Assembly: GCF_030816115.1 (NCBI RefSeq)
Contig: NZ_JAUSXQ010000001.1
Span: 1,674,001-1,738,000 of the forward strand
Direction: 5' to 3'
Length of the DNA stretch: 64,000 bases
Source of the DNA: Chryseobacterium sp. W4I1
GTDB lineage: Bacteria; Bacteroidota; Bacteroidia; Flavobacteriales; Weeksellaceae
A program made the translations under genes and the position numbers. Every line of letters begins with the position of its first letter. Within the stretch, counting starts at the first letter, position 1. Under the pieces are notes generated by a model that made no database searches, was not told the DNA's origin, and was given only the letters and a program-made list of their open reading frames with translations. Below, piece after piece: positions 1 to 64,000 of this stretch.

Positions 1-771
1 TTATTAAAAAATGAGAATTTCTTTTTATTTGAAGGCGAAAACTATAAAAATCCTGAAAATGAAAACAGGGTAGGAATTATTGCTTCTATTGAAAATGCAT
101 CCGGTTTTTGTGGAGAAGAGGACACTCTGGATTCAGGATTCAAAAAACTGGAAGCGATTATTGAAAAAACACAGAAGATCTTTTATTTAGGAATAACACA
201 TCACACTGAAAATCGCTTTGGAGGGGGAAACAATTCCACAGCCGGACTGAAAGAAGACGGAAAAGTCCTGCTTGATTATATTTCAGATAAAAATATACCG
301 ATTGACCTTGCCCACACCAGTGACCAGCTGGCATACGGAATTCTTAATTATGTAGACCAGAGAAACTACAACATACCGATTATTGCAAGCCACTCCAACT
401 ACAGGAATATTCATGATAAAAACAGAAATCTTCCCGATGAGCTGGCCAAAGAAGTGATCAGACGAAAAGGCTTGATAGGAGTCAATTTTATCAGAAACTG
501 TGTAGATGACAAAAATCCTGAACTATTATATGAACATATCCGGTACGGATTGGATCTGGGAGGAGAAAATGCTGTTGCTTACGGTGCAGACTTCTTCTTT
601 TGCAAAAATCATCCGGATAAATCCCGCCATCCCATTTTCTTTGAAGGATATGATGATGCTTCTGCTTTCAACTCTGTTAACAGTAAGATTGAAAAGGAAT
701 TTTCTCCTGAAATTATGGAGAAGATAAGCCACAAAAATGTGTTGGACTTTATGGAAAGAATTAAACTTTAG
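1..771 (+). CDS. membrane dipeptidase (peptidase M19), 3' part
   Basis: The gene enters from the left edge in frame 1 and about 256 codons are visible. M19 enzymes are zinc-dependent dipeptidases of the renal dipeptidase type. Family hallmarks are visible: IDLAHTS (about residue 100 of the visible part), then IIASHSNYR followed by RNLPDE and GLIGVNF, a typical M19 core, and YGADFFF near the end. The N-terminal metal ligands lie outside the window. A strong hairpin follows the stop. No signal peptide can be judged because the start is missing. Confidence 0.85.
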   Translation, partial: LLKNENFFLFEGENYKNPENENRVGIIASIENASGFCGEEDTLDSGFKKLEAIIEKTQKIFYLGITHHTENRFGGGNNSTAGLKEDGKVLLDYISDKNIPIDLAHTSDQLAYGILNYVDQRNYNIPIIASHSNYRNIHDKNRNLPDELAKEVIRRKGLIGVNFIRNCVDDKNPELLYEHIRYGLDLGGENAVAYGADFFFCKNHPDKSRHPIFFEGYDDASAFNSVNSKIEKEFSPEIMEKISHKNVLDFMERIKL

Positions 772-790
772 ATAACTATTTTAGGAATAA

Positions 791-832
791 AAACAAGCTG
801 GTGACTAAGTTTTAGAAGCCACCAGCTTGTTT
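791..832. terminator. bidirectional intrinsic terminator
   Basis: A 13-bp perfect stem (arm AAACAAGCTGGTG) lies between the end of the dipeptidase and the convergent stop of the next gene at 832. It is flanked by A/T runs on both sides, so it can serve both genes. Confidence 0.75.
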
Positions 833-2376
833 CAGTTCTTTCTCTTATATCTTACTTTCTGCTTGATAATTTCTATTACATCCACATTTTTTACCTTAGA
901 TTTTACCCAGCCATGAATATCGATATAGAACAATGATCTTCTGTAATATTCATTTTTAGCAAAGCCTTCCAGTATTTCATTAAAAGCTTCAAATGACTTT
1001 TGTTTGTCATTTAAAACCAGATTGTTGATGTTTTTAAAGAATTCAATACTTTCAAAATGAAAGGCTTCCGGCTTTTTCATTTTCCGGGTAAATTTTAACG
1101 TTGAATTGATAAATTCATCATAATCTTCATCATTTCCGGACTCATATTTCGCCATTAAAATCAGGATTCTGGTATGGAATAAAAGATCCTCCTGGACATT
1201 TCCTTTACACTCCACAACCTTCATAGAATATTCTATTGATTTCTTAAAGTTTTTGCTTCCGAAAAACATGGCAGCCATTTTCAGATAAAGGATCATAAAG
1301 TGATGTTCATCAATCTTTTCCCTCAGCCTTTCCATCTTCAGTTCAATTTCAGGAATAAGCTTTGTCCCTGTGAAGAATTCACCTTTTACAAAATGAATAT
1401 TCATGAGGGTATTGTAATGGGTGAGGAAGATAAGTGCCTGCAGGTTTTCGTTCTGTACAAAATTCTGGGAATTTACCATCGTGTTGAAATTTTTAAAGTT
1501 CTCCTCCAGGATATCAATGTTTCCATAAAGGAATAAAGTTTTCAGCAGATACGTGTTTCCCTTGATATACCATACCGGATGACTGATGATCATTTCTGGC
1601 TTTTTATGAAAGAGATCTACCCATTGATAGGCATATTTCAGGGTATACTTATAATCCTGTAGCAGTTGGTTTTTCCATACATGGGCTTTGTAATACCACA
1701 ACTTTTCTGTGAAGTTCAGCTTATTTAACGGTATTTTCTTGATCTGGGCATTGAAAATTTGCAAAACCTTTTCCCGGTCAGTATCATTTTTTACATAACC
1801 ATGAATCAGCATTTCACTGTACAGCTTCAGGGAAAGATTAGAAAGTTCTGTAGCATAATGATTTTGTCGGTTGATCTCTGTAGACTGTTCTATGAGCTCA
1901 TCTGCACGTCCTTCGATACTTCGGGTAATGAATTGTGATTCAATGACTTTTTCCAGATTGATGATTTCTGAAGCAATGCTTTTTTCATCTAATTCCAGAG
2001 CAGCCTGTTTAGCTTTATCCAATATTTTTAAAGCCTGCTTATAAAGCCCTTTCTGATAAAGGATAATAGAAAAATCAAGTTGTTCACGAAGCTGTATCCT
2101 GTAATTCTGATTGCTCGGATTCATTCGGAGGCTTACGAGGATCTGTTTATATAAATGAGCTTTCAGATTGGAAAGTTGCTGTTTCGTTGAAATCTTTTTA
2201 TCAATAATAATATTTTCATCGTACTCTTTCATCTTATCCAGTTCCGAAAAAAGGAGCAGAAATTTAGCATCGACATTAATTCCGAGACGATTCACATACA
2301 GTTTAAACTGACGCTTTTCTGAAGTGGTTAATGACTTAATCAGTATAAACAAAAAATCTTTCTGCAGTTCTGCCAT
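832..2376 (-). CDS. helical repeat protein of unknown function
   Basis: This 514-residue protein has no recognisable catalytic motif, signal peptide or membrane segment. It is Leu/Lys/Glu rich and reads as a run of amphipathic helices, for example around residues 110-150 (KGLYKQALKILDKAKQAAL) and 380-410, in the style of TPR-like solenoids. The N-terminus (MAELQKDFLFILIKSL) is of a type I associate with uncharacterised flavobacterial proteins; that is recollection, not proof. It is divergent from leuA, with about 145 bp between the starts. A role as a protein-binding scaffold is inference only. Confidence 0.6.
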   Translation of the reverse strand: MAELQKDFLFILIKSLTTSEKRQFKLYVNRLGINVDAKFLLLFSELDKMKEYDENIIIDKKISTKQQLSNLKAHLYKQILVSLRMNPSNQNYRIQLREQLDFSIILYQKGLYKQALKILDKAKQAALELDEKSIASEIINLEKVIESQFITRSIEGRADELIEQSTEINRQNHYATELSNLSLKLYSEMLIHGYVKNDTDREKVLQIFNAQIKKIPLNKLNFTEKLWYYKAHVWKNQLLQDYKYTLKYAYQWVDLFHKKPEMIISHPVWYIKGNTYLLKTLFLYGNIDILEENFKNFNTMVNSQNFVQNENLQALIFLTHYNTLMNIHFVKGEFFTGTKLIPEIELKMERLREKIDEHHFMILYLKMAAMFFGSKNFKKSIEYSMKVVECKGNVQEDLLFHTRILILMAKYESGNDEDYDEFINSTLKFTRKMKKPEAFHFESIEFFKNINNLVLNDKQKSFEAFNEILEGFAKNEYYRRSLFYIDIHGWVKSKVKNVDVIEIIKQKVRYKRKN

Positions 2377-2488
2377 TGTAAATTTATAAAATTTAAAATA
2401 TTGATTATTAAGTGATTGCGGCTATCATATCAGCTGTTGAATATTGTAATTTTCAGAAAAAATGAAAACGTAAAAATATTGTAAGCGG

Positions 2489-2496
2489 TAGTTTTG
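2489..2496 (+). promoter_or_regulatory. -7 element of the leu operon
   Basis: TAGTTTTG matches the Bacteroidota -7 consensus TAnnTTTG and ends 26 bp before the leuA ATG. No clear -33 TTG is seen at the usual spacing. No leucine-rich leader peptide or attenuator was found between it and leuA. Confidence 0.45.
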
Positions 2497-2522
2497 ATCA
2501 AAATTAAGTAAAAAACTTCATT

Positions 2523-3686
2523 ATGAATTCCGAAAAAATCGAAATTTTTGATACGACGCTGAGGGATGGGGAACAGGTCCCCGGATGTAAACTGAATACA
2601 AAGCAAAAACTTATTATAGCTGAAAGGCTTGATAAACTAGGGATTGACGTAATTGAAGCTGGTTTTCCGATTTCCAGTCCCGGAGATTTTGAATCCGTTT
2701 CAGAAATTTCAAAATTGGTAAGGAATGCAACCGTTTGCGGATTGACAAGAGCCAATAAAAAAGACATTGATACGGCTGCTGAAGCCCTTAAATATGCAAA
2801 AAGACCTCGAATTCATACCGGGATCGGAACTTCTGATTCCCACATTCAATATAAATTCAACTCAACAAGGGAAGATATTCTGGAACGTGCTGTGGAAGCC
2901 GTAAAATATGCAAAGCGGTATGTGGAAGATGTGGAATTTTATGCAGAAGATGCAGGAAGAACAGATAATGCGTACCTGGCAAAGGTCTGCGAGGAAGTGA
3001 TAAAAGCTGGTGCAACTGTTCTTAATATCCCTGATACTACAGGGTATTGCCTTCCTGAGGAATACGGACAGAAAATAAAATACCTCAAAGAAAATGTAAA
3101 AGGTATTGAAAAAGCCATTCTCTCATGCCATTGCCATAATGATCTTGGATTGGCCACAGCCAATTCTATTGCAGGGGTCATCAACGGAGCCCGCCAGATC
3201 GAATGCACGATTAACGGATTGGGGGAAAGAGCCGGAAATACGGCCTTAGAAGAAGTCGTCATGATTTTAAAACAGCATAAGGATCTCAACTTACATACTG
3301 ATATCAATTCTAAAATGCTGAATGAGATGAGTCTTATGGTTTCAGATCTGATGGGAATGCCTGTACAGCCTAACAAAGCGATTGTAGGAGCCAATGCTTT
3401 TGCTCACAGCTCAGGGATTCACCAGGATGGCGTTATCAAAAACAGGGAGACTTATGAAATTATTGATCCTGAAGAAGTGGGAGTAAATGCTTCATCTATT
3501 ATCCTGACAGCTAGGAGCGGACGCTCTGCTTTGGCTTACCGTTTCAAACATATCGGCTACGAAATCACCAAAAATGAACTGGATTTCCTTTATCAGGAGT
3601 TTTTAAAGATCGCTGACAGGAAAAAAGAAGTGGTCAATGATGATCTCTACATGATGATGGAAACGTACAGTAGAAAAATAGGATAG
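2523..3686 (+). CDS. leuA: 2-isopropylmalate synthase
   Basis: Condenses acetyl-CoA with 2-oxoisovalerate, the first committed step of leucine synthesis. The HMGL-like TIM barrel is complete: [12 protein letters not shown] near the N-terminus (residues 9-20), the metal site [12 protein letters not shown] (about residue 200), and GLGERAGN. At 387 residues it ends soon after the catalytic and linker regions, so the C-terminal leucine-binding regulatory domain of the roughly 510-residue enzymes is absent. A homocitrate-synthase-like activity is possible from sequence alone, but the downstream leuCDB genes argue for LeuA. It is the first gene of the operon, 29 bp before leuC. Confidence 0.9.
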
Positions 3687-3715
3687 TAATTGATTTAAAT
3701 CAGGGAAAATTGAAT

Positions 3716-5104
3716 ATGGATAATAATAAAAAGACACTTTTTGATAAAGTCTGGGATGCCCATGTTGTGGAAACTATTCCCGACGGGCCGCAGATCATTT
3801 ATATAGATAAACACTTAATTCATGAGGTGACCAGCCCTCAGGCTTTTGCGGAACTTGAAGCAAGAAATCTTGAAGTTTTCAGGCCAAATCAGATCGTTGC
3901 CACGGCAGATCATAATGTCCCTACTATCAATCAGGAACTGCCGATCCGTGATGAATTGTCAAGAAATCAAGTCGAGCAGCTTACAGAAAACTGTAAAAAA
4001 AATAATATTGAATTATTTGGATTAGGCCATCAGTATCAGGGGATCGTACATATTATTGCCCCAGAATTGGGAATTACTCAGCCGGGAATGAGTATTGTAT
4101 GCGGAGACAGCCATACCTCTACACACGGAGCATTTGGAGCGATAGCATTTGGTATTGGAACCAGCCAGGTGGCACAGGTTTTTGCAAGCCAATGTCTTTT
4201 ACTGAATAAACCTAAGTCTATGAGAATTACGGTCAATGGAAAACTAAATGAGAACGTTCAGTCCAAAGATGTAATCCTATACATTATTTCAAAAATTGGG
4301 ACTGATGGCGGAACAGGTTATTTCTGTGAATATGCAGGCAGTGTATTTGAAGAGATGTCGATGGAAGGCAGGATGACGGTCTGTAATATGAGCATTGAGA
4401 TGGGTGCCCGAGGCGGAATGATTGCTCCTGATACCACAACATTTGACTATGTAAAAGGTAAAATCTTCGCCCCACAGGGAGAAGAATGGGAAAATAAGCT
4501 GGCCTACTGGAAAACTCTGAAAACAGATGAAGGGGCTGTTTTTGATAAAGAACTGGAGTTTGATGCCTCAGAGATTTTTCCTATGATTACCTATGGAACC
4601 AATCCCGGAATGGGAATTTCAGTCCGTGAAAGTATTCCTGTTCCTCAGAATGAATCTGAAACAAAAGCTCTTCAGTATATGGGACTGGAAGCCGGACAGG
4701 GAGTTTCTGATGTGAAAGTAAATCATGTATTTATCGGAAGCTGTACGAATGGAAGGATAGAAGATTTCCGAACTGCAGCACAGTATATCAAAGGAAAAAA
4801 CAAGTCTGACAATGTGAATGCCTTGATCGTTCCGGGATCACAGCAGGTCGTAAAACAAATCTATGAAGAGGGACTGGATAAAATTTTCAATGATGCAGGG
4901 TTCCAGATTCGTCAGCCCGGATGTTCCGCTTGTCTCGCCATGAATGATGACAAAATTCCAGAGGGAGAATATTGTGTTTCCACTTCAAACAGGAATTTTG
5001 AAGGCAGGCAGGGACAGGGTGCGAGAACTATTCTTGCCAGTCCGCTCACCGCGGCGAAAGCAGCCATTGAAGGAAGAATTTCAGCTTTTGAAAATTTAAA
5101 CTAA
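3716..5104 (+). CDS. leuC: 3-isopropylmalate dehydratase large subunit
   Basis: The large subunit of isopropylmalate isomerase, an aconitase-family [4Fe-4S] enzyme working with LeuD. The cluster cysteines are visible in IGSCTNGR and [10 protein letters not shown], and the substrate region shows GDSHTSTHG. Length (462 residues) is normal. A TTG six bases upstream (3710) is in frame, but ATG 3716 (MDNNKKTLF) is preferred because it is preceded by AGGGAAA and family members start at about this point. leuD follows after 16 bp. Confidence 0.93.
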
Positions 5105-5120
5105 AGAGATCACAAAACAA

Positions 5121-5726
5121 ATGCAAAAATTAACGCTTATAAAATCCCGTGCAGTACCATTGCCGGCAGAAAATATAGACACAGACCAGATCATTCCCGC
5201 AAGATTCCTGAAAAGTATAGACAGAAAAGGGTTTGGGGAAAATCTTTTCAGAGACTGGAGGTTTAATATTCATACAGGAGAACCCAATCCGGATTTTGTT
5301 CTTAACCATGCCGAATACAGCGGTGAAATCCTGGTTGCCGGAAATAATTTCGGATGTGGCAGCAGCAGGGAACATGCAGCCTGGTCTTTGACGGATTATG
5401 GTTTTAAAGTGATCATTTCAAGCTATTTCGCGGATATTTTTAAAGGAAATGCTCTGAATAACGGGCTGCTTCCTGTCAAAGTTTCGGATAACTTTTTAAA
5501 AGAAATTCTGGAAAATATTACGAAAAAACCGGATTCTGAAATTGTTGTAGATGTGGAACAGCAGACGGTAACCTTTAACGGATTCACAGAAACATTTGAG
5601 CTGGATTCTTATAAAAAAATATGTCTGATCAACGGTTATGATGATATTGATTTTTTAATCAGCAGAAAACAGGCAATAAAACAATTTGAACAAAAAACAC
5701 AAAAGTATGAGCAGCAGTTATTTTAA
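5121..5726 (+). CDS. leuD: 3-isopropylmalate dehydratase small subunit
   Basis: The small swivelling subunit of isopropylmalate isomerase. The signatures are [12 protein letters not shown] near the N-terminus and [13 protein letters not shown] in the middle. At 201 residues it has the length of the bacterial LeuD type. Its last 20 bases overlap the start of leuB in another frame, which suggests translational coupling. Confidence 0.93.
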
Positions 5727-6831
5727 AATAGCGGTTCTTTCCGGAGACGGGATCGGCCCGGAGGTTGTCAATGAAAGTTTGAAGGTATTGGATGCAGTGT
5801 CCGAAGTTTTTAGCTGCAGGTTTCAATATTCCTATGGATTAATGGGCGCTGAAGCGATCTTTAAAACAGGAGATCCGCTGCCTGATGAAACCCTGAGAAT
5901 CTGCAAAGATTCTGATGCTGTTCTGTTCGGTGCCATTGGAGATCCTTTTTTTGATAACAATCCGGATGCTAAAGTAAGACCTGAACAGGGACTTCTGAAG
6001 CTGCGCAAGGAGCTGGGACTTTATGCGAATATCAGACCTCTTAAAACTTATCCTTCACTGATTGAAAAAAGTCCTTTGAAAAGAGAAATCATCGAGGGAA
6101 CAGATATTCAGATTTTCAGAGAACTGGTGAGCGGTATTTATTTCGGTGAAAAATTTACAGATCCGGATGGAAAATACGCTTATGATGTGTGCAAATACAG
6201 TAAAGAAGATATTATTCCCATTGCGCACATGGCTTTTAAAGAAGCTGAAAAAAGGAAAAAGAAGCTTACATTAATTGATAAGGCCAATGTTTTGGATACT
6301 TCCAGACTCTGGAGAAAAACCTGCCAGGAGATTGCCCCTCAATATCCTGATGTAAAGCTGGATTATATATTTGTAGATAATGCAGCCATGCAGCTGGTTC
6401 TTAATCCAAAACAGTTTGACGTCATTCTGACTGAGAATATGTTCGGGGATATTATTTCTGATGAAGCCAGTGTGATCGGTGGATCTATCGGACTTCTTCC
6501 TTCTGCATCGATAGGTGAAGAGAATGCTTTATTTGAGCCTATTCACGGATCTTATCCTCAGGCTAAGGGGAAAGGTATTGCCAATCCTGTAGCATCTATC
6601 CTGAGTACGGCTATGATGCTTGATTATCTTGAACTTCATGAAGCTGCTGATAAACTGAGAAGGGCAGTGGAGCATGCTATAGAAAACAAATATGTTACGG
6701 TAGATCTTAATTCTCAACAGCATTATTCAACAAGTGAAGTAGGAAATTTTATCGCAGATTACATTAAATATTCTGAAAAATCATATTACAATTTTGAAAA
6801 TATCAAGATCGGTAAATCTACGATCGTATAA
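5707..6831 (+). CDS. leuB: 3-isopropylmalate dehydrogenase
   Basis: NAD-dependent oxidative decarboxylation of 3-isopropylmalate, the third step of the leucine pathway. Motifs are [13 protein letters not shown] at the N-terminus, the metal/substrate region [12 protein letters not shown], and GLLPSAS. The open frame extends upstream to a TTG at 5686, but ATG 5707 ([15 protein letters not shown]) places the first beta strand at the usual distance and is chosen. This gives 374 residues. It is the last gene of the operon; a hairpin terminator follows at 6865. Confidence 0.93.
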
Positions 6832-6864
6832 ATAAAATCAGTCCATATAATAATAAGTAGAAAG

Positions 6865-6896
6865 GAAGGTCCTGTCTCAGCTTGAGCAGGGCCTTT
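6865..6896 (+). terminator. leu operon terminator
   Basis: A stem with arms AAGGTCCTG and CAGGGCCTT (with inner CTCA/TGAG pairing) is followed by TTTTCGTTG about 35 bp after the leuB stop. Confidence 0.7.
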
Positions 6897-7039
6897 TCGT
6901 TGTGCCTTAGTATCCTGATCAAATCTTAAAATTCAAAATTATTTAACCAGAGTCCGGATTAAGAATATTAATATTCTACATTTGAAACTGGAAGTGGTAA
7001 TAGATCCTGGTCAAGAATAACGCTTGGAGACCTAACCAA

Positions 7040-7065
7040 AAGGTTCCACCCAATGAGTGAAACCT
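7040..7065 (-). terminator. terminator of the minus-strand thioredoxin/DUF4230 operon
   Basis: Arms AAGGTT and AACCTT, with further CAC/GTG pairing, lie just past the stop of the 61-residue gene at 7071. Read on the minus strand the stem is followed by TTTTGG. Confidence 0.6.
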
Positions 7066-7070
7066 TCTGC

Positions 7071-7256
7071 TTATTTTTTTGTATTATCCGTTTTTCCTGA
7101 TTTATTTTTGGAAGACTTCTGAACATCTTCTTTATCTATATCAGGCGGGTTGGTCTTGTCCGATGAAGCAGGAATATTTTGAAAATCTTCGTTCTGCTTT
7201 TTGGTTTCTGCCGAATTTGCAGATTCTTTCTTTTTGTTATCTCCTTTTGAATCCAT
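7071..7256 (-). CDS. small disordered lysine-rich protein
   Basis: A 61-residue protein built almost only of Lys, Ser, Asp, Asn, Glu and Thr (MDSKGDNKKKES... ending TDNTKK). It has no cysteine and no hydrophobic stretch, so it is likely intrinsically disordered. It starts with ATG 12 bp after the DUF4230 stop and ends just before the operon terminator, so it is placed as the last gene of that operon. Function is unknown. The clean operon position argues that it is real, but short low-complexity frames of this kind can be fortuitous. Confidence 0.5.
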   Translation of the reverse strand: MDSKGDNKKKESANSAETKKQNEDFQNIPASSDKTNPPDIDKEDVQKSSKNKSGKTDNTKK

Positions 7257-7268
7257 AGCTTTATATTT

Positions 7269-7877
7269 TTAGAGTCCTAAAACACCGATTTTACCGGTTT
7301 TGTCTTCTATAGTATAATTCAAAGCTTTTGCCAAAACGAAAATATGGTCAAGATTTTCCATTAATTGTTTGCGGCCTTCTGTTCTCAACTGGTTTTGATC
7401 GATAGACTTAATCGCAGTTTCTTTAGCTTTCTGGCTCACATTTTTAATGTCTTTTTCTGAAATCCTGTTGAAAAAAGAATCATCCAAAGACTGAATCTCC
7501 ACACTTGGCGTTATTCTTATGTCTGCATCAGGAAGCTCGGTAATGATCAGTTTTTTGTTGATAGAATCTACTTCCATCTTCATTTTATTTAAATCATAGG
7601 AAACCTGCGCATTGGTTTTGGTATACGTAATAATGCTATTGTTTGAAACTTCTTTTCCAAACACTTCGTAGCCCATTTTGGTTTTTTGCATGCTGGAAAT
7701 ATTCTGTTCCATGACTACCATCTTATTCATTCTGGAAATCTGGTTGGTCAGAATATAATAATCTGATTTTTCCGTTTTTCCGCCAAGATTTAAACAAGAT
7801 TTAAGCCCAAAGAACAGGATCAGCATTACCACAATTCCCGCTACAAATGATATGATTACTTTATAATTTTTCAACAC
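7269..7877 (-). CDS. DUF4230 domain protein, membrane-anchored
   Basis: A 202-residue protein with one N-terminal hydrophobic segment (about residues 7-27, IISFVAGIVVMLILFFGLK) and a soluble domain matching the DUF4230 pattern, including LTNQISRMNKMVVMEQN and a repeated beta-strand region ending in a helix with SQKAKETAIKSI. DUF4230 function is unknown. The start is taken as GTG at 7877, overlapping the last base of the preceding stop (TAGTG), with TTG 7874 as an alternative. It sits between the thioredoxin-like gene and the small basic protein in a tight minus-strand operon. Confidence 0.75.
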   Translation of the reverse strand: MLKNYKVIISFVAGIVVMLILFFGLKSCLNLGGKTEKSDYYILTNQISRMNKMVVMEQNISSMQKTKMGYEVFGKEVSNNSIITYTKTNAQVSYDLNKMKMEVDSINKKLIITELPDADIRITPSVEIQSLDDSFFNRISEKDIKNVSQKAKETAIKSIDQNQLRTEGRKQLMENLDHIFVLAKALNYTIEDKTGKIGVLGL

Positions 7878-8443
7878 TATTTGCCAAAAATTTCTTTGAT
7901 TACAGAACCGTCATCTTTTTTCACAATCTCAACCAGATCTCTTTCGATATATCCGGAAGTAGGCATTTCTATGATCCTTCCGATCTCCTTCCCGTATTTT
8001 TCTACGATAATGGTAGGGACTTTCTGGATGTTGTAACGAACTTCATCCCCGGTAGGAGATTCCTTTTTACGGTTCACCGCAATAATGGTCACCTTATTAT
8101 CAGGATACTTTAATTCCTCCAGAATTTTCATCAGTCTCGGGAAATCCCTGTGGCTGTCTTCGCACCAGGTTCCCATAAAAACAACAAGAGAATAGCTGGT
8201 AAACTTAGCTTTTCTCAGCTCAGTTATTGCTTTTTGGTCAATAGCATATTCATCATGCTCTTTCACGTACCAGTCTGCATAGGGAGCCTTAAGGAACTGT
8301 TCTTTAAACTGATTTCCCAAAAGCATTTTGCCGTCATTCTGGGTTTCCACTTCACGGTTCATCACCACTTTCTGGGCAGATAGCTGTTGGGAAGCTAACA
8401 TAATGCTTGAAACGGCAACAATATTGGTAATAAATTTTTTCAT
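7877..8443 (-). CDS. exported thioredoxin-fold protein with a CxxS site
   Basis: A 188-residue protein with a signal peptide (MKKFITNIVAVSSIML...LSAQ, cleavage near residue 23). The thioredoxin-like core reads VVFMGTWCEDSHRDFPR, with C94 and S97 where a CxxC is usual, and a cis-proline region VRYNIQKVPTIIV. With only one active-site cysteine it cannot act as an ordinary dithiol reductase; such proteins can be isomerase-like or bind mixed disulfides (inference). It begins 1 bp after the MazG-like stop, so the genes are co-transcribed. Confidence 0.75.
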   Translation of the reverse strand: MKKFITNIVAVSSIMLASQQLSAQKVVMNREVETQNDGKMLLGNQFKEQFLKAPYADWYVKEHDEYAIDQKAITELRKAKFTSYSLVVFMGTWCEDSHRDFPRLMKILEELKYPDNKVTIIAVNRKKESPTGDEVRYNIQKVPTIIVEKYGKEIGRIIEMPTSGYIERDLVEIVKKDDGSVIKEIFGK

Positions 8444-8444
8444 A

Positions 8445-8912
8445 TTATTTTTCGATAATTGTTTTCAGATCTGCAGGGGAGTAGTACTTGTTTTTAAGGA
8501 CTTTATGATCTGCTTTTCTGTACACATTAAATTTTTCTCCTGATTTTTCGTAAAAAGATTCTACTCCTTTTTCTTTATAGAATGCTACAGTTTCCTCTGC
8601 TTGTTGCTCATTATCGCAGGCTTTAGACATATTGGAACGCTGTACTTCGTTAAATAGTTCTACAAATTTACTGCCAAGTCCGAATTCCAGAACCGCACCG
8701 CTTAAAACATACTGCAGATCACACAGCGCATCAGCAATCTCCACGATATCATTGTCTGCAATCGCCTGTTTCAGCTCATTCAGTTCTTCCTGTAAAAGCT
8801 CAACTCTAAGGTTGCATCTTTCTGGCGAAGGAATCTGTGGGGTATCTAAAATAGGGGCTTTAAAAGTGGTGTGGAATTCTGCTACCTGGTTCAGACTGTC
8901 AATTTTATCCAT
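8445..8912 (-). CDS. MazG-like nucleotide pyrophosphohydrolase
   Basis: A 155-residue all-helical protein of the MazG / PRA-PH superfamily, which hydrolyses NTPs or dNTPs to monophosphate and pyrophosphate using Mg2+. The metal-binding pattern is visible as ELLQEELNELKQAI (EExxE) and EIADALCDLQYVL (ExxD). The substrate cannot be told from sequence. It is the first gene of the minus operon; a -7 element sits 19 bp upstream. The C-terminal 60 residues (FYKEKGVESFYEKSGEKFNV) follow the usual extension of this family in Bacteroidota. Confidence 0.8.
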   Translation of the reverse strand: MDKIDSLNQVAEFHTTFKAPILDTPQIPSPERCNLRVELLQEELNELKQAIADNDIVEIADALCDLQYVLSGAVLEFGLGSKFVELFNEVQRSNMSKACDNEQQAEETVAFYKEKGVESFYEKSGEKFNVYRKADHKVLKNKYYSPADLKTIIEK

Positions 8913-8930
8913 GAATTTTATTATTTACAG

Positions 8931-8938
8931 CAAAGATA
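8931..8938 (-). promoter_or_regulatory. -7 element of the MazG-like operon
   Basis: On the minus strand TATCTTTG matches TAnnTTTG and lies 18 bp before the ATG at 8912, implying a leader of about 12 nt. Confidence 0.5.
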
Positions 8939-8982
8939 GAAAACGATTTTGGAAAATTTATAATGCGCATCTATGTTTTACT

Positions 8983-9014
8983 AAAAATCCACAGCTTAAA
9001 AACGGTGGATTTTT
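8983..9014. terminator. intrinsic terminator, likely for the 9091 gene
   Basis: A 10-bp stem (AAAAATCCAC / GTGGATTTTT) with a 12-nt loop. Flanking T runs occur on both strands. It lies 76 bp past the stop of the minus-strand gene at 9091. Confidence 0.65.
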
Positions 9015-9090
9015 TTGTTTTGAAATTTTTCTGAATTGCTTTAAAATTTAAGGATATTTAAGATCATTCATTTTTTAATCTAACATACGA

Positions 9091-9510
9091 TTACTCCAAT
9101 TCTTCATATTTCCAGATCCCTGAAATACTTAAGACGGTAAGTCCCGGCTGTTTTTCTCCATAACTGAATACACAAAAATATTTTGAATGACAGGATTCAC
9201 ACCCGGTTCCAAAATATAATGTAGGCAGATCATTGAACGTTAATTCTCCAAAATGAAACATTTGCGGTGAAGTCCCGGTAACGATTTTGTTTTTTAATAA
9301 TTCATTTTTAGAGATTACTTTATCTTCATTATAGATCTGAAAGATAGGAAACCCCGATTTATAGGGAAATATTTCAATGGTATTCTGATGGCCACAATCA
9401 CAACAGGTAAACTGCGTTGTTGCACACGGAATAATATCATCATTGATGAAATTATTTTTCACTACAGAAACATGTTTTATAATGCTTATTTTTTTTGATA
9501 TTGAATACAT
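9091..9510 (-). CDS. hypothetical protein with two zinc-knuckle-like cysteine pairs
   Basis: 139 residues with no recognised family. Cysteines occur as CATTQFTCCDCGHQN (about residues 29-43) and CESCHSKYFC (about 103-112), which look like two half-sites of a zinc ribbon. The C-terminus carries a beta-rich stretch (FCVFSYGEKQPGLTVLSISGIW). The pattern suggests a small Zn-binding protein; function is unknown. The gene lies 10 bp after the lipoprotein gene on the same strand and is probably co-transcribed with it. Confidence 0.5.
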   Translation of the reverse strand: MYSISKKISIIKHVSVVKNNFINDDIIPCATTQFTCCDCGHQNTIEIFPYKSGFPIFQIYNEDKVISKNELLKNKIVTGTSPQMFHFGELTFNDLPTLYFGTGCESCHSKYFCVFSYGEKQPGLTVLSISGIWKYEELE

Positions 9511-9520
9511 CTGAACTTAT

Positions 9521-10234
9521 TTATTGCTGAATAACTGTGCCTGCCAGGTTATTGTATTTCCCGCTTGGACTTCTTTTTATGGTGATTTTTATGTAACCTT
9601 CCTCAGCCAGTTTATTCCATGTTTTCTGGTATCCTGTTGTAATATCAATCGGAATTTTCCACATGGTCTGCTTACCGCCGCCAGACTGATTGAACCACGG
9701 GATCACATCGGCTATTTGAGATTTGAAAGGTAATAAATTATTCAAAACATCAATCTCATAATAGAAATCATATTTGTTTTCCGGCTCATTTAATGCTCTC
9801 TGAGAAAAAGTATACACATATCCATTGATAATAGGACTTGTAAAGCTACCACCAAGCGTAGGAATTCCCGTTCCGTCATAGCTACCGACCGCTCCGCTGT
9901 ACCTGTCGAATTTTTGTCCGGCCTGGAACGGAACATCATCTACAATATTATAGCCACCATTCGCAGGAGGCCATCCACCATTTAGAGTATTGGCCGTGAA
10001 AAGTACCTCCAAGTCACTCCATTTGCCAAGTCTGTATAAATCAAATGCCTGGTTTCTGATGGCTTGGCTTACGGTTCCGGCTTTATCATAGGTTAGAGCA
10101 AACTCATCAGCGTTTTTGTAGAATACATGGGTAACAACTCCCGTTGGGTTATCAGTTTCTTCATTATCCGAACTACAGGCGGCTGAAAAGAATACGGCTG
10201 TTATAAAAAAGACATACTTAAATAAATGTTTCAT
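9521..10234 (-). CDS. lipoprotein of unknown function
   Basis: A 237-residue protein with a lipoprotein signal (MKHLFKYVFFITAVFFSAAC, lipobox SAAC, lipidated cysteine at residue 20) followed by the acidic SSDNEETDN linker that often targets Bacteroidota lipoproteins to the surface. The mature part is rich in Gly, Tyr and Trp (ANGGYNIVDDVPFQAG; VIPWFNQSGGG) and has no catalytic signature that I recognise. It is followed after 10 bp by the cysteine-rich protein gene. Confidence 0.6.
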   Translation of the reverse strand: MKHLFKYVFFITAVFFSAACSSDNEETDNPTGVVTHVFYKNADEFALTYDKAGTVSQAIRNQAFDLYRLGKWSDLEVLFTANTLNGGWPPANGGYNIVDDVPFQAGQKFDRYSGAVGSYDGTGIPTLGGSFTSPIINGYVYTFSQRALNEPENKYDFYYEIDVLNNLLPFKSQIADVIPWFNQSGGGKQTMWKIPIDITTGYQKTWNKLAEEGYIKITIKRSPSGKYNNLAGTVIQQ

Positions 10235-10568
10235 GGTAAAAGTTTTTATGGTTATTATTTTTTATAAAATCTGGTTTTGATTTGCGATATCATTCATTAT
10301 TGAAATTAAGTTCAGAATAGAATACTGTTCGTTGTAAAACAAAGAAACATATCAGAATTTAGCTCAAATCTGATCGGGTAAGGGTACAAAGGAATTTGAG
10401 GGATAAATTTAATTCAAAATTTCAAATAGTGGTGAATTTTTAATAATAAAATATTATGATTAAATATAATATGTTCTGAATTGGTGTTTTATAAAACTAT
10501 TTATTTTAAATCAATATCTAATCTGGCTTTATCAACGATAGACTTTAAAAAATTAAGTTCAAAAAAAA
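10235..10568. other. intergenic region, no gene seen
   Basis: AT-rich, with stop codons in all frames. It contains the upstream region of the lipoprotein gene and the downstream region of the metalloprotease. No clear -7 element or repeat was found. Confidence 0.5.
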
Positions 10569-10590
10569 AGACTGCCGAATGGGCAGTCTT
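10569..10590 (-). terminator. metalloprotease gene terminator
   Basis: Arms AGACTGCC / GGCAGTCT with a 6-nt loop. On the minus strand the stem is followed by a long T run (the A9 tract at 10561). Confidence 0.8.
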
Positions 10591-10612
10591 CATAGTGTTT
10601 ACTTAGCGGTTA

Positions 10613-13540
10613 TTAATTTTTAATGAATCTCTTGGCAGCTTCTCCAATCTGGATCATGTAAGCTCCTTTAATAAGTCCGCTTACATTGACACTGCCTCTT
10701 TCTAGTTTTCCTGAATTGATTAGTTTTCCACCCATATCGAAGATCTTATAATCTTCAGATAACGTATTTGAAATATATAATATATTTTCTACAGGGTTCG
10801 GATACAGCTTGATATCAGTAATCAAGTTTTTAGTATCAGGGAGTTCTCCTCTTCCTGAAGAAACGATATTCAAGGTATAATCCTCAACCTGTCCGTAAGT
10901 ATAAGCTTCACATGAAGAAGTAGGCACAGAACTGTACTTCATCATGACTCTCATTCTTGTAGATCCTACGGTTGCTGTTGCAGGAATGGTAATGCTTCCA
11001 GTGACAGGAGTTGTTGTAGATCCTGCTTTAGACCATGCCAATTCTCCGCTGTCTGTAAAGTCGCCGTCACCGTTATAGTCAATATACACTGCGTAAGCTT
11101 CACTGTAAACCGTTGAAGTCCAGGTTGGAGTTACTGAGATAGTATAAGCGCTTCCTCTGGTCACATTAGTAGAAACGGAAGTGAAGTTTTCATAACCTGC
11201 AGTTCCGGTAGAGGTATTATTGATAGTTCCGAATTTCACATTTCCGATTCTTTCATCCGCTGTATTGCTGGCAGAAGAAGAGCAATAAGTAACCGTGCCT
11301 CCGGTAAGTGTAGTAACGCTTACGGTATTGCTTGAAGGAGATGTGTTTCCAGCAGCATCTTTAGCTTTAACAGTGAAGCTGTAAGTAGTTGCCGGGGTTA
11401 AGCTTGTTACGGTGTATGTTGTAGAAGCTGTATTGCCGATTACTGATCCGTTCATATATACATCATATCCTGTAACTCCTACATTGTCGGTAGCTCCGCT
11501 CCATGAAAGGTTTGTAGTAGTAGAAGTAGTTCCGGATGCTGCAAGGGTAGGAGCTGTAGGTGCTACGGTATCTGAACCAGAACCTGCATTCACGGTAATA
11601 TTAGCATTGTTCACATCAAAGAAGATGTGATTGGAGCCTTTTACCATAATTCTTCCCGTTGTGGTGGATACATTTGGAATGGTCACAGCCTGGGTTCCGT
11701 CATTTGGCGTTCCGGCAAGAAGGGTCGTCCAGGTATTTCCACTGTCTGTTGACCATAAAATATCTACATTAGCTGCGTTTACGCCATTGGCAGTGGTTCC
11801 TGCCACGTTCCATGTTACCGTCTGAGAGCTGCCTCCAGCATAAGACGTCGCTGAGTTTTGTGAACTTACGGTGAATGGTCCTGCTGTTGCGTTTACGGTA
11901 ATTAAAGCATCGTCAGAATTATTTCCGGAGCCTCCGGCACGGTTGTCACGTACGGTAAATCTGAAATTTAGTGATCTTGCTACATTAGACAGGGCTTCAA
12001 CTGTAATTTCTGAACCTGCAGTAGTGGTTCCACCGGTTAGTATAGATGCCATTCTAGGGAAATACCTTACCGGAGAAGCTGTAGGGGTCCATGATCTGAA
12101 AGTTGGGCCTGAAGCTTTTGTTGCACTTGCAGCTGAACTGGCTCCTGTCTGGGATGATGAAGCGTTGTCCATTTGCTCCCAGATATAAGTGAGTGAATCT
12201 CCATTGGCATCGGTTCCGGTTCCTGTAAGAACAAAAGGAGTTCCTTTTGGAATGGTATAATCAAGGCCGGCATTGGCAGTAGGAATGGAATTTCCTGTAG
12301 AGGTGCTTACCGGGCAGGTTTTAGCTTTAATATTATTGGTGATCTGCTGGATGCTTATTGCGTGGAAAAATGCATCTGAATGGGGCTGAATATCCTGAGC
12401 AGTAATTCCTGCATAGCCCATAATGGTTGATCCCGAACCTGGCTCCATATTGGCTCCTGTTCCTTCATTGTTCATTGAGAAGGTGTGATTTCCTCCAAAC
12501 TGATGTCCCATTTCGTGAGCTACATAATCAATATCGAAATTATCTCCTGAAGGAATGGCATCTGCAGGAGAAGTATATCCGCTACCTTTTGAGCCGTTTG
12601 TACAGACACAGCCGATGCACCCTGCATTTCCGCCACCGCCTGAAGCTCCGAATAAATGCCCGATGTCATAATTAGCTTCTCCAATCACTGAAGTAAGTGT
12701 GCTTTGCAGCTGAGAATTCCAGCTGCTCATTCCTGAAGCTGCAGAATAAGGATCTGTAGAAGCGTTGGTGTAAATAACAGCGTCGTTATTCGCAATCAGA
12801 ACCATTCTTGCAGCAAAATCTTTTTCAAAGACGCCGTTCACGCGGGTCATCGTATTATTGATGGCTGCAAGTGCATTGGCTTTTGTTCCTCCGAAATATA
12901 CCGTATATTCTCCTGTTGTGGATAAAGCAAGTCTGAAAGTTCTCAGCTTGGCATCATCAGCATTAGGTCTTGCGGCAATATTGGTGTTGGATACTCCTTT
13001 TTGAGCTACATCGATAACTGTACATTCAAATTTATTGAGATCATCTTTTTTATCTGATTTTCTGTAGACTACATAAGAAGAAAGGTCTTTGGCGTATGGC
13101 TCAATGAAAACTGCAGATTTGTCACCGTAGATTTCCATTGAAGACAGTCCAAGAGGAGAAATACTGAAATAGACTGTTGAGTTGGGATCGTTCAGGCCTT
13201 CGCCTACGTACGATTTGATATCCGGATATTTCGCGGCAAGCTGAGGATCGAAGTTGGAGTTTTCCCTTACTTTAAAATTCTCCATCTTTCCTTCGGAATT
13301 GGGAAAAGAAATAATGGTTTCTGACTTTTCTCCCGGAGCCAGTTTTTTGGGAGCTTTTGCAAGGGCGTTTTTTAATCCGGCAAAATCTAAACTGTAGATC
13401 TTCGGATTATTGATTCGGGTTTTGTTTTCAAAAATGTCTGAAGGTGCTTTTTTTGAACCTTCACTCCAAAGACGGTCAGTCTGCGCGAAAGAAATGCCTG
13501 TAATCAGAAGCATCCCGATCATGGATAATTGTTTTTTCAT
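10613..13540 (-). CDS. secreted reprolysin-like metalloprotease with FN3, GEVED and T9SS tail
   Basis: A 975-residue precursor from ATG 13540, chosen because it begins a signal peptide (MKKQLSMIGM...SFAQ); the frame is open 10 codons further up. An N-terminal propeptide-like part is followed by a metzincin zinc site HEMGHQFGGNH at about residues 342-352. Then come a beta-sandwich region, a fibronectin III domain (about 650-745, TAPTLAASG to VSVTT), a GEVED domain (about 750-890, with YIDYNGDGDF and GQVEDY) and a type IX secretion tail starting LYPNPVENILYIS and ending KRFIKN. The family cleaves extracellular proteins, and the GEVED/FN3 parts suggest substrate binding. Confidence 0.88.
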   Translation of the reverse strand: MKKQLSMIGMLLITGISFAQTDRLWSEGSKKAPSDIFENKTRINNPKIYSLDFAGLKNALAKAPKKLAPGEKSETIISFPNSEGKMENFKVRENSNFDPQLAAKYPDIKSYVGEGLNDPNSTVYFSISPLGLSSMEIYGDKSAVFIEPYAKDLSSYVVYRKSDKKDDLNKFECTVIDVAQKGVSNTNIAARPNADDAKLRTFRLALSTTGEYTVYFGGTKANALAAINNTMTRVNGVFEKDFAARMVLIANNDAVIYTNASTDPYSAASGMSSWNSQLQSTLTSVIGEANYDIGHLFGASGGGGNAGCIGCVCTNGSKGSGYTSPADAIPSGDNFDIDYVAHEMGHQFGGNHTFSMNNEGTGANMEPGSGSTIMGYAGITAQDIQPHSDAFFHAISIQQITNNIKAKTCPVSTSTGNSIPTANAGLDYTIPKGTPFVLTGTGTDANGDSLTYIWEQMDNASSSQTGASSAASATKASGPTFRSWTPTASPVRYFPRMASILTGGTTTAGSEITVEALSNVARSLNFRFTVRDNRAGGSGNNSDDALITVNATAGPFTVSSQNSATSYAGGSSQTVTWNVAGTTANGVNAANVDILWSTDSGNTWTTLLAGTPNDGTQAVTIPNVSTTTGRIMVKGSNHIFFDVNNANITVNAGSGSDTVAPTAPTLAASGTTSTTTNLSWSGATDNVGVTGYDVYMNGSVIGNTASTTYTVTSLTPATTYSFTVKAKDAAGNTSPSSNTVSVTTLTGGTVTYCSSSASNTADERIGNVKFGTINNTSTGTAGYENFTSVSTNVTRGSAYTISVTPTWTSTVYSEAYAVYIDYNGDGDFTDSGELAWSKAGSTTTPVTGSITIPATATVGSTRMRVMMKYSSVPTSSCEAYTYGQVEDYTLNIVSSGRGELPDTKNLITDIKLYPNPVENILYISNTLSEDYKIFDMGGKLINSGKLERGSVNVSGLIKGAYMIQIGEAAKRFIKN

Positions 13541-13567
13541 ATTATAATTATTTTGATTGAGGTATAT

Positions 13568-13575
13568 CAAAGCTA
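13568..13575 (-). promoter_or_regulatory. -7 element of the metalloprotease gene
   Basis: TAGCTTTG on the minus strand, 28 bp upstream of the start. A TTTTG lies about 22 bp further up as a candidate -33 element. Confidence 0.45.
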
Positions 13576-13690
13576 ATAAAAATTATATTACGAAAAACAA
13601 AATTTTTTAAGAAAAATTTAGACTATACATATAATATATTATGCGATACATTGAATATAGTTAAAAAACATAAAGTCTCAAAAAAAGAAA

Positions 13691-13717
13691 ATAGCATACG
13701 CAAAATACGTATGCTAT
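13691..13717. terminator. terminator of the DinB gene
   Basis: Arms ATAGCATACG / CGTATGCTAT with a 7-nt loop, 25 bp after the DinB stop on the minus strand. An A-rich tract at 13679-13690 gives the T run on that strand. Confidence 0.75.
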
Positions 13718-13741
13718 TGAGTTTATTAAGGAATAATTCTA

Positions 13742-14239
13742 TTACATTTTATCGTCAGCAGTAGGCCCGTAAAGTCCGGGAACTTTATTACCTGTTGACC
13801 TAAGATATACTACAAGCTCTCCTCTGTGATGATACAAGTGATTGTATAAAAATCCTCTGATCACCTGTATTTTTTGAGCAGGAGGGAAAATAACATTTCC
13901 GTTCATTTCCATCTTCCATTCATTAAAATAAGTATTTTCATCAGAGTTTTCTAAAACCTGCTGAGCTTTGGCAACATTTTCTTCAAACTTGGCAACAATA
14001 TTCTCAACTTTGGAAATATCACCTTTGTCATATTGATAATTTCCCATATCAAATACATCCCGGTTGAATGTGGGATCATACCAGTTGTAAACTTCAGCGA
14101 TATGCGAGGCTAGCTGACCAGTAGTCCAGTTCTTTTCAGAAGGTTTCCAGTCTAAAGCAGTGTCGGGAATTGCTTTTAAAATTTTCCTGGTATTTTCTGC
14201 TTCATACAAAAATTCGCCTAAAAGAGCTTGTTTAATCAT
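13742..14239 (-). CDS. DinB-family protein
   Basis: A 165-residue four-helix-bundle protein of the DinB/YfiT superfamily. The metal-binding histidines are seen in GQLASHIAEVYNW (about residue 46) and NHLYHHRGELVVYLR (about 132-146). Members are metal-dependent thiol transferases or uncharacterised stress proteins. This one has the short form with the C-terminal motif GLYGPTADD. It lies 18 bp downstream of the acyl-CoA dehydrogenase gene on the same strand, so it is probably the second gene of that transcript. Confidence 0.8.
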   Translation of the reverse strand: MIKQALLGEFLYEAENTRKILKAIPDTALDWKPSEKNWTTGQLASHIAEVYNWYDPTFNRDVFDMGNYQYDKGDISKVENIVAKFEENVAKAQQVLENSDENTYFNEWKMEMNGNVIFPPAQKIQVIRGFLYNHLYHHRGELVVYLRSTGNKVPGLYGPTADDKM

Positions 14240-14257
14240 TTGTGTTGTTTTTATAAA

Positions 14258-15397
14258 TTATTTTGTAATATCTCTTCCAATGACCATTCTCTGGATCTCT
14301 GAAGTTCCTTCACCTATTGTACATAATTTAGAATCTCTGTAGAATTTCTCAGCAGGGAAGTCCTTTGTATATCCGTAACCTCCGAAGATCTGAACTGCAT
14401 TGTTAGAAATCCTTACACATGCCTCAGAAGCATACAATTTTGCCATTGCTCCTTCTTTGGTCATTTTTTGCTTGGCATTTTTCAATGTTGAAGCTCTTTG
14501 GATCAACAGTTCAGCCGCATCAATTTCTGTTGCCATATCGGCAAGCATAAAGTTGATGGCCTGGAATTCAGCGATTGCTTTTCCAAACTGATGTCTTTCT
14601 TTAGCATATTTTAAAGCCGCTTTGTAAGCGCCTCTTGCTGTTCCTAAACTTAAAGCCGCGATAGAAATTCTCCCACCGTCCAAAATTTTCATAGCCTGCT
14701 TGAATCCTTCTCCAACCTCACCCAAACGGTGTGAATCCGGTACACGAACACTGTCAAAAATAAGTTCAGCAGTTTCGGAAGCACGCATTCCCAGTTTATT
14801 TTCTTTCTTCCCGGAAGTAAAACCAGGCATTCCTTTTTCTAAAACAAAAGCAGTAGAGTTATTTTTAGCTCCTATTTCGCCTGTTCTTGTCATTACTACA
14901 GCAATATCTCCAGAAATTGCGTGAGTAATAAAGTTTTTAGCTCCGTTGATGATCCATTCGTCGCCATCTTTTACAGCAGTAGTAGACATCCCTCCTGAAT
15001 CAGAACCAGTATTATGTTCTGTAAGTCCCCATGCTCCGATTACTTTTCCAGACGCAAGTTGTGGAAGCCATTTGTTTCTCTGCTCCTCATTTCCAAATTC
15101 ATAAATATGATTGGTACATAGTGAATTGTGTGCAGCCACAGAAAGACCTATAGATGGGTCTACCTGAGAGATCTCATCCAGAATAGTAACATACTCATGA
15201 TAACCCAGACCGGAACCGCCGTACTGCTCAGGAACCACAATACCCATGAATCCCATTTCTCCCAACTGGTGAAATAAGTCTTTTGGAAAAGTTTGGCTCT
15301 CATCCCACTCCATAATATTCGGTCTGATATTTTTTTCAGCAAACTCTCTTGCTGTTTCCGCTATCATTTTAATGTTGTCAATAGTCTCTGTGTTCAT
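14258..15397 (-). CDS. acyl-CoA dehydrogenase
   Basis: A 379-residue FAD flavoprotein that oxidises acyl-CoA thioesters in beta-oxidation or branched-chain amino acid breakdown. Visible signatures are WGLTEHNTGSDSGGM (FAD/substrate region), RISIAALSLGTARGAY, QIFGGYGYTKDFPAEKFYRD, and the C-terminal IGEGTSEIQRMVIGRD, whose Glu is the usual catalytic base. The open frame is longer, but ATG 15397 (MNTETIDNIK) is chosen because a promoter lies just upstream at 15420. Chain-length preference cannot be told from sequence. Confidence 0.88.
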   Translation of the reverse strand: MNTETIDNIKMIAETAREFAEKNIRPNIMEWDESQTFPKDLFHQLGEMGFMGIVVPEQYGGSGLGYHEYVTILDEISQVDPSIGLSVAAHNSLCTNHIYEFGNEEQRNKWLPQLASGKVIGAWGLTEHNTGSDSGGMSTTAVKDGDEWIINGAKNFITHAISGDIAVVMTRTGEIGAKNNSTAFVLEKGMPGFTSGKKENKLGMRASETAELIFDSVRVPDSHRLGEVGEGFKQAMKILDGGRISIAALSLGTARGAYKAALKYAKERHQFGKAIAEFQAINFMLADMATEIDAAELLIQRASTLKNAKQKMTKEGAMAKLYASEACVRISNNAVQIFGGYGYTKDFPAEKFYRDSKLCTIGEGTSEIQRMVIGRDITK

Positions 15398-15419
15398 ATA
15401 GATAAAAATAGTTAGTTCC

Positions 15420-15450
15420 CAAAGATAATTAAATTGACGGAAAGCCAAAA
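15420..15450 (-). promoter_or_regulatory. promoter of the acyl-CoA dehydrogenase gene
   Basis: On the minus strand a -33 TTTTGG (15445-15450) and a -7 TATCTTTG (15420-15427) are separated by 17 bp. The -7 element ends 22 bp before the ATG. This is one of the clearest Bacteroidota promoters in the window. Confidence 0.6.
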
Positions 15451-15503
15451 ATAATTATTCAGTTCATAGTGTTGTGTATGCAATAATTTAATAATCAGTT
15501 TTT

Positions 15504-15511
15504 TATATTTG
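15504..15511 (+). promoter_or_regulatory. -7 element of the endonuclease I gene
   Basis: TATATTTG matches TAnnTTTG. It predicts a leader of about 75 nt before ATG 15591. The promoter is divergent from that of the acyl-CoA dehydrogenase. Confidence 0.45.
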
Positions 15512-15590
15512 TATAATTAATGATTAGTTAATCGGATTTTCATAATTATAAGTGTTTTATTTTACTATTTTAGTCTCCCAATTTTTAAGT

Positions 15591-17456
15591 ATGAAAAAAC
15601 TTTTATTTCCTGTAATTTTGATTTCGGCACTTGTTGCTGCTCAGGCGCCAGCAGGGTACTATAATGGAACAGTGGGACTTACAGGCTATGCGCTGAAGTC
15701 TAAGCTGCGTGATATTATTGCTAAAAAAAATATCAACTGGCATTATGGTGATCTTTCCAATTATTACAATCAAACTGATCTTGATACATATTATGACCAT
15801 AATGCAAGTAATACGGAATATCTTCTAGATATTTATTCAGAGATTCCTGCAGGTCCCGATGCTTATGAATATACCTCGGCAGACTTAATAAGTACTTCAG
15901 GAGCTGAAGGCTTAGGTTTTAATAGGGAACATGCTGTGCCGCAGAGTACTTTTAACAGTAATTATCCAATGTATTCTGATTTACATTTTGTGATCCCTAC
16001 AGATGCAAGAATCAATCAGCTTAGAAATAATTATCCTTATGGTGTTGGAAATTCCACAGTTCATCATACATTTACAAACTCATCCAAAATTGCCGATAGT
16101 GCTATTCCCAATTATGTTTATACGAATAGGGTTTATGAGCCGTTGGATGAATTTAAGGGAGATATCGCCAGGATGTTGCTCTATTTTGCCGTAAGATATG
16201 AAGATAAACTGTCGTCATTTAATTATTCAACCAATATTAATCCTGCGATAGACCGGTCTCCTTTTGATGGAACTGCAGAACGGGCTTTTGATCCTGCTTA
16301 TATTTCAATGCTTCTTCAATGGCATCTTCAGGATCCAGTATCTCAAAGGGAAATAGACCGAAATAACGCCATCTATATTATTCAGAAAAACAGGAATCCC
16401 TTTATTGATAACCCGCAATGGGTGAATTCTATCTGGGCACAGACCCCTGATGCTGTTGTGCCACAGGCTCCTTTAAATTTAAATTCCATCCAATCGGGAG
16501 CTTACTACACTCAACTGGTGTGGTCTCCAAGTACAAGTTCAGATGTTATCGGGTATAATATTTATCAGAATGGTATTTTCTTAACCGCCACAAAATCTAC
16601 ATCAATAGTTATTGATCATCTGACCCCTTCCACCGCTTATTCGTTTACCGTAAAAGCGTATGACGAAGGCTATCTTCAATCTGCTGACAGTAATTTAATT
16701 ACAGTATCCACATCAGCTGCTGACACAAACTCCAGGGATCTTTTTATCATTAAATATATTGAAGGCACAGATAATAACAAAGCTCTGGAAATTGTAAACA
16801 GAACAGGTCATGAAGTAGATTTAAACAATTACAGGATACGGGTACAATATTATAATAATACAAATGGTTCTTATTATTTTGGTAACAGTTTTGAGCTTGA
16901 AGGTAAAATACCCAATAATGAAAATTTTGTTATTCTGAATCCTAAGTCTTTTTTATCATGCTACACCAATAATGATGCACGGTTTCTTACAGCGGGTGAT
17001 GCTTTAGCTTTTAAAGGAACCCAATATGTAGAACTAGCCTATAAATCAACTACGATTGATGCTATAGGAAGTAAGTTTGTAAGTAATTCATATGGAGATA
17101 TTTCCCTTTACAGGAAAAATACGGTTACCCAACCGGCTACCACTTTTAATATCAGTGAATGGGATTCTTTTCCTGTAGACTACTGTCAGAATCTTGGCGG
17201 AACACTATCTACAACTGATCTGATTACAGCAAATGAAGAATTTAAAATACATCCAAACCCTGTTGATGATGATATTTTTGTAAATGGAGAGACTCAGAAT
17301 GTCAGAACTGCTCAGATACTGGATGCTTCAGGAAAAGTAATTTCTACAGAAAAAAATCCGTTTAAAAATAAGAAAAATATTTCCGTGCAGGCTCTTCCTG
17401 CCGCATTCTATTTCCTGAAGCTTGATGACAAGGTACATCGGTTTATCAAAAAGTAA
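15591..17456 (+). CDS. secreted endonuclease I with FN3, lamin-tail-like domain and T9SS tail
   Basis: A 621-residue precursor from ATG 15591, which begins the signal peptide MKKLLFPVILISALVAAQ; the frame is open 13 codons further up. The endonuclease I (NucM/EndA-like, beta-beta-alpha metal) domain spans about residues 20-280 with the catalytic block FNREHAVPQSTF and LHFVIPTDARINQLRNNYP. A fibronectin III domain (about 295-385) and a lamin-tail-like domain (about 390-545, IIKYIEG to NNYRIRV) follow. The C-terminal type IX sorting signal starts IHPNPVDDDIFV and ends HRFIKK. The enzyme probably degrades extracellular DNA for nutrients. Confidence 0.88.
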   Translation: MKKLLFPVILISALVAAQAPAGYYNGTVGLTGYALKSKLRDIIAKKNINWHYGDLSNYYNQTDLDTYYDHNASNTEYLLDIYSEIPAGPDAYEYTSADLISTSGAEGLGFNREHAVPQSTFNSNYPMYSDLHFVIPTDARINQLRNNYPYGVGNSTVHHTFTNSSKIADSAIPNYVYTNRVYEPLDEFKGDIARMLLYFAVRYEDKLSSFNYSTNINPAIDRSPFDGTAERAFDPAYISMLLQWHLQDPVSQREIDRNNAIYIIQKNRNPFIDNPQWVNSIWAQTPDAVVPQAPLNLNSIQSGAYYTQLVWSPSTSSDVIGYNIYQNGIFLTATKSTSIVIDHLTPSTAYSFTVKAYDEGYLQSADSNLITVSTSAADTNSRDLFIIKYIEGTDNNKALEIVNRTGHEVDLNNYRIRVQYYNNTNGSYYFGNSFELEGKIPNNENFVILNPKSFLSCYTNNDARFLTAGDALAFKGTQYVELAYKSTTIDAIGSKFVSNSYGDISLYRKNTVTQPATTFNISEWDSFPVDYCQNLGGTLSTTDLITANEEFKIHPNPVDDDIFVNGETQNVRTAQILDASGKVISTEKNPFKNKKNISVQALPAAFYFLKLDDKVHRFIKK

Positions 17457-17623
17457 TGCATAATTATTTGTCATTGCGGACGATTTCATTCCCATGTTGT
17501 TAAAAAAACAGGCATTTGTTGCGTACATAATAAAGTATGAAAAGAGGGATAAACATCGGAACTAAAAATTGCGTATTGCCATTCATTACGTTCTCTAAAA
17601 CCTTATAAATAATACATCATTGA

Positions 17624-17710
17624 TATAAGCAGATTCACTAATAATCATTATCTATAAGTGTTTCTGCTTATATTTTTTATATATAAGTAATTATGCTTAT
17701 ATTTGCATAA
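17624..17710 (+). promoter_or_regulatory. three tandem 29-bp operator units overlapping the satD promoter
   Basis: Three units start at 17624, 17653 and 17682, exactly 29 bp apart. Each opens with the palindrome TATAAG-N8-CTTATA (the first has CTAATA). The second half of the third palindrome overlaps TATATTTG (17698-17705), a TAnnTTTG -7 element only 5 bp before the satD ATG at 17710. The transcript would therefore be leaderless or nearly so. Inner bases of the first and second units also form an 11-bp inverted repeat (ATATAAGCAGA at 17623 and its complement at 17663). The arrangement is that of a multi-site repressor operator. Confidence 0.7.
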
Positions 17711-18315
17711 TGATAGCGGTCATCACCGGTGATATTATAAATTCACAGCATGCAGACACAGAAGTTTGGATCACCAGACTCAAGAATCTCCTGGAAAACT
17801 GGGGAAGTTCACCGCTCGCATGGGAAATCTACAGAGGAGACGAATTTCAGTTCAAGTGCAGTATTGATGAAGTATTCTGGCGTTTCCTAGCCATTAAGTC
17901 CCTTATAAGAAGTCAGGAAAATTTAGACGTAAGGATTGCTATAGGCATCGGGGAAGAGAATTTTTCCTCTGAAAAAATTACCGAGTCCAACGGAACGGCT
18001 TACGTACATTCCGGAAGGCTGCTGAATGACCTTAAAAATGACGGGCATACCGTTTCCATAAAAACCTCGAACGAAGCCGTAGACCGTGATCTGAATATCC
18101 TGCTGAAATGGTCTTCCAAAGATTTTGATAACTGGACGGTAGCTACAGCAGAGATCATCCACGAAATGATCATGAACGAAGATCTCACACAGGAAGATCT
18201 TGCCAGGAAGTTTGCAATCTCACAGTCCTCCGTAAGTCAGAGGCTGAAACGTGCTAACTACGAACTTATCGTAGAAACTAATCAATACTTTAGAAAGAAA
18301 ATCTCAGAACTGTAA
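17710..18315 (+). CDS. SatD-family protein with C-terminal helix-turn-helix
   Basis: 201 residues. The N-terminus (MIAVITGDIINSQ) and the 65-90 region (VRIAIGIGEENF) are typical of the SatD family, named after a gene of a streptococcal secretion and acid-tolerance operon; biochemical function is unknown. Residues about 155-190 form an HTH (LTQEDLARKFAISQSSVSQR), so it probably binds DNA. The operators immediately upstream make autoregulation likely (inference). It is followed after 2 bp by the DUF3307 gene, a pairing I recall from other Bacteroidota and Firmicutes. Confidence 0.78.
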   Translation: MIAVITGDIINSQHADTEVWITRLKNLLENWGSSPLAWEIYRGDEFQFKCSIDEVFWRFLAIKSLIRSQENLDVRIAIGIGEENFSSEKITESNGTAYVHSGRLLNDLKNDGHTVSIKTSNEAVDRDLNILLKWSSKDFDNWTVATAEIIHEMIMNEDLTQEDLARKFAISQSSVSQRLKRANYELIVETNQYFRKKISEL

Positions 18316-18317
18316 GC

Positions 18318-19013
18318 ATGATCTTTATTAAACTCATATTGGCACATCTACTCGGAGATTTTATTCTTCAGCCAGATTCTTGGGTTGCAGATAAAGAACG
18401 CCGTAAGCTGAAAAGCCCTTATTTGTATCTTCATGTTTTGATCCACATCATTTTAAATTTTGTTTTTCTATGGAATACAGATCTGTGGTGGGTTTCACTC
18501 CTTGTTGGGATTACTCATCTTATTATTGATGCTTCAAAACTCATCTTCCAGAATGTAAAAAATAAAAAAAGATGGTTTTTTATCGATCAGATGCTTCATA
18601 TTCTTGTGATTGTAGGAATCTCATTTTACTTTAAAGAATTTAGTTTTGATTTTCTGAACAATCAGGAAATTTTAAAAATAGTAATGGCAGCATTGTTTCT
18701 GACAACGCCTGCTTCAATTTTTATTAAAATATTATTGTCTTCGTGGACCCCGGTTCCGGAGACTCAAAGCAGCTTACAAACTGACTCTTTATCGAGTGCA
18801 GGGAAATATATCGGAATACTGGAACGTCTTCTGGTTTTCACTTTTATTATGGTGAACCATTGGGAAGGCGTAGGTTTTATGGTAGCAGCCAAATCCGTTT
18901 TCAGGTTCAGTGATCTGGCGCAGGCCAAGCAGAGAAAACTTACAGAATACGTACTGATCGGTACATTACTGAGTTTTGGACTGGCAGTTTTAACAGGAAT
19001 TTTAATTAAGTAA
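18318..19013 (+). CDS. DUF3307 integral membrane protein
   Basis: 231 residues with about six hydrophobic segments. The N-terminus has the family pattern LAHLLGDFILQPDSWV, where an acidic residue lies in the first membrane helix, then HVLIHIILNFVFLW and ITHLIIDASKLIF with further His and Asp residues. These could form a membrane metal site (inference). The start ATG is 2 bp after the satD stop. purC follows after 35 bp on the same strand with no terminator between them, so satD, this gene and purC may share a transcript. Confidence 0.78.
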   Translation: MIFIKLILAHLLGDFILQPDSWVADKERRKLKSPYLYLHVLIHIILNFVFLWNTDLWWVSLLVGITHLIIDASKLIFQNVKNKKRWFFIDQMLHILVIVGISFYFKEFSFDFLNNQEILKIVMAALFLTTPASIFIKILLSSWTPVPETQSSLQTDSLSSAGKYIGILERLLVFTFIMVNHWEGVGFMVAAKSVFRFSDLAQAKQRKLTEYVLIGTLLSFGLAVLTGILIK

Positions 19014-19048
19014 TATAAAATAAATCTAACTAATAAGACAATTTAGAA

Positions 19049-19768
19049 ATGGAAAAGAAAGAAATGTTGTACGAAGGTAAAGCAAAACAAGTATTTGCTA
19101 CCGATAATCCTGATCAAGTAGTCGTACGTTTCAAAGACGATGCTACAGCATTTAATGCTCAAAAAAGAGGATCTGTGGATCTGAAAGGTGAAATGAACAA
19201 TGCCATCACCACTTTGATTTTTGAATATTTAAATGAAAAAGGGATTAAAACTCATTTCATCAAACAATTGGACGAAAGAGAGCAATTGGTAAAGAAAGTA
19301 TCCATTATTCCTTTGGAAATGGTTGTAAGAAACTATTCTGCAGGAAGCATGGCTCAAAGATTAGGAGTGGAAGAAGGAATAAAATCTCCGGTTACCATCT
19401 TCGATATCTGCTATAAAAAAGACGAATTGGGAGATCCGTTGATCAATGACCACCATGCCGTTTTCTTAGGAGCAGCAACATATGAAGAGCTTGATGAAAT
19501 GTATGAGCTAACTTCTGATATCAACGATATTCTGATCGATCTTTTTGATAAGATGAACATTATACTGGTTGATTTCAAAATTGAATTAGGGAAAACTTCA
19601 GACGGGGAAATCATCCTTGCAGACGAAATTTCTCCTGATACATGCAGACTTTGGGACAAAGATACCATGAAAAAACTGGATAAAGACAGATTCAGAAGAG
19701 ATCTTGGAGAAGTTACCGAGGCTTATGTAGAAATCTACAATCGTCTTAAAACTCTTCTTCAGAAATAA
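19049..19768 (+). CDS. purC: phosphoribosylaminoimidazole-succinocarboxamide synthase
   Basis: Joins CAIR and aspartate with ATP to give SAICAR in purine synthesis. Signatures are [10 protein letters not shown] at the N-terminus, [28 protein letters not shown], and the C-terminal [12 protein letters not shown]. The length of 239 residues is standard for the bacterial enzyme. It follows DUF3307 and precedes purF by 106 bp, a stretch with a large potential stem-loop. Confidence 0.95.
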
Positions 19769-19770
19769 GA

Positions 19771-19860
19771 TTTTAGATAAAAATTAGATGTTAAGTTTTT
19801 GTATTTAACATAATATTTAATTTTTCATCTAATTAAAATCTATCAAAATAAAATCTAGAT
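19771..19860 (+). promoter_or_regulatory. purC-purF intergenic stem-loop
   Basis: AATTAGATG (19782-19790) pairs with CATCTAATT (19826-19834), and GTTAA / TTTAAC pairing occurs inside the loop. There is no T run at its 3' side, so it is not a classical terminator. It could be a leader structure of purF or an mRNA-stabilising element. No match to the purine riboswitch core was recognised. Confidence 0.3.
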
Positions 19861-19874
19861 TAGAAAAAATAGAA

Positions 19875-21374
19875 ATGAAAAGTTTAGACATTCATAAAAG
19901 TGAATATTTAAAACAGTTTAAAGACCAGACCTACGGAAGGAATCTTTTCAGAACGCAGGAAGAAGAAAGGCTGGATGCCCCCAATGAGGAGTGCGGGATC
20001 TTCGGAATGTATTCTGATAATGATCTGGATACGTTTTCTCTTTCACAGTTCGGACTTTTTGCCCTGCAACACAGAGGACAGGAAGCCTGTGGTATTTCCG
20101 TTTTAAAGGACGGGAGGATCACCAATATGAAAGATGAAGGACTGGTTTTGGATGTTTATAAAGAAATTCAGGACCCTGAGACTTTTATGGGAAATTCTGC
20201 AATCGGTCATACCCGTTATACCACTGCAGGAGACAAAAAGAAGTATAATTTTCAGCCGTTCTTCGCAAAAAACGAATACGACCAGATTATTCTTTCTATA
20301 GCGCACAACGGTAATCTTACCAATGCGAGAGAATTAAAAAATGAATTGGAAGCTGAAGGCGTAGTTTTCAGAGCCACTTCCGATTCTGAGGTGATCTTAA
20401 GATTGATCCAGAAAAATCTTGACTTAGGGCTTCGTGGAGCGATTAAAGCTACCATGGAAAAAATAGAAGGCGCTTATTCCGTAGTAGGGATGACGAGAAA
20501 TAAATTCTTTGCTTTCAGGGATTTCAATGGGATCCGTCCATTGGTTTTGGGTGCTGTTGATGAAAAGACGTATGTTGTTGCTTCAGAATCCGTTGCTTTG
20601 GATGCGGTGGGTGCGCAATATGTACGTGATATTCTTCCGGGAGAGATCATTTATACCAATGAAAACGAGCCTGGAAAGCTTAATTCTTATATGGTGGATG
20701 AAAGCAAAGGAAAACAGAGAATTTGTTCATTTGAGTACATCTATTTCGCAAGACCTGACTCTACCTTAGAAAATATCAACGTTTATGAGATCAGAGAAAA
20801 GTCAGGTGAAAAGATCTGGGAACAGGCACCTGTAGAAGCAGATATTGTAATTGGAGTTCCCGATTCAGGAGTTCCGGCTGCCATAGGCTTCTCAAAAGCT
20901 TCCGGAATACCTTTCCGCCCCGTTCTGATCAAGAACAGATACATCGGAAGAAGCTTCATCGTTCCTACACAGGAAATGAGAGAAAGAGTAGTGAACCTTA
21001 AGTTGAACCCGATCATTTCTGAGATCAAGGATAAGAGAGTAGTGATCATCGATGATTCTATTGTTAGGGGAACTACTTCTAAAAGATTGGTTAAAATATT
21101 AAAGGATGCAGGCGTAAAAGAGATTCACTTCAGAAGTGTTTCTCCACCAATTATTGCTCCTTGTTATTTAGGAATTGATACGCCTTCAAAAGACGACTTG
21201 ATTTCCGCCAATATGACTACTGAAGAGCTTAGAAATTATCTGGGCGTAGATTCTTTGGAATTTTTAAGTACAGACAGCCTGAAAGAGATTTTAGGATCTG
21301 CCAACCACTGTTTCGGATGTTTTACAGAAGAATATCCGGTAGGAAAAGGAGAGGAGGTAGAATTATTTAATTAA
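19875..21374 (+). CDS. purF: amidophosphoribosyltransferase, Fe-S type
   Basis: Makes phosphoribosylamine from PRPP and glutamine, the first step of purine synthesis. The glutaminase nucleophile is the Cys of EECGIFGMYS at residue 40, so a propeptide of about 39 residues precedes it. The PRPP loop is VVIIDDSIVRGTTS. Four cysteines fit the [4Fe-4S] site of the Bacillus type: RICSFEYIYFARP, APCYLGIDTP and HCFGC (two). Length is 499 residues. A terminator follows directly. Confidence 0.95.
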   Translation: MKSLDIHKSEYLKQFKDQTYGRNLFRTQEEERLDAPNEECGIFGMYSDNDLDTFSLSQFGLFALQHRGQEACGISVLKDGRITNMKDEGLVLDVYKEIQDPETFMGNSAIGHTRYTTAGDKKKYNFQPFFAKNEYDQIILSIAHNGNLTNARELKNELEAEGVVFRATSDSEVILRLIQKNLDLGLRGAIKATMEKIEGAYSVVGMTRNKFFAFRDFNGIRPLVLGAVDEKTYVVASESVALDAVGAQYVRDILPGEIIYTNENEPGKLNSYMVDESKGKQRICSFEYIYFARPDSTLENINVYEIREKSGEKIWEQAPVEADIVIGVPDSGVPAAIGFSKASGIPFRPVLIKNRYIGRSFIVPTQEMRERVVNLKLNPIISEIKDKRVVIIDDSIVRGTTSKRLVKILKDAGVKEIHFRSVSPPIIAPCYLGIDTPSKDDLISANMTTEELRNYLGVDSLEFLSTDSLKEILGSANHCFGCFTEEYPVGKGEEVELFN

Positions 21375-21400
21375 TAGTTCTCAATTTAAAATAAAATGGG

Positions 21401-21430
21401 AGCCAGGGCATTGATGACCTGGCTTCTTTT
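21401..21430 (+). terminator. purF terminator
   Basis: Arms AGCCAGG / CCTGGCT with a 10-nt loop, followed by TCTTTTGTTTTT. Confidence 0.8.
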
Positions 21431-21518
21431 GTTTTTATAAATGTATCAAAAGCTTAATATTCTTGTATTACACAATACCGGAGCAAATTCTAATTTTGTC
21501 CTATTAAGCTTTAAGGAT

Positions 21519-22466
21519 ATGAAAAAAGTGTTTTTAATGGGAATTTTTCTGGCATTTGCCCAGATATATTCCTCACAGTCTTTCGATAAGCAGGCACATC
21601 GGGGAGGAAAGTCCTTGTATCCGGAAAATACAATTCCGGCGATGAAGAACGCCTTGAAAATGAACATTACAACATTAGAAATGGACCTTGCGATCACGAA
21701 AGATAAAAAAGTAATCCTTTCCCATGATGCTTTTCTTTCCCCTGAATTGGTAACAAAGCCGGATGGTACTTATATTCCGAAAGATTCCGGGTTTTACTAC
21801 AAAATTTATGATATGCCTTATGCAAAGATCCGGACATTTGATGTTGGCTTAAAAAAACTTCAAAACTATCCTGACCAAAAGAAAATGAAGGCTCAGAAAC
21901 CTTTATTCTCAGATGTAATAGATGCTTGTGAGGCTTACTCCCGTGAACTGAAGAGACCTTTACCTTTTTATAATATAGAAACTAAAACACGCCCTTTCTC
22001 TGATAATATCTTTCATCCGGAACCAAAAGAATTTGTAGATCTGATGATGAAAATTATTGTAGAAAAAGGAATTCAGGACCGCGTCATTATTCAGTCATTT
22101 GATCCAAGAACACTGGAAATCATTCATAAAGAGTATCCAAAGATAATGACGGCTTTACTGGTGGAAAAAGTAGATGATAAAAAACGGGCACAGCAACAGG
22201 CGTATTTTAAAAATATACCTGCGGAGAAATTCAGGCAATATCCCGATCATCTGAACGGCGTAGATGGAGATTTAAAATTTATAAGCTTTGTTCCCACCAT
22301 TTACAGTCCTGATCATACACTTGTCACTCCAGAACTTGTAAAGGAATGTCATCAATTGGGAATGAAAGTGATACCATGGACGGTCAATACTAAAGAGAGA
22401 TTAAAGGAATTAAAAGATATGAGAATAGATGGAGCGATCAGCGATGATCCAAGAATATTCGAATAA
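21519..22466 (+). CDS. exported glycerophosphodiester phosphodiesterase
   Basis: 315 residues from ATG 21519, chosen because it starts a signal peptide (MKKVFLMGIFLAFAQIYSSQ); the frame is open 26 codons further up. GDPD enzymes cleave glycerophosphodiesters to glycerol-3-phosphate and an alcohol. The catalytic residues are seen in AHRGGKSLYPENT and TLEMDLAITKDKKVILSHD (His, Arg, Glu, Asp, second His), and the fold ends with KVIPWTVNTKERLKEL. It probably acts in the periplasm on phospholipid head groups. Confidence 0.88.
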   Translation: MKKVFLMGIFLAFAQIYSSQSFDKQAHRGGKSLYPENTIPAMKNALKMNITTLEMDLAITKDKKVILSHDAFLSPELVTKPDGTYIPKDSGFYYKIYDMPYAKIRTFDVGLKKLQNYPDQKKMKAQKPLFSDVIDACEAYSRELKRPLPFYNIETKTRPFSDNIFHPEPKEFVDLMMKIIVEKGIQDRVIIQSFDPRTLEIIHKEYPKIMTALLVEKVDDKKRAQQQAYFKNIPAEKFRQYPDHLNGVDGDLKFISFVPTIYSPDHTLVTPELVKECHQLGMKVIPWTVNTKERLKELKDMRIDGAISDDPRIFE

Positions 22467-22634
22467 TTTGGGTTATGCGGGTACGTTTTTGAATGTCAGA
22501 GTGTCTTAGAGTTCGAAAGCTTAATACATTGAGAAATATTGATAGAATGACAAATATGTTGTGGCTGGAGGACTCAAAGCCACCAGCAATAATATCTGAA
22601 ATCTGGTGTCTGAAATCATAATTAACCAAAAACG

Positions 22635-22668
22635 AAAGTCCGGACTTAAAAATTTAAATCCGGACTTT
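22635..22668. terminator. bidirectional terminator
   Basis: A 10-bp perfect stem (AAAGTCCGGA / TCCGGACTTT) with a 14-nt loop lies between the convergent GDPD and OMP genes. Confidence 0.75.
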
Positions 22669-22697
22669 ACTATAGGTTAAATAATTGATTGTCTTTG

Positions 22698-23408
22698 TTA
22701 GAACTTATAGTTCAGACCTAGCTGAAATGCTCTGTGATTAAGAGGCTCAGTTCCTTCAGGTTTTTGATTTCTCATATCCGTAAGACTGTTGATATATCTT
22801 GCATTGATACCAAGATTCTGTGTAATATCATATCCAAGACCTAAACCAAGACCTAAATTAAACTTATTCACATTATCTTTATTAATGTCATCAGAATTAG
22901 TTACAGTCTGTGTCGTTGTTACACCGCCAACAGTAGTAGCAACAGAACTTTCTCCGGAATTTTTACCATTGATGAAATAACTGAACTCAGGACCTGCCTC
23001 TACATAAAACCTTTCAGTTGGTCTCATCTGTACCATTAAAGGCACTGAAATATAATTCATTGTAGTTTTGTATTCGCTCTTCGTTTTAACGTTAGTGTTA
23101 CCCGTTGTTACATCCGTAGATGAAACTACATTTCTTGCTCCCAACTGGTTGTATAAAACCTCTGGCTGCAAGCTGAATTTCTGAGAAAGTGGAATATTAA
23201 CTAAAACCCCGGCATGGAATCCTATTTTCTGGTTATTAAGACTTAATTTTTGCTCACTGAAATAAGCTGAGTTTCCTCCCGCTTTGATCCCGAATCTGAT
23301 CGGTTGTTTTTCCTTTTTAATAGGGTCTGTGTTTACTGTAGTTTGTGTTTCCTGAGCAAATGTCATTGCGCTGGCAGCAACTGCCAACCCTAAAAATAAC
23401 TTCTTCAT
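22698..23408 (-). CDS. outer-membrane beta-barrel protein (PorT-like), paralog 1
   Basis: 236 residues with a signal peptide (MKKLFLGLAVAASAMTFAQ). The mature part has alternating strands typical of small barrels: IRFGIKAGGNSAYFS, FHAGVLVNIPLSQKFSLQPE, FYVEAGPEFSYFI, LGLGLGLGYDIT, and a terminal strand FQLGLNYKF ending in Phe, the outer-membrane insertion signal. It resembles the genes at 23907 and 24911 throughout, so all three arose by duplication. A sigma54-type element lies 65 bp upstream. Confidence 0.82.
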   Translation of the reverse strand: MKKLFLGLAVAASAMTFAQETQTTVNTDPIKKEKQPIRFGIKAGGNSAYFSEQKLSLNNQKIGFHAGVLVNIPLSQKFSLQPEVLYNQLGARNVVSSTDVTTGNTNVKTKSEYKTTMNYISVPLMVQMRPTERFYVEAGPEFSYFINGKNSGESSVATTVGGVTTTQTVTNSDDINKDNVNKFNLGLGLGLGYDITQNLGINARYINSLTDMRNQKPEGTEPLNHRAFQLGLNYKF

Positions 23409-23473
23409 AATTTTATTTTTTTATTTTACTATTTTACTTCTCACCCGATTTTTCAATCAGACTTGATTTATTT

Positions 23474-23489
23474 TGCAAAATGCTTGCCA
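23474..23489 (-). promoter_or_regulatory. sigma54-type -24/-12 promoter of OMP paralog 1
   Basis: On the minus strand TGGCAAGCATTTTGCA fits the consensus TGGCACG-N4-TTGCW, with GG and GC exactly 12 bp apart. The predicted start near 23463 gives a leader of about 55 nt. Confidence 0.6.
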
Positions 23490-23785
23490 AACTCGGAAAA
23501 GCCTTATTTACAGGGCCTTTACAGAGATTTCGGTGTTGCTTTTTTTATATCATCATTCGTTTATCATAAAAATAATGACAGGTAAAAATTCAATTTTAAA
23601 GATAATTTTTCGTTAAAATAACTTTAAAACTGATGATTTAATATCGCTATAAAATTGAAAAGAAATTAAGGAAAGCTCTTGTATTTATTTGAAGTTTTAA
23701 GAAGATCACGGACGTTTAATTATTATTCCAGATTAAACTATAAGGCCAATCCGGTTTTTTTTGAATGTTTAATTAAAATATAAAT
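23490..23785. other. intergenic region upstream of OMP paralog 1, no gene seen
   Basis: AT-rich with no open frame of note. A loose inverted T/A-rich box around 23561-23580 resembles the TGACTTTTATCA box found upstream of the other two OMP promoters, but the match is poor. Confidence 0.35.
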
Positions 23786-23807
23786 GCCGGATTCTAATGA
23801 ACCCGGC
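23786..23807 (-). terminator. terminator at the end of the OMP tail remnant
   Basis: On the minus strand GCCGGGTTC pairs with GAATCCGGC (one G-T wobble) over a 4-nt loop and is followed by ATTTATATTTT. It lies just downstream of the remnant stop at 23832. Confidence 0.6.
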
Positions 23808-23831
23808 TGTGATTGGGAATTAATAAAATTT

Positions 23832-23906
23832 CTAATTAAATTTATAAGCTAAGCCAACCTGAAAGGCGTTATTTCTAACGGTATCTCCTGTATTAAGCTT
23901 GTTATT
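23832..23906 (-). pseudogene. 3' remnant of a fourth OMP paralog, in frame after the 23907 gene stop
   Basis: Immediately after the TAA of the 23907 gene the same frame continues for 24 codons, ending TGDTVRNNAFQVGLAYKFN and a TAG. This repeats the C-terminus of the intact paralogs (compare SGDAIRNNAFQVGVAYKFN just upstream and SVKNNVFQVGLAYKFK at 24911). The DNA differs at many third positions from the adjacent copy, so it is an older divergent paralog tail and not a recent slip. It most likely remains from a recombination between tandem paralogs. Confidence 0.65.
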
Positions 23907-24590
23907 TTAGTTGAATTTGTATGCTACACCTACCTGGAATGCATTATTTCTGATAGCATCTCCGCTATTATGCTTATAGATATCTGTAATTCCTGCAGTA
24001 AATCTTGCTGTAACTCCAAAGTTTTGAGTAAAATAATATCCGGCACCAATTCCGATTCCAAAATTAAATTTGTTATGCAGATCTTTAACGATATCTTCTG
24101 AGAAAGTTGTGGTTTCTGTAGTCGTAGTGTTCCCGGAATTTCTGGCTACCGTAATATCACCTTTGTTTTTTCCGCCTAAAAGAAGCCCGAATTCAGGTCC
24201 TGCTTCTACATAAAGTTGAGGAAGGATGTTATACTGAACCATTACCGGTAAAGTAAGGTAATTTAATGTTTTTTTATAATCTAAATCCCTGCTGTATCGG
24301 TCAGAATTGATGTAATACACTTCTCTTTCCTCTGTTTTAGAACCCAACTGGCTGAAAAGAAGTTCAGGCTGAATGCTGAATTTTTCGGCCACGGGAATAT
24401 GAGCAAATATCCCGGCATTGAAGCCCGGTTTCAGTTTCTGATCGTTATCGTACTGATCGGCTTTGCTCAGAGTAGAAGCATTAAATCCAGCTTTTACCCC
24501 AAAGGTTACCGGAGAAGCAGATTTAGTTTTTTCTTGTGCAGTTGCTAAAAAGCTTCCTGTGATTGCTAATCCTAAAATTAGTTTTTTCAT
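23907..24590 (-). CDS. outer-membrane beta-barrel protein (PorT-like), paralog 2
   Basis: 227 residues with a signal peptide (MKKLILGLAITGSFLATAQ) and strands shared with its neighbours: VTFGVKAGFNASTLSK, FNAGIFAHIPVAEKFSIQPE, LYVEAGPEFGLLLGG, FGIGIGAGYYFTQNFGVTAR, and the terminal FQVGVAYKFN. A central insert around SRDLDYKKTLNYLTLPVMVQ is a conserved strand pair. Its stop codon is followed in frame by the tail of another paralog. A sigma54-type element is 35 bp upstream. Confidence 0.82.
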   Translation of the reverse strand: MKKLILGLAITGSFLATAQEKTKSASPVTFGVKAGFNASTLSKADQYDNDQKLKPGFNAGIFAHIPVAEKFSIQPELLFSQLGSKTEEREVYYINSDRYSRDLDYKKTLNYLTLPVMVQYNILPQLYVEAGPEFGLLLGGKNKGDITVARNSGNTTTTETTTFSEDIVKDLHNKFNFGIGIGAGYYFTQNFGVTARFTAGITDIYKHNSGDAIRNNAFQVGVAYKFN

Positions 24591-24624
24591 GATTTTAAAG
24601 TTTAATTTTATTCACCCACACTGC

Positions 24625-24640
24625 AGCAAAATTCCCGCCA
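24625..24640 (-). promoter_or_regulatory. sigma54-type -24/-12 promoter of OMP paralog 2
   Basis: TGGCGGGAATTTTGCT on the minus strand fits the GG/GC spacing. The box TGACTTTTATCA (minus strand, 24653-24664) lies 12 bp upstream and is identical to a box in front of paralog 3. The predicted leader is about 24 nt. Confidence 0.55.
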
Positions 24641-24676
24641 AAGAGAATAAAGTGATAAAAGTCATGTGAAAGGCGA

Positions 24677-24713
24677 AAAGGTCAGATTTAATGAATAAAC
24701 CTGACCTTTTCTA
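24677..24713. terminator. terminator-like hairpin between OMP paralogs 2 and 3
   Basis: Arms AAAAGGTCAG / CTGACCTTTT give a 10-bp perfect stem. There is no gene upstream of it on either strand close enough to need it, except the orphan sigma54-type promoter at 24796. Confidence 0.6.
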
Positions 24714-24795
24714 TTGAAATCAATTTGTATATGAAGAAACTTTGTGCTGTCTGTATGATAAAAAAATCAAGTCATCCAGCCAGTTTGTTTATATA

Positions 24796-24811
24796 GGCAA
24801 ACTCCTTGCCA
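24796..24811 (-). promoter_or_regulatory. orphan sigma54-type -24/-12 element
   Basis: TGGCAAGGAGTTTGCC on the minus strand fits the GG/GC spacing. No open reading frame follows; a transcript from about 24784 would end at the hairpin at 24677 after roughly 100 nt. Confidence 0.45.
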
Positions 24812-24841
24812 AAAATAATCAGTTAACAATAACATAACAAA

Positions 24842-24868
24842 AAACCGGATCAAATGAATGACCCGGTT
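24842..24868 (-). terminator. terminator of OMP paralog 3
   Basis: On the minus strand AACCGG pairs with CCGGTT, with inner GTC/GAT-type pairing, followed by TTTTTTG. It is 43 bp past the stop at 24911. Confidence 0.7.
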
Positions 24869-24910
24869 CTTCTATTAAATATAAAATTTGTTTTCTGAAT
24901 GTGTTGAAGC

Positions 24911-25546
24911 CTATTTGAATTTATAAGCTAATCCTACTTGGAATACATTGTTTTTTACAGAATCAGAACCATTAGGTCTGTCTTTAGCTATATCTGTTAA
25001 ACCTGCAACGTATCTAGCCGTAATTCCAAAGTTTTGTGTGAAATAATATCCCGCACCAAGACCGATACCAAAGTTGAATGTTTTTAAATCATCCTTATAG
25101 TTATCAGAAGTAGATGAGTTACCATTAGTTTCATTTTTGATCTTATTTTTGGCACTTACTAAGAATCCAAACTCAGGACCTGCTTCTACATATAAGTTAG
25201 GAATCAAATTGTACTGGAACATTACCGGTACTGCGATATAATCTAACTTAGTTGAAGAAGAATATTTATTCCCTAATACAGTGTAATCTGATTTTGCACC
25301 ATATTGAGAGTATAATACTTCCGGCTGAACGCTGAATGATTCTGCAACTGGAATGTTTGCAAATACTCCCGCATTGAAACCGATTTTAGATTTTTGATCA
25401 TCCAAACCTTCGTCTTTAGAAAGAGAAGATACGTTCATTCCACCTTTCACACCAAATGTTACGGGGTTAGAAGAAGATGTTGGAGTTTGTTGAGCGAATG
25501 CCAGTGAACTTGCAGTTACTGCTAATCCTAAAATTAACTTTTTCAT
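24911..25546 (-). CDS. outer-membrane beta-barrel protein (PorT-like), paralog 3
   Basis: 211 residues with a signal peptide (MKKLILGLAVTASSLAFAQ). Strand motifs match paralogs 1 and 2: VTFGVKGGMNVSSLSK, FNAGVFANIPVAESFSVQPE, LDYIAVPVMFQYNLIPNLY, FGIGLGAGYYFTQNFG, and terminal FQVGLAYKFK. It is the shortest of the three, with the loop variable region (NKIKNETNGNSS) differing most. It is closest to paralog 2. It carries the first promoter of the array, with a changed -12 base. Confidence 0.82.
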   Translation of the reverse strand: MKKLILGLAVTASSLAFAQQTPTSSSNPVTFGVKGGMNVSSLSKDEGLDDQKSKIGFNAGVFANIPVAESFSVQPEVLYSQYGAKSDYTVLGNKYSSSTKLDYIAVPVMFQYNLIPNLYVEAGPEFGFLVSAKNKIKNETNGNSSTSDNYKDDLKTFNFGIGLGAGYYFTQNFGITARYVAGLTDIAKDRPNGSDSVKNNVFQVGLAYKFK

Positions 25547-25632
25547 AACTTTAATTTTTTAATATTTTACTATTCTTAATTCTAAATTTTACTACTGTCA
25601 ACCCTTACTACTGAGTTTGACGAGGAGTATCT

Positions 25633-25648
25633 TTCAAATTGCTTGCCA
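25633..25648 (-). promoter_or_regulatory. sigma54-like element of OMP paralog 3
   Basis: TGGCAAGCAATTTGAA on the minus strand differs from the consensus by GA in place of the -12 GC. The 12-mer TGACTTTTATCA lies 13 bp upstream (25662-25673), as in front of paralog 2. Confidence 0.4.
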
Positions 25649-25680
25649 AAAACAAATAACATGATAAAAGTCAGTAAAAA

Positions 25681-25705
25681 AAACAGCGTGCAAAACACGC
25701 TGTTT
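25681..25705 (-). terminator. aroB terminator
   Basis: Arms AAACAGCGTG / CACGCTGTTT with a 5-nt loop. On the minus strand the stem is followed by eight Ts. It lies 120 bp past aroB. Confidence 0.7.
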
Positions 25706-25827
25706 AATATTTAAAATATTGATTTTCAGTATATTATTAAACTTTTTCATTGAATTGTTTAGAAGTAGTCTAAATTACAGGATGTGTAATGATCTCAAAT
25801 TCTAACAGGAATTTTCTCAAGTAAAGG

Positions 25828-26874
25828 CTAAGCATTATTCAGTTTTCTGTAAAAATTCAATGATTCCAGGATATTTTTTTGAGTGCACTGATGGTCGTAC
25901 GTACATGCACCTATTGCTGATAATAAAGAAAAATTGATCTTGCTATCGGTATTCTTTTTATCATTAAGGAGGAGTGCCGTAATAGCTTCATCTGTAAAAT
26001 CACTGATATCGAGGTATGGATAATACCTCTGAATGTTTTCAATAACCGTTTCGGCATCCTGTTTAGAAATAAGGTCTTCAAGGTAAGCCAGATGAGCTTC
26101 GCAAATCATACCCATAGCTACAGCTTCACCATGGAGAATAGGATTTCCCTGGCTTAGGCAGAGGCTTTCCACAGAATGTCCAATGGTATGCCCGAAGTTT
26201 AATGTCTTTCTGATATTTCTTTCATGAAAGTCTTTTTCTACCACATCCTGTTTAATATCCATAGAGGTATGAATATGAGGGATTATAGTTTCCACATCAA
26301 GTTTATGAATTTGGATAAGACTTTCCCAGTGAGATTTATCGGCAATAAGTCCGTGTTTGAGCATTTCAGCAAAGCCGCTTCTTAATTCTTTAAACGGAAG
26401 CGTTTCTAAAAATTTAGGATAAATAAAGATCTGTTCAGGAAATGCAAAAGTTCCGACCATATTCTTATAATGCATAAGATCAATTCCTGTCTTTCCGCCA
26501 ATGGAGGCATCACACATGGATAAGAGGGTAGTGGGAATATTGATGAAGTGAACTCCTCTTTTATAGGTAGAAGCCACAAATCCTCCCATATCTGTGATCA
26601 CGCCGCCCCCAAGATTGATGACCAGTGCTTTTCTGTCTGCCTGCATTTCGGTAAGAATCTCCCATAGCTGGTTGGCTGTCTGGATATTTTTCATTTCTTC
26701 ACCAGCTTCCACTTCTAAAATTTCAAAGCCCAAGTCTGTTTCCATGTTGCCTAAAAGAACCGGAAGACAATATTCATGGGTATTTTCATCAACCAAAATA
26801 AAGATTTTACTGAAAGATTTTCCGTGCAAAAAGCTGTTCAATTGAGAAAAATCATCGTTTAATATTGTTATCAT
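25828..26874 (-). CDS. aroB: 3-dehydroquinate synthase
   Basis: Second step of the shikimate pathway: DAHP to 3-dehydroquinate, using NAD and a divalent metal. Motifs are NLGGGVITDMGGFVAS (NAD loop), FINIPTTLLSMCDASIGGKTG, and the metal ligands in GFAEMLKHG and LNFGHTIGHSVE. The 348 residues match the family. ATG 26874 is 39 bp downstream of a minus-strand -7 element. The gene is divergent from the pseudouridine synthase gene. Confidence 0.93.
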   Translation of the reverse strand: MITILNDDFSQLNSFLHGKSFSKIFILVDENTHEYCLPVLLGNMETDLGFEILEVEAGEEMKNIQTANQLWEILTEMQADRKALVINLGGGVITDMGGFVASTYKRGVHFINIPTTLLSMCDASIGGKTGIDLMHYKNMVGTFAFPEQIFIYPKFLETLPFKELRSGFAEMLKHGLIADKSHWESLIQIHKLDVETIIPHIHTSMDIKQDVVEKDFHERNIRKTLNFGHTIGHSVESLCLSQGNPILHGEAVAMGMICEAHLAYLEDLISKQDAETVIENIQRYYPYLDISDFTDEAITALLLNDKKNTDSKINFSLLSAIGACTYDHQCTQKNILESLNFYRKLNNA

Positions 26875-26912
26875 TACTGGAGTTTCTTTAAAATTAAAAT
26901 AAAACTATTGTG

Positions 26913-26961
26913 CAAAGTTATGATTCTTAATTTTTAACTCGTAACTAAATTACTATCTTTG
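26913..26961. promoter_or_regulatory. divergent -7 elements of aroB and the pseudouridine synthase gene
   Basis: Minus strand TAACTTTG (26913-26920) serves aroB, and plus strand TATCTTTG (26954-26961) lies 14 bp before the ATG at 26976. Both match TAnnTTTG. Confidence 0.5.
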
Positions 26962-26975
26962 CAGAAATTTTTAGA

Positions 26976-28160
26976 ATGAGCAGAGATAATAATAATTCAG
27001 AAAGGCCAAAAAGACCAAGAACTTCAACAAGACAAAGTTCTGATGATTCTCGTGCTTCTAGATCTGGAAATTCTTCAGGATCAAAACCTTTTAAGAAACC
27101 TTTTCCTAAAGCTGGCGAAAGAAAATTCGACAACAAAGGAAGTAATTCTAAGTTTGAACCAAAACCTTTTAAAAGAACTGAAACATCTTCGAGCAGCAGA
27201 AATGAAGATGGCAGTTCAAATTCTGATGACAGATCTTTCATCACCAATTCAAGTGAAGGGCGTGAGAGAAAAACTTTTGGTAAACCAGCTCCAAAGAGAG
27301 GTGCAAAAAGTTTTGATACAAGAGACAAATATGAGAGAGGTAGTCTGAAATATGGCAGAAGACCGTCTAATGGAGATGACAAAAATGAAGATAAAGCAAG
27401 ATCTTTTGTACAGAAAAGAAGGTTAAATAAGATTGATAAAGATGTTCATAAGGATACGATCCGTCTTAATAAGTATATCGCAAATTCCGGGATCTGCAGC
27501 AGAAGAGAGGCTGACGAACTGATCACTCAGGGACTTGTAGAAGTAAACGGAGTAGTGGTAAATGAGATGGGGTACCAGGTTCAGAAAACAGATAAAGTAG
27601 TTTTTGACGGACAGGGAATCACACCTGAAAAGCCGGTATACGTACTTTTGAATAAACCAAAAGGTTATATTTCTACAACGAAAGATGATAAGGCGAGAAA
27701 AACCGTAATGGACCTTGTTGCCAACGCATCTCCTTACCGTCTGTTTCCTGTAGGCAGACTGGACCGTTCCACTACCGGGGTTATTCTTTTAACGAATGAC
27801 GGCCACATGACTAAGAAACTGACGCATCCTTCGTTTGATGCCAAAAAGATCTATCATGTGACCTTAGATAAAAAACTGACCAATGAGGATATGAAGCTTA
27901 TTGTAGAGGGAATCCGTCTGGATGAAGGAGTAGCGGTTGTAGACCAGATTTCTTTCATTGAAGGAAAACCTAGAAATGAAGTTGGAATTGAAATTCATAT
28001 CGGATGGAACCGTGTGATCAGAAGAATCTTCCAAAGACTTGGATATGAAGTGGAGGCTTTAGACAGAGTCATGTTCTCTGGTCTTACAAAGAAGAATATC
28101 AAGCGTGGACACTGGAGAATCCTTTCAGAACAGGAAGTGAATAATCTTAAAATGCTTTAA
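26976..28160 (+). CDS. rRNA pseudouridine synthase, RsuA/RluB family, with disordered N-terminus
   Basis: 394 residues. Residues 1-145 are a Ser/Arg/Lys/Asn-rich low-complexity tail (NNNSERPKRPRTSTRQSS) that probably contacts RNA. An S4 domain follows (about 160-205, IRLNKYIANSGICSRREADE). The catalytic domain has GRLDRSTTGVILLTNDG with the active Asp at about residue 264. The family modifies 16S or 23S rRNA; RluB-like action on 23S is the usual reading but the exact site cannot be told. A strong terminator follows. Confidence 0.9.
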   Translation: MSRDNNNSERPKRPRTSTRQSSDDSRASRSGNSSGSKPFKKPFPKAGERKFDNKGSNSKFEPKPFKRTETSSSSRNEDGSSNSDDRSFITNSSEGRERKTFGKPAPKRGAKSFDTRDKYERGSLKYGRRPSNGDDKNEDKARSFVQKRRLNKIDKDVHKDTIRLNKYIANSGICSRREADELITQGLVEVNGVVVNEMGYQVQKTDKVVFDGQGITPEKPVYVLLNKPKGYISTTKDDKARKTVMDLVANASPYRLFPVGRLDRSTTGVILLTNDGHMTKKLTHPSFDAKKIYHVTLDKKLTNEDMKLIVEGIRLDEGVAVVDQISFIEGKPRNEVGIEIHIGWNRVIRRIFQRLGYEVEALDRVMFSGLTKKNIKRGHWRILSEQEVNNLKML

Positions 28161-28220
28161 TAAGGAATCATTAATATAATGATTTCCTCAAATTTGATTT
28201 AAAGTTTTTAAAATAATAAA

Positions 28221-28253
28221 AGAGGCTGCCCAAATCTTTTGGGCAGCCTCTTT
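28221..28253. terminator. bidirectional terminator
   Basis: A 12-bp perfect stem (AGAGGCTGCCCA and its complement) with flanking A and T runs lies between the convergent pseudouridine synthase and pncA genes. Confidence 0.85.
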
Positions 28254-28276
28254 ACAATATAAATTATGCTGTAAAA

Positions 28277-28882
28277 CTACCCCAAAATGGTTACCCCTTT
28301 CTGAAGCATTTCAAAAATTGCATCTTTACCGTTGTCCGGTTTTACGTTTACGGCACGGGTTCCGTTAAAGTGAAGACAGGTAACATATCCGTTGGCAACA
28401 GCATCTGTGCAGGTAAATTTCACACAATAGTCTAATGCAAGACCTACGACTTCAAGAAGCTGGATGTCATGATATTTTAAGAAATCATCAAGTCCTGTTT
28501 TCATAAAGTGATTATTATCCTGAAATCCGCTGTAAGCATCAATCTCAGTATTTTTTCCTTTCTGGATAATATGGGTTACTTTGTCTCTGTTCAGGTCTTT
28601 ATGGAATTCTGCTCCATAAGTTCCCTGCACACAGTGATCCGGCCACATAAACTGCGGAACCCCGTTCAGGATAATGCTTTCACCTACTTTTCGGCCATTG
28701 TTGCTGGCAAAACTTTTATGGTTGGCAGGATGCCAGTCCTGGGTAAGAACGATCTGGTCATATTCATTTTCTTCCATCAAAAGATTGATGTAAGGAATCA
28801 CTTCGTTGGCTTGCGGAACTGCTAATGCGCCGCCTTCACAGAAATCATTCTGTACATCTACGATGATTAACGCTTTTTTCAT
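28277..28882 (-). CDS. pncA: nicotinamidase/pyrazinamidase
   Basis: Deamidates nicotinamide to nicotinate in NAD salvage. The catalytic triad is visible: Asp in IIVDVQNDFCEGG (residues 7-19), Lys in VTHIIQKGKN, and Cys in EVVGLALDYCVKFTCTDA. The metal site is TQDWHPANH. The frame opens 22 codons upstream, but ATG 28882 (MKKALIIVDVQ) is the family start. This gives 201 residues. No perfect -7 element was seen upstream. Confidence 0.92.
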   Translation of the reverse strand: MKKALIIVDVQNDFCEGGALAVPQANEVIPYINLLMEENEYDQIVLTQDWHPANHKSFASNNGRKVGESIILNGVPQFMWPDHCVQGTYGAEFHKDLNRDKVTHIIQKGKNTEIDAYSGFQDNNHFMKTGLDDFLKYHDIQLLEVVGLALDYCVKFTCTDAVANGYVTCLHFNGTRAVNVKPDNGKDAIFEMLQKGVTILG

Positions 28883-29030
28883 ATTTAGATTTCTCGAATT
28901 TTGGATAAAAATACTCAAAAAACTTTCCAAAACTGAATTATCGGACAAATCGGCAAGATAAAATTTAAAGAAGAGAAATAAATTCCAGGCAGTATCGTGC
29001 CTTAGGTGATAAAACCAAATATCAATAGCT

Positions 29031-29038
29031 TATATTTG
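29031..29038 (+). promoter_or_regulatory. -7 element of the DEAD-box helicase gene
   Basis: TATATTTG, 17 bp before the ATG at 29056, matches TAnnTTTG. Confidence 0.5.
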
Positions 29039-29055
29039 CAGTAAATAAGTATTTT

Positions 29056-30198
29056 ATGTCATTTGAGTCTTTAGGATTATCACACAATATTATTCGTTCT
29101 GTCAACAAACTTGGTTATCTGAAGCCGTTCCCAATCCAGGAGCAGGCTATTCCTGTTATTCTGCAGGGAAAAGACCTGATGGGAATTGCACAGACCGGTT
29201 CAGGAAAAACTGCATGTTTTGTGATGCCTATTTTGGAGAAATTACAAAACTCAGAAGTAAAGAAAGACCGGAATGTTCAGGTTTTAATTTTGGTACCTAC
29301 CCGTGAATTAGCCATTCAGATTGATGAAGTTTTCAGGGCTTTTACGGAGAACCTGAAACGTGAGATCCGTACCATGGCTGTTTATGGTGGTGTTTCTATC
29401 AACCCTCAGATGAAAGGTATGTTCGGAGTAGAAGTTCTTATTGCTACACCAGGACGTTTACTGGACCTGATTGATCATAATGCATTGAGTATTTCAGAAA
29501 TCCGGTATTTGGTAATTGATGAAGCGGATAAAATGTTTCAGTTGGGTTTTGGTGAGGAAATGAATAAACTTTTCGCCTTAATGCCTGTAGCAAAACAGAC
29601 GACTTTGTTTTCAGCAACCTTAAATGATAAAGTGGCTGAAATGAAGGAACGCTTATCCATCAATCCTGTCATGATTGAAATCAAGAAGGAAGAAGTTGAG
29701 ATTGATAATATAGAACAATTGGCTTACCATGTTTCTCCGGAAAATAAAGGCCCTTTTTTACGATATCTGATTAAAGAAAAGAAAGTTGAAAAGGCTTTGA
29801 TCTTTGTTTCATCTACAAGATCTGCGGATAATTTAGTAGAGAAACTTAAAAAGAATAAAATTAAGGCTGTAGCCATTCACAGCCAGAAGTCACAGGGTGC
29901 CCGTAGAAATAATTTAGAAGAATTTAAAGTAAACGGAGCTCAGATTTTAGTAGCAACCGACTTAATCGGCCGTGGTATTCACATTGAATCTTTGCCTTGC
30001 GTGATCAATTACGAATTGCCACGTTCCCCTTTAGATTATATTCACCGTATTGGAAGAACAGGCCGTGCCAACGAAAAAGGAACCGCAATCAGTATTCTTA
30101 CAGATGATGAATTGCAGCATTTCAGGGTAATTCAGAAGAAAATGGGTAAGAAAGTGACTTTGCAGAGAACTGAAGGTATTGATCTGCATGGATATTAA
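29056..30198 (+). CDS. DEAD-box RNA helicase, short form
   Basis: 380 residues covering both RecA-like domains with almost no extra tail. Motifs in order are the Q motif (FPIQEQAIP), Walker A AQTGSGKT, PTRELA, TPGRLLD, DEAD in LVIDEADKMF, SAT in LFSATL, and HRIGRTGR. These enzymes remodel RNA in ribosome assembly, cold response or mRNA decay; RhlE-like classification is likely but not certain. A weak hairpin at 30220-30250 follows. Confidence 0.9.
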   Translation: MSFESLGLSHNIIRSVNKLGYLKPFPIQEQAIPVILQGKDLMGIAQTGSGKTACFVMPILEKLQNSEVKKDRNVQVLILVPTRELAIQIDEVFRAFTENLKREIRTMAVYGGVSINPQMKGMFGVEVLIATPGRLLDLIDHNALSISEIRYLVIDEADKMFQLGFGEEMNKLFALMPVAKQTTLFSATLNDKVAEMKERLSINPVMIEIKKEEVEIDNIEQLAYHVSPENKGPFLRYLIKEKKVEKALIFVSSTRSADNLVEKLKKNKIKAVAIHSQKSQGARRNNLEEFKVNGAQILVATDLIGRGIHIESLPCVINYELPRSPLDYIHRIGRTGRANEKGTAISILTDDELQHFRVIQKKMGKKVTLQRTEGIDLHGY

Positions 30199-30331
30199 GG
30201 TATACATTTAAAAAAAGAATGGCTTCAATTTAATAGAATTGGGGCTTTTTTTAAGTATTTTTTTATCCACCCATTTTACTTTATAAATAAAACTAAGTAA
30301 TTTTATAAAACATTTAACCAGATAATTAACG

Positions 30332-30868
30332 ATGAACAATTTAAAGCAAAAGAAATATCCTATCGGCCAGTTCCAACAGCCTGAGAACATCTGTGATATT
30401 AAACTTGATGAATATATTAAGGTCATCAAAAACTTTCCTGAAAAGCTGAAAAGCTTAATAGAAGACTTCTCTGATGATCAGTTAGACACCCCTTACAGAG
30501 AAGGGGGTTGGACGGTAAGACAACTTATCAATCATATTGCCGACAGCCATATCAATAGTTTCATTCGTTTAAAATTGGCATTAACGGAAGATAACCCGAC
30601 GATACGACCTTATGATGAGGCGAAATGGGCAGAACTTCAGGACAGTGTAAATATGCCAATAAAACCTGCCATGAGAATGATAAAGGGAACACATCAAAGA
30701 TGGGCAGCTTTGCTTAAAACGCTTACAAATAAACAATTTGAAAGAACCTTTCATCACCCTGAACAAAACCAAAATTATGATCTGAGAAGTTATCTGGCGC
30801 TCTATGTTTGGCATTGCAACCATCATTTTGCCCATATTGAAAACCTTAAGAAAGAGAAAGGTTGGTAA
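30332..30868 (+). CDS. YfiT-type putative bacillithiol transferase (DinB superfamily)
   Basis: A 178-residue member of the YfiT branch of DinB-like metalloenzymes. Its hallmarks are the N-terminal YPIGQFQQPENI, the GGWTVRQLINHIADSH block (first metal His), and HCNHHFAHIENL at the C-terminus (remaining His ligands). Members are held to transfer bacillithiol to electrophiles. It heads an operon with DUF1569, YtxJ and a Crp regulator; YtxJ strengthens the bacillithiol reading. Confidence 0.82.
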   Translation: MNNLKQKKYPIGQFQQPENICDIKLDEYIKVIKNFPEKLKSLIEDFSDDQLDTPYREGGWTVRQLINHIADSHINSFIRLKLALTEDNPTIRPYDEAKWAELQDSVNMPIKPAMRMIKGTHQRWAALLKTLTNKQFERTFHHPEQNQNYDLRSYLALYVWHCNHHFAHIENLKKEKGW

Positions 30869-31323
30869 AAAAGAGTCTGCACGATACAGTTTATTTTGAG
30901 GAAATCATTGACAGGATTTCTTTGCTTACTGAAAATTCCTCACGAAAATGGGGAAAAATGACTGCTTCCCAGATGTTAAAGCACTGTGATCTTGTTCTTA
31001 AGGTTGCTTTGAGGAAAGTGGAGTTACCTGCTATAAATATCCTCTTTAAAACAATAGGAATGGTCACAAAAATAGAAATGCAGGTATTTAATAATGGAAT
31101 TCCCTCAAACATGCCAACTTTTCAAAAACTAATCGTTAATTTTGAGTGTGATTTTGATGAATCAAAAACCAATCTGCTGAATACGCTGAATGAGTTCCGG
31201 ACTGCATCTGAAAATAAAGATCTTCCGGACCACCACAGATTATTCGGTACAATGACTGAAAAAGACTGGGGATTTTTAGAATACAAACATCTTGATCATC
31301 ATTTAAAACAATTTAATGTATGA
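30862..31323 (+). CDS. DUF1569 protein (DinB-like), TTG start
   Basis: 153 residues. The pattern KWGKMTASQMLKHCD near the N-terminus and HRLFGTMTEKDWGFLEYKHLDHHLKQF at the C-terminus (described in parts here: LFGTMTEKDWG, then HLDHHLKQF) is that of DUF1569, a four-helix-bundle family related to DinB. No ATG occurs before residue 33, so TTG 30862 is taken, overlapping the YfiT stop by 7 bp, which suggests coupling. The function is unknown; a metal- or thiol-linked role is inferred from relatives and context. Confidence 0.78.
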   Translation: MVKKSLHDTVYFEEIIDRISLLTENSSRKWGKMTASQMLKHCDLVLKVALRKVELPAINILFKTIGMVTKIEMQVFNNGIPSNMPTFQKLIVNFECDFDESKTNLLNTLNEFRTASENKDLPDHHRLFGTMTEKDWGFLEYKHLDHHLKQFNV

Positions 31324-31700
31324 GTTTTTTTGACAAAATATTCGGAAGTAAAAACAACAATCCTGAACGTAAATCCTTTTGGAATAACATAGAATCGGAA
31401 GAGGACCTCGCTAAAGCACTAGAGAATTCCTATCACCATAGAATTGCCATTTTCAAACATTCAACACGATGCTTTATCAGCACAACAGTATTGAAAAACT
31501 TTGAAAGAGAAATAGATAATTCAAATGATAAACTGGATTTATATTACCTAGATTTGCTGACATATAGAGCTATTTCAAATAAAATATCTGAAGATTTAGG
31601 AATCAGGCATGAAAGTCCCCAGCTGATCATTATAGAAGATGGTAAGGTGATCAACAGTTCCTCGCATGAAGATATATCCATAAGCCAGATCGTATCATGA
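31320..31700 (+). CDS. ytxJ: bacillithiol system redox-active protein YtxJ
   Basis: 126 residues with a monothiol thioredoxin-like fold. The active site lies in IAIFKHSTRCFISTTVL, with a single Cys in the RCxIS context that defines YtxJ, a probable bacilliredoxin-like partner that reverses S-bacillithiolation. The cis-Pro region is RHESPQLIIIEDGK. The start overlaps the DUF1569 stop by 4 bp (ATGA), and the stop overlaps the Crp start by 4 bp. Confidence 0.85.
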   Translation: MSFFDKIFGSKNNNPERKSFWNNIESEEDLAKALENSYHHRIAIFKHSTRCFISTTVLKNFEREIDNSNDKLDLYYLDLLTYRAISNKISEDLGIRHESPQLIIIEDGKVINSSSHEDISISQIVS

Positions 31701-32290
31701 AGAATATCAACACTTATTTAGCTAAGGTACTCAATGTTCCCATAGAAAAAGTGAATATGTGCAGCCTGCACTATGAAGTAAAGAAAATACCTAAAAATCA
31801 ATTTCTTTTACAGTATGGTGAAATCTGCAGGCATATTTTCTTTGTTGAAAAAGGGTTGCTGAAGATGTATTCTATAGACAAGAACGGCAAAGAGCACATC
31901 ATACAATTTGCTCCGGAAAGCTGGCTGATTTCTGACCGAAGCAGTCTTTATTTTAACGAAAAATCTATTTACTATATAGAAGCGGTAGAAGATACAGAAG
32001 TTCTTTTTCTCCACCCCGATTTCTTTAATAAGCTTGTAGAACAGTTTCCCAATAGTATTGAAAGAAGTGATTTCTTATTGCAAAAGCATATAAGAAGTCT
32101 GCAAAACAGAATTAATTCTTTGCTTGGCGAAACAGCAGAAGAAAGATATATGAAGTTTATTAAAATGTATCCGGATCTTCTTCTGAGAGTTTCACAATGG
32201 ATGATTGCTTCTTATCTTGGTATCACGCCTGAAAGCCTGAGCCGTGTAAGAAAAGAACTCGCAAGAAAAAACTTCGTTCCGGACAAATAA
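31697..32290 (+). CDS. Crp/Fnr-family regulator of the bacillithiol operon
   Basis: 197 residues: a cNMP-binding-like beta-barrel (about 20-120, QYGEICRHIFFVEKGLLKMY) and a C-terminal winged HTH (WMIASYLGITPESLSRVRKE). The barrel lacks a clear cyclic-nucleotide phosphate-binding RxS loop, so the ligand may not be cAMP. As last gene of a fully overlapping operon it may sense redox or thiol stress and control the set (inference). Its stop abuts the convergent MocR stop, with no terminator between. Confidence 0.82.
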   Translation: MKNINTYLAKVLNVPIEKVNMCSLHYEVKKIPKNQFLLQYGEICRHIFFVEKGLLKMYSIDKNGKEHIIQFAPESWLISDRSSLYFNEKSIYYIEAVEDTEVLFLHPDFFNKLVEQFPNSIERSDFLLQKHIRSLQNRINSLLGETAEERYMKFIKMYPDLLLRVSQWMIASYLGITPESLSRVRKELARKNFVPDK

Positions 32291-33703
32291 TCAGATCTTT
32301 TTTGCAAGATTCCCGACCTGCTGCAGGCATAATTTGGTTTCTTCCGTCCATGGAAGACCAATGCAGAGGCGCATGCAGTTTTCAAACTGATCCTGCAGGG
32401 TAAACATCCTGCCGGGAGCGATGCTGATATTTTGTTTGATCGCCAGGTCATACAGCTCGGTAGTTCGGATCTTTTTGTCAAATTCTACCCAAAGGGAAAG
32501 TCCTCCCTGTGGGCGGCTGGTTCTTGTTCCTTCGGGAAAATATTCTGCGATGGTCTGTACATAATTCTGATAGTTATTCTGAAGCGCTTTCCTCATCTGC
32601 TGAAGATGTTTTTCATACCTGCCGGATTTGAGAAAGTTGGCAACCGCTTCATTCACGATAGAAATCGAGGATGTGGAGTGAAGCAGCTTAAGCTTCATGA
32701 TTTTATCTTTATATTTTCCCGGTGCAATCCAGCCTACCCGGTAGCCCGGAGCCAGTGTTTTTGAAATAGAACTGCAGTACAGTACATTCCCGTCCCTGTC
32801 AAAAGATTTACAACATTTCGGACGACTGGATCCGAAATAAAGATCCCCGTATACATCATCTTCTATCAGAGGAATATTATTTTCCGAGAGAAGTTTCACG
32901 ATCTCCTTTTTATTTTCATCCGGCATACAACTTCCAAGCGGAGAATTGAAATTTGGAATTAATAGACACAGATTAATCTGGGGAATTACTTTCCGCAAAG
33001 CTTCTATTTCAATTCCGGTGGTTGGATGGGTCGGCAGTTCCAGAACATTTAAACCAAATCCGTTGGCCAGCTGTAATATTCCCGGATAGCATGGGCTTTC
33101 TATCGCTATTGTATCTCCCGGTTTTCCTAAAGCCATCAGACAAAATGATAACGCATTCATACCACCGTTTGTAGTGACCAGATCATTTTCATTAAAATTT
33201 CCGCCCCATTGGATTGACCGTAAGGCAATCATTCTCCGGAGTTTTAGATTACCCTGGAGTTCTTCATATTCGGTGCCGCCATCTTTTAATTCCCGGGTTG
33301 CGTTGATGATTTCTTTTTTCAATTTAGCCTGAGGCAGAAGATCTCCTGAAGGAATCCCAATGGAAAAAAAAGTCATTTCCTTTTTACCCATATTTTCATA
33401 CACCTTGCTGATCAGCTCATCCGGTTCATCATTATTGGCGATCAGAGAAGGGCGGCTTACAGCAGTCAAGGGAAGATTGACAGACATCAGGCTGCTGACA
33501 AAATAACCAGACTGCGGTTTGGATTCTATTAAAGACTGGGATTCAAGTTCCAGAAAAACACGCTTTGCCGTATTCATACTTACCTGATGCTCCTGGCACA
33601 TCTTTCTAACAGATGGAAGCTTGTCACCTGTCTTCAGTAGTCCGTTTCTAATTTGGGAAGCAATTCCGTCTGCAATTTCTGTGTAGATAAATTCTTTACT
33701 CAT
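32291..33703 (-). CDS. MocR-family regulator (GntR HTH fused to aminotransferase domain)
   Basis: 470 residues. An N-terminal GntR winged HTH (residues 1-75, with GDKLPSVRKMCQEHQVSMNTA) is joined to a fold-type I aminotransferase domain with the PLP lysine in YCSSISKTLAPGYRVGW and NFNSPLGSCM upstream. MocR proteins use PLP or its adducts as effectors and usually control a divergent gene. Here the divergent gene is an EamA-type exporter 94 bp away. Confidence 0.88.
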   Translation of the reverse strand: MSKEFIYTEIADGIASQIRNGLLKTGDKLPSVRKMCQEHQVSMNTAKRVFLELESQSLIESKPQSGYFVSSLMSVNLPLTAVSRPSLIANNDEPDELISKVYENMGKKEMTFFSIGIPSGDLLPQAKLKKEIINATRELKDGGTEYEELQGNLKLRRMIALRSIQWGGNFNENDLVTTNGGMNALSFCLMALGKPGDTIAIESPCYPGILQLANGFGLNVLELPTHPTTGIEIEALRKVIPQINLCLLIPNFNSPLGSCMPDENKKEIVKLLSENNIPLIEDDVYGDLYFGSSRPKCCKSFDRDGNVLYCSSISKTLAPGYRVGWIAPGKYKDKIMKLKLLHSTSSISIVNEAVANFLKSGRYEKHLQQMRKALQNNYQNYVQTIAEYFPEGTRTSRPQGGLSLWVEFDKKIRTTELYDLAIKQNISIAPGRMFTLQDQFENCMRLCIGLPWTEETKLCLQQVGNLAKKI

Positions 33704-33797
33704 TTTGTTAAACTGTGCTCATGCAAATATATAAAACTGAGACTGTGTTTATCTGTTTTTCCTTTCTAATTTTGAATTATCAAAAAAAATAAGAAAA
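33704..33797. promoter_or_regulatory. divergent MocR/EamA promoter region with direct repeats
   Basis: The minus strand has TATATTTG (33724-33731) for the MocR gene and the plus strand has TAATTTTG (33767-33774) for the exporter. Direct repeats AAACTGTG (33710) and AAACTGAG (33734), 24 bp apart, with a further ACTGTG at 33742, flank the MocR -7 element. They may be MocR binding sites, since this family often uses direct repeats. Confidence 0.4.
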
Positions 33798-34682
33798 ATG
33801 ATGACTGAAAAAATATCGAAAGATGAAAGCATAAATGGATGGATCAATGGTTTTATAGGAGTGGTACTGTTCAGTGGAGGAATGCCCGCCACCAAATTGG
33901 CGGTGATGGAAATGAGTCCCATTTTTGTAACAATAGCCCGTGCGGCTATTGCCGGGATACTAGCCCTTTCTGTTTTGCTGATCTATAAAGAAAAGCGTCC
34001 TGAAAAAAAGCAGATCTTTCCGTTACTGATTGTTTCTATTGGCTGCGTAGTCGGGTTTCCGCTTCTTTCTGCGCTGGCACTTCAATATCTGACCTCGGCG
34101 CATTCTATTGTATTTTTAGGAATACTTCCCTTAGCTACGGCGGTATTTGGAGTTTTCAGGGGTGGAGAGAGGCCACATCCTGTATTTTGGCTTTTCTCGG
34201 TAATCGGAAGTCTTCTGGTAATAGGATATGCGGCTTTTCAGGGTATTTCAGCTTCACCTATCGGCGATATTCTGATGCTTCTGGCGGTAATTCTGTGTGG
34301 AATGGGGTATGCTGAGGGTGCCAAGCTCTCAAAAACATTAGGTGGATGGCAGGTTATTTCCTGGGCTTTGGTATTGGCATTGCCTGTAATGATTCCCTTA
34401 TTTTTTATTTATTTTCCGGATCATATTGAGAATATAAGTTTTAATGGATGGTTTGGCATGGCTTATATTTCACTTTTCAGCATGTTCATTGGATTTATTT
34501 TCTGGTATAAGGGTTTGGCACAGGGCGGTATTGCTACGGTGGGTCAGTTACAGTTGTTACAACCTTTTTTCGGCCTTGCTCTTGCTGCTTATTTTCTTCA
34601 TGAACATGTAAGTGTAGGGATGCTTGGTGTCACTATCGGTGTTATTTTATGTGTTGCCGGAACCAAAAAGTTTGCTAAATAG
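33798..34682 (+). CDS. EamA-family (DMT) exporter
   Basis: 294 residues with ten predicted membrane helices in two EamA repeats (about 15-140 and 155-290). The repeat pattern shows in FSGGMPATKLAVMEMSPIF and AVILCGMGYAEGAKLSK, and the last helix contains GVTIGVILCVAGTKKF. DMT exporters move amino acids, nucleobases or drugs. Pairing with a divergent PLP-binding MocR regulator suggests an amino-acid or vitamin B6-linked substrate (inference). Confidence 0.85.
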   Translation: MMTEKISKDESINGWINGFIGVVLFSGGMPATKLAVMEMSPIFVTIARAAIAGILALSVLLIYKEKRPEKKQIFPLLIVSIGCVVGFPLLSALALQYLTSAHSIVFLGILPLATAVFGVFRGGERPHPVFWLFSVIGSLLVIGYAAFQGISASPIGDILMLLAVILCGMGYAEGAKLSKTLGGWQVISWALVLALPVMIPLFFIYFPDHIENISFNGWFGMAYISLFSMFIGFIFWYKGLAQGGIATVGQLQLLQPFFGLALAAYFLHEHVSVGMLGVTIGVILCVAGTKKFAK

Positions 34683-34695
34683 CCTGAAAACATCA

Positions 34696-34742
34696 TTATG
34701 ACTACAGTCATAAACTAAGTCATCAGTGATAGACTAATTTTG
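34696..34742 (+). promoter_or_regulatory. palindrome and -7 element upstream of the small lipoprotein gene
   Basis: TTATGACT-AC-AGTCATAA (34696-34713) is a perfect inverted repeat 14 bp past the exporter stop without a T run. TAATTTTG at 34735-34742 is a TAnnTTTG element 23 bp before the next ATG. The palindrome sits where the -33 region would be, so it may be an operator. Confidence 0.4.
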
Positions 34743-34765
34743 GGGTACACTACAAAATAACTATT

Positions 34766-34975
34766 ATGAAATTTACCATTTTACTGATGCTTCTGGGCTT
34801 AACCGTACTAAGCTGTAAAAAAGAAACAAAAATTGAAACCACCAAAACATCGGACAGCGTCATTGTTGATCAGGTGCCTGCAGACACTATTGTCAAAACC
34901 GTTCCTGTAGATACTTTGCATACAGATGCAACTGGAGTCCAAAAAATGGATACCGCGAAGGTTATCGAAAAATAG
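34766..34975 (+). CDS. small lipoprotein of unknown function
   Basis: 69 residues with a lipobox (MKFTILLMLLGLTVLSC, lipidated Cys at residue 17). The mature part is a Thr/Val/Asp-rich chain with a repeated pattern (VPADTIVKTVPVDTLHTDATG) and no aromatic residues, so it is probably disordered. It has its own promoter. A weak hairpin (ACCCG / CGGGT, 34999-35022) follows with CTTTT. Confidence 0.6.
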   Translation: MKFTILLMLLGLTVLSCKKETKIETTKTSDSVIVDQVPADTIVKTVPVDTLHTDATGVQKMDTAKVIEK

Positions 34976-35300
34976 TTTTACCGTTATAGATTTTAGAAAC
35001 CCGTTTTATAAGTAAGGCGGGTCTTTTAAACTTTTGTTAATCAACAAAACCCTTCACGACTGCTGACAGGGTTATCTTAGTTTATCCTGAATTATATAAT
35101 AAAAAATAAATCAATTAATTTAATGGTAATTATTTAACAGTAATCTAATATGCTACTATTTATAATTATTAATTAACATTATTTAACTTTTTATTGAATA
35201 ATAAAGGTTTAGTTTTTGCATAAGCCTAACGGCCTAAGTTTCCCCAATGGATTTTACTAAGAGATTGTGAAAAGATTAACTAATAACAAAAAACTATAAT
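34976..35300. other. intergenic region, no gene seen
   Basis: A weak hairpin at 34999-35022 is followed by very AT-rich DNA (35090-35220) with short repeated TTAATTAA-like words. A T-rich run TAGTTTTTGC at about 35210 resembles a -7 element with one extra base. This is likely the promoter region of the first Crp gene. Confidence 0.4.
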
Positions 35301-35897
35301 ATGGTTATTGACGAAAATATATTATATTCAGTGGGGGCTGAAATCAGAATTTATAAACCCTCGGAATACTTATTCACTGAGGGAGAACGTCCTAATTATT
35401 ATTATCAGATCATTACAGGAGAGGTAAAACTAAACAATTATAATGAGGATGGTAAAGAGTTTATCCAAAATATTCTGTCAGCAGGACAGAGTTGCGGTGA
35501 GTCTGTGCTTTTTATAGACCGACCTTTTCCTATGAATGCAGAAGCACTTACCGAATGTAGCGTTATAAGGTTGCATAAAGATGCATTTTTAGGATTGCTG
35601 AATGAAACTCCCAAATTATACCGTGAGATCAGCAGCTTTCTATCTCAGCGCCTTTATTACAAATTCATTATGATGCAGAATATTTCCTCTCCAAATCCTG
35701 CAATCAGGCTGAGAGGGTTAATGGATTATCTTAAAAGCTTTCACCATGATGAAAGTCCGTACTCTTACACAATTCCGTTAACGAGACAACAAATGGCCAA
35801 TCATACAGGTCTTTGTGTAGAAACTGCTATTAGAACTATTAAACATATGGAAAGGGAAAATATTGTCAAAATTAGAGACCGAAAAATTTTATATTAA
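35301..35897 (+). CDS. Crp/Fnr-family regulator, copy 1 of a tandem pair
   Basis: 198 residues with an N-terminal sensor barrel (YLFTEGERPNYYYQIITGEVK, about 22-42) and a C-terminal HTH (PLTRQQMANHTGLCVETAIR). The helix between the domains has SQRLYYKFIMMQNISSPNP. It shares more than half of its positions with the next gene, so the two are paralogs. Nothing indicates a haem or Fe-S ligand. They head a region of stress genes, which suggests a role in oxidative or stationary-phase control (inference). Confidence 0.82.
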   Translation: MVIDENILYSVGAEIRIYKPSEYLFTEGERPNYYYQIITGEVKLNNYNEDGKEFIQNILSAGQSCGESVLFIDRPFPMNAEALTECSVIRLHKDAFLGLLNETPKLYREISSFLSQRLYYKFIMMQNISSPNPAIRLRGLMDYLKSFHHDESPYSYTIPLTRQQMANHTGLCVETAIRTIKHMERENIVKIRDRKILY

Positions 35898-35954
35898 AAA
35901 GAATGATTCTCAATAAAAATCACTATTTTTTATTGAATATTTAAAGACCAAATT

Positions 35955-36569
35955 ATGAAGACAATAAGCTGCATGAATATTGACGAAAACAAGCTTTATT
36001 CATCGGGAGGAGAGATTAAAACTTATAAGAAAGGGGAAATGATATACAGAGAAGGACAGCATGCACTTTATTATTTTCAGATTATAGAAGGAAAAGTAAA
36101 ACTTAATAATTATGATGATGATGGAAAAGAATTTATACAGAATATTTTCGTAGGAAAACAAAGTTTTGGTGATTCACTGCTTTTTGTAGATAAATTTTAT
36201 CCAACAAATGCTGTATGTATTGCTCCGTCAGAAATTATAAAAGTTCCGAAAGAGCAATTTCTGAATTTAATGAAGAAAGATCCTGATCTTTCTCTGGAAA
36301 TGAATGCCTGTCTTTCCCAAAGACTTTATTTCAAAGCGATCATGCTGCAGAATATGGCCTCATTGAATCCCATTTCAAGACTTACGGGTTTTTTAGATTA
36401 CCTGAAAAGCTATCATGACGACAGTTGTGGAAATTGTTTTCATGTAGAACTTACCAGACAGCAAATCGCCAATCTTTTAGGGCTGCGTGTAGAAACCGTG
36501 ATACGGGCTCTGAAAAAAATGGAAAAGCAGGGGAATATTACATTGGAAAACAGAAAAATTATTTATTAA
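35955..36569 (+). CDS. Crp/Fnr-family regulator, copy 2 of a tandem pair
   Basis: 204 residues; ATG 35973 is an alternative start that matches the N-terminus of copy 1 (MNIDENKLYSSGG). The sensor barrel and HTH (ELTRQQIANLLGLRVETVIRALKK) align with copy 1 along the full length. The gap between the genes is 57 bp, without a terminator. Three cysteines occur here (C6, C94 area and CGNC at about 157-160) where copy 1 has fewer, so the two may sense different signals. Confidence 0.82.
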   Translation: MKTISCMNIDENKLYSSGGEIKTYKKGEMIYREGQHALYYFQIIEGKVKLNNYDDDGKEFIQNIFVGKQSFGDSLLFVDKFYPTNAVCIAPSEIIKVPKEQFLNLMKKDPDLSLEMNACLSQRLYFKAIMLQNMASLNPISRLTGFLDYLKSYHDDSCGNCFHVELTRQQIANLLGLRVETVIRALKKMEKQGNITLENRKIIY

Positions 36570-36884
36570 ACAATTCACTAATGTGATTGAGATCATAAAA
36601 AAGTGAATTATTTAGGGGTATATTTGAAATAGGAAGATTCAATAGAATTCTTAAGACCCCGTAAAGGCAGCAGGAAAAGCTTCATGCTTTATCCGGGTTT
36701 GAATGATCAGGCCCTAACTATTGTCGTAAGCACATACCGGCATGCTGTAAATTATCCTAATATCAGTAAAAATTAATAAAATGAGTTTGAAGAGGTTCAG
36801 AATCACTGAAATTGATATCGGATAGGAGACTTATAAACTATATAGAACTGCTTCTGCATGATTTAGTAACCAAGTACTCAACAT
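36570..36884. other. intergenic region with a 30-codon open frame
   Basis: The stretch holds an ATG-started frame of 30 codons at 36684-36776, part of an open frame from 36634, that is less AT-rich than its surroundings. It has no hit that I recognise and no stop-free continuation. It may be a decayed gene or chance. No promoter element was recognised near the following gene. Confidence 0.35.
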
Positions 36885-37187
36885 ATGGATTGTCAGAAAA
36901 TAGTAAAAACCTTGAAGCACAAAGATTTCATAAAAGTTTCCAACAAAGGGAACTGGTTTGAGGACGGCGCAGCGATCTATGTCAAAGAAATAAAAAATAA
37001 TATTTTCTTGTTATTTGTTATCTTAAAAGATATAGAGATAAAAAATGTCCAAGCATTGATCGCCCATTTTGACAGCTTCAGCAGTATTGGATTAAAAGAA
37101 CCTGAGCAGATTATGTTTTATCTTTCCATTAAAGACACAGAAGACCTCCATTATTTTGAAAAATATTTAAAAATGCCAGATAACTAA
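36885..37187 (+). CDS. unknown small protein A of the stress island
   Basis: 100 residues, mixed alpha/beta, no signal peptide and no cysteine pair except C3. Segments such as NNIFLLFVILKDIEIKNVQA and EQIMFYLSIKDTEDLHYFEK suggest a small soluble domain with two beta-alpha units. I recognise no family. It is 14 bp before another unknown small gene and shares direction with the Crp genes and katE. Confidence 0.5.
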   Translation: MDCQKIVKTLKHKDFIKVSNKGNWFEDGAAIYVKEIKNNIFLLFVILKDIEIKNVQALIAHFDSFSSIGLKEPEQIMFYLSIKDTEDLHYFEKYLKMPDN

Positions 37188-37201
37188 TAACCTTTGAGAA
37201 T

Positions 37202-37603
37202 ATGATATTTGAAAATGACACCTTAAAATATTCCGGACTGAATGATAAGAACAATATGATAGAGAATGAATCTTTATTCCCCAGCGTTATTAATTCCTAT
37301 GGAGTTACCGCTTTTTTGATCAAATCATTGGAAAAGATAAAGAATAATGCGAAATGTGATATTTTGAAAAATGTAATTGATACTTATATCAAAGAATATA
37401 TTCTGAATATCCGTGAATATCACGGTGAAAGGACCCTTTCTGTACCCAATAGAAATACAGAAATACAAATTGAGAGTTCTTCTTTTACTCTATACGCCAA
37501 AACTGCTTATTATAAAGTTTTAAAAGAAGAAGAGTATCTCAATAAGCTGTTGAACACTCTTGAGAATACAGCACAAACACCAAAAGACTTTTCAAATTTT
37601 TAA
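37202..37603 (+). CDS. unknown small protein B of the stress island
   Basis: 133 residues, mainly helical: ITS core (AFLIKSLEKIKNNAKCDILK, VIDTYIKEYILNIREYHG) looks like a helical bundle, followed by a strand-rich part (TEIQIESSSFTLY) and a C-terminal helix. No family is recognised. It lies between protein A (14 bp) and katE (31 bp), so it is probably part of the same transcript. Confidence 0.5.
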   Translation: MIFENDTLKYSGLNDKNNMIENESLFPSVINSYGVTAFLIKSLEKIKNNAKCDILKNVIDTYIKEYILNIREYHGERTLSVPNRNTEIQIESSSFTLYAKTAYYKVLKEEEYLNKLLNTLENTAQTPKDFSNF

Positions 37604-37634
37604 CCTTCACACCACTTATACTAAATATTTTAAT

Positions 37635-39770
37635 ATGAAAAATAATTTGCAAAACAACAAGAAGTTAGATCAGCTCGATGCACACAGCACTTCAAATGAA
37701 AATGAAAAACTGACGACCAACCAGGGATTGAAGATCAATAACAACCAGGATTCTCTAAAAGCTGGTGACAGGGGGCCAACACTGCTGGAAGATTTTATTT
37801 TAAGAGAAAAGATTACCCATTTCGATCATGAAAGAATTCCTGAAAGAGTTGTCCATGCCAGAGGTTCAGGGGCGCACGGTGTTTTTAAGCTGAACAAAAG
37901 CCTTGCTGCCTATACCAAGGCAAAATTTTTAACAGAAACAGGGAAAGAAACGCCTGTTTTTTTGAGATTTTCTACCGTAGCAGGGAGTAAAGGAAGCACA
38001 GATCTGGCGAGAGATGTGAGAGGTTTTGCTATAAAATTTTATACTGAAGAAGGAAACTATGACCTTGTGGGAAACAATATGCCTGTCTTTTTTATTCAGG
38101 ATGCCATTAAGTTTCCGGATCTTATTCATGCAGTAAAACCTGAGCCGGACAATGAGATTCCTCAGGCGGCTTCTGCCCATGATACATTTTGGGATTTTAT
38201 TTCTCTGATGCCGGAAAGTATGCATATGATCATGTGGCTGATGAGCGACAGGGCAATTCCAAGAAGTCTGAGAATGATGGAAGGCTTTGGTGTCAATTCC
38301 TTTAAATTCATTAATGAGGAAGGAAAAGTTCATTTCGTTAAATTTCATTTTAAACCCAAACTAGGGGTGCATTCCGTAGCCTGGGACGAAGCACAGAGAA
38401 TTTCCGGTGTAGATCCTGATTTTCATAAACGAGATCTTTGGGAAGCTATTGAAAAAGGAGCATTCCCTGAGTGGGATTTCGGAGTTCAGCTAATCCCTGA
38501 AGAAGATGAGCATAAATTTGATTTTGATCTTCTGGATCCATCAAAACTGATCCCAGAAGAAGAAGTTCCCGTACAGATCGTCGGTACCTTAACTCTGAAT
38601 AAAAACCCTGAAAACTTTTTTGCTGAAACAGAACAGGTAGCCTTTCATCCCGGACATCTTGTACCTGGTATCGATTTTACTAATGATCCGTTACTTCAGG
38701 GCAGACTATTTTCATATACCGACACCCAGTTATCAAGATTAGGTTCACCCAATTTCCACGAAATACCTATTAACAGATCTATAAACACCGTTCACAACAA
38801 TCAGCGTGACGGACATATGAGACAGCAGATCGCTAAAGGAAAAACGAGTTATGAACCCAATTCCATAGGAGGAGGATGCCCTTTCCAGGCCATGATGTCA
38901 GAAGGAGGATTTACTTCCCAGGAAGAAAGAGTTTCAGGAGAAAAAGTAAGAAGAAGAAGCCAGAGTTTTGTAGATCATTATTCACAGGCCAAATTATTCT
39001 ACAACAGCCAGTCAGAACCGGAAAAGTTACACCTTCAGAATGCACTTATTTTTGAGCTCTCAAAAGTGACCATTCCGGAGATCAGGGAAAGAATGGCAGG
39101 ACAGCTAGCCTTTATTGATGATTTGCTTGCTCAAAAAGTTGCAGATAAAATAGGAGTTAAAGTAAAAAAACTTAATCAGCCCAACCAAAGCATTCCCGCC
39201 GATGCTAATGTGGAAGAACTGCAGAGTAAGGAAAGAGAACCTAAAACAAAAGTCTCTGAAGCATTAAGTATGGCGAATACGATTAAAAATACGATTAAAA
39301 GCAGAAAGATCGGCTTTATTGTAGGCAATGGAGCCAATGGAAGTGCCCTTAATGAATTAAAAACAAAACTGGAAGGTGAAGGTGCAACAGTAGAAATTAT
39401 TGCTCCAAGTCTAGCTCCGGTTAAAACAGACGATGGTTCGTCACTTACTCCAAAGCATTCCCTTACCAGTATTGCCAGTGTATGTTTTGATGCTTTATAC
39501 ATCAGCGCAGGAGAGGAATCTACTAAAGAACTGGTAGAACCTCAAAACAAACATCATGCGTTAAATTTCGTCAACGAAGCATATAAACATTGTAAAGCCA
39601 TTTATTTTGGAGCAGGAACAGAAGAGCTGTATAATATCAGCAACCCGGCTTTCAGAAAACATGAAGATCGTGCGATAATTACCTCAGAAAATAAAAACCC
39701 GGAAAAGGAATTTATATCCGCAATTGCCGGACACAGAGTCTGGGATCTTGAGTTGGAAAGAAATTCATGA
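37635..39770 (+). CDS. katE: large-subunit catalase with C-terminal DJ-1-like domain
   Basis: Breaks down hydrogen peroxide. From ATG 37635 ([10 protein letters not shown]) it has 711 residues, the size of clade 2 catalases such as KatE/HPII. The catalytic His is in [14 protein letters not shown], the distal Asn in [12 protein letters not shown], and the haem-binding Tyr in [14 protein letters not shown]. The C-terminal 150 residues form a flavodoxin-like DJ-1/PfpI fold ([14 protein letters not shown] onward). The open frame extends upstream over gene B, but that part looks non-coding. Confidence 0.93.
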
Positions 39771-39808
39771 TTATGCCATAGGCACCTTCACACCTAAATA
39801 TTAAAATT

Positions 39809-39985
39809 ATGAAAGCAGCAGTATTCCACACATCGGATTCAGCAACGGCTATTCACTATCATCACCGTCAGACAATAGCTGTCTTTCGGTGATGTTTCCA
39901 AAGGAGATGAAATTTTCAATAAAAACAGGATAGATACTTAAAAGTAGTCTTAAATCCTTGGGAATCTTCAGGTCTTATACTATAA
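39809..39985 (+). pseudogene. deletion remnant of a zinc-type alcohol dehydrogenase
   Basis: The segment opens with ATG and MKAAVFH, the standard N-terminus of MDR alcohol dehydrogenases, then loses sense and stops after 27 codons. About 100 bp later a region reading GDEIFNK and then, one frame away, LKVVLNPWESSGLIL with a stop gives the usual C-terminus of the glutathione-independent formaldehyde dehydrogenase-like branch. The roughly 350 central codons are missing. The remnant lies between katE and CinA-C. Assignment is from recall of family ends, so moderately sure. Confidence 0.55.
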
Positions 39986-40004
39986 ACCAATCATTTAATA
40001 ATTA

Positions 40005-40511
40005 ATGTTATGGAATTTTCAAAAAAATCTTTTAGAATATATAAGCCAGTCACTCATAAGTGCAGATGAAACTATTTCAATCGCTGAAAGTGTGACTTCA
40101 GGATGTCTGCAGCTGGCTTTTTCTCAGATGCCGAATGCCTCTTTATTTTTCAAAGGCGGTATGACCGCATATACGCTTCCTCAAAAAGTAAAATTGCTTC
40201 ATGTAGATAGGGAAGAAGCTGAAGAGTGCGACTGTGTATCAGAAAATATTGCGCAAACGATGGCCCTGAATGTGGCGAAAATTTTCGATTCCGACTGGTC
40301 CATCGCCACAACAGGCTACAGTACGCCAATCAGAAATTCAGCTTATAAAATCTTTGCATTTTTCTCTTTTGCCTATAAAGGAGAGATCATTCTTACCAAA
40401 AAACTTGAGCTTCATCCTAAAACACAGGCTCTGAATGCTCAGCTATATTATACCGAATTCATTCTTGGATGCTTTAAAAGCGAGATCAATCAACTTCTGA
40501 TTTTAAAATAA
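40005..40511 (+). CDS. CinA C-terminal domain protein
   Basis: 168 residues, corresponding only to the C-terminal amidohydrolase domain of CinA (nicotinamide mononucleotide deamidase type). The signature is ISIAESVTSGCLQLAFSQMP, then FKGGMTAYTLPQKVKLLHV and IATTGYSTP. The usual GPAGGG loop after TG is altered to YSTPIRNS, so activity may be changed. It stands 8 bp before the SDR gene in the stress island. Confidence 0.8.
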   Translation: MLWNFQKNLLEYISQSLISADETISIAESVTSGCLQLAFSQMPNASLFFKGGMTAYTLPQKVKLLHVDREEAEECDCVSENIAQTMALNVAKIFDSDWSIATTGYSTPIRNSAYKIFAFFSFAYKGEIILTKKLELHPKTQALNAQLYYTEFILGCFKSEINQLLILK

Positions 40512-40519
40512 TTTTTTAA

Positions 40520-41266
40520 ATGGAAAGATTTAAAGATAGATTGGTTCTTATTACAGGCGCAGACAGCGGAATAGGAAAAGCTGTAGCTTTACTTTTTGCA
40601 GAGGAAGGAGCTCATATTGCAGTCATTTATCATACAGATGATGAAGATGCCGGGAAAACAAAAAAAGCTATTGAAGATCTTGGCAGAAAATGCATATTGT
40701 TTAAAGGAGATATTAATGATTATGAATTCTGTGAAGAAACTGCGAAAAAAGTGATTTCAGAATTTGGAAGAATTGATGTACTCATTAATAATGCCGGTGT
40801 GCAGTTTCCCGCGGAAAACATTAACGATCTTGAAGAAGAAAATATCAGAAAGACTTTTAATTCCAATATTATTGGAATGATTCTTCTCACGAAAGTAATC
40901 TTTCCTTATCTCAAAGAAGGAAGCAGTATTATCAATACCACTTCGGCCACCGCTTACCAGGGACATCCTGAGTTGTTGGATTATTCGGCAACCAAAGGTG
41001 CAATAGTATCATTTACCCGTTCTCTCGCCCTGCAGGCAAAACCTAAGGGAATACGCGTCAATGCAGTTGCGCCAGGCCCTGTAGCTACACCACTTACTAA
41101 AGAAACTTTTGGAGAGCAGGAAGACGATCCCAATAAACCTCCTTTCGAGAGAAACGCTACTCCTGAAGAAGTGGCAGCCAGCTTTTTGTTTTTAGCGGGT
41201 AATGGAGCTGCCCAGATTACAGGCCAGGTTCTTCATCCCAATGGTGGACTGATTGTCAATGGATAG
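40520..41266 (+). CDS. short-chain dehydrogenase/reductase
   Basis: 248 residues of a classical SDR: cofactor loop TGADSGIGKAV (residues 12-22), NNAG in VLINNAGVQF, and the catalytic Tyr and Lys in YSATKGAIVSF, with VAPGPVATPL after it. The family acts on alcohols or sugars with NAD(P). The close resemblance to stress-linked SDRs of the YhdF/YghA type and the neighbours katE and CinA-C suggest a general stress role (inference). Confidence 0.88.
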   Translation: MERFKDRLVLITGADSGIGKAVALLFAEEGAHIAVIYHTDDEDAGKTKKAIEDLGRKCILFKGDINDYEFCEETAKKVISEFGRIDVLINNAGVQFPAENINDLEEENIRKTFNSNIIGMILLTKVIFPYLKEGSSIINTTSATAYQGHPELLDYSATKGAIVSFTRSLALQAKPKGIRVNAVAPGPVATPLTKETFGEQEDDPNKPPFERNATPEEVAASFLFLAGNGAAQITGQVLHPNGGLIVNG

Positions 41267-41320
41267 AATAATCGGATAGCATCAGCTATTTAATTGATAT
41301 CAAATTTTAAACCTGTTATT

Positions 41321-41977
41321 ATGTCTAAAAAAAGTTTCTTTTACCGTAACAGCCTAAGCATTGTTATACTTTTATTAATGTTTATTTGTCTTTTTGGCCA
41401 GTTTTTAACAGGTTGGAAAACATTTAATAAAGAACTGGAAGAAAACGGAAGTACTTTGCTCAGTTTAGGAGCATATATTCACAGCGGACATTTCATACAA
41501 GCAACCTTTGAAAACTGGGAAAGTGAATTTCTTCAAATGATGCTGTATATTGTACTTACTGTTTCGCTTAGGCAGAAAGGTTCCAGTGAATCCAAATCTT
41601 TAGATGAAAAAGAAGAGGTGGATAATGAACCAAAACCGCACGCAAAAGCTCCGTGGCCCGTGAAAAAAGGCGGAATTTGGCTTGCTGTCTACAAACACTC
41701 TCTGTCCCTGGCTTTTGCTCTTTTATTCCTGGGAAGTTTTGGAATGCATTTTTATGGCAGCCTTAAAGATTATAATGAAGAGCAAATTTCAAAGAAAAAA
41801 CCTACCGTTACAGCAAAACAATATATTTCAGAATCCAGATTCTGGTTTGAATCTTTTCAGAACTGGCAAAGTGAATTTCTTGCTGTGGCCTCCATTGTGA
41901 TCCTGTCCATTTGGCTTCGTGAAAAAGGCTCTCCGGAATCCAAGCCCGTGGATATGCCTCATGATGAAACGCCTTAA
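41321..41977 (+). CDS. DUF6766-type membrane protein
   Basis: 218 residues from ATG 41321; a TTG further up at 41294 is in frame but less likely. It has four hydrophobic segments in two repeated pairs: SLSIVILLLMFICLFGQFLTG and MLYIVLTVSLRQKGSSESK in the first half, LAFALLFLGSFGMHFYGSL and VASIVILSIWLREKGSPESK in the second. The repeat ENWESEFLQ / QNWQSEFLA is clear, so the protein arose by internal duplication. Function is unknown. Its stop overlaps the convergent AraC gene by 4 bp. Confidence 0.75.
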   Translation: MSKKSFFYRNSLSIVILLLMFICLFGQFLTGWKTFNKELEENGSTLLSLGAYIHSGHFIQATFENWESEFLQMMLYIVLTVSLRQKGSSESKSLDEKEEVDNEPKPHAKAPWPVKKGGIWLAVYKHSLSLAFALLFLGSFGMHFYGSLKDYNEEQISKKKPTVTAKQYISESRFWFESFQNWQSEFLAVASIVILSIWLREKGSPESKPVDMPHDETP

Positions 41978-42780
41978 CTGATCTTTTTTACTTTTGGTTT
42001 AGACTTCATAATCATATAGTAGGAAGAGGTGAATGCAGATAAACTCTGATAACCTACTTTATAAGCTATCTGGCTTAAAGTAAGCTGTCCGGCATCAATA
42101 AGTTCTATGCTTTTTAAAATTCTTACAAGCTGCAGGTATTTCTGAAGCGTAATGCCTGTTTCACTTTTGAAGATCCTTTGCAGGCTCCGTACAGACATTT
42201 GTGCTTTTCCGGCCAACTCATCAGCATTCAGGCTATACTTGAAATTGGAATTGATATAGGTGCAGACAGGTATAAGTCTTGTATCCGAAGGGACCGGGAT
42301 TTCCAGATAACTGCTTTCTTTGCAGAAATTAGGAAGACTTTTTAAAATGGCTCTAAAAAAAAGATCCTGCTCTTCATCTTCCACTACCGATTGATTCCAT
42401 TTTGAGGCATACAGAAGCATTTCTTTCAAAACAGAGGGAGCCGCAAAAACCTGTACATTCTTGTAAAAATCATCACTAAAAAGAGTTTTAAATAAGAAAA
42501 CCATTAAACTGACTGTTTTCGCTTCTGATGTTATCCTGTGCGCTTTACCGGAAGGGATCCAAATAACATGATGCTGTGGCACAATATAAATTTTCCGGTC
42601 GATATGGAAATACTGGTAGCCTTCTTCCACAAAAGTAAGCTGCGCCCGTTGGTGGGCATGCTCGTGATCATCATGCTTCCAGTCTTTTTCACACCAGACA
42701 TAAGCCTCCTTTTCAATCGTGTCTACAAACCGGCTGTCTGTTTTTTCCGTTAAACCACATTTCATGATGTCGTTTTGCAT
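41974..42780 (-). CDS. AraC-family regulator with cupin domain
   Basis: 268 residues: an N-terminal cupin (about 30-120, HAHQRAQLTFVEEGYQYF, VWIPSGKAHRI) and a C-terminal double HTH (LNADELAGKAQMSVRSLQR and LSQIAYKVGYQSLSAFTSSY). The cupin histidine pattern fits sensing of a small ligand or metal. It is divergent from the flavodoxin-RidA gene with 68 bp between the starts, and probably controls it. Confidence 0.85.
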   Translation of the reverse strand: MQNDIMKCGLTEKTDSRFVDTIEKEAYVWCEKDWKHDDHEHAHQRAQLTFVEEGYQYFHIDRKIYIVPQHHVIWIPSGKAHRITSEAKTVSLMVFLFKTLFSDDFYKNVQVFAAPSVLKEMLLYASKWNQSVVEDEEQDLFFRAILKSLPNFCKESSYLEIPVPSDTRLIPVCTYINSNFKYSLNADELAGKAQMSVRSLQRIFKSETGITLQKYLQLVRILKSIELIDAGQLTLSQIAYKVGYQSLSAFTSSYYMIMKSKPKVKKIS

Positions 42781-42791
42781 AGAGTTTTTGG

Positions 42792-42829
42792 CAAATTTAA
42801 TAAAAACGACAATACTAATTTTGTATTGT
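42792..42829. promoter_or_regulatory. divergent promoters with an inverted repeat
   Basis: Minus strand TAAATTTG (42792-42799) serves the AraC gene. Plus strand TAATTTTG (42816-42823) serves the flavodoxin-RidA gene and sits inside the inverted repeat ACAATAC-N7-GTATTGT (42809-42829). A protein bound there would cover the -7 element of the flavodoxin gene. Confidence 0.5.
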
Positions 42830-42848
42830 AATTATTTATCTATCAAAA

Positions 42849-43997
42849 ATGAAAAAACTAAGTACATTTTTTGTATTAATTTTATTATTAAAAATCACCA
42901 CAATCATGGCACAGGACAACAAAGCTAAAATACTGGTCCTCATTCATTCAGATAATGGAGGAACCTATGAACTGGCTAAAGAAATAGCATCCGGCATCGA
43001 AAGCAATAAAAATGCTACAGCCATCATTAAACAGGTCAAACAATCCCAAAGCCCAAAACTAAAGAACATTCCCGTAGCTTCAGTAGATGAACTGCCTTCT
43101 TATGATGGAATAGCTTTTGGATCACCCGTCTATTTCGGAAATATAAGTACCGGAATGAGCGAATTTTTATCTAAAACCGTTAATTTATGGACCAATCATG
43201 CGCTGGAAGGAATGCCTGCAACCGTTTTTATGTCTGCGGGAAGCGGTGCTGGTAAAGAGCTTGCTCTTAATGCATTCTGGAATTCCTTAGCCGTTCACGG
43301 AATGGTTCTGGTATCAAACGGAATCAGAGGAACCGAAAGTATCAACAAAACAATTCCTCAGGGAAATACGGTTTTAGGCGTAACCAGTATGGCTTCACTG
43401 AAAGATGTGGAAAGGCCCACAAAAGATGAGCGTACATTGGCAGAACTGCAGGGAAGAAACTTTGCGAAAACGGCTTTGGCGCTTAAAGGAACATTCACTA
43501 AAAAAGAAACTGTACCTGTACTGGAAGAACAAAATCCAAAAGATATTGAAGCGACTTTAAAACAGAAAAATCTTGTTCTTCCACAGGTTCCAAAACCGGC
43601 AGGAAATTATAAACCGTTTGTACGTTCCGGAAATTTGGTATTCATCAATCAGGTGGCTTTGAAAGAAGGAGAAATTTTAAATCCCGGAAAATTAGGAGTG
43701 GATGTAAATGAACAGCAGGTAAAAGAGGCTACGAAAGCCACAATGCTTAACGTTATAGCGGTTTTAAAAGAAGCGGTAGGTGGGGATCTCAGCAAAGTTA
43801 AACAATGTGTACAGCTGACCGGAATTTTCAACACAAAAGAGGACTACACTAAACATGCTGAGCTGATGAACATTGCATCAGACCTTACTGTAGAAGTTTT
43901 TGGAGAGAAAGGAAAACATGCGAGAGCCACTTTAGGAGCTTCATCTATTCCTGTGAATTCTTCTGTAGAAATACAGGCCATATTTGAAGTGGAGTAG
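42849..43997 (+). CDS. exported flavodoxin-like protein fused to a RidA domain
   Basis: 382 residues. An N-terminal signal peptide (MKKLSTFFVLILLLK...IMAQ, about 20 residues) is followed by a WrbA-like flavodoxin domain (about 27-200): ILVLIHSDNGGTYELAKEIASG as the FMN phosphate loop (shown here in two parts, ILVLIHSDNGG and TYELAKEIASG), FGSPVYFGNIS, and FMSAGSGAGKE. The C-terminal domain (about 250-382) is a RidA/YjgF trimer fold with FVRSGNLVFINQV and the conserved Arg in HARATLGASSIP. RidA proteins deaminate reactive enamines or imines. The pairing with a flavodoxin, and export, are unusual. Confidence 0.82.
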   Translation: MKKLSTFFVLILLLKITTIMAQDNKAKILVLIHSDNGGTYELAKEIASGIESNKNATAIIKQVKQSQSPKLKNIPVASVDELPSYDGIAFGSPVYFGNISTGMSEFLSKTVNLWTNHALEGMPATVFMSAGSGAGKELALNAFWNSLAVHGMVLVSNGIRGTESINKTIPQGNTVLGVTSMASLKDVERPTKDERTLAELQGRNFAKTALALKGTFTKKETVPVLEEQNPKDIEATLKQKNLVLPQVPKPAGNYKPFVRSGNLVFINQVALKEGEILNPGKLGVDVNEQQVKEATKATMLNVIAVLKEAVGGDLSKVKQCVQLTGIFNTKEDYTKHAELMNIASDLTVEVFGEKGKHARATLGASSIPVNSSVEIQAIFEVE

Positions 43998-44157
43998 GTC
44001 GTTCCAAATTATGCAGATCTGTTTTATTTATCGGGTTTGTGAGAAGGTAAATTGAAGTTAGTTAAACACTTAGATTTACAGATTGAGTAGTTTTTTATCT
44101 TTACCTATTTTTCTAAATTGAGTTTCAGGATGTCCACTAGGATATGAAAAACTAAAA

Positions 44158-44193
44158 ATCCTGGTATCTGAGCATCTCAGATCTACCAGGATT
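44158..44193 (+). terminator. terminator-like hairpin downstream of flavodoxin-RidA
   Basis: Long stem with arms ATCCTGGTA / TACCAGGAT and inner CTGAG / CTCAG, followed by TATTTTAAT. It lies about 160 bp after the stop. Confidence 0.6.
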
Positions 44194-44213
44194 ATTTTAA
44201 TATTTATGTTATA

Positions 44214-44246
44214 AAAATTCGGCTTCGATTCTCGAAGCCGAATTTT
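44214..44246. terminator. bidirectional terminator
   Basis: A 14-bp perfect stem (AAAATTCGGCTTCG and its complement) with a 5-nt loop, just past the stop of the PPOX-fold gene. Confidence 0.85.
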
Positions 44247-44249
44247 ATT

Positions 44250-44756
44250 TTATACAACGGCATTTCCTTCCACGCCGTCAGAATTATTAGTTTTAATTCC
44301 TGTCACTGCGGAAGCCACAAAACTTAATAAACTAACTAGTTTCCCTGCTTTGGTATCCCAATAGTAGGTTTCTTTAGGTTCTACACGGATAATGGTAACA
44401 TCCGGATCATCTTTTCCATCAAACCATGCCTTCGCCATTGGCGACCATTTTTCTTCGATGGTAGCTTTGTCTTTATAGACAGATGCCTGCCCGTAAACAG
44501 AAAGATACTGAGAATCACTGTTATTCATAAAGAATAGCTGTACCCGGCGGTCTTCTTTTATTTCAAAATTTTTATTGCTTGTTCCACTGCTGATAAACCA
44601 TAAATTTCCGCTTTCATCTGTTTCCTGCAGAGTCATAGGACGAGAATTTACGGGAATGGTTTCAAGTTCAGTACAGAACATACATATTCTTGCTTTTTCA
44701 GAAAGTTCCTTAATCTTTTTAATGGCTTCGAGGTGAGCTAAATTTTGTGTTGACAT
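44250..44756 (-). CDS. pyridoxamine 5'-phosphate oxidase-fold general stress protein
   Basis: 168 residues from ATG 44756 (MSTQNLAHLEAI); the frame is open 16 codons further up. It has the split beta-barrel of flavin-binding PPOX-like proteins: CMFCTELETIPVNSRPMTLQ, NLWFISSGTSNKNFEI, VQLFFMNNSDSQYLSVYGQ, and a Trp-rich end. It is closest in pattern to general stress protein 26, which binds FMN or FAD, and not to PdxH. Function is unknown. Confidence 0.82.
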   Translation of the reverse strand: MSTQNLAHLEAIKKIKELSEKARICMFCTELETIPVNSRPMTLQETDESGNLWFISSGTSNKNFEIKEDRRVQLFFMNNSDSQYLSVYGQASVYKDKATIEEKWSPMAKAWFDGKDDPDVTIIRVEPKETYYWDTKAGKLVSLLSFVASAVTGIKTNNSDGVEGNAVV

Positions 44757-44941
44757 AATATAATATTTTAGTGATTGATTTAGAATAAAGAGTGAATGTA
44801 TCATTCAGTGTAGCAGGCATAATTCAAAAATCTAACCAAAAACGAAATAATTTCAATATTTTTCTATAAAAGACCTTTGTTTTAAATTATTTTTATTGAT
44901 AGATGATAAAACTGAAAATGAGCATAGTGCTCAGAAATAAT

Positions 44942-44975
44942 TACTTTTGTTAAATAATTCTTTTACAAAAGAATT
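44942..44975 (+). promoter_or_regulatory. promoter and palindrome of the antiporter gene
   Basis: TACTTTTG (44942-44949) matches TAnnTTTG. AATTCTTTT-AC-AAAAGAATT (44956-44975) is a perfect inverted repeat starting at the predicted transcription start and ending 26 bp before ATG 45002. It could be an operator or a 5' leader hairpin. Confidence 0.45.
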
Positions 44976-45001
44976 CAACAATCTGAATACGATATAACCT
45001 G

Positions 45002-46240
45002 ATGGAAAACTATGCTGTCATTTTAGTGATTATGGCCTTAATGATCGGAATATCTGGCCTGGCAGGAAAAATAAAAATCCCTGTCCCTATGCTGCTGTTA
45101 ATTGCAGGTATTTTAATAGGTTTTGTCCCGGCTATGCCTGAAATTGAGATCAATCCAGAGATTATTATGCTGTTGTTTCTGCCGCCATTATTGTATGATG
45201 CCGCATTCAATATTTCTTTTCAGCAGTTTAAAACCAATATCAATACCATTGGAACATTAGCGATAGGATTAGTGTTCTTAACCACGGCAGGTATTGCCGT
45301 TATCGCATATTATGTCATTCCGGGAATGACCTGGCCACTGGCTTTTGTGCTGGGTTCTATCCTGTCAGCTACGGACGCTGTAGCAGCAGTAGGGGTTACA
45401 AAAGGATTGGGTCTTTCCCATAAAACAATGACTATATTGGAAGGGGAGAGCCTCATCAATGATGCTTCAGCTTTGGTTGCCTATCGCTTTGCTGTGGCTG
45501 CTGTTACCGGAATAAGTTTTGTCACCTGGAAAGCATCATTGGAATTTTTTGTTGTGTTGGGGGGCGGATTTCTTATTGGCTGGATTATTTTTAAAACATT
45601 AGCACTCACGATCGGATTTTTCCGAAGCGATGCAATGGTGGTCAACAGTCTCATCCTTTTAATGCCTTTCGTCACTTATCTTATTGCAGAGCATTTCAAT
45701 GTTTCCGGGGTTATTGCTGTAGTTGTTCTCGGTTTGGGAATGTCCAGGCTCAGCAGAAATAAATTTCCGGATCGTGTGAAAGAACAGTCCAGGAATTTCT
45801 GGGACATTATTATTTTCCTGCTCAATGGACTTATCTTCTTATTAATTGGCCTTGAATTTCCAATTATCCTAAAAAAAATACCCCATATTCAGATATGGAC
45901 TTATGCAGGTTATGCAGCTGTGATTGTTTTGGTCACCCTGCTGATCAGGATGGCAAGGGTATATTTGCAACAGTTCAATCTTCAGAAAGCTTTTCAGGGT
46001 AAAAGGAAAATCAGTGAGGAAGCATTATTTGATTCAAAAACCAGTTTTGTCATCACCTGGTCCGGAATGCGTGGAATTGTATCTTTAGCAATTGCTCTGG
46101 GACTTCCCGCGACATTAAACGACGGCGAGCCTTTCCCCTTACGTAATGAAATGATCTTCCTGTCCATAGCAGTTGTCTTAATCTCACTTTTAGGACAGGG
46201 ACTTACCTTACCATGGATCATAAAAAAACTGAAGTTATAA
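45002..46240 (+). CDS. Na+/H+ antiporter of the CPA1 family
   Basis: 412 residues with about twelve membrane helices. CPA1 signatures are FLPPLLYDAAFNISF, SILSATDAVAAVGVTKGLG (with the ND-type ion site in GESLINDASALVAYRFA) and WSGMRGIVSLAIALGLP. The protein lacks a long C-terminal cytoplasmic tail. It exchanges Na+ or K+ for protons and supports pH and salt tolerance. An AraC gene follows 2 bp later. Confidence 0.9.
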   Translation: MENYAVILVIMALMIGISGLAGKIKIPVPMLLLIAGILIGFVPAMPEIEINPEIIMLLFLPPLLYDAAFNISFQQFKTNINTIGTLAIGLVFLTTAGIAVIAYYVIPGMTWPLAFVLGSILSATDAVAAVGVTKGLGLSHKTMTILEGESLINDASALVAYRFAVAAVTGISFVTWKASLEFFVVLGGGFLIGWIIFKTLALTIGFFRSDAMVVNSLILLMPFVTYLIAEHFNVSGVIAVVVLGLGMSRLSRNKFPDRVKEQSRNFWDIIIFLLNGLIFLLIGLEFPIILKKIPHIQIWTYAGYAAVIVLVTLLIRMARVYLQQFNLQKAFQGKRKISEEALFDSKTSFVITWSGMRGIVSLAIALGLPATLNDGEPFPLRNEMIFLSIAVVLISLLGQGLTLPWIIKKLKL

Positions 46241-46242
46241 TC

Positions 46243-47043
46243 ATGCAAATAGCTCCTCCCAAGCAGCTGGCATGCTATATCAAACATTATATATTTTTAG
46301 AGAATAGCAAAGATGCTGTTAAGAAATTACGCCTGTTTGCAGATGGTAACACTGGTTTAATCATTTCTTCTGATATCCATATGCAGGATGATTCAGATCA
46401 ATACCTTCCGCTATCTTTTTTTTATGGACAGCCTACGCAGTATAAAAATCTGACTACAAAAGGGACATTTTCTTTATTAGCGGTTGTATTTCAGCCTTAT
46501 TTTTTCAACCTGCTTTTTGATGTATCTGCCAAAGAAATTAAAAATGAGATCATTTCGGCTTCAGATATTGTGAAGGAACAGCTGATGCCTTTTCAGGAGA
46601 GCCTTTATAAAAAAGAAGATCCCCAATCTATCATAATGGCATTAAATGCTTACTTTTTTCAGCTTATTTCAAAGAAAAGAAATCAGGATTCATGGTTGAT
46701 ACAAGCCCAGCAATATATGCTTCAAAACAAAGGTGCCTTGTCTTTGAAAGAGCTTGAACATTTTACAGGGTATTCTGAACGGCATATTGAACGAAAGTTT
46801 GAAGATCATATCGGAATATCACCTAAAAAATACAATACAATTCTCAGGCTTCATCATTTTTTAAGCCTGATGAAAAATAATACTGATTATCAAACCATGA
46901 CCGGTATTTCTTATGAAGCAGGATATTTTGACCAGTCTCATCTGATCAGAGAATTTAAAAACACAATTGGGCTGACTCCTAACCAATATCTGAAAACAGA
47001 AAATAAGCTGGCCGTAAATTTCATAGAACTTCCATACCATTAG
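46243..47043 (+). CDS. AraC-family regulator linked to the antiporter
   Basis: 266 residues from ATG 46243 (MQIAPPKQLACYIKHYIF), 2 bp after the antiporter stop; the open frame also extends into the antiporter gene. The N-terminal part is of the DUF6597-like type often found in Bacteroidota AraC proteins. The C-terminal AraC HTH reads LSLKELEHFTGYSERHIERKF and ISYEAGYFDQSHLIREFKN, ending with GLTPNQYL. Its co-transcription with nhaP suggests that it tunes ion or pH response. Confidence 0.82.
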   Translation: MQIAPPKQLACYIKHYIFLENSKDAVKKLRLFADGNTGLIISSDIHMQDDSDQYLPLSFFYGQPTQYKNLTTKGTFSLLAVVFQPYFFNLLFDVSAKEIKNEIISASDIVKEQLMPFQESLYKKEDPQSIIMALNAYFFQLISKKRNQDSWLIQAQQYMLQNKGALSLKELEHFTGYSERHIERKFEDHIGISPKKYNTILRLHHFLSLMKNNTDYQTMTGISYEAGYFDQSHLIREFKNTIGLTPNQYLKTENKLAVNFIELPYH

Positions 47044-47101
47044 AATGTCGGTTTTTTACAATTTCTGAAAGATCAGGCTGCCTAATTTTGCTGAAAAAAG
47101 T

Positions 47102-48049
47102 ATGAACAATCTCAAAATTTCTACAGCACAATTTGAAAATAAAAGTGGTGACAAAGACTACAATCTCTCGGTTATAGAGAAATTAGCAGCAGAAGCAGCA
47201 GCCAAAGGTTCTCAGGTTATTGCTTTCCATGAATGTTCAATTACAGGATATACTTTTGCGAGAAAGCTTTCCAGAGAGCAGATGATTGATATAGCAGAAC
47301 TTATACCTGAGGGAAAAAGCATTCAAAGATTACAGAATATTGCAGCTCGATACAATATTACTATTCTTGCCGGATTATTTGAAAAAGATGAGCATGACAA
47401 CCTTTTCAAAGCGTATGTTTGTGTTGATAAAACCGGACTGAAAGCCAGGTACCGAAAGCTCCACCCATTTATCAATCCTCACCTGACTCCCGGAAATCAA
47501 TACTGTATTTTTGATATTGAAGGCTGGAAATGTGGTATTCTGATCTGCTATGACAATAATATTATCGAAAATGTGAGAACGACGAGACTTTTGGGAGCCA
47601 ATATTATCTTTATGCCGCACGTCACGATGTGCACCTCTTCTACAAGACCGGGAGCAGGATTTGTAGATCCGGAATTATGGCAGAACAGGGAAACCGATCC
47701 TACATCACTTCGTTTAGAATTTGATGGGATGAAAGGAAGAGACTGGCTCATGAAATGGCTGCCTGCAAGAGCGTATGATAACGGAATCTATGTTGTTTTT
47801 TCCAATCCTGTCGGGATGGATGATGACCAGCTTAAAAATGGCTGCTCCATGGTCATTGATCCTTTTGGAGATATTATCACAGAATGTCGCTCGTTTGAAG
47901 ACAGCTTTGAAACCGCTGTTATTACTCCTGAAAAACTTACTCAAGCCGGAGGAAACAGATATATAAAAGCAAGACGTCCGGAATTGTACAGGCATATTAT
48001 TGGAATGGAGCATCATTCTGAACAGAAAGTAGTCTGGCTGAAAAATTAA
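47102..48049 (+). CDS. nitrilase-superfamily carbon-nitrogen hydrolase
   Basis: 315 residues with the full catalytic triad: E44 (AFHECSITGY), K119 (ARYRKLHPFI) and C149 (KCGILICYDNN). The family hydrolyses nitriles, amides or carbamoyl groups. The order and the GANIIFMPHVTM block place it near aliphatic amidase/N-carbamoyl-type members, but the substrate is not clear. It has no signal peptide and a terminator follows. Confidence 0.85.
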   Translation: MNNLKISTAQFENKSGDKDYNLSVIEKLAAEAAAKGSQVIAFHECSITGYTFARKLSREQMIDIAELIPEGKSIQRLQNIAARYNITILAGLFEKDEHDNLFKAYVCVDKTGLKARYRKLHPFINPHLTPGNQYCIFDIEGWKCGILICYDNNIIENVRTTRLLGANIIFMPHVTMCTSSTRPGAGFVDPELWQNRETDPTSLRLEFDGMKGRDWLMKWLPARAYDNGIYVVFSNPVGMDDDQLKNGCSMVIDPFGDIITECRSFEDSFETAVITPEKLTQAGGNRYIKARRPELYRHIIGMEHHSEQKVVWLKN

Positions 48050-48063
48050 GAATTGGAAGATAT

Positions 48064-48096
48064 CCTTGTCAGGGTTTAAAACTTGACAAGGGTTTT
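48064..48096 (+). terminator. nitrilase gene terminator
   Basis: Arms CCTTGTCA / TGACAAGG with a 12-nt loop, followed by GTTTTTC. Confidence 0.75.
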
Positions 48097-48109
48097 TCTC
48101 AATACTTTT

Positions 48110-48412
48110 TCATAATCTACTGAGGATCTTTTTATCAATGTAGAATGTTCCGAAAGGGATAAAACATGCCAGAATCACTTTCCAGGTGATTTCTTTAAAT
48201 TTCCAGTTTTGCTCAACACCTACACTTAAAGTATTAAACAGGAAAAGTAGAAATAATGTTCCATGAATGGGTCCTATCATCCTTACCAAGGCAGGATTAT
48301 CAAGCCAATACTTCATAGGAACGGCAATGAAAACTAAAGTCAATAGAGAGATTCCTTCCAGGATAGCCAGAATTCTCAGGCGGCCGATTTTTGTTTTTAA
48401 TAAATGTATCAT
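48110..48412 (-). CDS. DUF3817 membrane protein
   Basis: 100 residues from ATG 48412 (MIHLLKTKIGRLRILAILEG). Three hydrophobic helices are seen, with the DUF3817 pattern EGISLLTLVFIAVPMKYW and IGPIHGTLFLLFLFNTL. The frame is continuous with the frameshifted upstream gene, which gives a single 254-codon frame, but the natural gene boundary lies here. Its start is 2 bp after the stop of that gene in its intact frame. Function is unknown. Confidence 0.78.
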   Translation of the reverse strand: MIHLLKTKIGRLRILAILEGISLLTLVFIAVPMKYWLDNPALVRMIGPIHGTLFLLFLFNTLSVGVEQNWKFKEITWKVILACFIPFGTFYIDKKILSRL

Positions 48413-48414
48413 AA

Positions 48415-48874
48415 TTATCTGAAATAGGGTCTGTTGGCAAGAGGAGAGAATGGCCACGGAATGGCAATGAAAATGACAGCTAAAGCAATAGTGAACCAGA
48501 CCAGCATCGTCTTGAAATTTTTCTCTGTCCGTTTCTTTTCTTTTCGCTAAAGCTGAACCTGCGGTGATCAGGATAATAGCCGTGATCATCATCAGAATAT
48601 GAATCATTCCGAAGAATACCAGATCTAAAGATGCTTTAGCCTCGCCGAAGTTTTTCCAGAAATATTTTACAATAGGACTTTTAGAATATAAAATAATTCC
48701 CAGGACCAATTGTACATGAGCAAAGGTGGCGGTCCAGTGCCTGGCTGCATTATCCGTTTTAGAAAATTGTTTACGATGATAAAATCCTTTAAAAGAGATC
48801 CAGATCGCATAAATAAGACTTAATAAAACAACCCATCTGAAGAGGGAATGGAGAAATGTAATACTTTGGTACAT
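48415..48874 (-). pseudogene. membrane protein gene with a frameshift
   Basis: The first 113 codons (MYQSITFLHSLFRWVVLLSL...) encode two to three membrane helices and a conserved HVQLVLGIILYSKSP block. At about 48515-48541, in an A/G-rich run, the coding frame shifts by one. The other frame then reads KTMLVWFTIALAVIFIAIP and PFSPLANRPYFR with a stop at 48417, a convincing last helix. As written, the frame instead runs into the DUF3817 gene. One indel explains it; sequencing error and real mutation cannot be told apart. Confidence 0.6.
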
Positions 48875-48893
48875 CAGTATTTTTTTAGTGATC

Positions 48894-48932
48894 CAAAGAT
48901 ATAATAAAAAACATACTGATTAGTATGTTTTT
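48894..48932 (-). promoter_or_regulatory. operator and promoter of the membrane operon
   Basis: Minus strand -7 element TATCTTTG lies at 48894-48901. Directly upstream is a perfect inverted repeat with 11-bp arms (AAAAACATACT / AGTATGTTTTT, 4-bp spacer, 48907-48932), in the place of the -33 to -7 spacer. It could also end the TetR transcript, whose stop is at 48943. The TetR protein is the obvious binding partner. Confidence 0.6.
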
Positions 48933-48942
48933 GAGGAAAAAA

Positions 48943-49533
48943 TTATTCCAAAGACTTGAAATAAGCTTTAAGACCTTTTAAATAAACCAGATACACCGAT
49001 TTTGAATTTTCCAGTTTGCCTAAATTCCGGACACCCCAATAACCGGACATTACAAAAACAGCAATTTCTTTGGCATTAATATCCTCTTTTACAGAACCTT
49101 TTTTCTTGCCTTCTTCAATACAGGTGATTATAGCGTTTTCCCATCTTGAAGAAAGTTCATTAAGAGCTTTTGTAAAATCTATATGCCAGGGAGCCATCTC
49201 CTGGGTGAAATTGGAGGCAGGGCAACCGTATTCAACCTTTAGAAAATCGTTTTCCATTAGAATACCGTATACCAAATGATAAATACTCTCCAGTGGATGA
49301 TCAGTATTTTGAAGAGGTTCAATAAAAGTGCTTTTAAAACTGTTTTTCAAAAGTTCATTAATGATCGCCAGTCCCATTTCATCTTTGGTTTTAAAATGAT
49401 AATAGAACGCTCCTTTCGTCACCTGGGTTGTAGCGATAATCTCATCAATGCTGGTCGTTTGATAACCCTTTGTGTAGATGAGCTCAAAGGCTTTCTGAAG
49501 AATATTCAGGCGGGTAACTTCTGATTTTTTCAT
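48943..49533 (-). CDS. TetR-family regulator
   Basis: 196 residues. The N-terminal HTH reads ILQKAFELIYTKGYQTTSIDEI and TTQVTKGAFYYHFKTKDEMGL; the C-terminal ligand domain is helical with one Cys in EYGCPASNFTQEM, a TetR subtype often regulating aldehyde or quinone response genes. It precedes the membrane operon on the same strand, with a palindrome between them. Confidence 0.87.
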   Translation of the reverse strand: MKKSEVTRLNILQKAFELIYTKGYQTTSIDEIIATTQVTKGAFYYHFKTKDEMGLAIINELLKNSFKSTFIEPLQNTDHPLESIYHLVYGILMENDFLKVEYGCPASNFTQEMAPWHIDFTKALNELSSRWENAIITCIEEGKKKGSVKEDINAKEIAVFVMSGYWGVRNLGKLENSKSVYLVYLKGLKAYFKSLE

Positions 49534-49683
49534 TAAATAAGCTGGTTTTATGCAAAGGAACGGAATTTTTGTTCAAGAAAACAAGCTATTATAATTATGA
49601 TACTACTATACAATTTAAATAATTTTTATAATACAATAATTCATCGGAAATTTGCATAGTCAATTCAACAAAATTATAACGCA

Positions 49684-50898
49684 ATGAATTATCAAAAGGA
49701 AATACAGGTAAAAGCGGAGACTGCTTTAAAAAGTAAAGGTCTTCCGGCAGCATTATGGGCATTAACTATCAGTGCATTTGGAATAGGAACTACAGAATTC
49801 GTTATTGTTGGGCTTCTTCCTACCGTGGCAGGGGATCTTGGAATCAGCATTCCATCAGCAGGACTACTGGTAAGTCTATATGCGATTGGAGTAGCGATCG
49901 GAGCTCCTGTACTGACAGCATTAACGGGGAAAATACCGCGAAAAACCTTGTTGGTTTCCATTATGATATTATTTGTGATAGGAAACGGACTTGCTTCAAT
50001 CGCTCCCGGATTTATCACGCTGATCATGGCCAGAGTTCTTACGGGATTTGCTCACGGGGTTTACTTTTCTATCGGCTCAACCATTGCAGCATCGCTGGTT
50101 CCAGAGGAGAAAAGAGCAACTGCTATTTCAATTATGTTTGCAGGACTTACACTTGCCATTGTAACTGGAGTTCCACTGGGAACTTTTATTGGGCAGCATT
50201 TCGGATGGAGAGCAACTTTTATAGGGGTTTCTATATTAGGAATTATAGGTTTAATTGTCAGTCTTTTACTGGTGCCGAACCATCTTAAAAGCGGTAAAAC
50301 AGCCTCATTAAAAAGTTTGCCCGAAGTACTGGGAAACAGACGTCTGCTCTTTGCATTTTTAATGACTGCAATGGGATACGGAGGAACATTTGTCGTGTTT
50401 ACTTATCTTTCACCCATCTTACAACAAATCACAGGATTTCAGGAATCTACCGTTACTTTGATTCTTCTTATCTATGGAATTGCCATTGCTTTAGGAAACT
50501 TGTTGGGTGGAAAAGTGGCGAATAAAAACCCTCTAAAAGCACTTCTGTGGATGTTTGCAGGACAAGGGTTGATATTGTTGACTTTTTATTTTACGGCAGG
50601 TAATCAAATCTTAAGTATTATCACACTTTTTCTTTTAGGAGGTCTGTCATTTGCTACGGTACCGGGACTTCAGCTCTTGGTAGTACAGATTGCTGAAAAA
50701 GAGCTTCCGGGAACAGAAGATGTATCATCAGGAGTTAATATTGCAGCATTCAATATAGGAATTGCTATTGGCTCTTTTACAGGAGGATTGATTGTAACTT
50801 CTTCTTTGGGACTGGCCAGTACACCTTTGATTGGAGCATTGTTTTTATTAGCTACGGTACTGATCACACTTTACAGTATTCGATTAAATAAAAAATAA
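49684..50898 (+). CDS. MFS exporter (DHA1/AraJ-like)
   Basis: 404 residues with twelve predicted membrane helices. Signatures are FGIGTTEFVIVGLLPTVA (helix 1) and ARVLTGFAHGVYFSIGSTIA, both typical of the AraJ/YdhP-like sugar or drug exporter branch, and the central loop LVPNHLKSGKTASL. Export of arabinose-like sugars or drugs is possible; the substrate is unknown. The gene is divergent from the TetR gene and followed after 49 bp by a Crp-type regulator. Confidence 0.88.
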   Translation: MNYQKEIQVKAETALKSKGLPAALWALTISAFGIGTTEFVIVGLLPTVAGDLGISIPSAGLLVSLYAIGVAIGAPVLTALTGKIPRKTLLVSIMILFVIGNGLASIAPGFITLIMARVLTGFAHGVYFSIGSTIAASLVPEEKRATAISIMFAGLTLAIVTGVPLGTFIGQHFGWRATFIGVSILGIIGLIVSLLLVPNHLKSGKTASLKSLPEVLGNRRLLFAFLMTAMGYGGTFVVFTYLSPILQQITGFQESTVTLILLIYGIAIALGNLLGGKVANKNPLKALLWMFAGQGLILLTFYFTAGNQILSIITLFLLGGLSFATVPGLQLLVVQIAEKELPGTEDVSSGVNIAAFNIGIAIGSFTGGLIVTSSLGLASTPLIGALFLLATVLITLYSIRLNKK

Positions 50899-50922
50899 AT
50901 CCGAAAATTTTATTCAAAATTG

Positions 50923-50930
50923 TACATTTG
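50923..50930 (+). promoter_or_regulatory. -7 element of the TTG-started Crp gene
   Basis: TACATTTG matches TAnnTTTG. Its predicted start near 50937 lies upstream of TTG 50948 and downstream of the MFS stop. Confidence 0.45.
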
Positions 50931-50947
50931 AAATATATATTAGTCTT

Positions 50948-51523
50948 TTGACAGATTTAAAAAAATATATCAACAGTTTAAATCCAGTTTCGGAGATTGG
51001 CTGGGAAGCATTACATCCAATTTTTTCTGAAAAAACACTTTTAAAAGGGGAATTTTTTATAGAGGAAAATCAGGTGGCAACTCAAATTGGTTTTTTGCAG
51101 GAAGGAATCATCCGAGCTTTTTATAGAAGCAGAGAAGGAGTAGAATATAATAAACATTTCTTTGTTTCACCCTGTTTTATTGGCGGATATGCTTCTTTAA
51201 TTACCGGAGCACCCAATCAAATCATCCAACAAGCGTTATCGGATTGTAAAATATTAACGGCTAATTTTTCAAACTTTACAGATCTTTACAAGGACCACCC
51301 GGATATTGAAAGGGTAGCAAGAAAATTAGCAGAAATTTTTTTCGTACAAAAAGAACAACGGGAAATTGAAATTGTATTGCTGGATGCTGATAGGCGTTAC
51401 TTACTTTTTCAAAAACAATTTCCCCAGTTGGAACAGCAGATTCCACAATATCATATTGCTTCGTATTTAGGTGTCACGCCAACACAATTAAGCAGAATCA
51501 GAAGAAAACGTTTAGGCAGGTAA
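50948..51523 (+). CDS. Crp/Fnr-family regulator, TTG start
   Basis: 191 residues with a sensor barrel (KGEFFIEENQVATQIGFLQEG) and C-terminal HTH (HIASYLGVTPTQLSRIRRK). No ATG occurs near the N-terminus; TTG 50948 (MTDLKKYINSL) follows a good -7 element by 17 bp and is chosen. It lies 49 bp after the MFS gene. It resembles the Crp-like regulators common beside single effector genes in this phylum. Confidence 0.82.
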   Translation: MTDLKKYINSLNPVSEIGWEALHPIFSEKTLLKGEFFIEENQVATQIGFLQEGIIRAFYRSREGVEYNKHFFVSPCFIGGYASLITGAPNQIIQQALSDCKILTANFSNFTDLYKDHPDIERVARKLAEIFFVQKEQREIEIVLLDADRRYLLFQKQFPQLEQQIPQYHIASYLGVTPTQLSRIRRKRLGR

Positions 51524-51590
51524 TTTCTTTACCTATGTAAATGGATTTCATTTTGTCAATACTGAAATTTGTATTTCAATAAACAACAAA

Positions 51591-52007
51591 ATGAAAACAA
51601 TCTTATTTACATTATTAACGGTATTGGTAGTTGGAACTTCCAATGCACAGACAAGAAACCTTATGAACAATACAAAACCTTACACTATTCTGGTATTGAT
51701 GAACGCAACATCAAAATGGCTCTCATTATCAAGGGAAGAAAGAAGTACCTTCTTTGAAAGCAACGTAACACCAATATTTGAAAAGGTTGGAAAGACTACG
51801 AAAGTAAAACTTTATGATTCTGAATATTTCCACTCAAAAACTTCTGACTTTATGATGATCACTACGACCAATCTGGAAGACTATAAGCTATTGATAGAGC
51901 TTTTAAGGGATTCCAAAATTTACGGAGAGCCTTATTTTGATATCGTCGATATTATTGTAGGCCAGGAAAATCTGTTTGAAGATTTCAATGAAAAATTAAA
52001 AAAATAA
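51591..52007 (+). CDS. darcynin-like protein with signal peptide
   Basis: 138 residues. After a signal peptide (MKTILFTLLTVLVVGTSNAQ) the protein matches the darcynin pattern: YTILVLMNATSKWLSLSREER, a conserved FYDSE-like strand (VKLYDSEYF), SDFMMITTTNLEDYKLLIE and a final YFDIVDIIVGQE. The fold is ferredoxin-like (dimeric alpha-beta barrel type). Darcynin function is unknown. Most members lack an obvious export signal, so this may be a periplasmic variant. It follows the Crp gene. Confidence 0.7.
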   Translation: MKTILFTLLTVLVVGTSNAQTRNLMNNTKPYTILVLMNATSKWLSLSREERSTFFESNVTPIFEKVGKTTKVKLYDSEYFHSKTSDFMMITTTNLEDYKLLIELLRDSKIYGEPYFDIVDIIVGQENLFEDFNEKLKK

Positions 52008-52043
52008 ATTAGAAATCTATTCAAAAAGCAGATGAATTAATAG

Positions 52044-52067
52044 AATCCGTTTTACAAGAGACGGGTT
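52044..52067. terminator. weak bidirectional terminator
   Basis: Arms AATCCGT / ACGGGTT (one G-T pair) with a 10-nt loop, between the darcynin-like and pdeM genes. Confidence 0.4.
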
Positions 52068-52092
52068 TAATTATTTAAATAAAATATAGTCG

Positions 52093-52737
52093 CTAGATCT
52101 CATGAATTTCTGAATCTGTAAATACATAGAACTTCCCATTTTTAGGAATATTTTTAGTATCCAGCCCGGTAAACTCACTGAAGGCCGGAAGAAGAAGCTG
52201 ATTTTCAGTTTGTACAAAACAGGGAAGTCTTATTTTTTTTACGGAAGAATCCAGTACAACTCCGGGGTGAATATGTCCTGTGATCTGAAAATCCGGCAAT
52301 GTTTTGTCAAAATCATGAATAAAGGTAAATTCATTGATGGTCAGAATTTCGGATTTAAAATTTAAGCATAATTTCTTTTCTAATGCTGCAGATAAGCGGT
52401 CATGATTTCCTTTAATAAGATAAAACTGGAGATCCGGATACTGGTTTCTCCAACTGCAGAATTCATCTACATCGGAATTGTCTCCGGCATGAAGCAAGTC
52501 TCCGACTACAATGAATTTCTCCGGTTGAAAATACTCGATCAAAACGGAAAGTCTTTCCAGGTCACTTTTCATGATATGATTGGCCAGGGCTATTCCGTTT
52601 TTCCGGAAATGGGCAGTCTTACCAATGTGGAGATCAGATAAGATTAATGCTTTTTCATTTTTCCAGAACGCTGCACGTTGATTGGTTAAAGTAAAAACTT
52701 CGTTGTTGATGATGATATTTTTTACGGCGATGTTCAA
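52093..52737 (-). CDS. pdeM: ligase-associated DNA damage response endonuclease PdeM
   Basis: A metallophosphoesterase with the motifs LSDLHIGKTAHFRKNG, VVGDLLHAGDN, KGNHDR and GHIHPG. PdeM belongs to the ligase-associated DNA repair set. The longest frame starts at TTG 52764, but that triplet lies within a -7 element (TACATTTG, 52762-52769), so a later start is needed. No ATG is available; TTG 52737 (MNIAVKNIIINNEVF) gives a normal N-terminus of 214 residues. It is the last of four repair genes, with its own promoter. Confidence 0.82.
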   Translation of the reverse strand: MNIAVKNIIINNEVFTLTNQRAAFWKNEKALILSDLHIGKTAHFRKNGIALANHIMKSDLERLSVLIEYFQPEKFIVVGDLLHAGDNSDVDEFCSWRNQYPDLQFYLIKGNHDRLSAALEKKLCLNFKSEILTINEFTFIHDFDKTLPDFQITGHIHPGVVLDSSVKKIRLPCFVQTENQLLLPAFSEFTGLDTKNIPKNGKFYVFTDSEIHEI

Positions 52738-52761
52738 TTTTTTCTGTAGAATGTGTGATGT

Positions 52762-52769
52762 CAAATGTA
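52762..52769 (-). promoter_or_regulatory. -7 element of pdeM
   Basis: TACATTTG on the minus strand. The implied leader before TTG 52737 is about 18 nt. Confidence 0.4.
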
Positions 52770-53023
52770 TGAATGATTTTTTAAATTAGAGGCTGGAGGT
52801 CTGAAGATGGGAAAAGGGAAGTTTTGTAGTGAGTATAAATTCCAAAAGAAGTTTTTTAATTTAACTACCGTCTTTTTACTTTGCAAAAATCCGCCCTTTG
52901 AGAAGAGAATGAGGTTCAACATCTATTTGTTGTACATCCATTTTTTAAATGATTTTTAATTTCAGAATCCAAACTGATGTTACCACTTGTAATTTATATT
53001 TTTGACTCTAAAACTCTAAAACT

Positions 53024-55474
53024 CTAAAACCCTCTCTTCCTCGCCTGTTCCACCATTTTCCTGATCCTCGCATCCAGGCTTTCGCTTGATAATGTCTGCC
53101 GTAAGCTGTCCACTTTTATCGGAAAACTTAAAGGAGTAAAGGTATGGGAATATTTTAAAATGATCTTTGACTTTTCGATTCTTTTAAAAGCTTCCACGAG
53201 TCGTGGCTCCTGAAGCTGCATATTGAAAACTTCGGTATAGGCCTGCCTTACCAGAAAATGATCAGGATCGTGGTCTTCCAGTACTTTAAAAATAAGTCCT
53301 GCGGAGCTTTGTAAAGATTTATTGGAGCGTTGCTTTCCTGCATAATTCTGGATCACCATTCCGGAGATTACAGCAATATCGCGGAATTTTCTTCGGGCCA
53401 TTTCTGCAGAATTGATGCTGGCAATCACATCATTCATCAGGTTGTCCCGGGTCAGGATTTTATTGAGATTATCCTCATTCAGAGGAATTTCCTTATCGCT
53501 GAAGAGTTCAAAACCATAATCATTCATCGCCATAGAGAAAGATATCGGTGCCAGTTTTGAAATTCGGTAGGCAATCAGAGCTGCCATTACTTCGTGCACC
53601 AGCCGACCTTCAAAAGGATACATAAACAAATGGTAGCCTTCCCGGTTTTTGATGAGTTCTACAAGGAATTCATCATCTTTAGGAATGTGTGAATTTTTTT
53701 CCTGGTTGGCCAATAATGGATGTAGAAATTTCAATTCCTTTTCAGAAGCTTTCGGGTTTAAGGCTCCGGATAATTTTTCTCTTAAAAAGTGCCCTAAATT
53801 TGAGCTTAAAGGTAGTCTACCGCCCAGATAACTTGGGGCCATCGCTTTTCCTTTAGCTGCACGGACATAAACGGTCATATCTTTGATCATGGCCACTTCC
53901 AGCGTTCGGCCAGCCAGGATAAATTTTTCTTCTTTTTTTAATTTTGAAATAAAATATTCTTCTACCATTCCGATGTAGCCGCCGGAAATAAATTTTACTT
54001 TCAGCATGGCATCGCTTACAATGACCCCCATATTCATCCGGTGAAGCATAGCGATCTTACGTGAGGTTACTTTATAGAGGCCATCCTCCATAATGACGAT
54101 CTTATGAAATTCTTCATAACTTTTTAAAACGCTTCCGCCAATGGTCAGGAAATCCAAAATACTTTTCCATTCCTGTTCCATTATTTCCTGGAAAGCAAAT
54201 GTTTTTTTAATCCTTTCAAATGTTTCTTCGGGATAAAAACCGTCACCTACTGCCAGGGTCATCAGAAACTGAACCAGCACATCAAAACACAGAACTTGCG
54301 GATCACGGGGTTCTATCACTTTCTGCTTAACGGCTTCTTTAAGGGCGGCGACTTCAATCAGTTCAAGAGAATGGGTGGGAACGCAATAGATTTTAGAGGT
54401 TTCAAAAGGGGAGTGTCCGCTTCGTCCGGCCCGCTGCAGAAATCTTGCAACTCCCTTTGCTGAGCCAATCTGGATGACGGTATCTACAGGTTTAAAATCT
54501 ATTCCAAGATCTAAAGATGATGTTGATACTACCGCTTTCAGCTTTCCGGAACTTAGATTTTCTTCAATCCAGATCCGGAGATGAGCATCAATAGAACTGT
54601 GGTGAATGGCGATCTGGCCCGCAAAATCCGGGTAAGCACTAAGCAACAGCTGATACCACATTTCACTTTGGCTCCGGGTATTCGTAAAAACAATGGTAGA
54701 TTTTGAATTGAGAATGATAGGGACAATTTTGTCTGCCAGTTTTGCTCCTAAATGTCCAGCCCACGGAAGAATTTCAATTTCATCAGGAAAAACAGGAAGA
54801 ATCTCTATTTTCTTATGTTCTTTAGCAGTGATCTTCGTTTTTTTTATATCGTAAGGGATTAAAACATCCATGGCTTCGTCTAAATTTCCAATGGTTGCTG
54901 TGATTCCCCAGATTTTTATTTTGGGAACATATTTTCTCAGCTGTGAAATACCAAGTTCGACCATTACACCACGTTTTGAGCCTAGTAATTCATGCCATTC
55001 ATCCACAGCAACACATTTGGTGTCCTGAAAGAACCGGGCATGATTTTTCTGTCCTAAAAGCAGGTGCAGACTTTCTGGAGTGACTACCAGAATTTCAGGC
55101 ATACTTCTGAGCTGCTGCTGTTTTACCTTTTGTTCGGTATCTCCATTTCTTACGCCAACTGTCCAATCGAGACCAATCTCATCCATAGCTTCCTGCATGG
55201 CTTTGGCAATATCCTTTGATAGAGAACGCAATGGAGTGATCCAGATCATTTTTAATCCTTTTTTGTACTTTTCAGGATGGTTCATAAAATCTGAAACTAA
55301 AGCCAGGAAAACGGAAAAAGTTTTCCCAAAACCTGTTGGTGCCACAACCATTCCACTGTATCCGTTTCCAAATTTCTGCCATGTATCGGTCTGAAATTTA
55401 AAGGGGGCAATACCTTTATCAGCCATCCATTGCTGAATGACCTTAAATCCATTGGTATCTTCGAATGTTTTCAA
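53024..55474 (-). CDS. ligase-associated DNA damage response DEXH helicase
   Basis: 816 residues of the Lhr-like group. Motifs are Walker A VVAPTGFGKT, TPLRSLSKDIAKAM, DEWHELLGSKRG (DExH), WGITATIGNL, and HRAGRSGHSP-like sequence QRAGRSGHSPFE. The C-terminal part is a DUF-type winged-helix region. The start is TTG 55474 (MKTFEDTNGF), 1 bp past the ligase stop; the next ATG at 55426 would cut the usual N-terminus. It works with the neighbouring ligase and nucleases. Confidence 0.88.
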   Translation of the reverse strand: MKTFEDTNGFKVIQQWMADKGIAPFKFQTDTWQKFGNGYSGMVVAPTGFGKTFSVFLALVSDFMNHPEKYKKGLKMIWITPLRSLSKDIAKAMQEAMDEIGLDWTVGVRNGDTEQKVKQQQLRSMPEILVVTPESLHLLLGQKNHARFFQDTKCVAVDEWHELLGSKRGVMVELGISQLRKYVPKIKIWGITATIGNLDEAMDVLIPYDIKKTKITAKEHKKIEILPVFPDEIEILPWAGHLGAKLADKIVPIILNSKSTIVFTNTRSQSEMWYQLLLSAYPDFAGQIAIHHSSIDAHLRIWIEENLSSGKLKAVVSTSSLDLGIDFKPVDTVIQIGSAKGVARFLQRAGRSGHSPFETSKIYCVPTHSLELIEVAALKEAVKQKVIEPRDPQVLCFDVLVQFLMTLAVGDGFYPEETFERIKKTFAFQEIMEQEWKSILDFLTIGGSVLKSYEEFHKIVIMEDGLYKVTSRKIAMLHRMNMGVIVSDAMLKVKFISGGYIGMVEEYFISKLKKEEKFILAGRTLEVAMIKDMTVYVRAAKGKAMAPSYLGGRLPLSSNLGHFLREKLSGALNPKASEKELKFLHPLLANQEKNSHIPKDDEFLVELIKNREGYHLFMYPFEGRLVHEVMAALIAYRISKLAPISFSMAMNDYGFELFSDKEIPLNEDNLNKILTRDNLMNDVIASINSAEMARRKFRDIAVISGMVIQNYAGKQRSNKSLQSSAGLIFKVLEDHDPDHFLVRQAYTEVFNMQLQEPRLVEAFKRIEKSKIILKYSHTFTPLSFPIKVDSLRQTLSSESLDARIRKMVEQARKRGF

Positions 55475-55475
55475 A

Positions 55476-57056
55476 TTATTGGATGAGTTTTTTTATTTCT
55501 TCAAGTTCATCAATTTCTGCCACTGTTTTGTCTTTCCGCCATCTTACGATTCTTGGAAACCTTAAAGCAACACCGCTTTTATGCCTGCTGCTGAATCCTA
55601 TACCTTCAAAAGCAATCTCAAAAACAAGCTCAGCCTTTACTGTTCGTACAGGTCCGAATTTTTCTATAGCATTTTTATTGACAAATTTGCTGACTTCCAT
55701 GATTTCTTTATCGGTCAATCCGGAATAGGCTTTTGCGATGGTGACAAGAACATCGCCGTTTTTCACGGCAAATGTATAATCGGTGTAGTAGGCGCTTCTT
55801 CTTCCGCTTCCTTTTTGGGCATAAATCAAGACGGCATCAATGGTTAACGGACTTACTTTCCATTTCCACCAGTCGCCTTTTTTTCTTCCGGAATGATAAA
55901 CCGAATTTTTCTGTTTGAGCATTAGTCCTTCACTGTTGATTTCCCTGGATTCTTCTCTTATTAAATTCAGGTCTTCCCATTTTTCAAAGTCAATGACCTT
56001 GGAAAGTTTAATATTTTCGGGAGTTTCATTCAACAGTAATTCTTCAAGCATGGCCCGTCTGGCTGCAATTGGTTTTTCCCGAAGGTCGGTTCCTTCAAGC
56101 TCCAAAAGGTCATAAACAAAAACCTGGATCGGAATATCCGTCAGCATTTTTTTTGTTAAAGTTTTCCTGTTTAATCTTTTTTGTAATTCATTAAAATTTA
56201 AAACATTAGAATCCTTTACCGCAAGTATTTCTCCATCTAAAACAAAGTTGCCTTTCATGGCCAGAACGGTGTCTTTGATTTCAGGAAACTGATCGGTTAC
56301 CAGCTCTTCACCTCTTGACCAGATAAAGACTTCATCATTTCTCCGGATGATCTGTCCACGGATGCCGTCCCACTTATATTCAATCTGCCAGTCATTAGGA
56401 TCTCCGAGGTCTTCCAATTCTTTTTCCAGTGGATAAGCGAGGCAGAAAGGATAGGGTTTTGAATTATCCGGATTGATATTTTCTGCGGAAATCAGTTCGT
56501 GAAAAGAGGCTTCTCCGGGAATCCATTTACCCATCAGACTGTGCATCAAAGTGCTTGATTCCTGTGAAGTAAATTTTGTAAGAGCATTGATGAGGGTTTT
56601 ATCTGAAACCCCAATTCTGAAACTTCCACCGAGTAATTTATTGAATATCAAACGTTCAGTATAATCCAGACCATTCCATGACTGCAACACAAATGCTTTT
56701 TTTTCGGTTTCTGACTTGTCTTTTAAATTAACAATATCCAGCATCCATTGGGAAAGTGTACGGTCTATTTTGTGTGAAGGCGGAGGAAGGATGAGGGAAA
56801 TCGTTTCCCCCAGGTCTCCAACCGAAGAATAGCTTTCCTGAAACAACCAGAAAGGCAGTTCTGTGATCTCCAGCGCCCATTCTTTCATATAATTGGTATT
56901 GACATTCCTTTTGGGTCTTTTTCCTGTAAACAAAGCAATAAACCATACTTTATCTTCATCGGGAGCACGTTCCAGATAATCGATGATGGCATCTATCTTT
57001 GCGTTGGTTTTATTGGTGGTTTCCAGGGCATTGATAAGGTCTGCAAAATGTTTCAT
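55476..57056 (-). CDS. ATP-dependent DNA ligase of the ligase-associated repair set
   Basis: 526 residues. The adenylated Lys is K228 in EYKWDGIRGQ, preceded by an N-terminal domain of about 200 residues like that of archaeal/eukaryal ligase I. Further motifs are DGEILAVKD, EGLMLKQKNSVYH and GDWWKWKV. It seals nicks in DNA using ATP, unlike the housekeeping NAD-dependent LigA. ATG 57056 overlaps the exonuclease stop by 4 bp. Confidence 0.9.
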   Translation of the reverse strand: MKHFADLINALETTNKTNAKIDAIIDYLERAPDEDKVWFIALFTGKRPKRNVNTNYMKEWALEITELPFWLFQESYSSVGDLGETISLILPPPSHKIDRTLSQWMLDIVNLKDKSETEKKAFVLQSWNGLDYTERLIFNKLLGGSFRIGVSDKTLINALTKFTSQESSTLMHSLMGKWIPGEASFHELISAENINPDNSKPYPFCLAYPLEKELEDLGDPNDWQIEYKWDGIRGQIIRRNDEVFIWSRGEELVTDQFPEIKDTVLAMKGNFVLDGEILAVKDSNVLNFNELQKRLNRKTLTKKMLTDIPIQVFVYDLLELEGTDLREKPIAARRAMLEELLLNETPENIKLSKVIDFEKWEDLNLIREESREINSEGLMLKQKNSVYHSGRKKGDWWKWKVSPLTIDAVLIYAQKGSGRRSAYYTDYTFAVKNGDVLVTIAKAYSGLTDKEIMEVSKFVNKNAIEKFGPVRTVKAELVFEIAFEGIGFSSRHKSGVALRFPRIVRWRKDKTVAEIDELEEIKKLIQ

Positions 57057-58075
57057 GGCTGAGGATTTTCAATGATTTCTTTTTCTGCGTCTTCTTCATC
57101 TTCACCAAACTGGGTCTGCACAACATCTGCCTTGATGCCAATTTCATTCAGGTATTTTGAAAAAACTTCGGTCTGTCCGTGTGTGACATGAACAATTTCG
57201 GCTTCCGTAGCTTTTATAGCTTGCAACAATCCTTTCCAGTCGGCATGATCGCTCATCGGAAAACCGGCATCGGCACTTCGCCACCTTCTGGCACCACGAA
57301 CCTGCATCCAGCCAGAGCAAATCGCTGTTGCTGCATCAGGAATTTTCTTGATGACATTACTGTCCAGCAGAGCTGGGGGAACAATCACGATATCACCATC
57401 AGCATGTTTGATGCTTTCCCTGAAATCAGGAACCTCATAATCAGGAAGTACAATTCCAACTTCTTCAAAAGCTTTATTAAGCTTACCAATCGAGTAGTGG
57501 ACATGAATTTTTCCCATTCCTTCAACGGCTTTCATAATCCTCTGGGCTTTACCCAACGAATACCCTACAAATACAGATGTTTTTGAATTTTCTTTATTTT
57601 TCAATACCCAGGACTGAAGTTTTTTATTGAGATCCGGAACTTCCAGCCAGTTATAAATGGGCAGCCCGAAAGTACTTTCTGTAACAAATTCATGGCATTT
57701 TACCACTTCGAAAGGAGTGCTCAATCCGTCTTCCTGTACTTTATAATCGCCGGAAATAACGGTAACATATCCTTTGTATTCCAACCTTATCTGTGCTGAA
57801 CCGATAATATGCCCAGCAGGGTGGAGTGATACTTTTACCCCGTTTAGCATAATGACCTCACCATAGCCAGCGCTTTGACACTCAATATCCAATCCGATTC
57901 TCTGATAAAGAATTGGTTTTGTAAAATGGTGACAAAGGTATTTTTTCATTCCCCAGCGTGCGTGGTCGGCATGCCCGTGTGTGATGACTGCCATATCGAC
58001 TGGTCTCCAGGGATCAATATAAAATTTTCCCTGCGGACAGTAAATTCCTTCTTTTGTGAATGTTATTAATTTCAA
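57053..58075 (-). CDS. ligase-associated DNA damage response exonuclease (metallo-beta-lactamase fold)
   Basis: A beta-CASP/Pso2-like nuclease. The metal site is THGHADHARWG near the N-terminus, followed by PAGHIIGSAQI, GDYKV, and VHVTHGQT at the C-terminus. No ATG occurs at the N-terminus. TTG 58075 (MKLITFTKEGIYCPQG) is chosen because family members begin like this; the open frame goes on to 58117. The 340-residue protein heads the repair operon. Confidence 0.85.
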   Translation of the reverse strand: MKLITFTKEGIYCPQGKFYIDPWRPVDMAVITHGHADHARWGMKKYLCHHFTKPILYQRIGLDIECQSAGYGEVIMLNGVKVSLHPAGHIIGSAQIRLEYKGYVTVISGDYKVQEDGLSTPFEVVKCHEFVTESTFGLPIYNWLEVPDLNKKLQSWVLKNKENSKTSVFVGYSLGKAQRIMKAVEGMGKIHVHYSIGKLNKAFEEVGIVLPDYEVPDFRESIKHADGDIVIVPPALLDSNVIKKIPDAATAICSGWMQVRGARRWRSADAGFPMSDHADWKGLLQAIKATEAEIVHVTHGQTEVFSKYLNEIGIKADVVQTQFGEDEEDAEKEIIENPQP

Positions 58076-58300
58076 TGGTGTGATTGGTTTATATTTTACA
58101 TTCAAAAATCCCACCAAATTAGGATGAACTCTAAATTTTATAACAAAGGATAGTATGTAGATGTCATTTCATTTTCAAAATCATAGAAGTTAATGAGATA
58201 TTCATTCTTAATTTTCACAATTCTGATATTCCGCATTGAAAGTATGTTTGTAGCTTTGTTAGAACATAGGATAGAACAGGTAGATTAGTTTAAAGCAAAA

Positions 58301-58326
58301 CAGTGAAAATCCTGCGATTCTCACTG
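58301..58326 (-). terminator. terminator-like hairpin of the YcxB-like gene
   Basis: Arms CAGTGAAAATC and GATTCTCACTG with one mismatch and a 4-nt loop, about 29 bp after the minus-strand stop at 58355. Confidence 0.5.
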
Positions 58327-58354
58327 CTTATTATTTATTATTCCTGTATTATCT

Positions 58355-58885
58355 TCAGGATAGAATAATGTTTTTCTTTAATGTCTGTTTAAGTGTGTCG
58401 TAATCTGCCTTACTCATCGATTTTCGCGGAAACATATAATTAAATTTTCCTTCGAGCGAAATAAATTTATCATTGACATTAAAGTATTTAAAATCTTCCC
58501 ATTTGCTCAACTCTTCCTGATGATTAAGATTAACATTGAAGATTTCATTAGTAAACCGGATTTCATAGATCTCGGAATTTTCCAGAGATTTCAAATATTT
58601 GTTGACCTCTTTTTTCCACCTGGAAACTTTATTGATACTTAAAGAAAGGTAGACGGTACAAAGAAGGAATAAAAAGCTTACGAAATATAAGATTCCAAAT
58701 TTTTCTTTGCTTAAATCACCTTTAAAACAGAATAAGATCAGCAAAATCAATCCTACCACTGCAGTGGTGACTGTTTTTCCTTTAGTACTCTGTGAAAAGA
58801 ATAAACTTCCCTGATTACCGCTGAAATAAATTTCTTCAAAATCTTTTCTATTTACATTTAATCTGATGACTTTCTCTCCATTCAT
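58355..58885 (-). CDS. YcxB-like membrane protein
   Basis: 176 residues with two adjacent membrane helices (about 37-55, VTTAVVGLILLILFCF, and 62-82, FGILYFVSFLFLLCTVYLSL) and a C-terminal soluble part carrying the YcxB-like pattern LSKWEDFKYFNVNDKFI and MFPRKSMSKADYDTLKQ. Function is unknown. It lies 42 bp downstream of cbpM on the same strand, possibly as a separate transcript or as part of the cbpAM operon. Confidence 0.65.
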   Translation of the reverse strand: MNGEKVIRLNVNRKDFEEIYFSGNQGSLFFSQSTKGKTVTTAVVGLILLILFCFKGDLSKEKFGILYFVSFLFLLCTVYLSLSINKVSRWKKEVNKYLKSLENSEIYEIRFTNEIFNVNLNHQEELSKWEDFKYFNVNDKFISLEGKFNYMFPRKSMSKADYDTLKQTLKKNIILS

Positions 58886-58927
58886 TTCTTAGAATATTTA
58901 ATTTGTTTTAAAGGGTACAAAACTAAA

Positions 58928-59230
58928 TCAAATATCTTCATATTGGTCACTTATTGCAGAAAGTTTATTCATCAGATCCCGATTTCTCTTTTTTAAATCC
59001 TCCATTTTTTTAAGCATATTATGAATCACCTCCAAACCGGGAAGGTTGATTTCCAGATCATAATGCCAATTGGTAAATCTTTCAAAAACAGGCAGATCTT
59101 CATAGAGTAAATACCGGATTTCATTTTCTGTTTCCACCTTCAGTAGCCCAACATCCACCAGTTCATCAAAAAAAGTGATTTCTACATTGTATATTTTTAC
59201 GAGTTCTTCGCGCGATATTCTTTCATTCAT
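58928..59230 (-). CDS. cbpM: chaperone modulator CbpM
   Basis: 100 residues with an N-terminal MerR-like helical part (RISREELVKIYNVEITFFDEL) and a coiled-coil C-terminus (IHNMLKKMEDLKKRNRDLMNK). CbpM binds the J domain of CbpA and inhibits it. The start is 3 bp after the CbpA stop, which is the usual gene order. Confidence 0.82.
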   Translation of the reverse strand: MNERISREELVKIYNVEITFFDELVDVGLLKVETENEIRYLLYEDLPVFERFTNWHYDLEINLPGLEVIHNMLKKMEDLKKRNRDLMNKLSAISDQYEDI

Positions 59231-59233
59231 GGC

Positions 59234-60145
59234 TTATGAATTTTTAAGTTGTTCGAAAAGTTCTTTCTGCTTGTCTGTAAGATCTGTCGGCAGTTTTACT
59301 TCATATGTCACAAAAAGATCTCCGGACTGGCCTTCTTTTTTATACATTGGGAAACCTTTTCCTTTCAGTCTAACCGTTGTTCCATTCTGTGTCTCAGGTT
59401 TTACTTTCAAATTGACACTTCCATCAAGTGTATTCACTTTTACATCGCCACCTAAAATGGCAGTATACAGATCTATTGAAACTTTCGTTTTCAGATCATT
59501 TCCAATTCTTTCAAAATCAGGATGCACCGGAATATTGAATGTGATGTACAGATCTCCGTTTGGACCTCCGTTAAAGCCAGGACTTCCGTGACCTTTCAAT
59601 TTGATCTGCTGGCCATCATATACCCCGGCAGGAATCGTTATTCTTACCTTTTTACCATTGATCTCAAAAGTCTGTGGATGGGTCTGGGCGGCATCTTTTA
59701 AATTCAAATTCAATTCGGCATGCACATCCTGTCCTTTGAATTTCCCTGAAGAACTTCCCCGTGAGCTTTTCCCAAAACCGCCTCCGGTACCACCAAACAT
59801 ACTTTGGAAGAAGTCTGAAAAATCTTCTCCTTCACCAAAATCGGCACCGGAAAATCCGTCGCCACTATAATTTTGCTGCTGGTACTGCCTTTGCTGCTGG
59901 GCTTTTTCATATTCTTCACCATGCTTCCAGTTTTCCCCGTATTTGTCATATTTCGCACGGTTTTCGGGATTACTAAGCACTTCATTAGCTTCATTCAGCT
60001 CTTTGAATTTTTTCTCAGCTTCTTTGTCGCCGGGATTGAGGTCAGGATGATGTTTTCTGGCCAATTTCCGATAGGCTTTTTTGATGTCATCCTGAGTTGC
60101 GCTTTTATCTACGCCTAAAATTTTATAGTAATCTATATACGCCAT
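59234..60145 (-). CDS. cbpA: DnaJ-like co-chaperone CbpA
   Basis: 303 residues: an N-terminal J domain with the HPD motif in [11 protein letters not shown], a Gly/Phe-rich linker (about 95-135, [27 protein letters not shown]), and the two beta-sandwich C-terminal substrate domains, ending with [13 protein letters not shown]. There is no zinc-finger region, which separates it from DnaJ. It stimulates DnaK ATPase. A minus-strand -7 element TAAATTTG lies just upstream. Confidence 0.9.
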
Positions 60146-60161
60146 ACAAACGATATTTACT

Positions 60162-60224
60162 CAAATTTATGAAATTTATGCCTGAAAATTCTATAATAGA
60201 ATGTTAAAAATAAACCTATCTTTG
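60162..60224. promoter_or_regulatory. divergent -7 elements of cbpA and the symporter gene
   Basis: Minus strand TAAATTTG (60162-60169) for cbpA; plus strand TATCTTTG (60217-60224), 14 bp before ATG 60239. Confidence 0.5.
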
Positions 60225-60238
60225 ATAAAAAGCGTTGA

Positions 60239-61438
60239 ATGAAAGAGGTACTAAAAAACTATTCAGGAATTATACTTTTACTTTTAGGAATTATGGCCGG
60301 AAGCGTCATAGGCATTACTGCTCCGGGTGTTGTGGAATATATTAAGCCCCTGGGAGATATTTTCCTGAACCTTCTTTTTGTGAGTGTGGTACCGTTGGTA
60401 TTTTTTGCTGTTTCCAATTCCATTGCTTCCCTGGAACAGCAGTCTAAGTTTGGAAGGATCATCCTGGTGATGTCTTTTACTTTTCTGTTTTTTATATTGA
60501 CAGCAGCTGTTTTTACCATCTGCGCAGTGTATGTATTTCCTGTTTCGGGAGTTTCCGGCAGTTCGGAAATGATTTCTGAAGCTGCCAGTGAAGACAGCTG
60601 GGGAAATAGGATTGTAAGTTTCTTTACGGTTGGAGAATTTACTCAACTGTTTTCAAGACAAAATATGCTGGCTCTTCTTATTTTTGCTTTTATGACAGGA
60701 TTTGCGGCAAGAAAGTCCGGAGAAAAAGGCCAGCCGTTCAGAGTTTTTATTGCTTCGGGATATGAGGTAATGAAGGAGCTTCTTTTACTGATCATGAAAC
60801 TGGCACCTATTGGTCTTGGGGCTTATTTCGCTTATCAGGTAGCTACTTTGGGGCCTCAGCTTTTTGGATTTTATGCTAAACCATTAGGACTTTATTATAT
60901 TGCAGGAATTGTTTATTTCTTTGTATTTTTTTCTCTGTATACATTTATGGCCAACGGACAAAAGGGTATTAAAAGTTTCTGGACAAATGCCGTATATCCT
61001 ACATTAACGGCTCTAAGTACCTGCAGCAGCTTTGCCACAATGCCGGCAAATCTCCAGGCCGCCTCGAAAATTGGCATTCCTAATTCAATTGCCAATCTGG
61101 TAATCCCTATCGGCACAACCCTGCATAAGAACGGGTCTTCGATGTCTTCCATTATTAAAATATACGTCGCGTTTCTGATCATTGGAAAAGATTTTTTTGA
61201 TCCGGCTAATTTGCTGCTGGCTTTAGGAATTACTGTTTTTGTAAGTATTGTTGCTGGTGGAATTCCCAATGGCGGATATATTGGTGAAATGCTGATGATT
61301 TCGGTCTATAAATTACCACAGGAAGCTATTCCGGCAGTGATGATTATCGGAACGCTGGTAGATCCTTTGGCCACTGTTCTGAATGCTGTAGGTGATATTG
61401 TAGCCGCGATGTTTGTGAATAGGTTTGTGAAGGTCTGA
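60239..61438 (+). CDS. dicarboxylate/amino acid:cation symporter (DAACS family)
   Basis: 399 residues with the GltPh-like fold of eight membrane helices and two re-entrant hairpins. The first hairpin carries ALSTCSSFATMPANL (serine-rich, in place of the common SSSAATLP), and the family core is VIPIGTTLHKNGSSMSSII (NMDGT-like motif replaced by LHKNG). The last part reads PNGGYIGEMLM and DPLATVLNAVGDIVAAMFVNR. These substitutions imply a substrate other than the well-studied glutamate or dicarboxylates. The gene is divergent from cbpA. Confidence 0.85.
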   Translation: MKEVLKNYSGIILLLLGIMAGSVIGITAPGVVEYIKPLGDIFLNLLFVSVVPLVFFAVSNSIASLEQQSKFGRIILVMSFTFLFFILTAAVFTICAVYVFPVSGVSGSSEMISEAASEDSWGNRIVSFFTVGEFTQLFSRQNMLALLIFAFMTGFAARKSGEKGQPFRVFIASGYEVMKELLLLIMKLAPIGLGAYFAYQVATLGPQLFGFYAKPLGLYYIAGIVYFFVFFSLYTFMANGQKGIKSFWTNAVYPTLTALSTCSSFATMPANLQAASKIGIPNSIANLVIPIGTTLHKNGSSMSSIIKIYVAFLIIGKDFFDPANLLLALGITVFVSIVAGGIPNGGYIGEMLMISVYKLPQEAIPAVMIIGTLVDPLATVLNAVGDIVAAMFVNRFVKV

Positions 61439-61500
61439 CTTTATTTTCAAACAACTAATCGCAGCATAATTTGACAAAACAGTATTAGTATAAAACAAAA

Positions 61501-61525
61501 GAAGCCCCATTTTCATGGGGCTTCT
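61501..61525. terminator. bidirectional terminator
   Basis: Perfect 10-bp stem GAAGCCCCAT / ATGGGGCTTC with a 4-nt loop, between the symporter and susD genes. Confidence 0.85.
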
Positions 61526-61545
61526 TATATTGATCCTATTAATAA

Positions 61546-63003
61546 TTAATAGTTTTCATTCTGCTTAATATTCGGGTTTGCCTGAATAGCAGTGATAGGA
61601 ATTGGCCATTGCCATTTGGTATTTCCAGCATCAAGAGTTTGCTTAACAGCTGGTGATCCTGTGCCGTCAAAAAGATCTCCTTTGCCTGATCTCTGAACCG
61701 GAAGACCTAATCTCTTCAATGTATACCATCTGTCATTTTCAAAGGCAAGCTCCAATCTTCTTTCTTTTAAGATAGCGTCTAAAAGAAGCTGTCCTGCTTC
61801 TGTTCCAGGAGTAAATGTTGTGTATCTTTCAACTCTTAATTTATTTAACAAAGTAAGAGCTGAAGCTTGATCACCTGATCTGTAATATGCCTCAGCGATG
61901 TTTAACAATACTTCAGCCGATCTCAGATATTTAATCGGTACAATATTAGATGGTCCACCATTACCTGCATATTTTGTTACGTGATTGTATTTTTGCTTAC
62001 TGTATATGCTCGTAGTGAAGTAAGCAGACTTTCTAACATCATTATCAGTATATGCTGTATATAGATCATAATCTACTACAAATTCTGATCTTAAACTAGG
62101 AACTGCCTGGTTGTAGGCTGCCCCAACTGTATTCTGTTCTGCAGCAGCATTTGATACCTGAAATAGAACACCGTCATTAACATTACCTTCTTTTTCTTTC
62201 CAAATAGCATAAAAGTTAGATCTTTGAGTAACACTCGGTGAAAGTCCCAATGCTAATTCCCCATACTTGATTGTATTAGCGTAATCACCTTTATAAAGAT
62301 TAACTCTTGATAATAACCCGTAGATAGCAGCTTTACTTAATCTTCCTTTGTCAGCATCATTCTGTGTAATATTATCAGCTGAAAATAAAAGGTCTGCTAT
62401 AATTTTATCATATACCTGTTCAACGGTCAGGTTTCGGGATGATGTATTATTTAAAGGAGAGTATGTTTCTGAATAATAAATCCCGATAGAAGTCTTTGCT
62501 CCTGCAGATTGTGTAGGGATCTGAGAATAGGCTCTTACAATGTCAAAATGAACAATTGCTCTAAGCGCTCTTGCTTCTGCTTCTATATTTGTTTTTTGTG
62601 TCCCAGATAATACCCCATTATTGATGTATTTCAAAACAAAATTGGTTCTGCTGATCGCAAGATATGCTGCATTATACAATCCTGTTGTCTGTGAGTTATC
62701 TGAAGAAAATTCGAAGTTTGATGCGGCAAAGTTGGTATTCCTTCCCGAAGCAGTACGAACTAAATTATCGGTAGTAAGATCTCCCATAATAAGTTGACTC
62801 CCTGTATCTCCACTATAATATCCACCTCCTTTAAGAGCTGTATAGGCACCATCCATAGCCTGTCTGAATGATTCGGCTCTGGTCATTGCCTGATCCTGAT
62901 CTTCATTAATGGATGATATCTGATCTAAATTTCTTTCACAAGACGTCAACGAAACAAAGACCGTCAACGCTGCTAAACTTATTTTTATTATATTCTTTTT
63001 CAT
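61546..63003 (-). CDS. SusD/RagB-family nutrient-binding lipoprotein
   Basis: 485 residues with a lipobox (LAALTVFVSLTSCERN, Cys at residue 22). The SusD fold is shown by TPR-like helices (AEARALRAIVHFDIVRAYSQIP, split as AEARALRAIVHF and DIVRAYSQIP) and by the C-terminal region PIKYLRSAEVLLNIAEAYYRSG and LERRLELAFENDRWYTLKRLG. SusD proteins bind a glycan or peptide at the cell surface and pass it to the SusC partner. The order SusC-SusD is standard. Confidence 0.9.
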   Translation of the reverse strand: MKKNIIKISLAALTVFVSLTSCERNLDQISSINEDQDQAMTRAESFRQAMDGAYTALKGGGYYSGDTGSQLIMGDLTTDNLVRTASGRNTNFAASNFEFSSDNSQTTGLYNAAYLAISRTNFVLKYINNGVLSGTQKTNIEAEARALRAIVHFDIVRAYSQIPTQSAGAKTSIGIYYSETYSPLNNTSSRNLTVEQVYDKIIADLLFSADNITQNDADKGRLSKAAIYGLLSRVNLYKGDYANTIKYGELALGLSPSVTQRSNFYAIWKEKEGNVNDGVLFQVSNAAAEQNTVGAAYNQAVPSLRSEFVVDYDLYTAYTDNDVRKSAYFTTSIYSKQKYNHVTKYAGNGGPSNIVPIKYLRSAEVLLNIAEAYYRSGDQASALTLLNKLRVERYTTFTPGTEAGQLLLDAILKERRLELAFENDRWYTLKRLGLPVQRSGKGDLFDGTGSPAVKQTLDAGNTKWQWPIPITAIQANPNIKQNENY

Positions 63004-63018
63004 AAAGCTAATTCAGTA

Positions 63019-64000
63019 TTAAAATTCTAATTGCAATCCTACCAAGATTGTTCTTATAGCAGGGTAAGTATAAAGATTGTATGATCCCGGAACAAACATT
63101 GAAGTAGAATCTGCAGATCCTAATGAAACTTCAGGTTCTCCGTGGAATTTAGTTACCGTAAATAAATTCTGCCCCTGTACATATGCTCTAAGCTTATTGA
63201 TTGGTGATCCTTCTCCAAGGAATTCTTTATCAAACGTATATCCTAATGTCAGTGATCTTAATCTTAAATAATCTGATTTTTCAATCCATTGGTCTGAATC
63301 ACGCATCCCGTTTGAATCCACTTTCTGGAATACTCCTGTATCACCTGGATTTTGCCAAACATTAGCCGCAGATTGTGCCATATTTCTGCCGGCAACAGCA
63401 AGAGTTGGGTCAACAGCCGCTGCGTACATATTGTTATAAGTATATCCTCCTAACTTGAATGCAAAGTCGGCGCTGAAATCAAGTCCTTTATACTGAAAAG
63501 TAGTTCCGAATCCACCAAAGCTTTTTGGGAAAGGTGATTTGTCCGTAAGAGGAACTGCATTTGATGCACTATAAACATTAGTAATGTTCCCCGCTTTATC
63601 ATAGTATAACGCATCTCCATTATTTGGATCTACTCCTGCAAACCTAACATTGTAGAATACATATGGAGATTCACCTACTTTAAGATAAGTATACCCTAAG
63701 TTTCTTTCAGTCTGTCCATCTGCTAATCTGTCAAGAGTTGATTTCTGGAAAGAGATGTTAGCATGTAAATTCCACTGGAAATCTTTCTTTTTAAGAACAT
63801 CTACACTAAGCTCAACTTCAAGTCCTTTTTGGGACATATCACCTGCATTAATATATTGGTAAAGGCCTCCTTCTTGTTTATCCAAAGGTACAAGCTGCAC
63901 AAAGTCTTTTCTCTTATTCTGGTATACTTCTACAGATCCACGGATTCTTCTGTTCCACATGGTGAAATCAACCCCTAAGTTGGTAATTGCATTAGATTCC
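63019..64000 (-). CDS. SusC/RagA-family TonB-linked outer-membrane protein, 3' part
   Basis: The gene enters from the right edge; about 326 codons of its C-terminus are visible, the frame being open to the last base. Typical outer-membrane barrel strands are seen (WNLHANISFQKSTL, LDFSADFAFKLGGYTYN, DYLRLRSLTLGYTF), the RagA-type VYVQ GQNLFTVTK-like strand (YVQGQNLFTVTKF), and a terminal Phe in VGLQLEF. The plug and TonB box are outside the window. It forms a transporter with the SusD protein, whose start lies 15 bp past this stop. Confidence 0.9.
   Translation of the reverse strand, partial: ESNAITNLGVDFTMWNRRIRGSVEVYQNKRKDFVQLVPLDKQEGGLYQYINAGDMSQKGLEVELSVDVLKKKDFQWNLHANISFQKSTLDRLADGQTERNLGYTYLKVGESPYVFYNVRFAGVDPNNGDALYYDKAGNITNVYSASNAVPLTDKSPFPKSFGGFGTTFQYKGLDFSADFAFKLGGYTYNNMYAAAVDPTLAVAGRNMAQSAANVWQNPGDTGVFQKVDSNGMRDSDQWIEKSDYLRLRSLTLGYTFDKEFLGEGSPINKLRAYVQGQNLFTVTKFHGEPEVSLGSADSTSMFVPGSYNLYTYPAIRTILVGLQLEF

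Follow-up and report, generated by a model that had tools for sequence, protein, structure and literature searches.

A phased palindrome array precedes most sampled satD genes of Bacteroidota and is probably an operator of SatD itself

Which protein regulates a short gene pair when both of its products belong to families of unknown function? The question is raised by a locus of Chryseobacterium sp. W4I1, which we analyzed in a window of 64,000 nucleotides (positions 1,674,001–1,738,000 of the single-contig 4.62-Mb genome; coordinates without a prefix are those of the window). In this window, satD (17710..18315, + strand) encodes a 201-aa protein of family PF16264, and a gene for a 231-aa membrane protein of the DUF3307 family (PF11750; 18318..19013, + strand) starts 2 nt past the satD stop. 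The downstream neighbour (19049..19768, + strand), which we take to be purC as in the original prediction, lies 35 nt past the DUF3307 stop in an order that is kept in near genera, and it is possibly transcribed by read-through from the satD promoter. The PF16264 profile matched the window's SatD with 53.5 bits (cut-off 29) over residues 2–191, placing the protein in the family. SatD loci numbered 594 or more; among the best 80, which were kept, all 62 with at least 85% identity were named Chryseobacterium.

The original prediction placed three palindromes TATAAG-N8-CTTATA, one with CTAATA, in front of satD at a step of 29 bp, and we found them there with starts at 17624, 17653, and 17682. Candidate operator site 1 (TATAAGCAGATTCACTAATA, 17624..17643) has one mismatch (CTAATA), and site 2 (TATAAGTGTTTCTGCTTATA, 17653..17672) and site 3 (TATAAGTAATTATGCTTATA, 17682..17701) have none. 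The last palindrome indeed overlaps a TAnnTTTG (−7-type) box (TATATTTG, 17698..17705, + strand) whose end is 4 nt before the ATG, but it does not run up to the start codon as had been thought, since 8 bp separate its end from the satD ATG (17710). Within 17624–17672, the inner bases of site 1 are nearly the reverse complement of those of site 2 (AGCAGATTCACT vs AGTGTTTCTGCT), and in genome G033 the two sites both carry the variant AGCAGATGTAC. Single palindromes of this kind are not rare, with nine in the window at ≤2 mismatches against 4.9 expected and at least nine in 6/100 shuffles.

Phased palindromes are conserved with satD. Unlike single sites, a 29-bp site pair (≤3 mismatches) is a rare pattern: 60/60 Chryseobacterium genomes had it, 55 of them with exactly three occurrences, and a reversed control pattern was found in 1/60. 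In a sample of 120 genomes from the family, the phased pair occurred in 33, the reversed pattern in one, and satD in 45; the TATAAG pair was carried by 30 of the 45 satD-positive genomes vs 3 of the 75 satD-negative ones. The pair lay at satD in 27 of those 30 genomes, only at a patatin gene in two (G101 and G167), and elsewhere, ~10 kb away from satD, in G093. Sequence 5' of the array was far less conserved than the array in the genus and family comparison. Among 21 pair-bearing genomes from other genera, the array stood directly before satD in 17, whose SatDs share 34–70% identity with that of the window; the exceptions were G072, G093, G100, and G148. G148 has a 3-mismatch pair and satD was not detected in it. 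G100, for which the family genome search gave no satD match, carries two phased pairs at the 3' ends of genes (L153:4426-4474 and L154:4768-4816); both are perfect, have G/C-richer centres, and are perhaps terminators.

Two genomes bear on whether the array belongs to satD or to purC. G072 (80% complete, 7% contaminated, no satD match) could be taken for a case of an array with purC only, a candidate that we rejected, as an ORF with satD-like ends follows the array. In this region (L152:2200-2540), the short ORF starts with MIAV and ends with KITEL, and a DUF3307-like start and then purC come after it; read by eye, the ORF looks like a satD relic with start and end kept. The array likewise could not be assigned to purC in G117, where it precedes satD-DUF3307 among other neighbours, and it thus accompanies satD, not purC. 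The notion that the gene pair leads into purC applies to some members of the family, with purC found in 18/67 representative loci, many of which are short.

Site positions were counted, at ≤3/12 mismatches per site, in 138 distinct satD upstreams with a length of 200 bp or more. Site 3 was found at −28 in 106/138 upstreams, and among these 106, site 2 was found at −57 in 98 and site 1 at −86 in 87. The mean column information in the 106 upstreams was 1.15, 1.32, and 1.70 bits for sites 1–3, 1.16 bits for the linkers, and 0.31 bits farther upstream.

We then left the motif and the spacing unimposed. SatD (PF16264) was found in 66/296 genomes drawn from Bacteroidota, and 174 satD upstreams (L198, a mis-called ORF, was left out) were reduced to 67 representatives by clustering the proteins at 80% identity. 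The de novo search returned the best palindrome pair with shared arms at a distance of 20–45 bp and a gap of 4–10. The best distance was 28 bp in 33/67 representatives and 29 bp in 27/67 (60/67 together), compared with 46/670 at either distance in dinucleotide shuffles and 105/1,700 in real windows drawn from these loci at a distance from satD, in which genic DNA was allowed. Scores above 30 were reached by 49/1,700 control windows, two of them at 28/29 bp, and by 45/67 satD upstreams, all 45 at 28/29 bp. The distance distribution was near-flat in the shuffles and in the 1,700 real windows. Fifty-five representatives exceeded the 95% point of their shuffles and 54 of these peaked at 28/29 bp; seven of the 67 peaked away from these distances and 12 were within the null. 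Outside the family, 37/42 representatives were best at 28/29 bp. The check proposed with the original prediction, which was to look in front of satD in other genomes for the palindromes and their 29-bp step, was thus strongly positive, beyond the genus and even with changed letters, and the array is more general than the window alone could show.

The arms vary by lineage and include TATAAG, TATTGA, TATTAC, TATCGT, ATATGC, GTTTCA, GTTGCA, TTAACC, and others. The 54 above-threshold arrays have 2–5 sites each, counted by extension in 28/29-bp steps only, so that the spacing counts are not independent. Half-sites of alternating orientation were 14+14 or 14+15 bp apart in 23/54 arrays, and in the others the half-site frame depends on which six arm bases scored best. 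Palindrome autocorrelation, a noisier method than the four-arm score, was strongest at lag 14 (the half-period), as expected of a palindrome array; outside the family, its value at the 28-bp lag (0.055) was below the largest shuffle value (0.064), which only lag 14 exceeded. A step of 28–29 bp is ~2.7 turns at 10.5 bp/turn, and dimers bound one after another would thus follow a spiral path around the DNA.

The partner gene is also kept in many loci. A DUF3307-type motif followed satD in 37/66 representatives with enough downstream sequence (a second count, 37/67, differs in two loci, L216 and L230), and 24 of the 29 representatives without it came from the more distant set L186-L214 and L235. 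In 19 of the 37 exactly located DUF3307 ORFs, the start overlaps the satD stop by 4 nt, suggesting translational coupling. Thirty-five DUF3307 proteins have 28 invariant residues in common, including His, Asp, Glu, and Arg. The DUF3307 model is all-helical (mean pLDDT 87.3), and its search against the PDB gave no confident match (best E 0.29).

SatD itself was said to end in an HTH, and both Pfam and a confident structural model agree. In residues 144–198, Sigma70_r4 scored above its cut-off and further HTH models below theirs. The AF2 model (mean pLDDT 94.7) has a domain at ~1–120, a helix at 122–140, and a winged HTH at ~144–198. The N-terminal domain is predicted to adopt a palm fold of the nucleotidyl-cyclase/GGDEF/Cas10 kind, with a best Foldseek E of 4.4e-3 and none ≤1e-3; SatD matched 21 Pfam families at E ≤1, none of them a GGDEF or class III cyclase model. 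Two aspartates, D8 and D44, were present in 28/28 SatDs, and in 35/35 and 34/35 of 35 further members chosen without the motif (139 motif-picked proteins were left out because the search expression includes both Asp). From the topology, they are candidates for the cyclase metal positions. In cyclases, two Asp positions bind metal-NTP. The palm cyclases and polymerases compared were class III cyclases, GGDEF, Cas10/Cmr2, archaeal GTP cyclohydrolase III, Dpo4, and mCpol (Panoptes OptS); SatD differs from these in its small size and its C-terminal winged HTH, and its likeness to them comes from the predicted fold. Neither SatD nor DUF3307 matched synthase or effector models in PADLOC of 2023, which may predate Panoptes. 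The sole PADLOC match of SatD was to the HTH part of the CARF3 model (E 0.0043), and SatD had no match in phage records.

Two known types of regulator resemble SatD in part. MarR-type and other winged-HTH repressors exert negative autoregulation via palindromic operators over their own promoters. SatD shares with them the palindromes, the winged HTH, the overlap with its own promoter in Chryseobacterium, and a short gene pair with a membrane protein. It differs in its other domain, predicted to be a cyclase-like palm fold, and in its array of 2–5 sites, with a 28–29 bp step kept across the phylum sample. Several SatDs bear the database name 'MarR family transcriptional regulator', and the HTH had therefore already been noticed by annotation. 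CARF-HTH regulators (Csa3 type) join a nucleotide-related domain to a winged HTH, as SatD appears to do from its model; however, SatD has no CARF match outside the HTH, and its domain resembles the synthase side rather than the sensor side.

The promoter points to a mode of control in the window's lineage. TTATnTTTG lay 3–6 nt before the ATG in 104/109 distinct upstreams whose final 60 bp contain TATAAG, mostly from close relatives, and TAnnTTTG was found 3–7 nt before the ATG in 39/9,553 background ATGs. The overlap of this box by site 3 suggests repression. We infer a leaderless satD transcript and repression by occlusion for the window's lineage only: TAnnTTTG ended 4–5 nt before the ATG in 18/67 representatives and was absent within 40 nt in 41/67, and the last site was 2–111 bp from the ATG across arrays, so promoter overlap is not general.

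The best explanation of the array, with a probability of roughly 0.8 as judged from sequence comparison, is autoregulation by SatD, which would bind cooperatively to sites arrayed in a fixed geometry. The three sites would be SatD operators, and SatD, with its palm-fold N-terminal domain and winged HTH, would bind each palindrome as a dimer. Adjacent dimers would cooperate because the dyads are held at a fixed 28–29 bp, with the half-sites of the window's array alternating in orientation every 14–15 bp. Bound SatD would cover its own −7 box and repress the satD-DUF3307 unit (negative autoregulation), and the palm domain with its two kept Asp positions would be a likely ligand switch. In Chryseobacterium, SatD may have one further strong target, an array of two sites where a patatin gene ends.

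We compared the arm letters with the SatD recognition helix in 53 of the 54 representatives, leaving out L190 (truncated protein); the arm frame is partly ambiguous in a phased array, which limits this comparison. Arms and helix were correlated (Mantel r = 0.467, p = 0.0005, N = 53, shared ancestry not fully removed), also when the N-terminal part was controlled for (r = 0.26, p = 0.0005, N = 53, kinship only partly corrected), and with the helix controlled for, arms and the N-terminal part showed little correlation (r = 0.056, p = 0.11, N = 53). The pairs include SQSSVSQRLKRAN with CTTATA, SSVSE with GCCGA, NRDQIWKRR with TGTTTC or TGAAAC, DR(S/T)QIYRRR with TGCATC or TGCAAC, and AVYKN with GGTTAA or GGTTGAA. 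The arms track the helix and not the rest of SatD, as expected if SatD itself reads the sites. Since the step is kept while letters and helix change together, SatD very probably switches its own gene.

The second array was found far from satD. A patatin-like gene was present in 60/60 Chryseobacterium genomes (E ≤1e-60), and 29 of 30 patatin loci returned had two sites with a 29-bp step (≤2/24 mismatches) at one fixed offset, the first overlapping the stop codon; the 30th (L323) had site one whole and the first 16 bases of site two. As 21 patatin loci of the initial set had been chosen for having the array, the unbiased counts are the 60/60 genomes and the 29/30 loci. In the window's genome, this array lies outside the window (G000:C1:4139311-4139359, L003:1472-1520). 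One genome (G171) has two patatin genes, each with its own site pair. The genes downstream of patatin vary, and the array therefore belongs with the end of the patatin gene. Its 3' position, not obviously at a promoter, is a counterpoint to the model, and SatD might serve there as a roadblock, cause termination, or govern the promoter that follows some tens of bp on. In a further lineage, a candidate SatD regulon was rejected: a GTTTCA pair was matched only by G227 and G335 among seven genomes, and the second G227 pair is inside an ORF and looks like chance.

The patatin protein matches PADLOC models named Effector and Phospholipase (best E 1.5e-60), which we take to be CBASS effectors. Its surroundings had further features. 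An island at L016:6376-10084 combines an M15 endolysin-like peptidase with a patatin that resembles the effector phospholipases of PADLOC, and it also contains an acidic ORF of 82 aa and repeated LRR_5 proteins; in other genomes, a DUF2589 gene or a gene that we presume to be WYL-like lies beside the patatin/LRR_5 island. A promoter-like element, CG(A/T)CAAGTTnTG then TACnTTTG, recurs in similar form at the patatin, 82-aa ORF, and LRR_5 genes (at about 1060–1100, 1400–1440, and 2670–2720 in L003) and is perhaps the operator of a second regulator.

Taken together, these parts allow a broader reading, rather doubtful as a whole, in which SatD-DUF3307 is a chromosomal nucleotide-signalling circuit. 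The SatD palm domain would make or sense an NTP-derived messenger, the winged HTH would report the messenger state on the helical array with its half-sites alternating every 14–15 bp, and DUF3307 would be a membrane effector or enzyme. In Chryseobacterium, the patatin phospholipase, which resembles defence effectors, would belong to this regulon as well. Such a circuit is attractive in view of the cyclase-like domain and the patatin link, but it is unproven.

The strongest competitor to autoregulation is a different, unlinked regulator that controls satD-DUF3307 and the patatin locus and has the arrays as its operators, with SatD only a target. The patatin array far from satD, the phased pairs of G100 in a genome with no detected satD, and two lineages that keep TATAAG-like sites despite a changed helix (L173, SQSAFSQF; L180, TQPGVSQA) fit this view, and SatD binding is itself deduced from sequence. 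We consider it improbable, as in the 53 representatives the arms vary with the recognition helix of SatD but not with the remainder of the protein, the step stays constant at 28–29 bp while the letters change, and the array stays with satD when the neighbours change.

It is still less probable that the palindromes are RNA or DNA hairpins, acting as an attenuator or bidirectional terminator rather than as protein sites. They are perfect, the second array is directly at the patatin stop codon, and the two G100 pairs are at 3' ends; yet the arms are 6–7 bp and A/T-rich, and neither the fixed step nor the covariation with the HTH is expected of hairpins. With the −7 box at the end of the array, most of the array would also be untranscribed from the satD promoter. 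Chance palindromes or an UP element of A/T-rich DNA with coincidental spacing, for which the abundance of single sites at ≤2 mismatches might speak, are hardly credible and are refuted by the reversed-pattern control (1/60 genomes), the near-flat distances in shuffles and real windows, and the contrast between 1.15–1.70 bits in the sites and 0.31 upstream.

Autoregulation by SatD would add to what has been described for the family in streptococci. The family PF16264 is named after S. mutans secretion and acid tolerance D and is the same sequence family as the window's SatD. In excerpts of PMC11323703, satD is essential in the tested S. pyogenes strains yet accessory (178/249 genomes), and a link of satD to acid tolerance in S. 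mutans is cited; excerpts of PMC10326533 give satD an acid resistance annotation. The excerpts of both papers ascribe no regulator role to streptococcal SatD, and the arrays described here are from Bacteroidota. In the open-licence literature, DUF3307 turned up in one paper, on a jumbo phage, and the name 'SatD family protein' in one. SatD as a regulator was not found in that literature, which by itself does not prove novelty.

For the Bacteroidota, the array makes SatD and DUF3307, families without a known function, testable as a regulated unit and provides a predicted operator for many species. The satD upstreams also offer a series of natural variants, in which the operator letters co-vary with the recognition helix at fixed spacing. 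If the predicted fold is true, SatD would be a minimal cyclase-like domain with a winged HTH, an unusual join of nucleotide chemistry to transcription.
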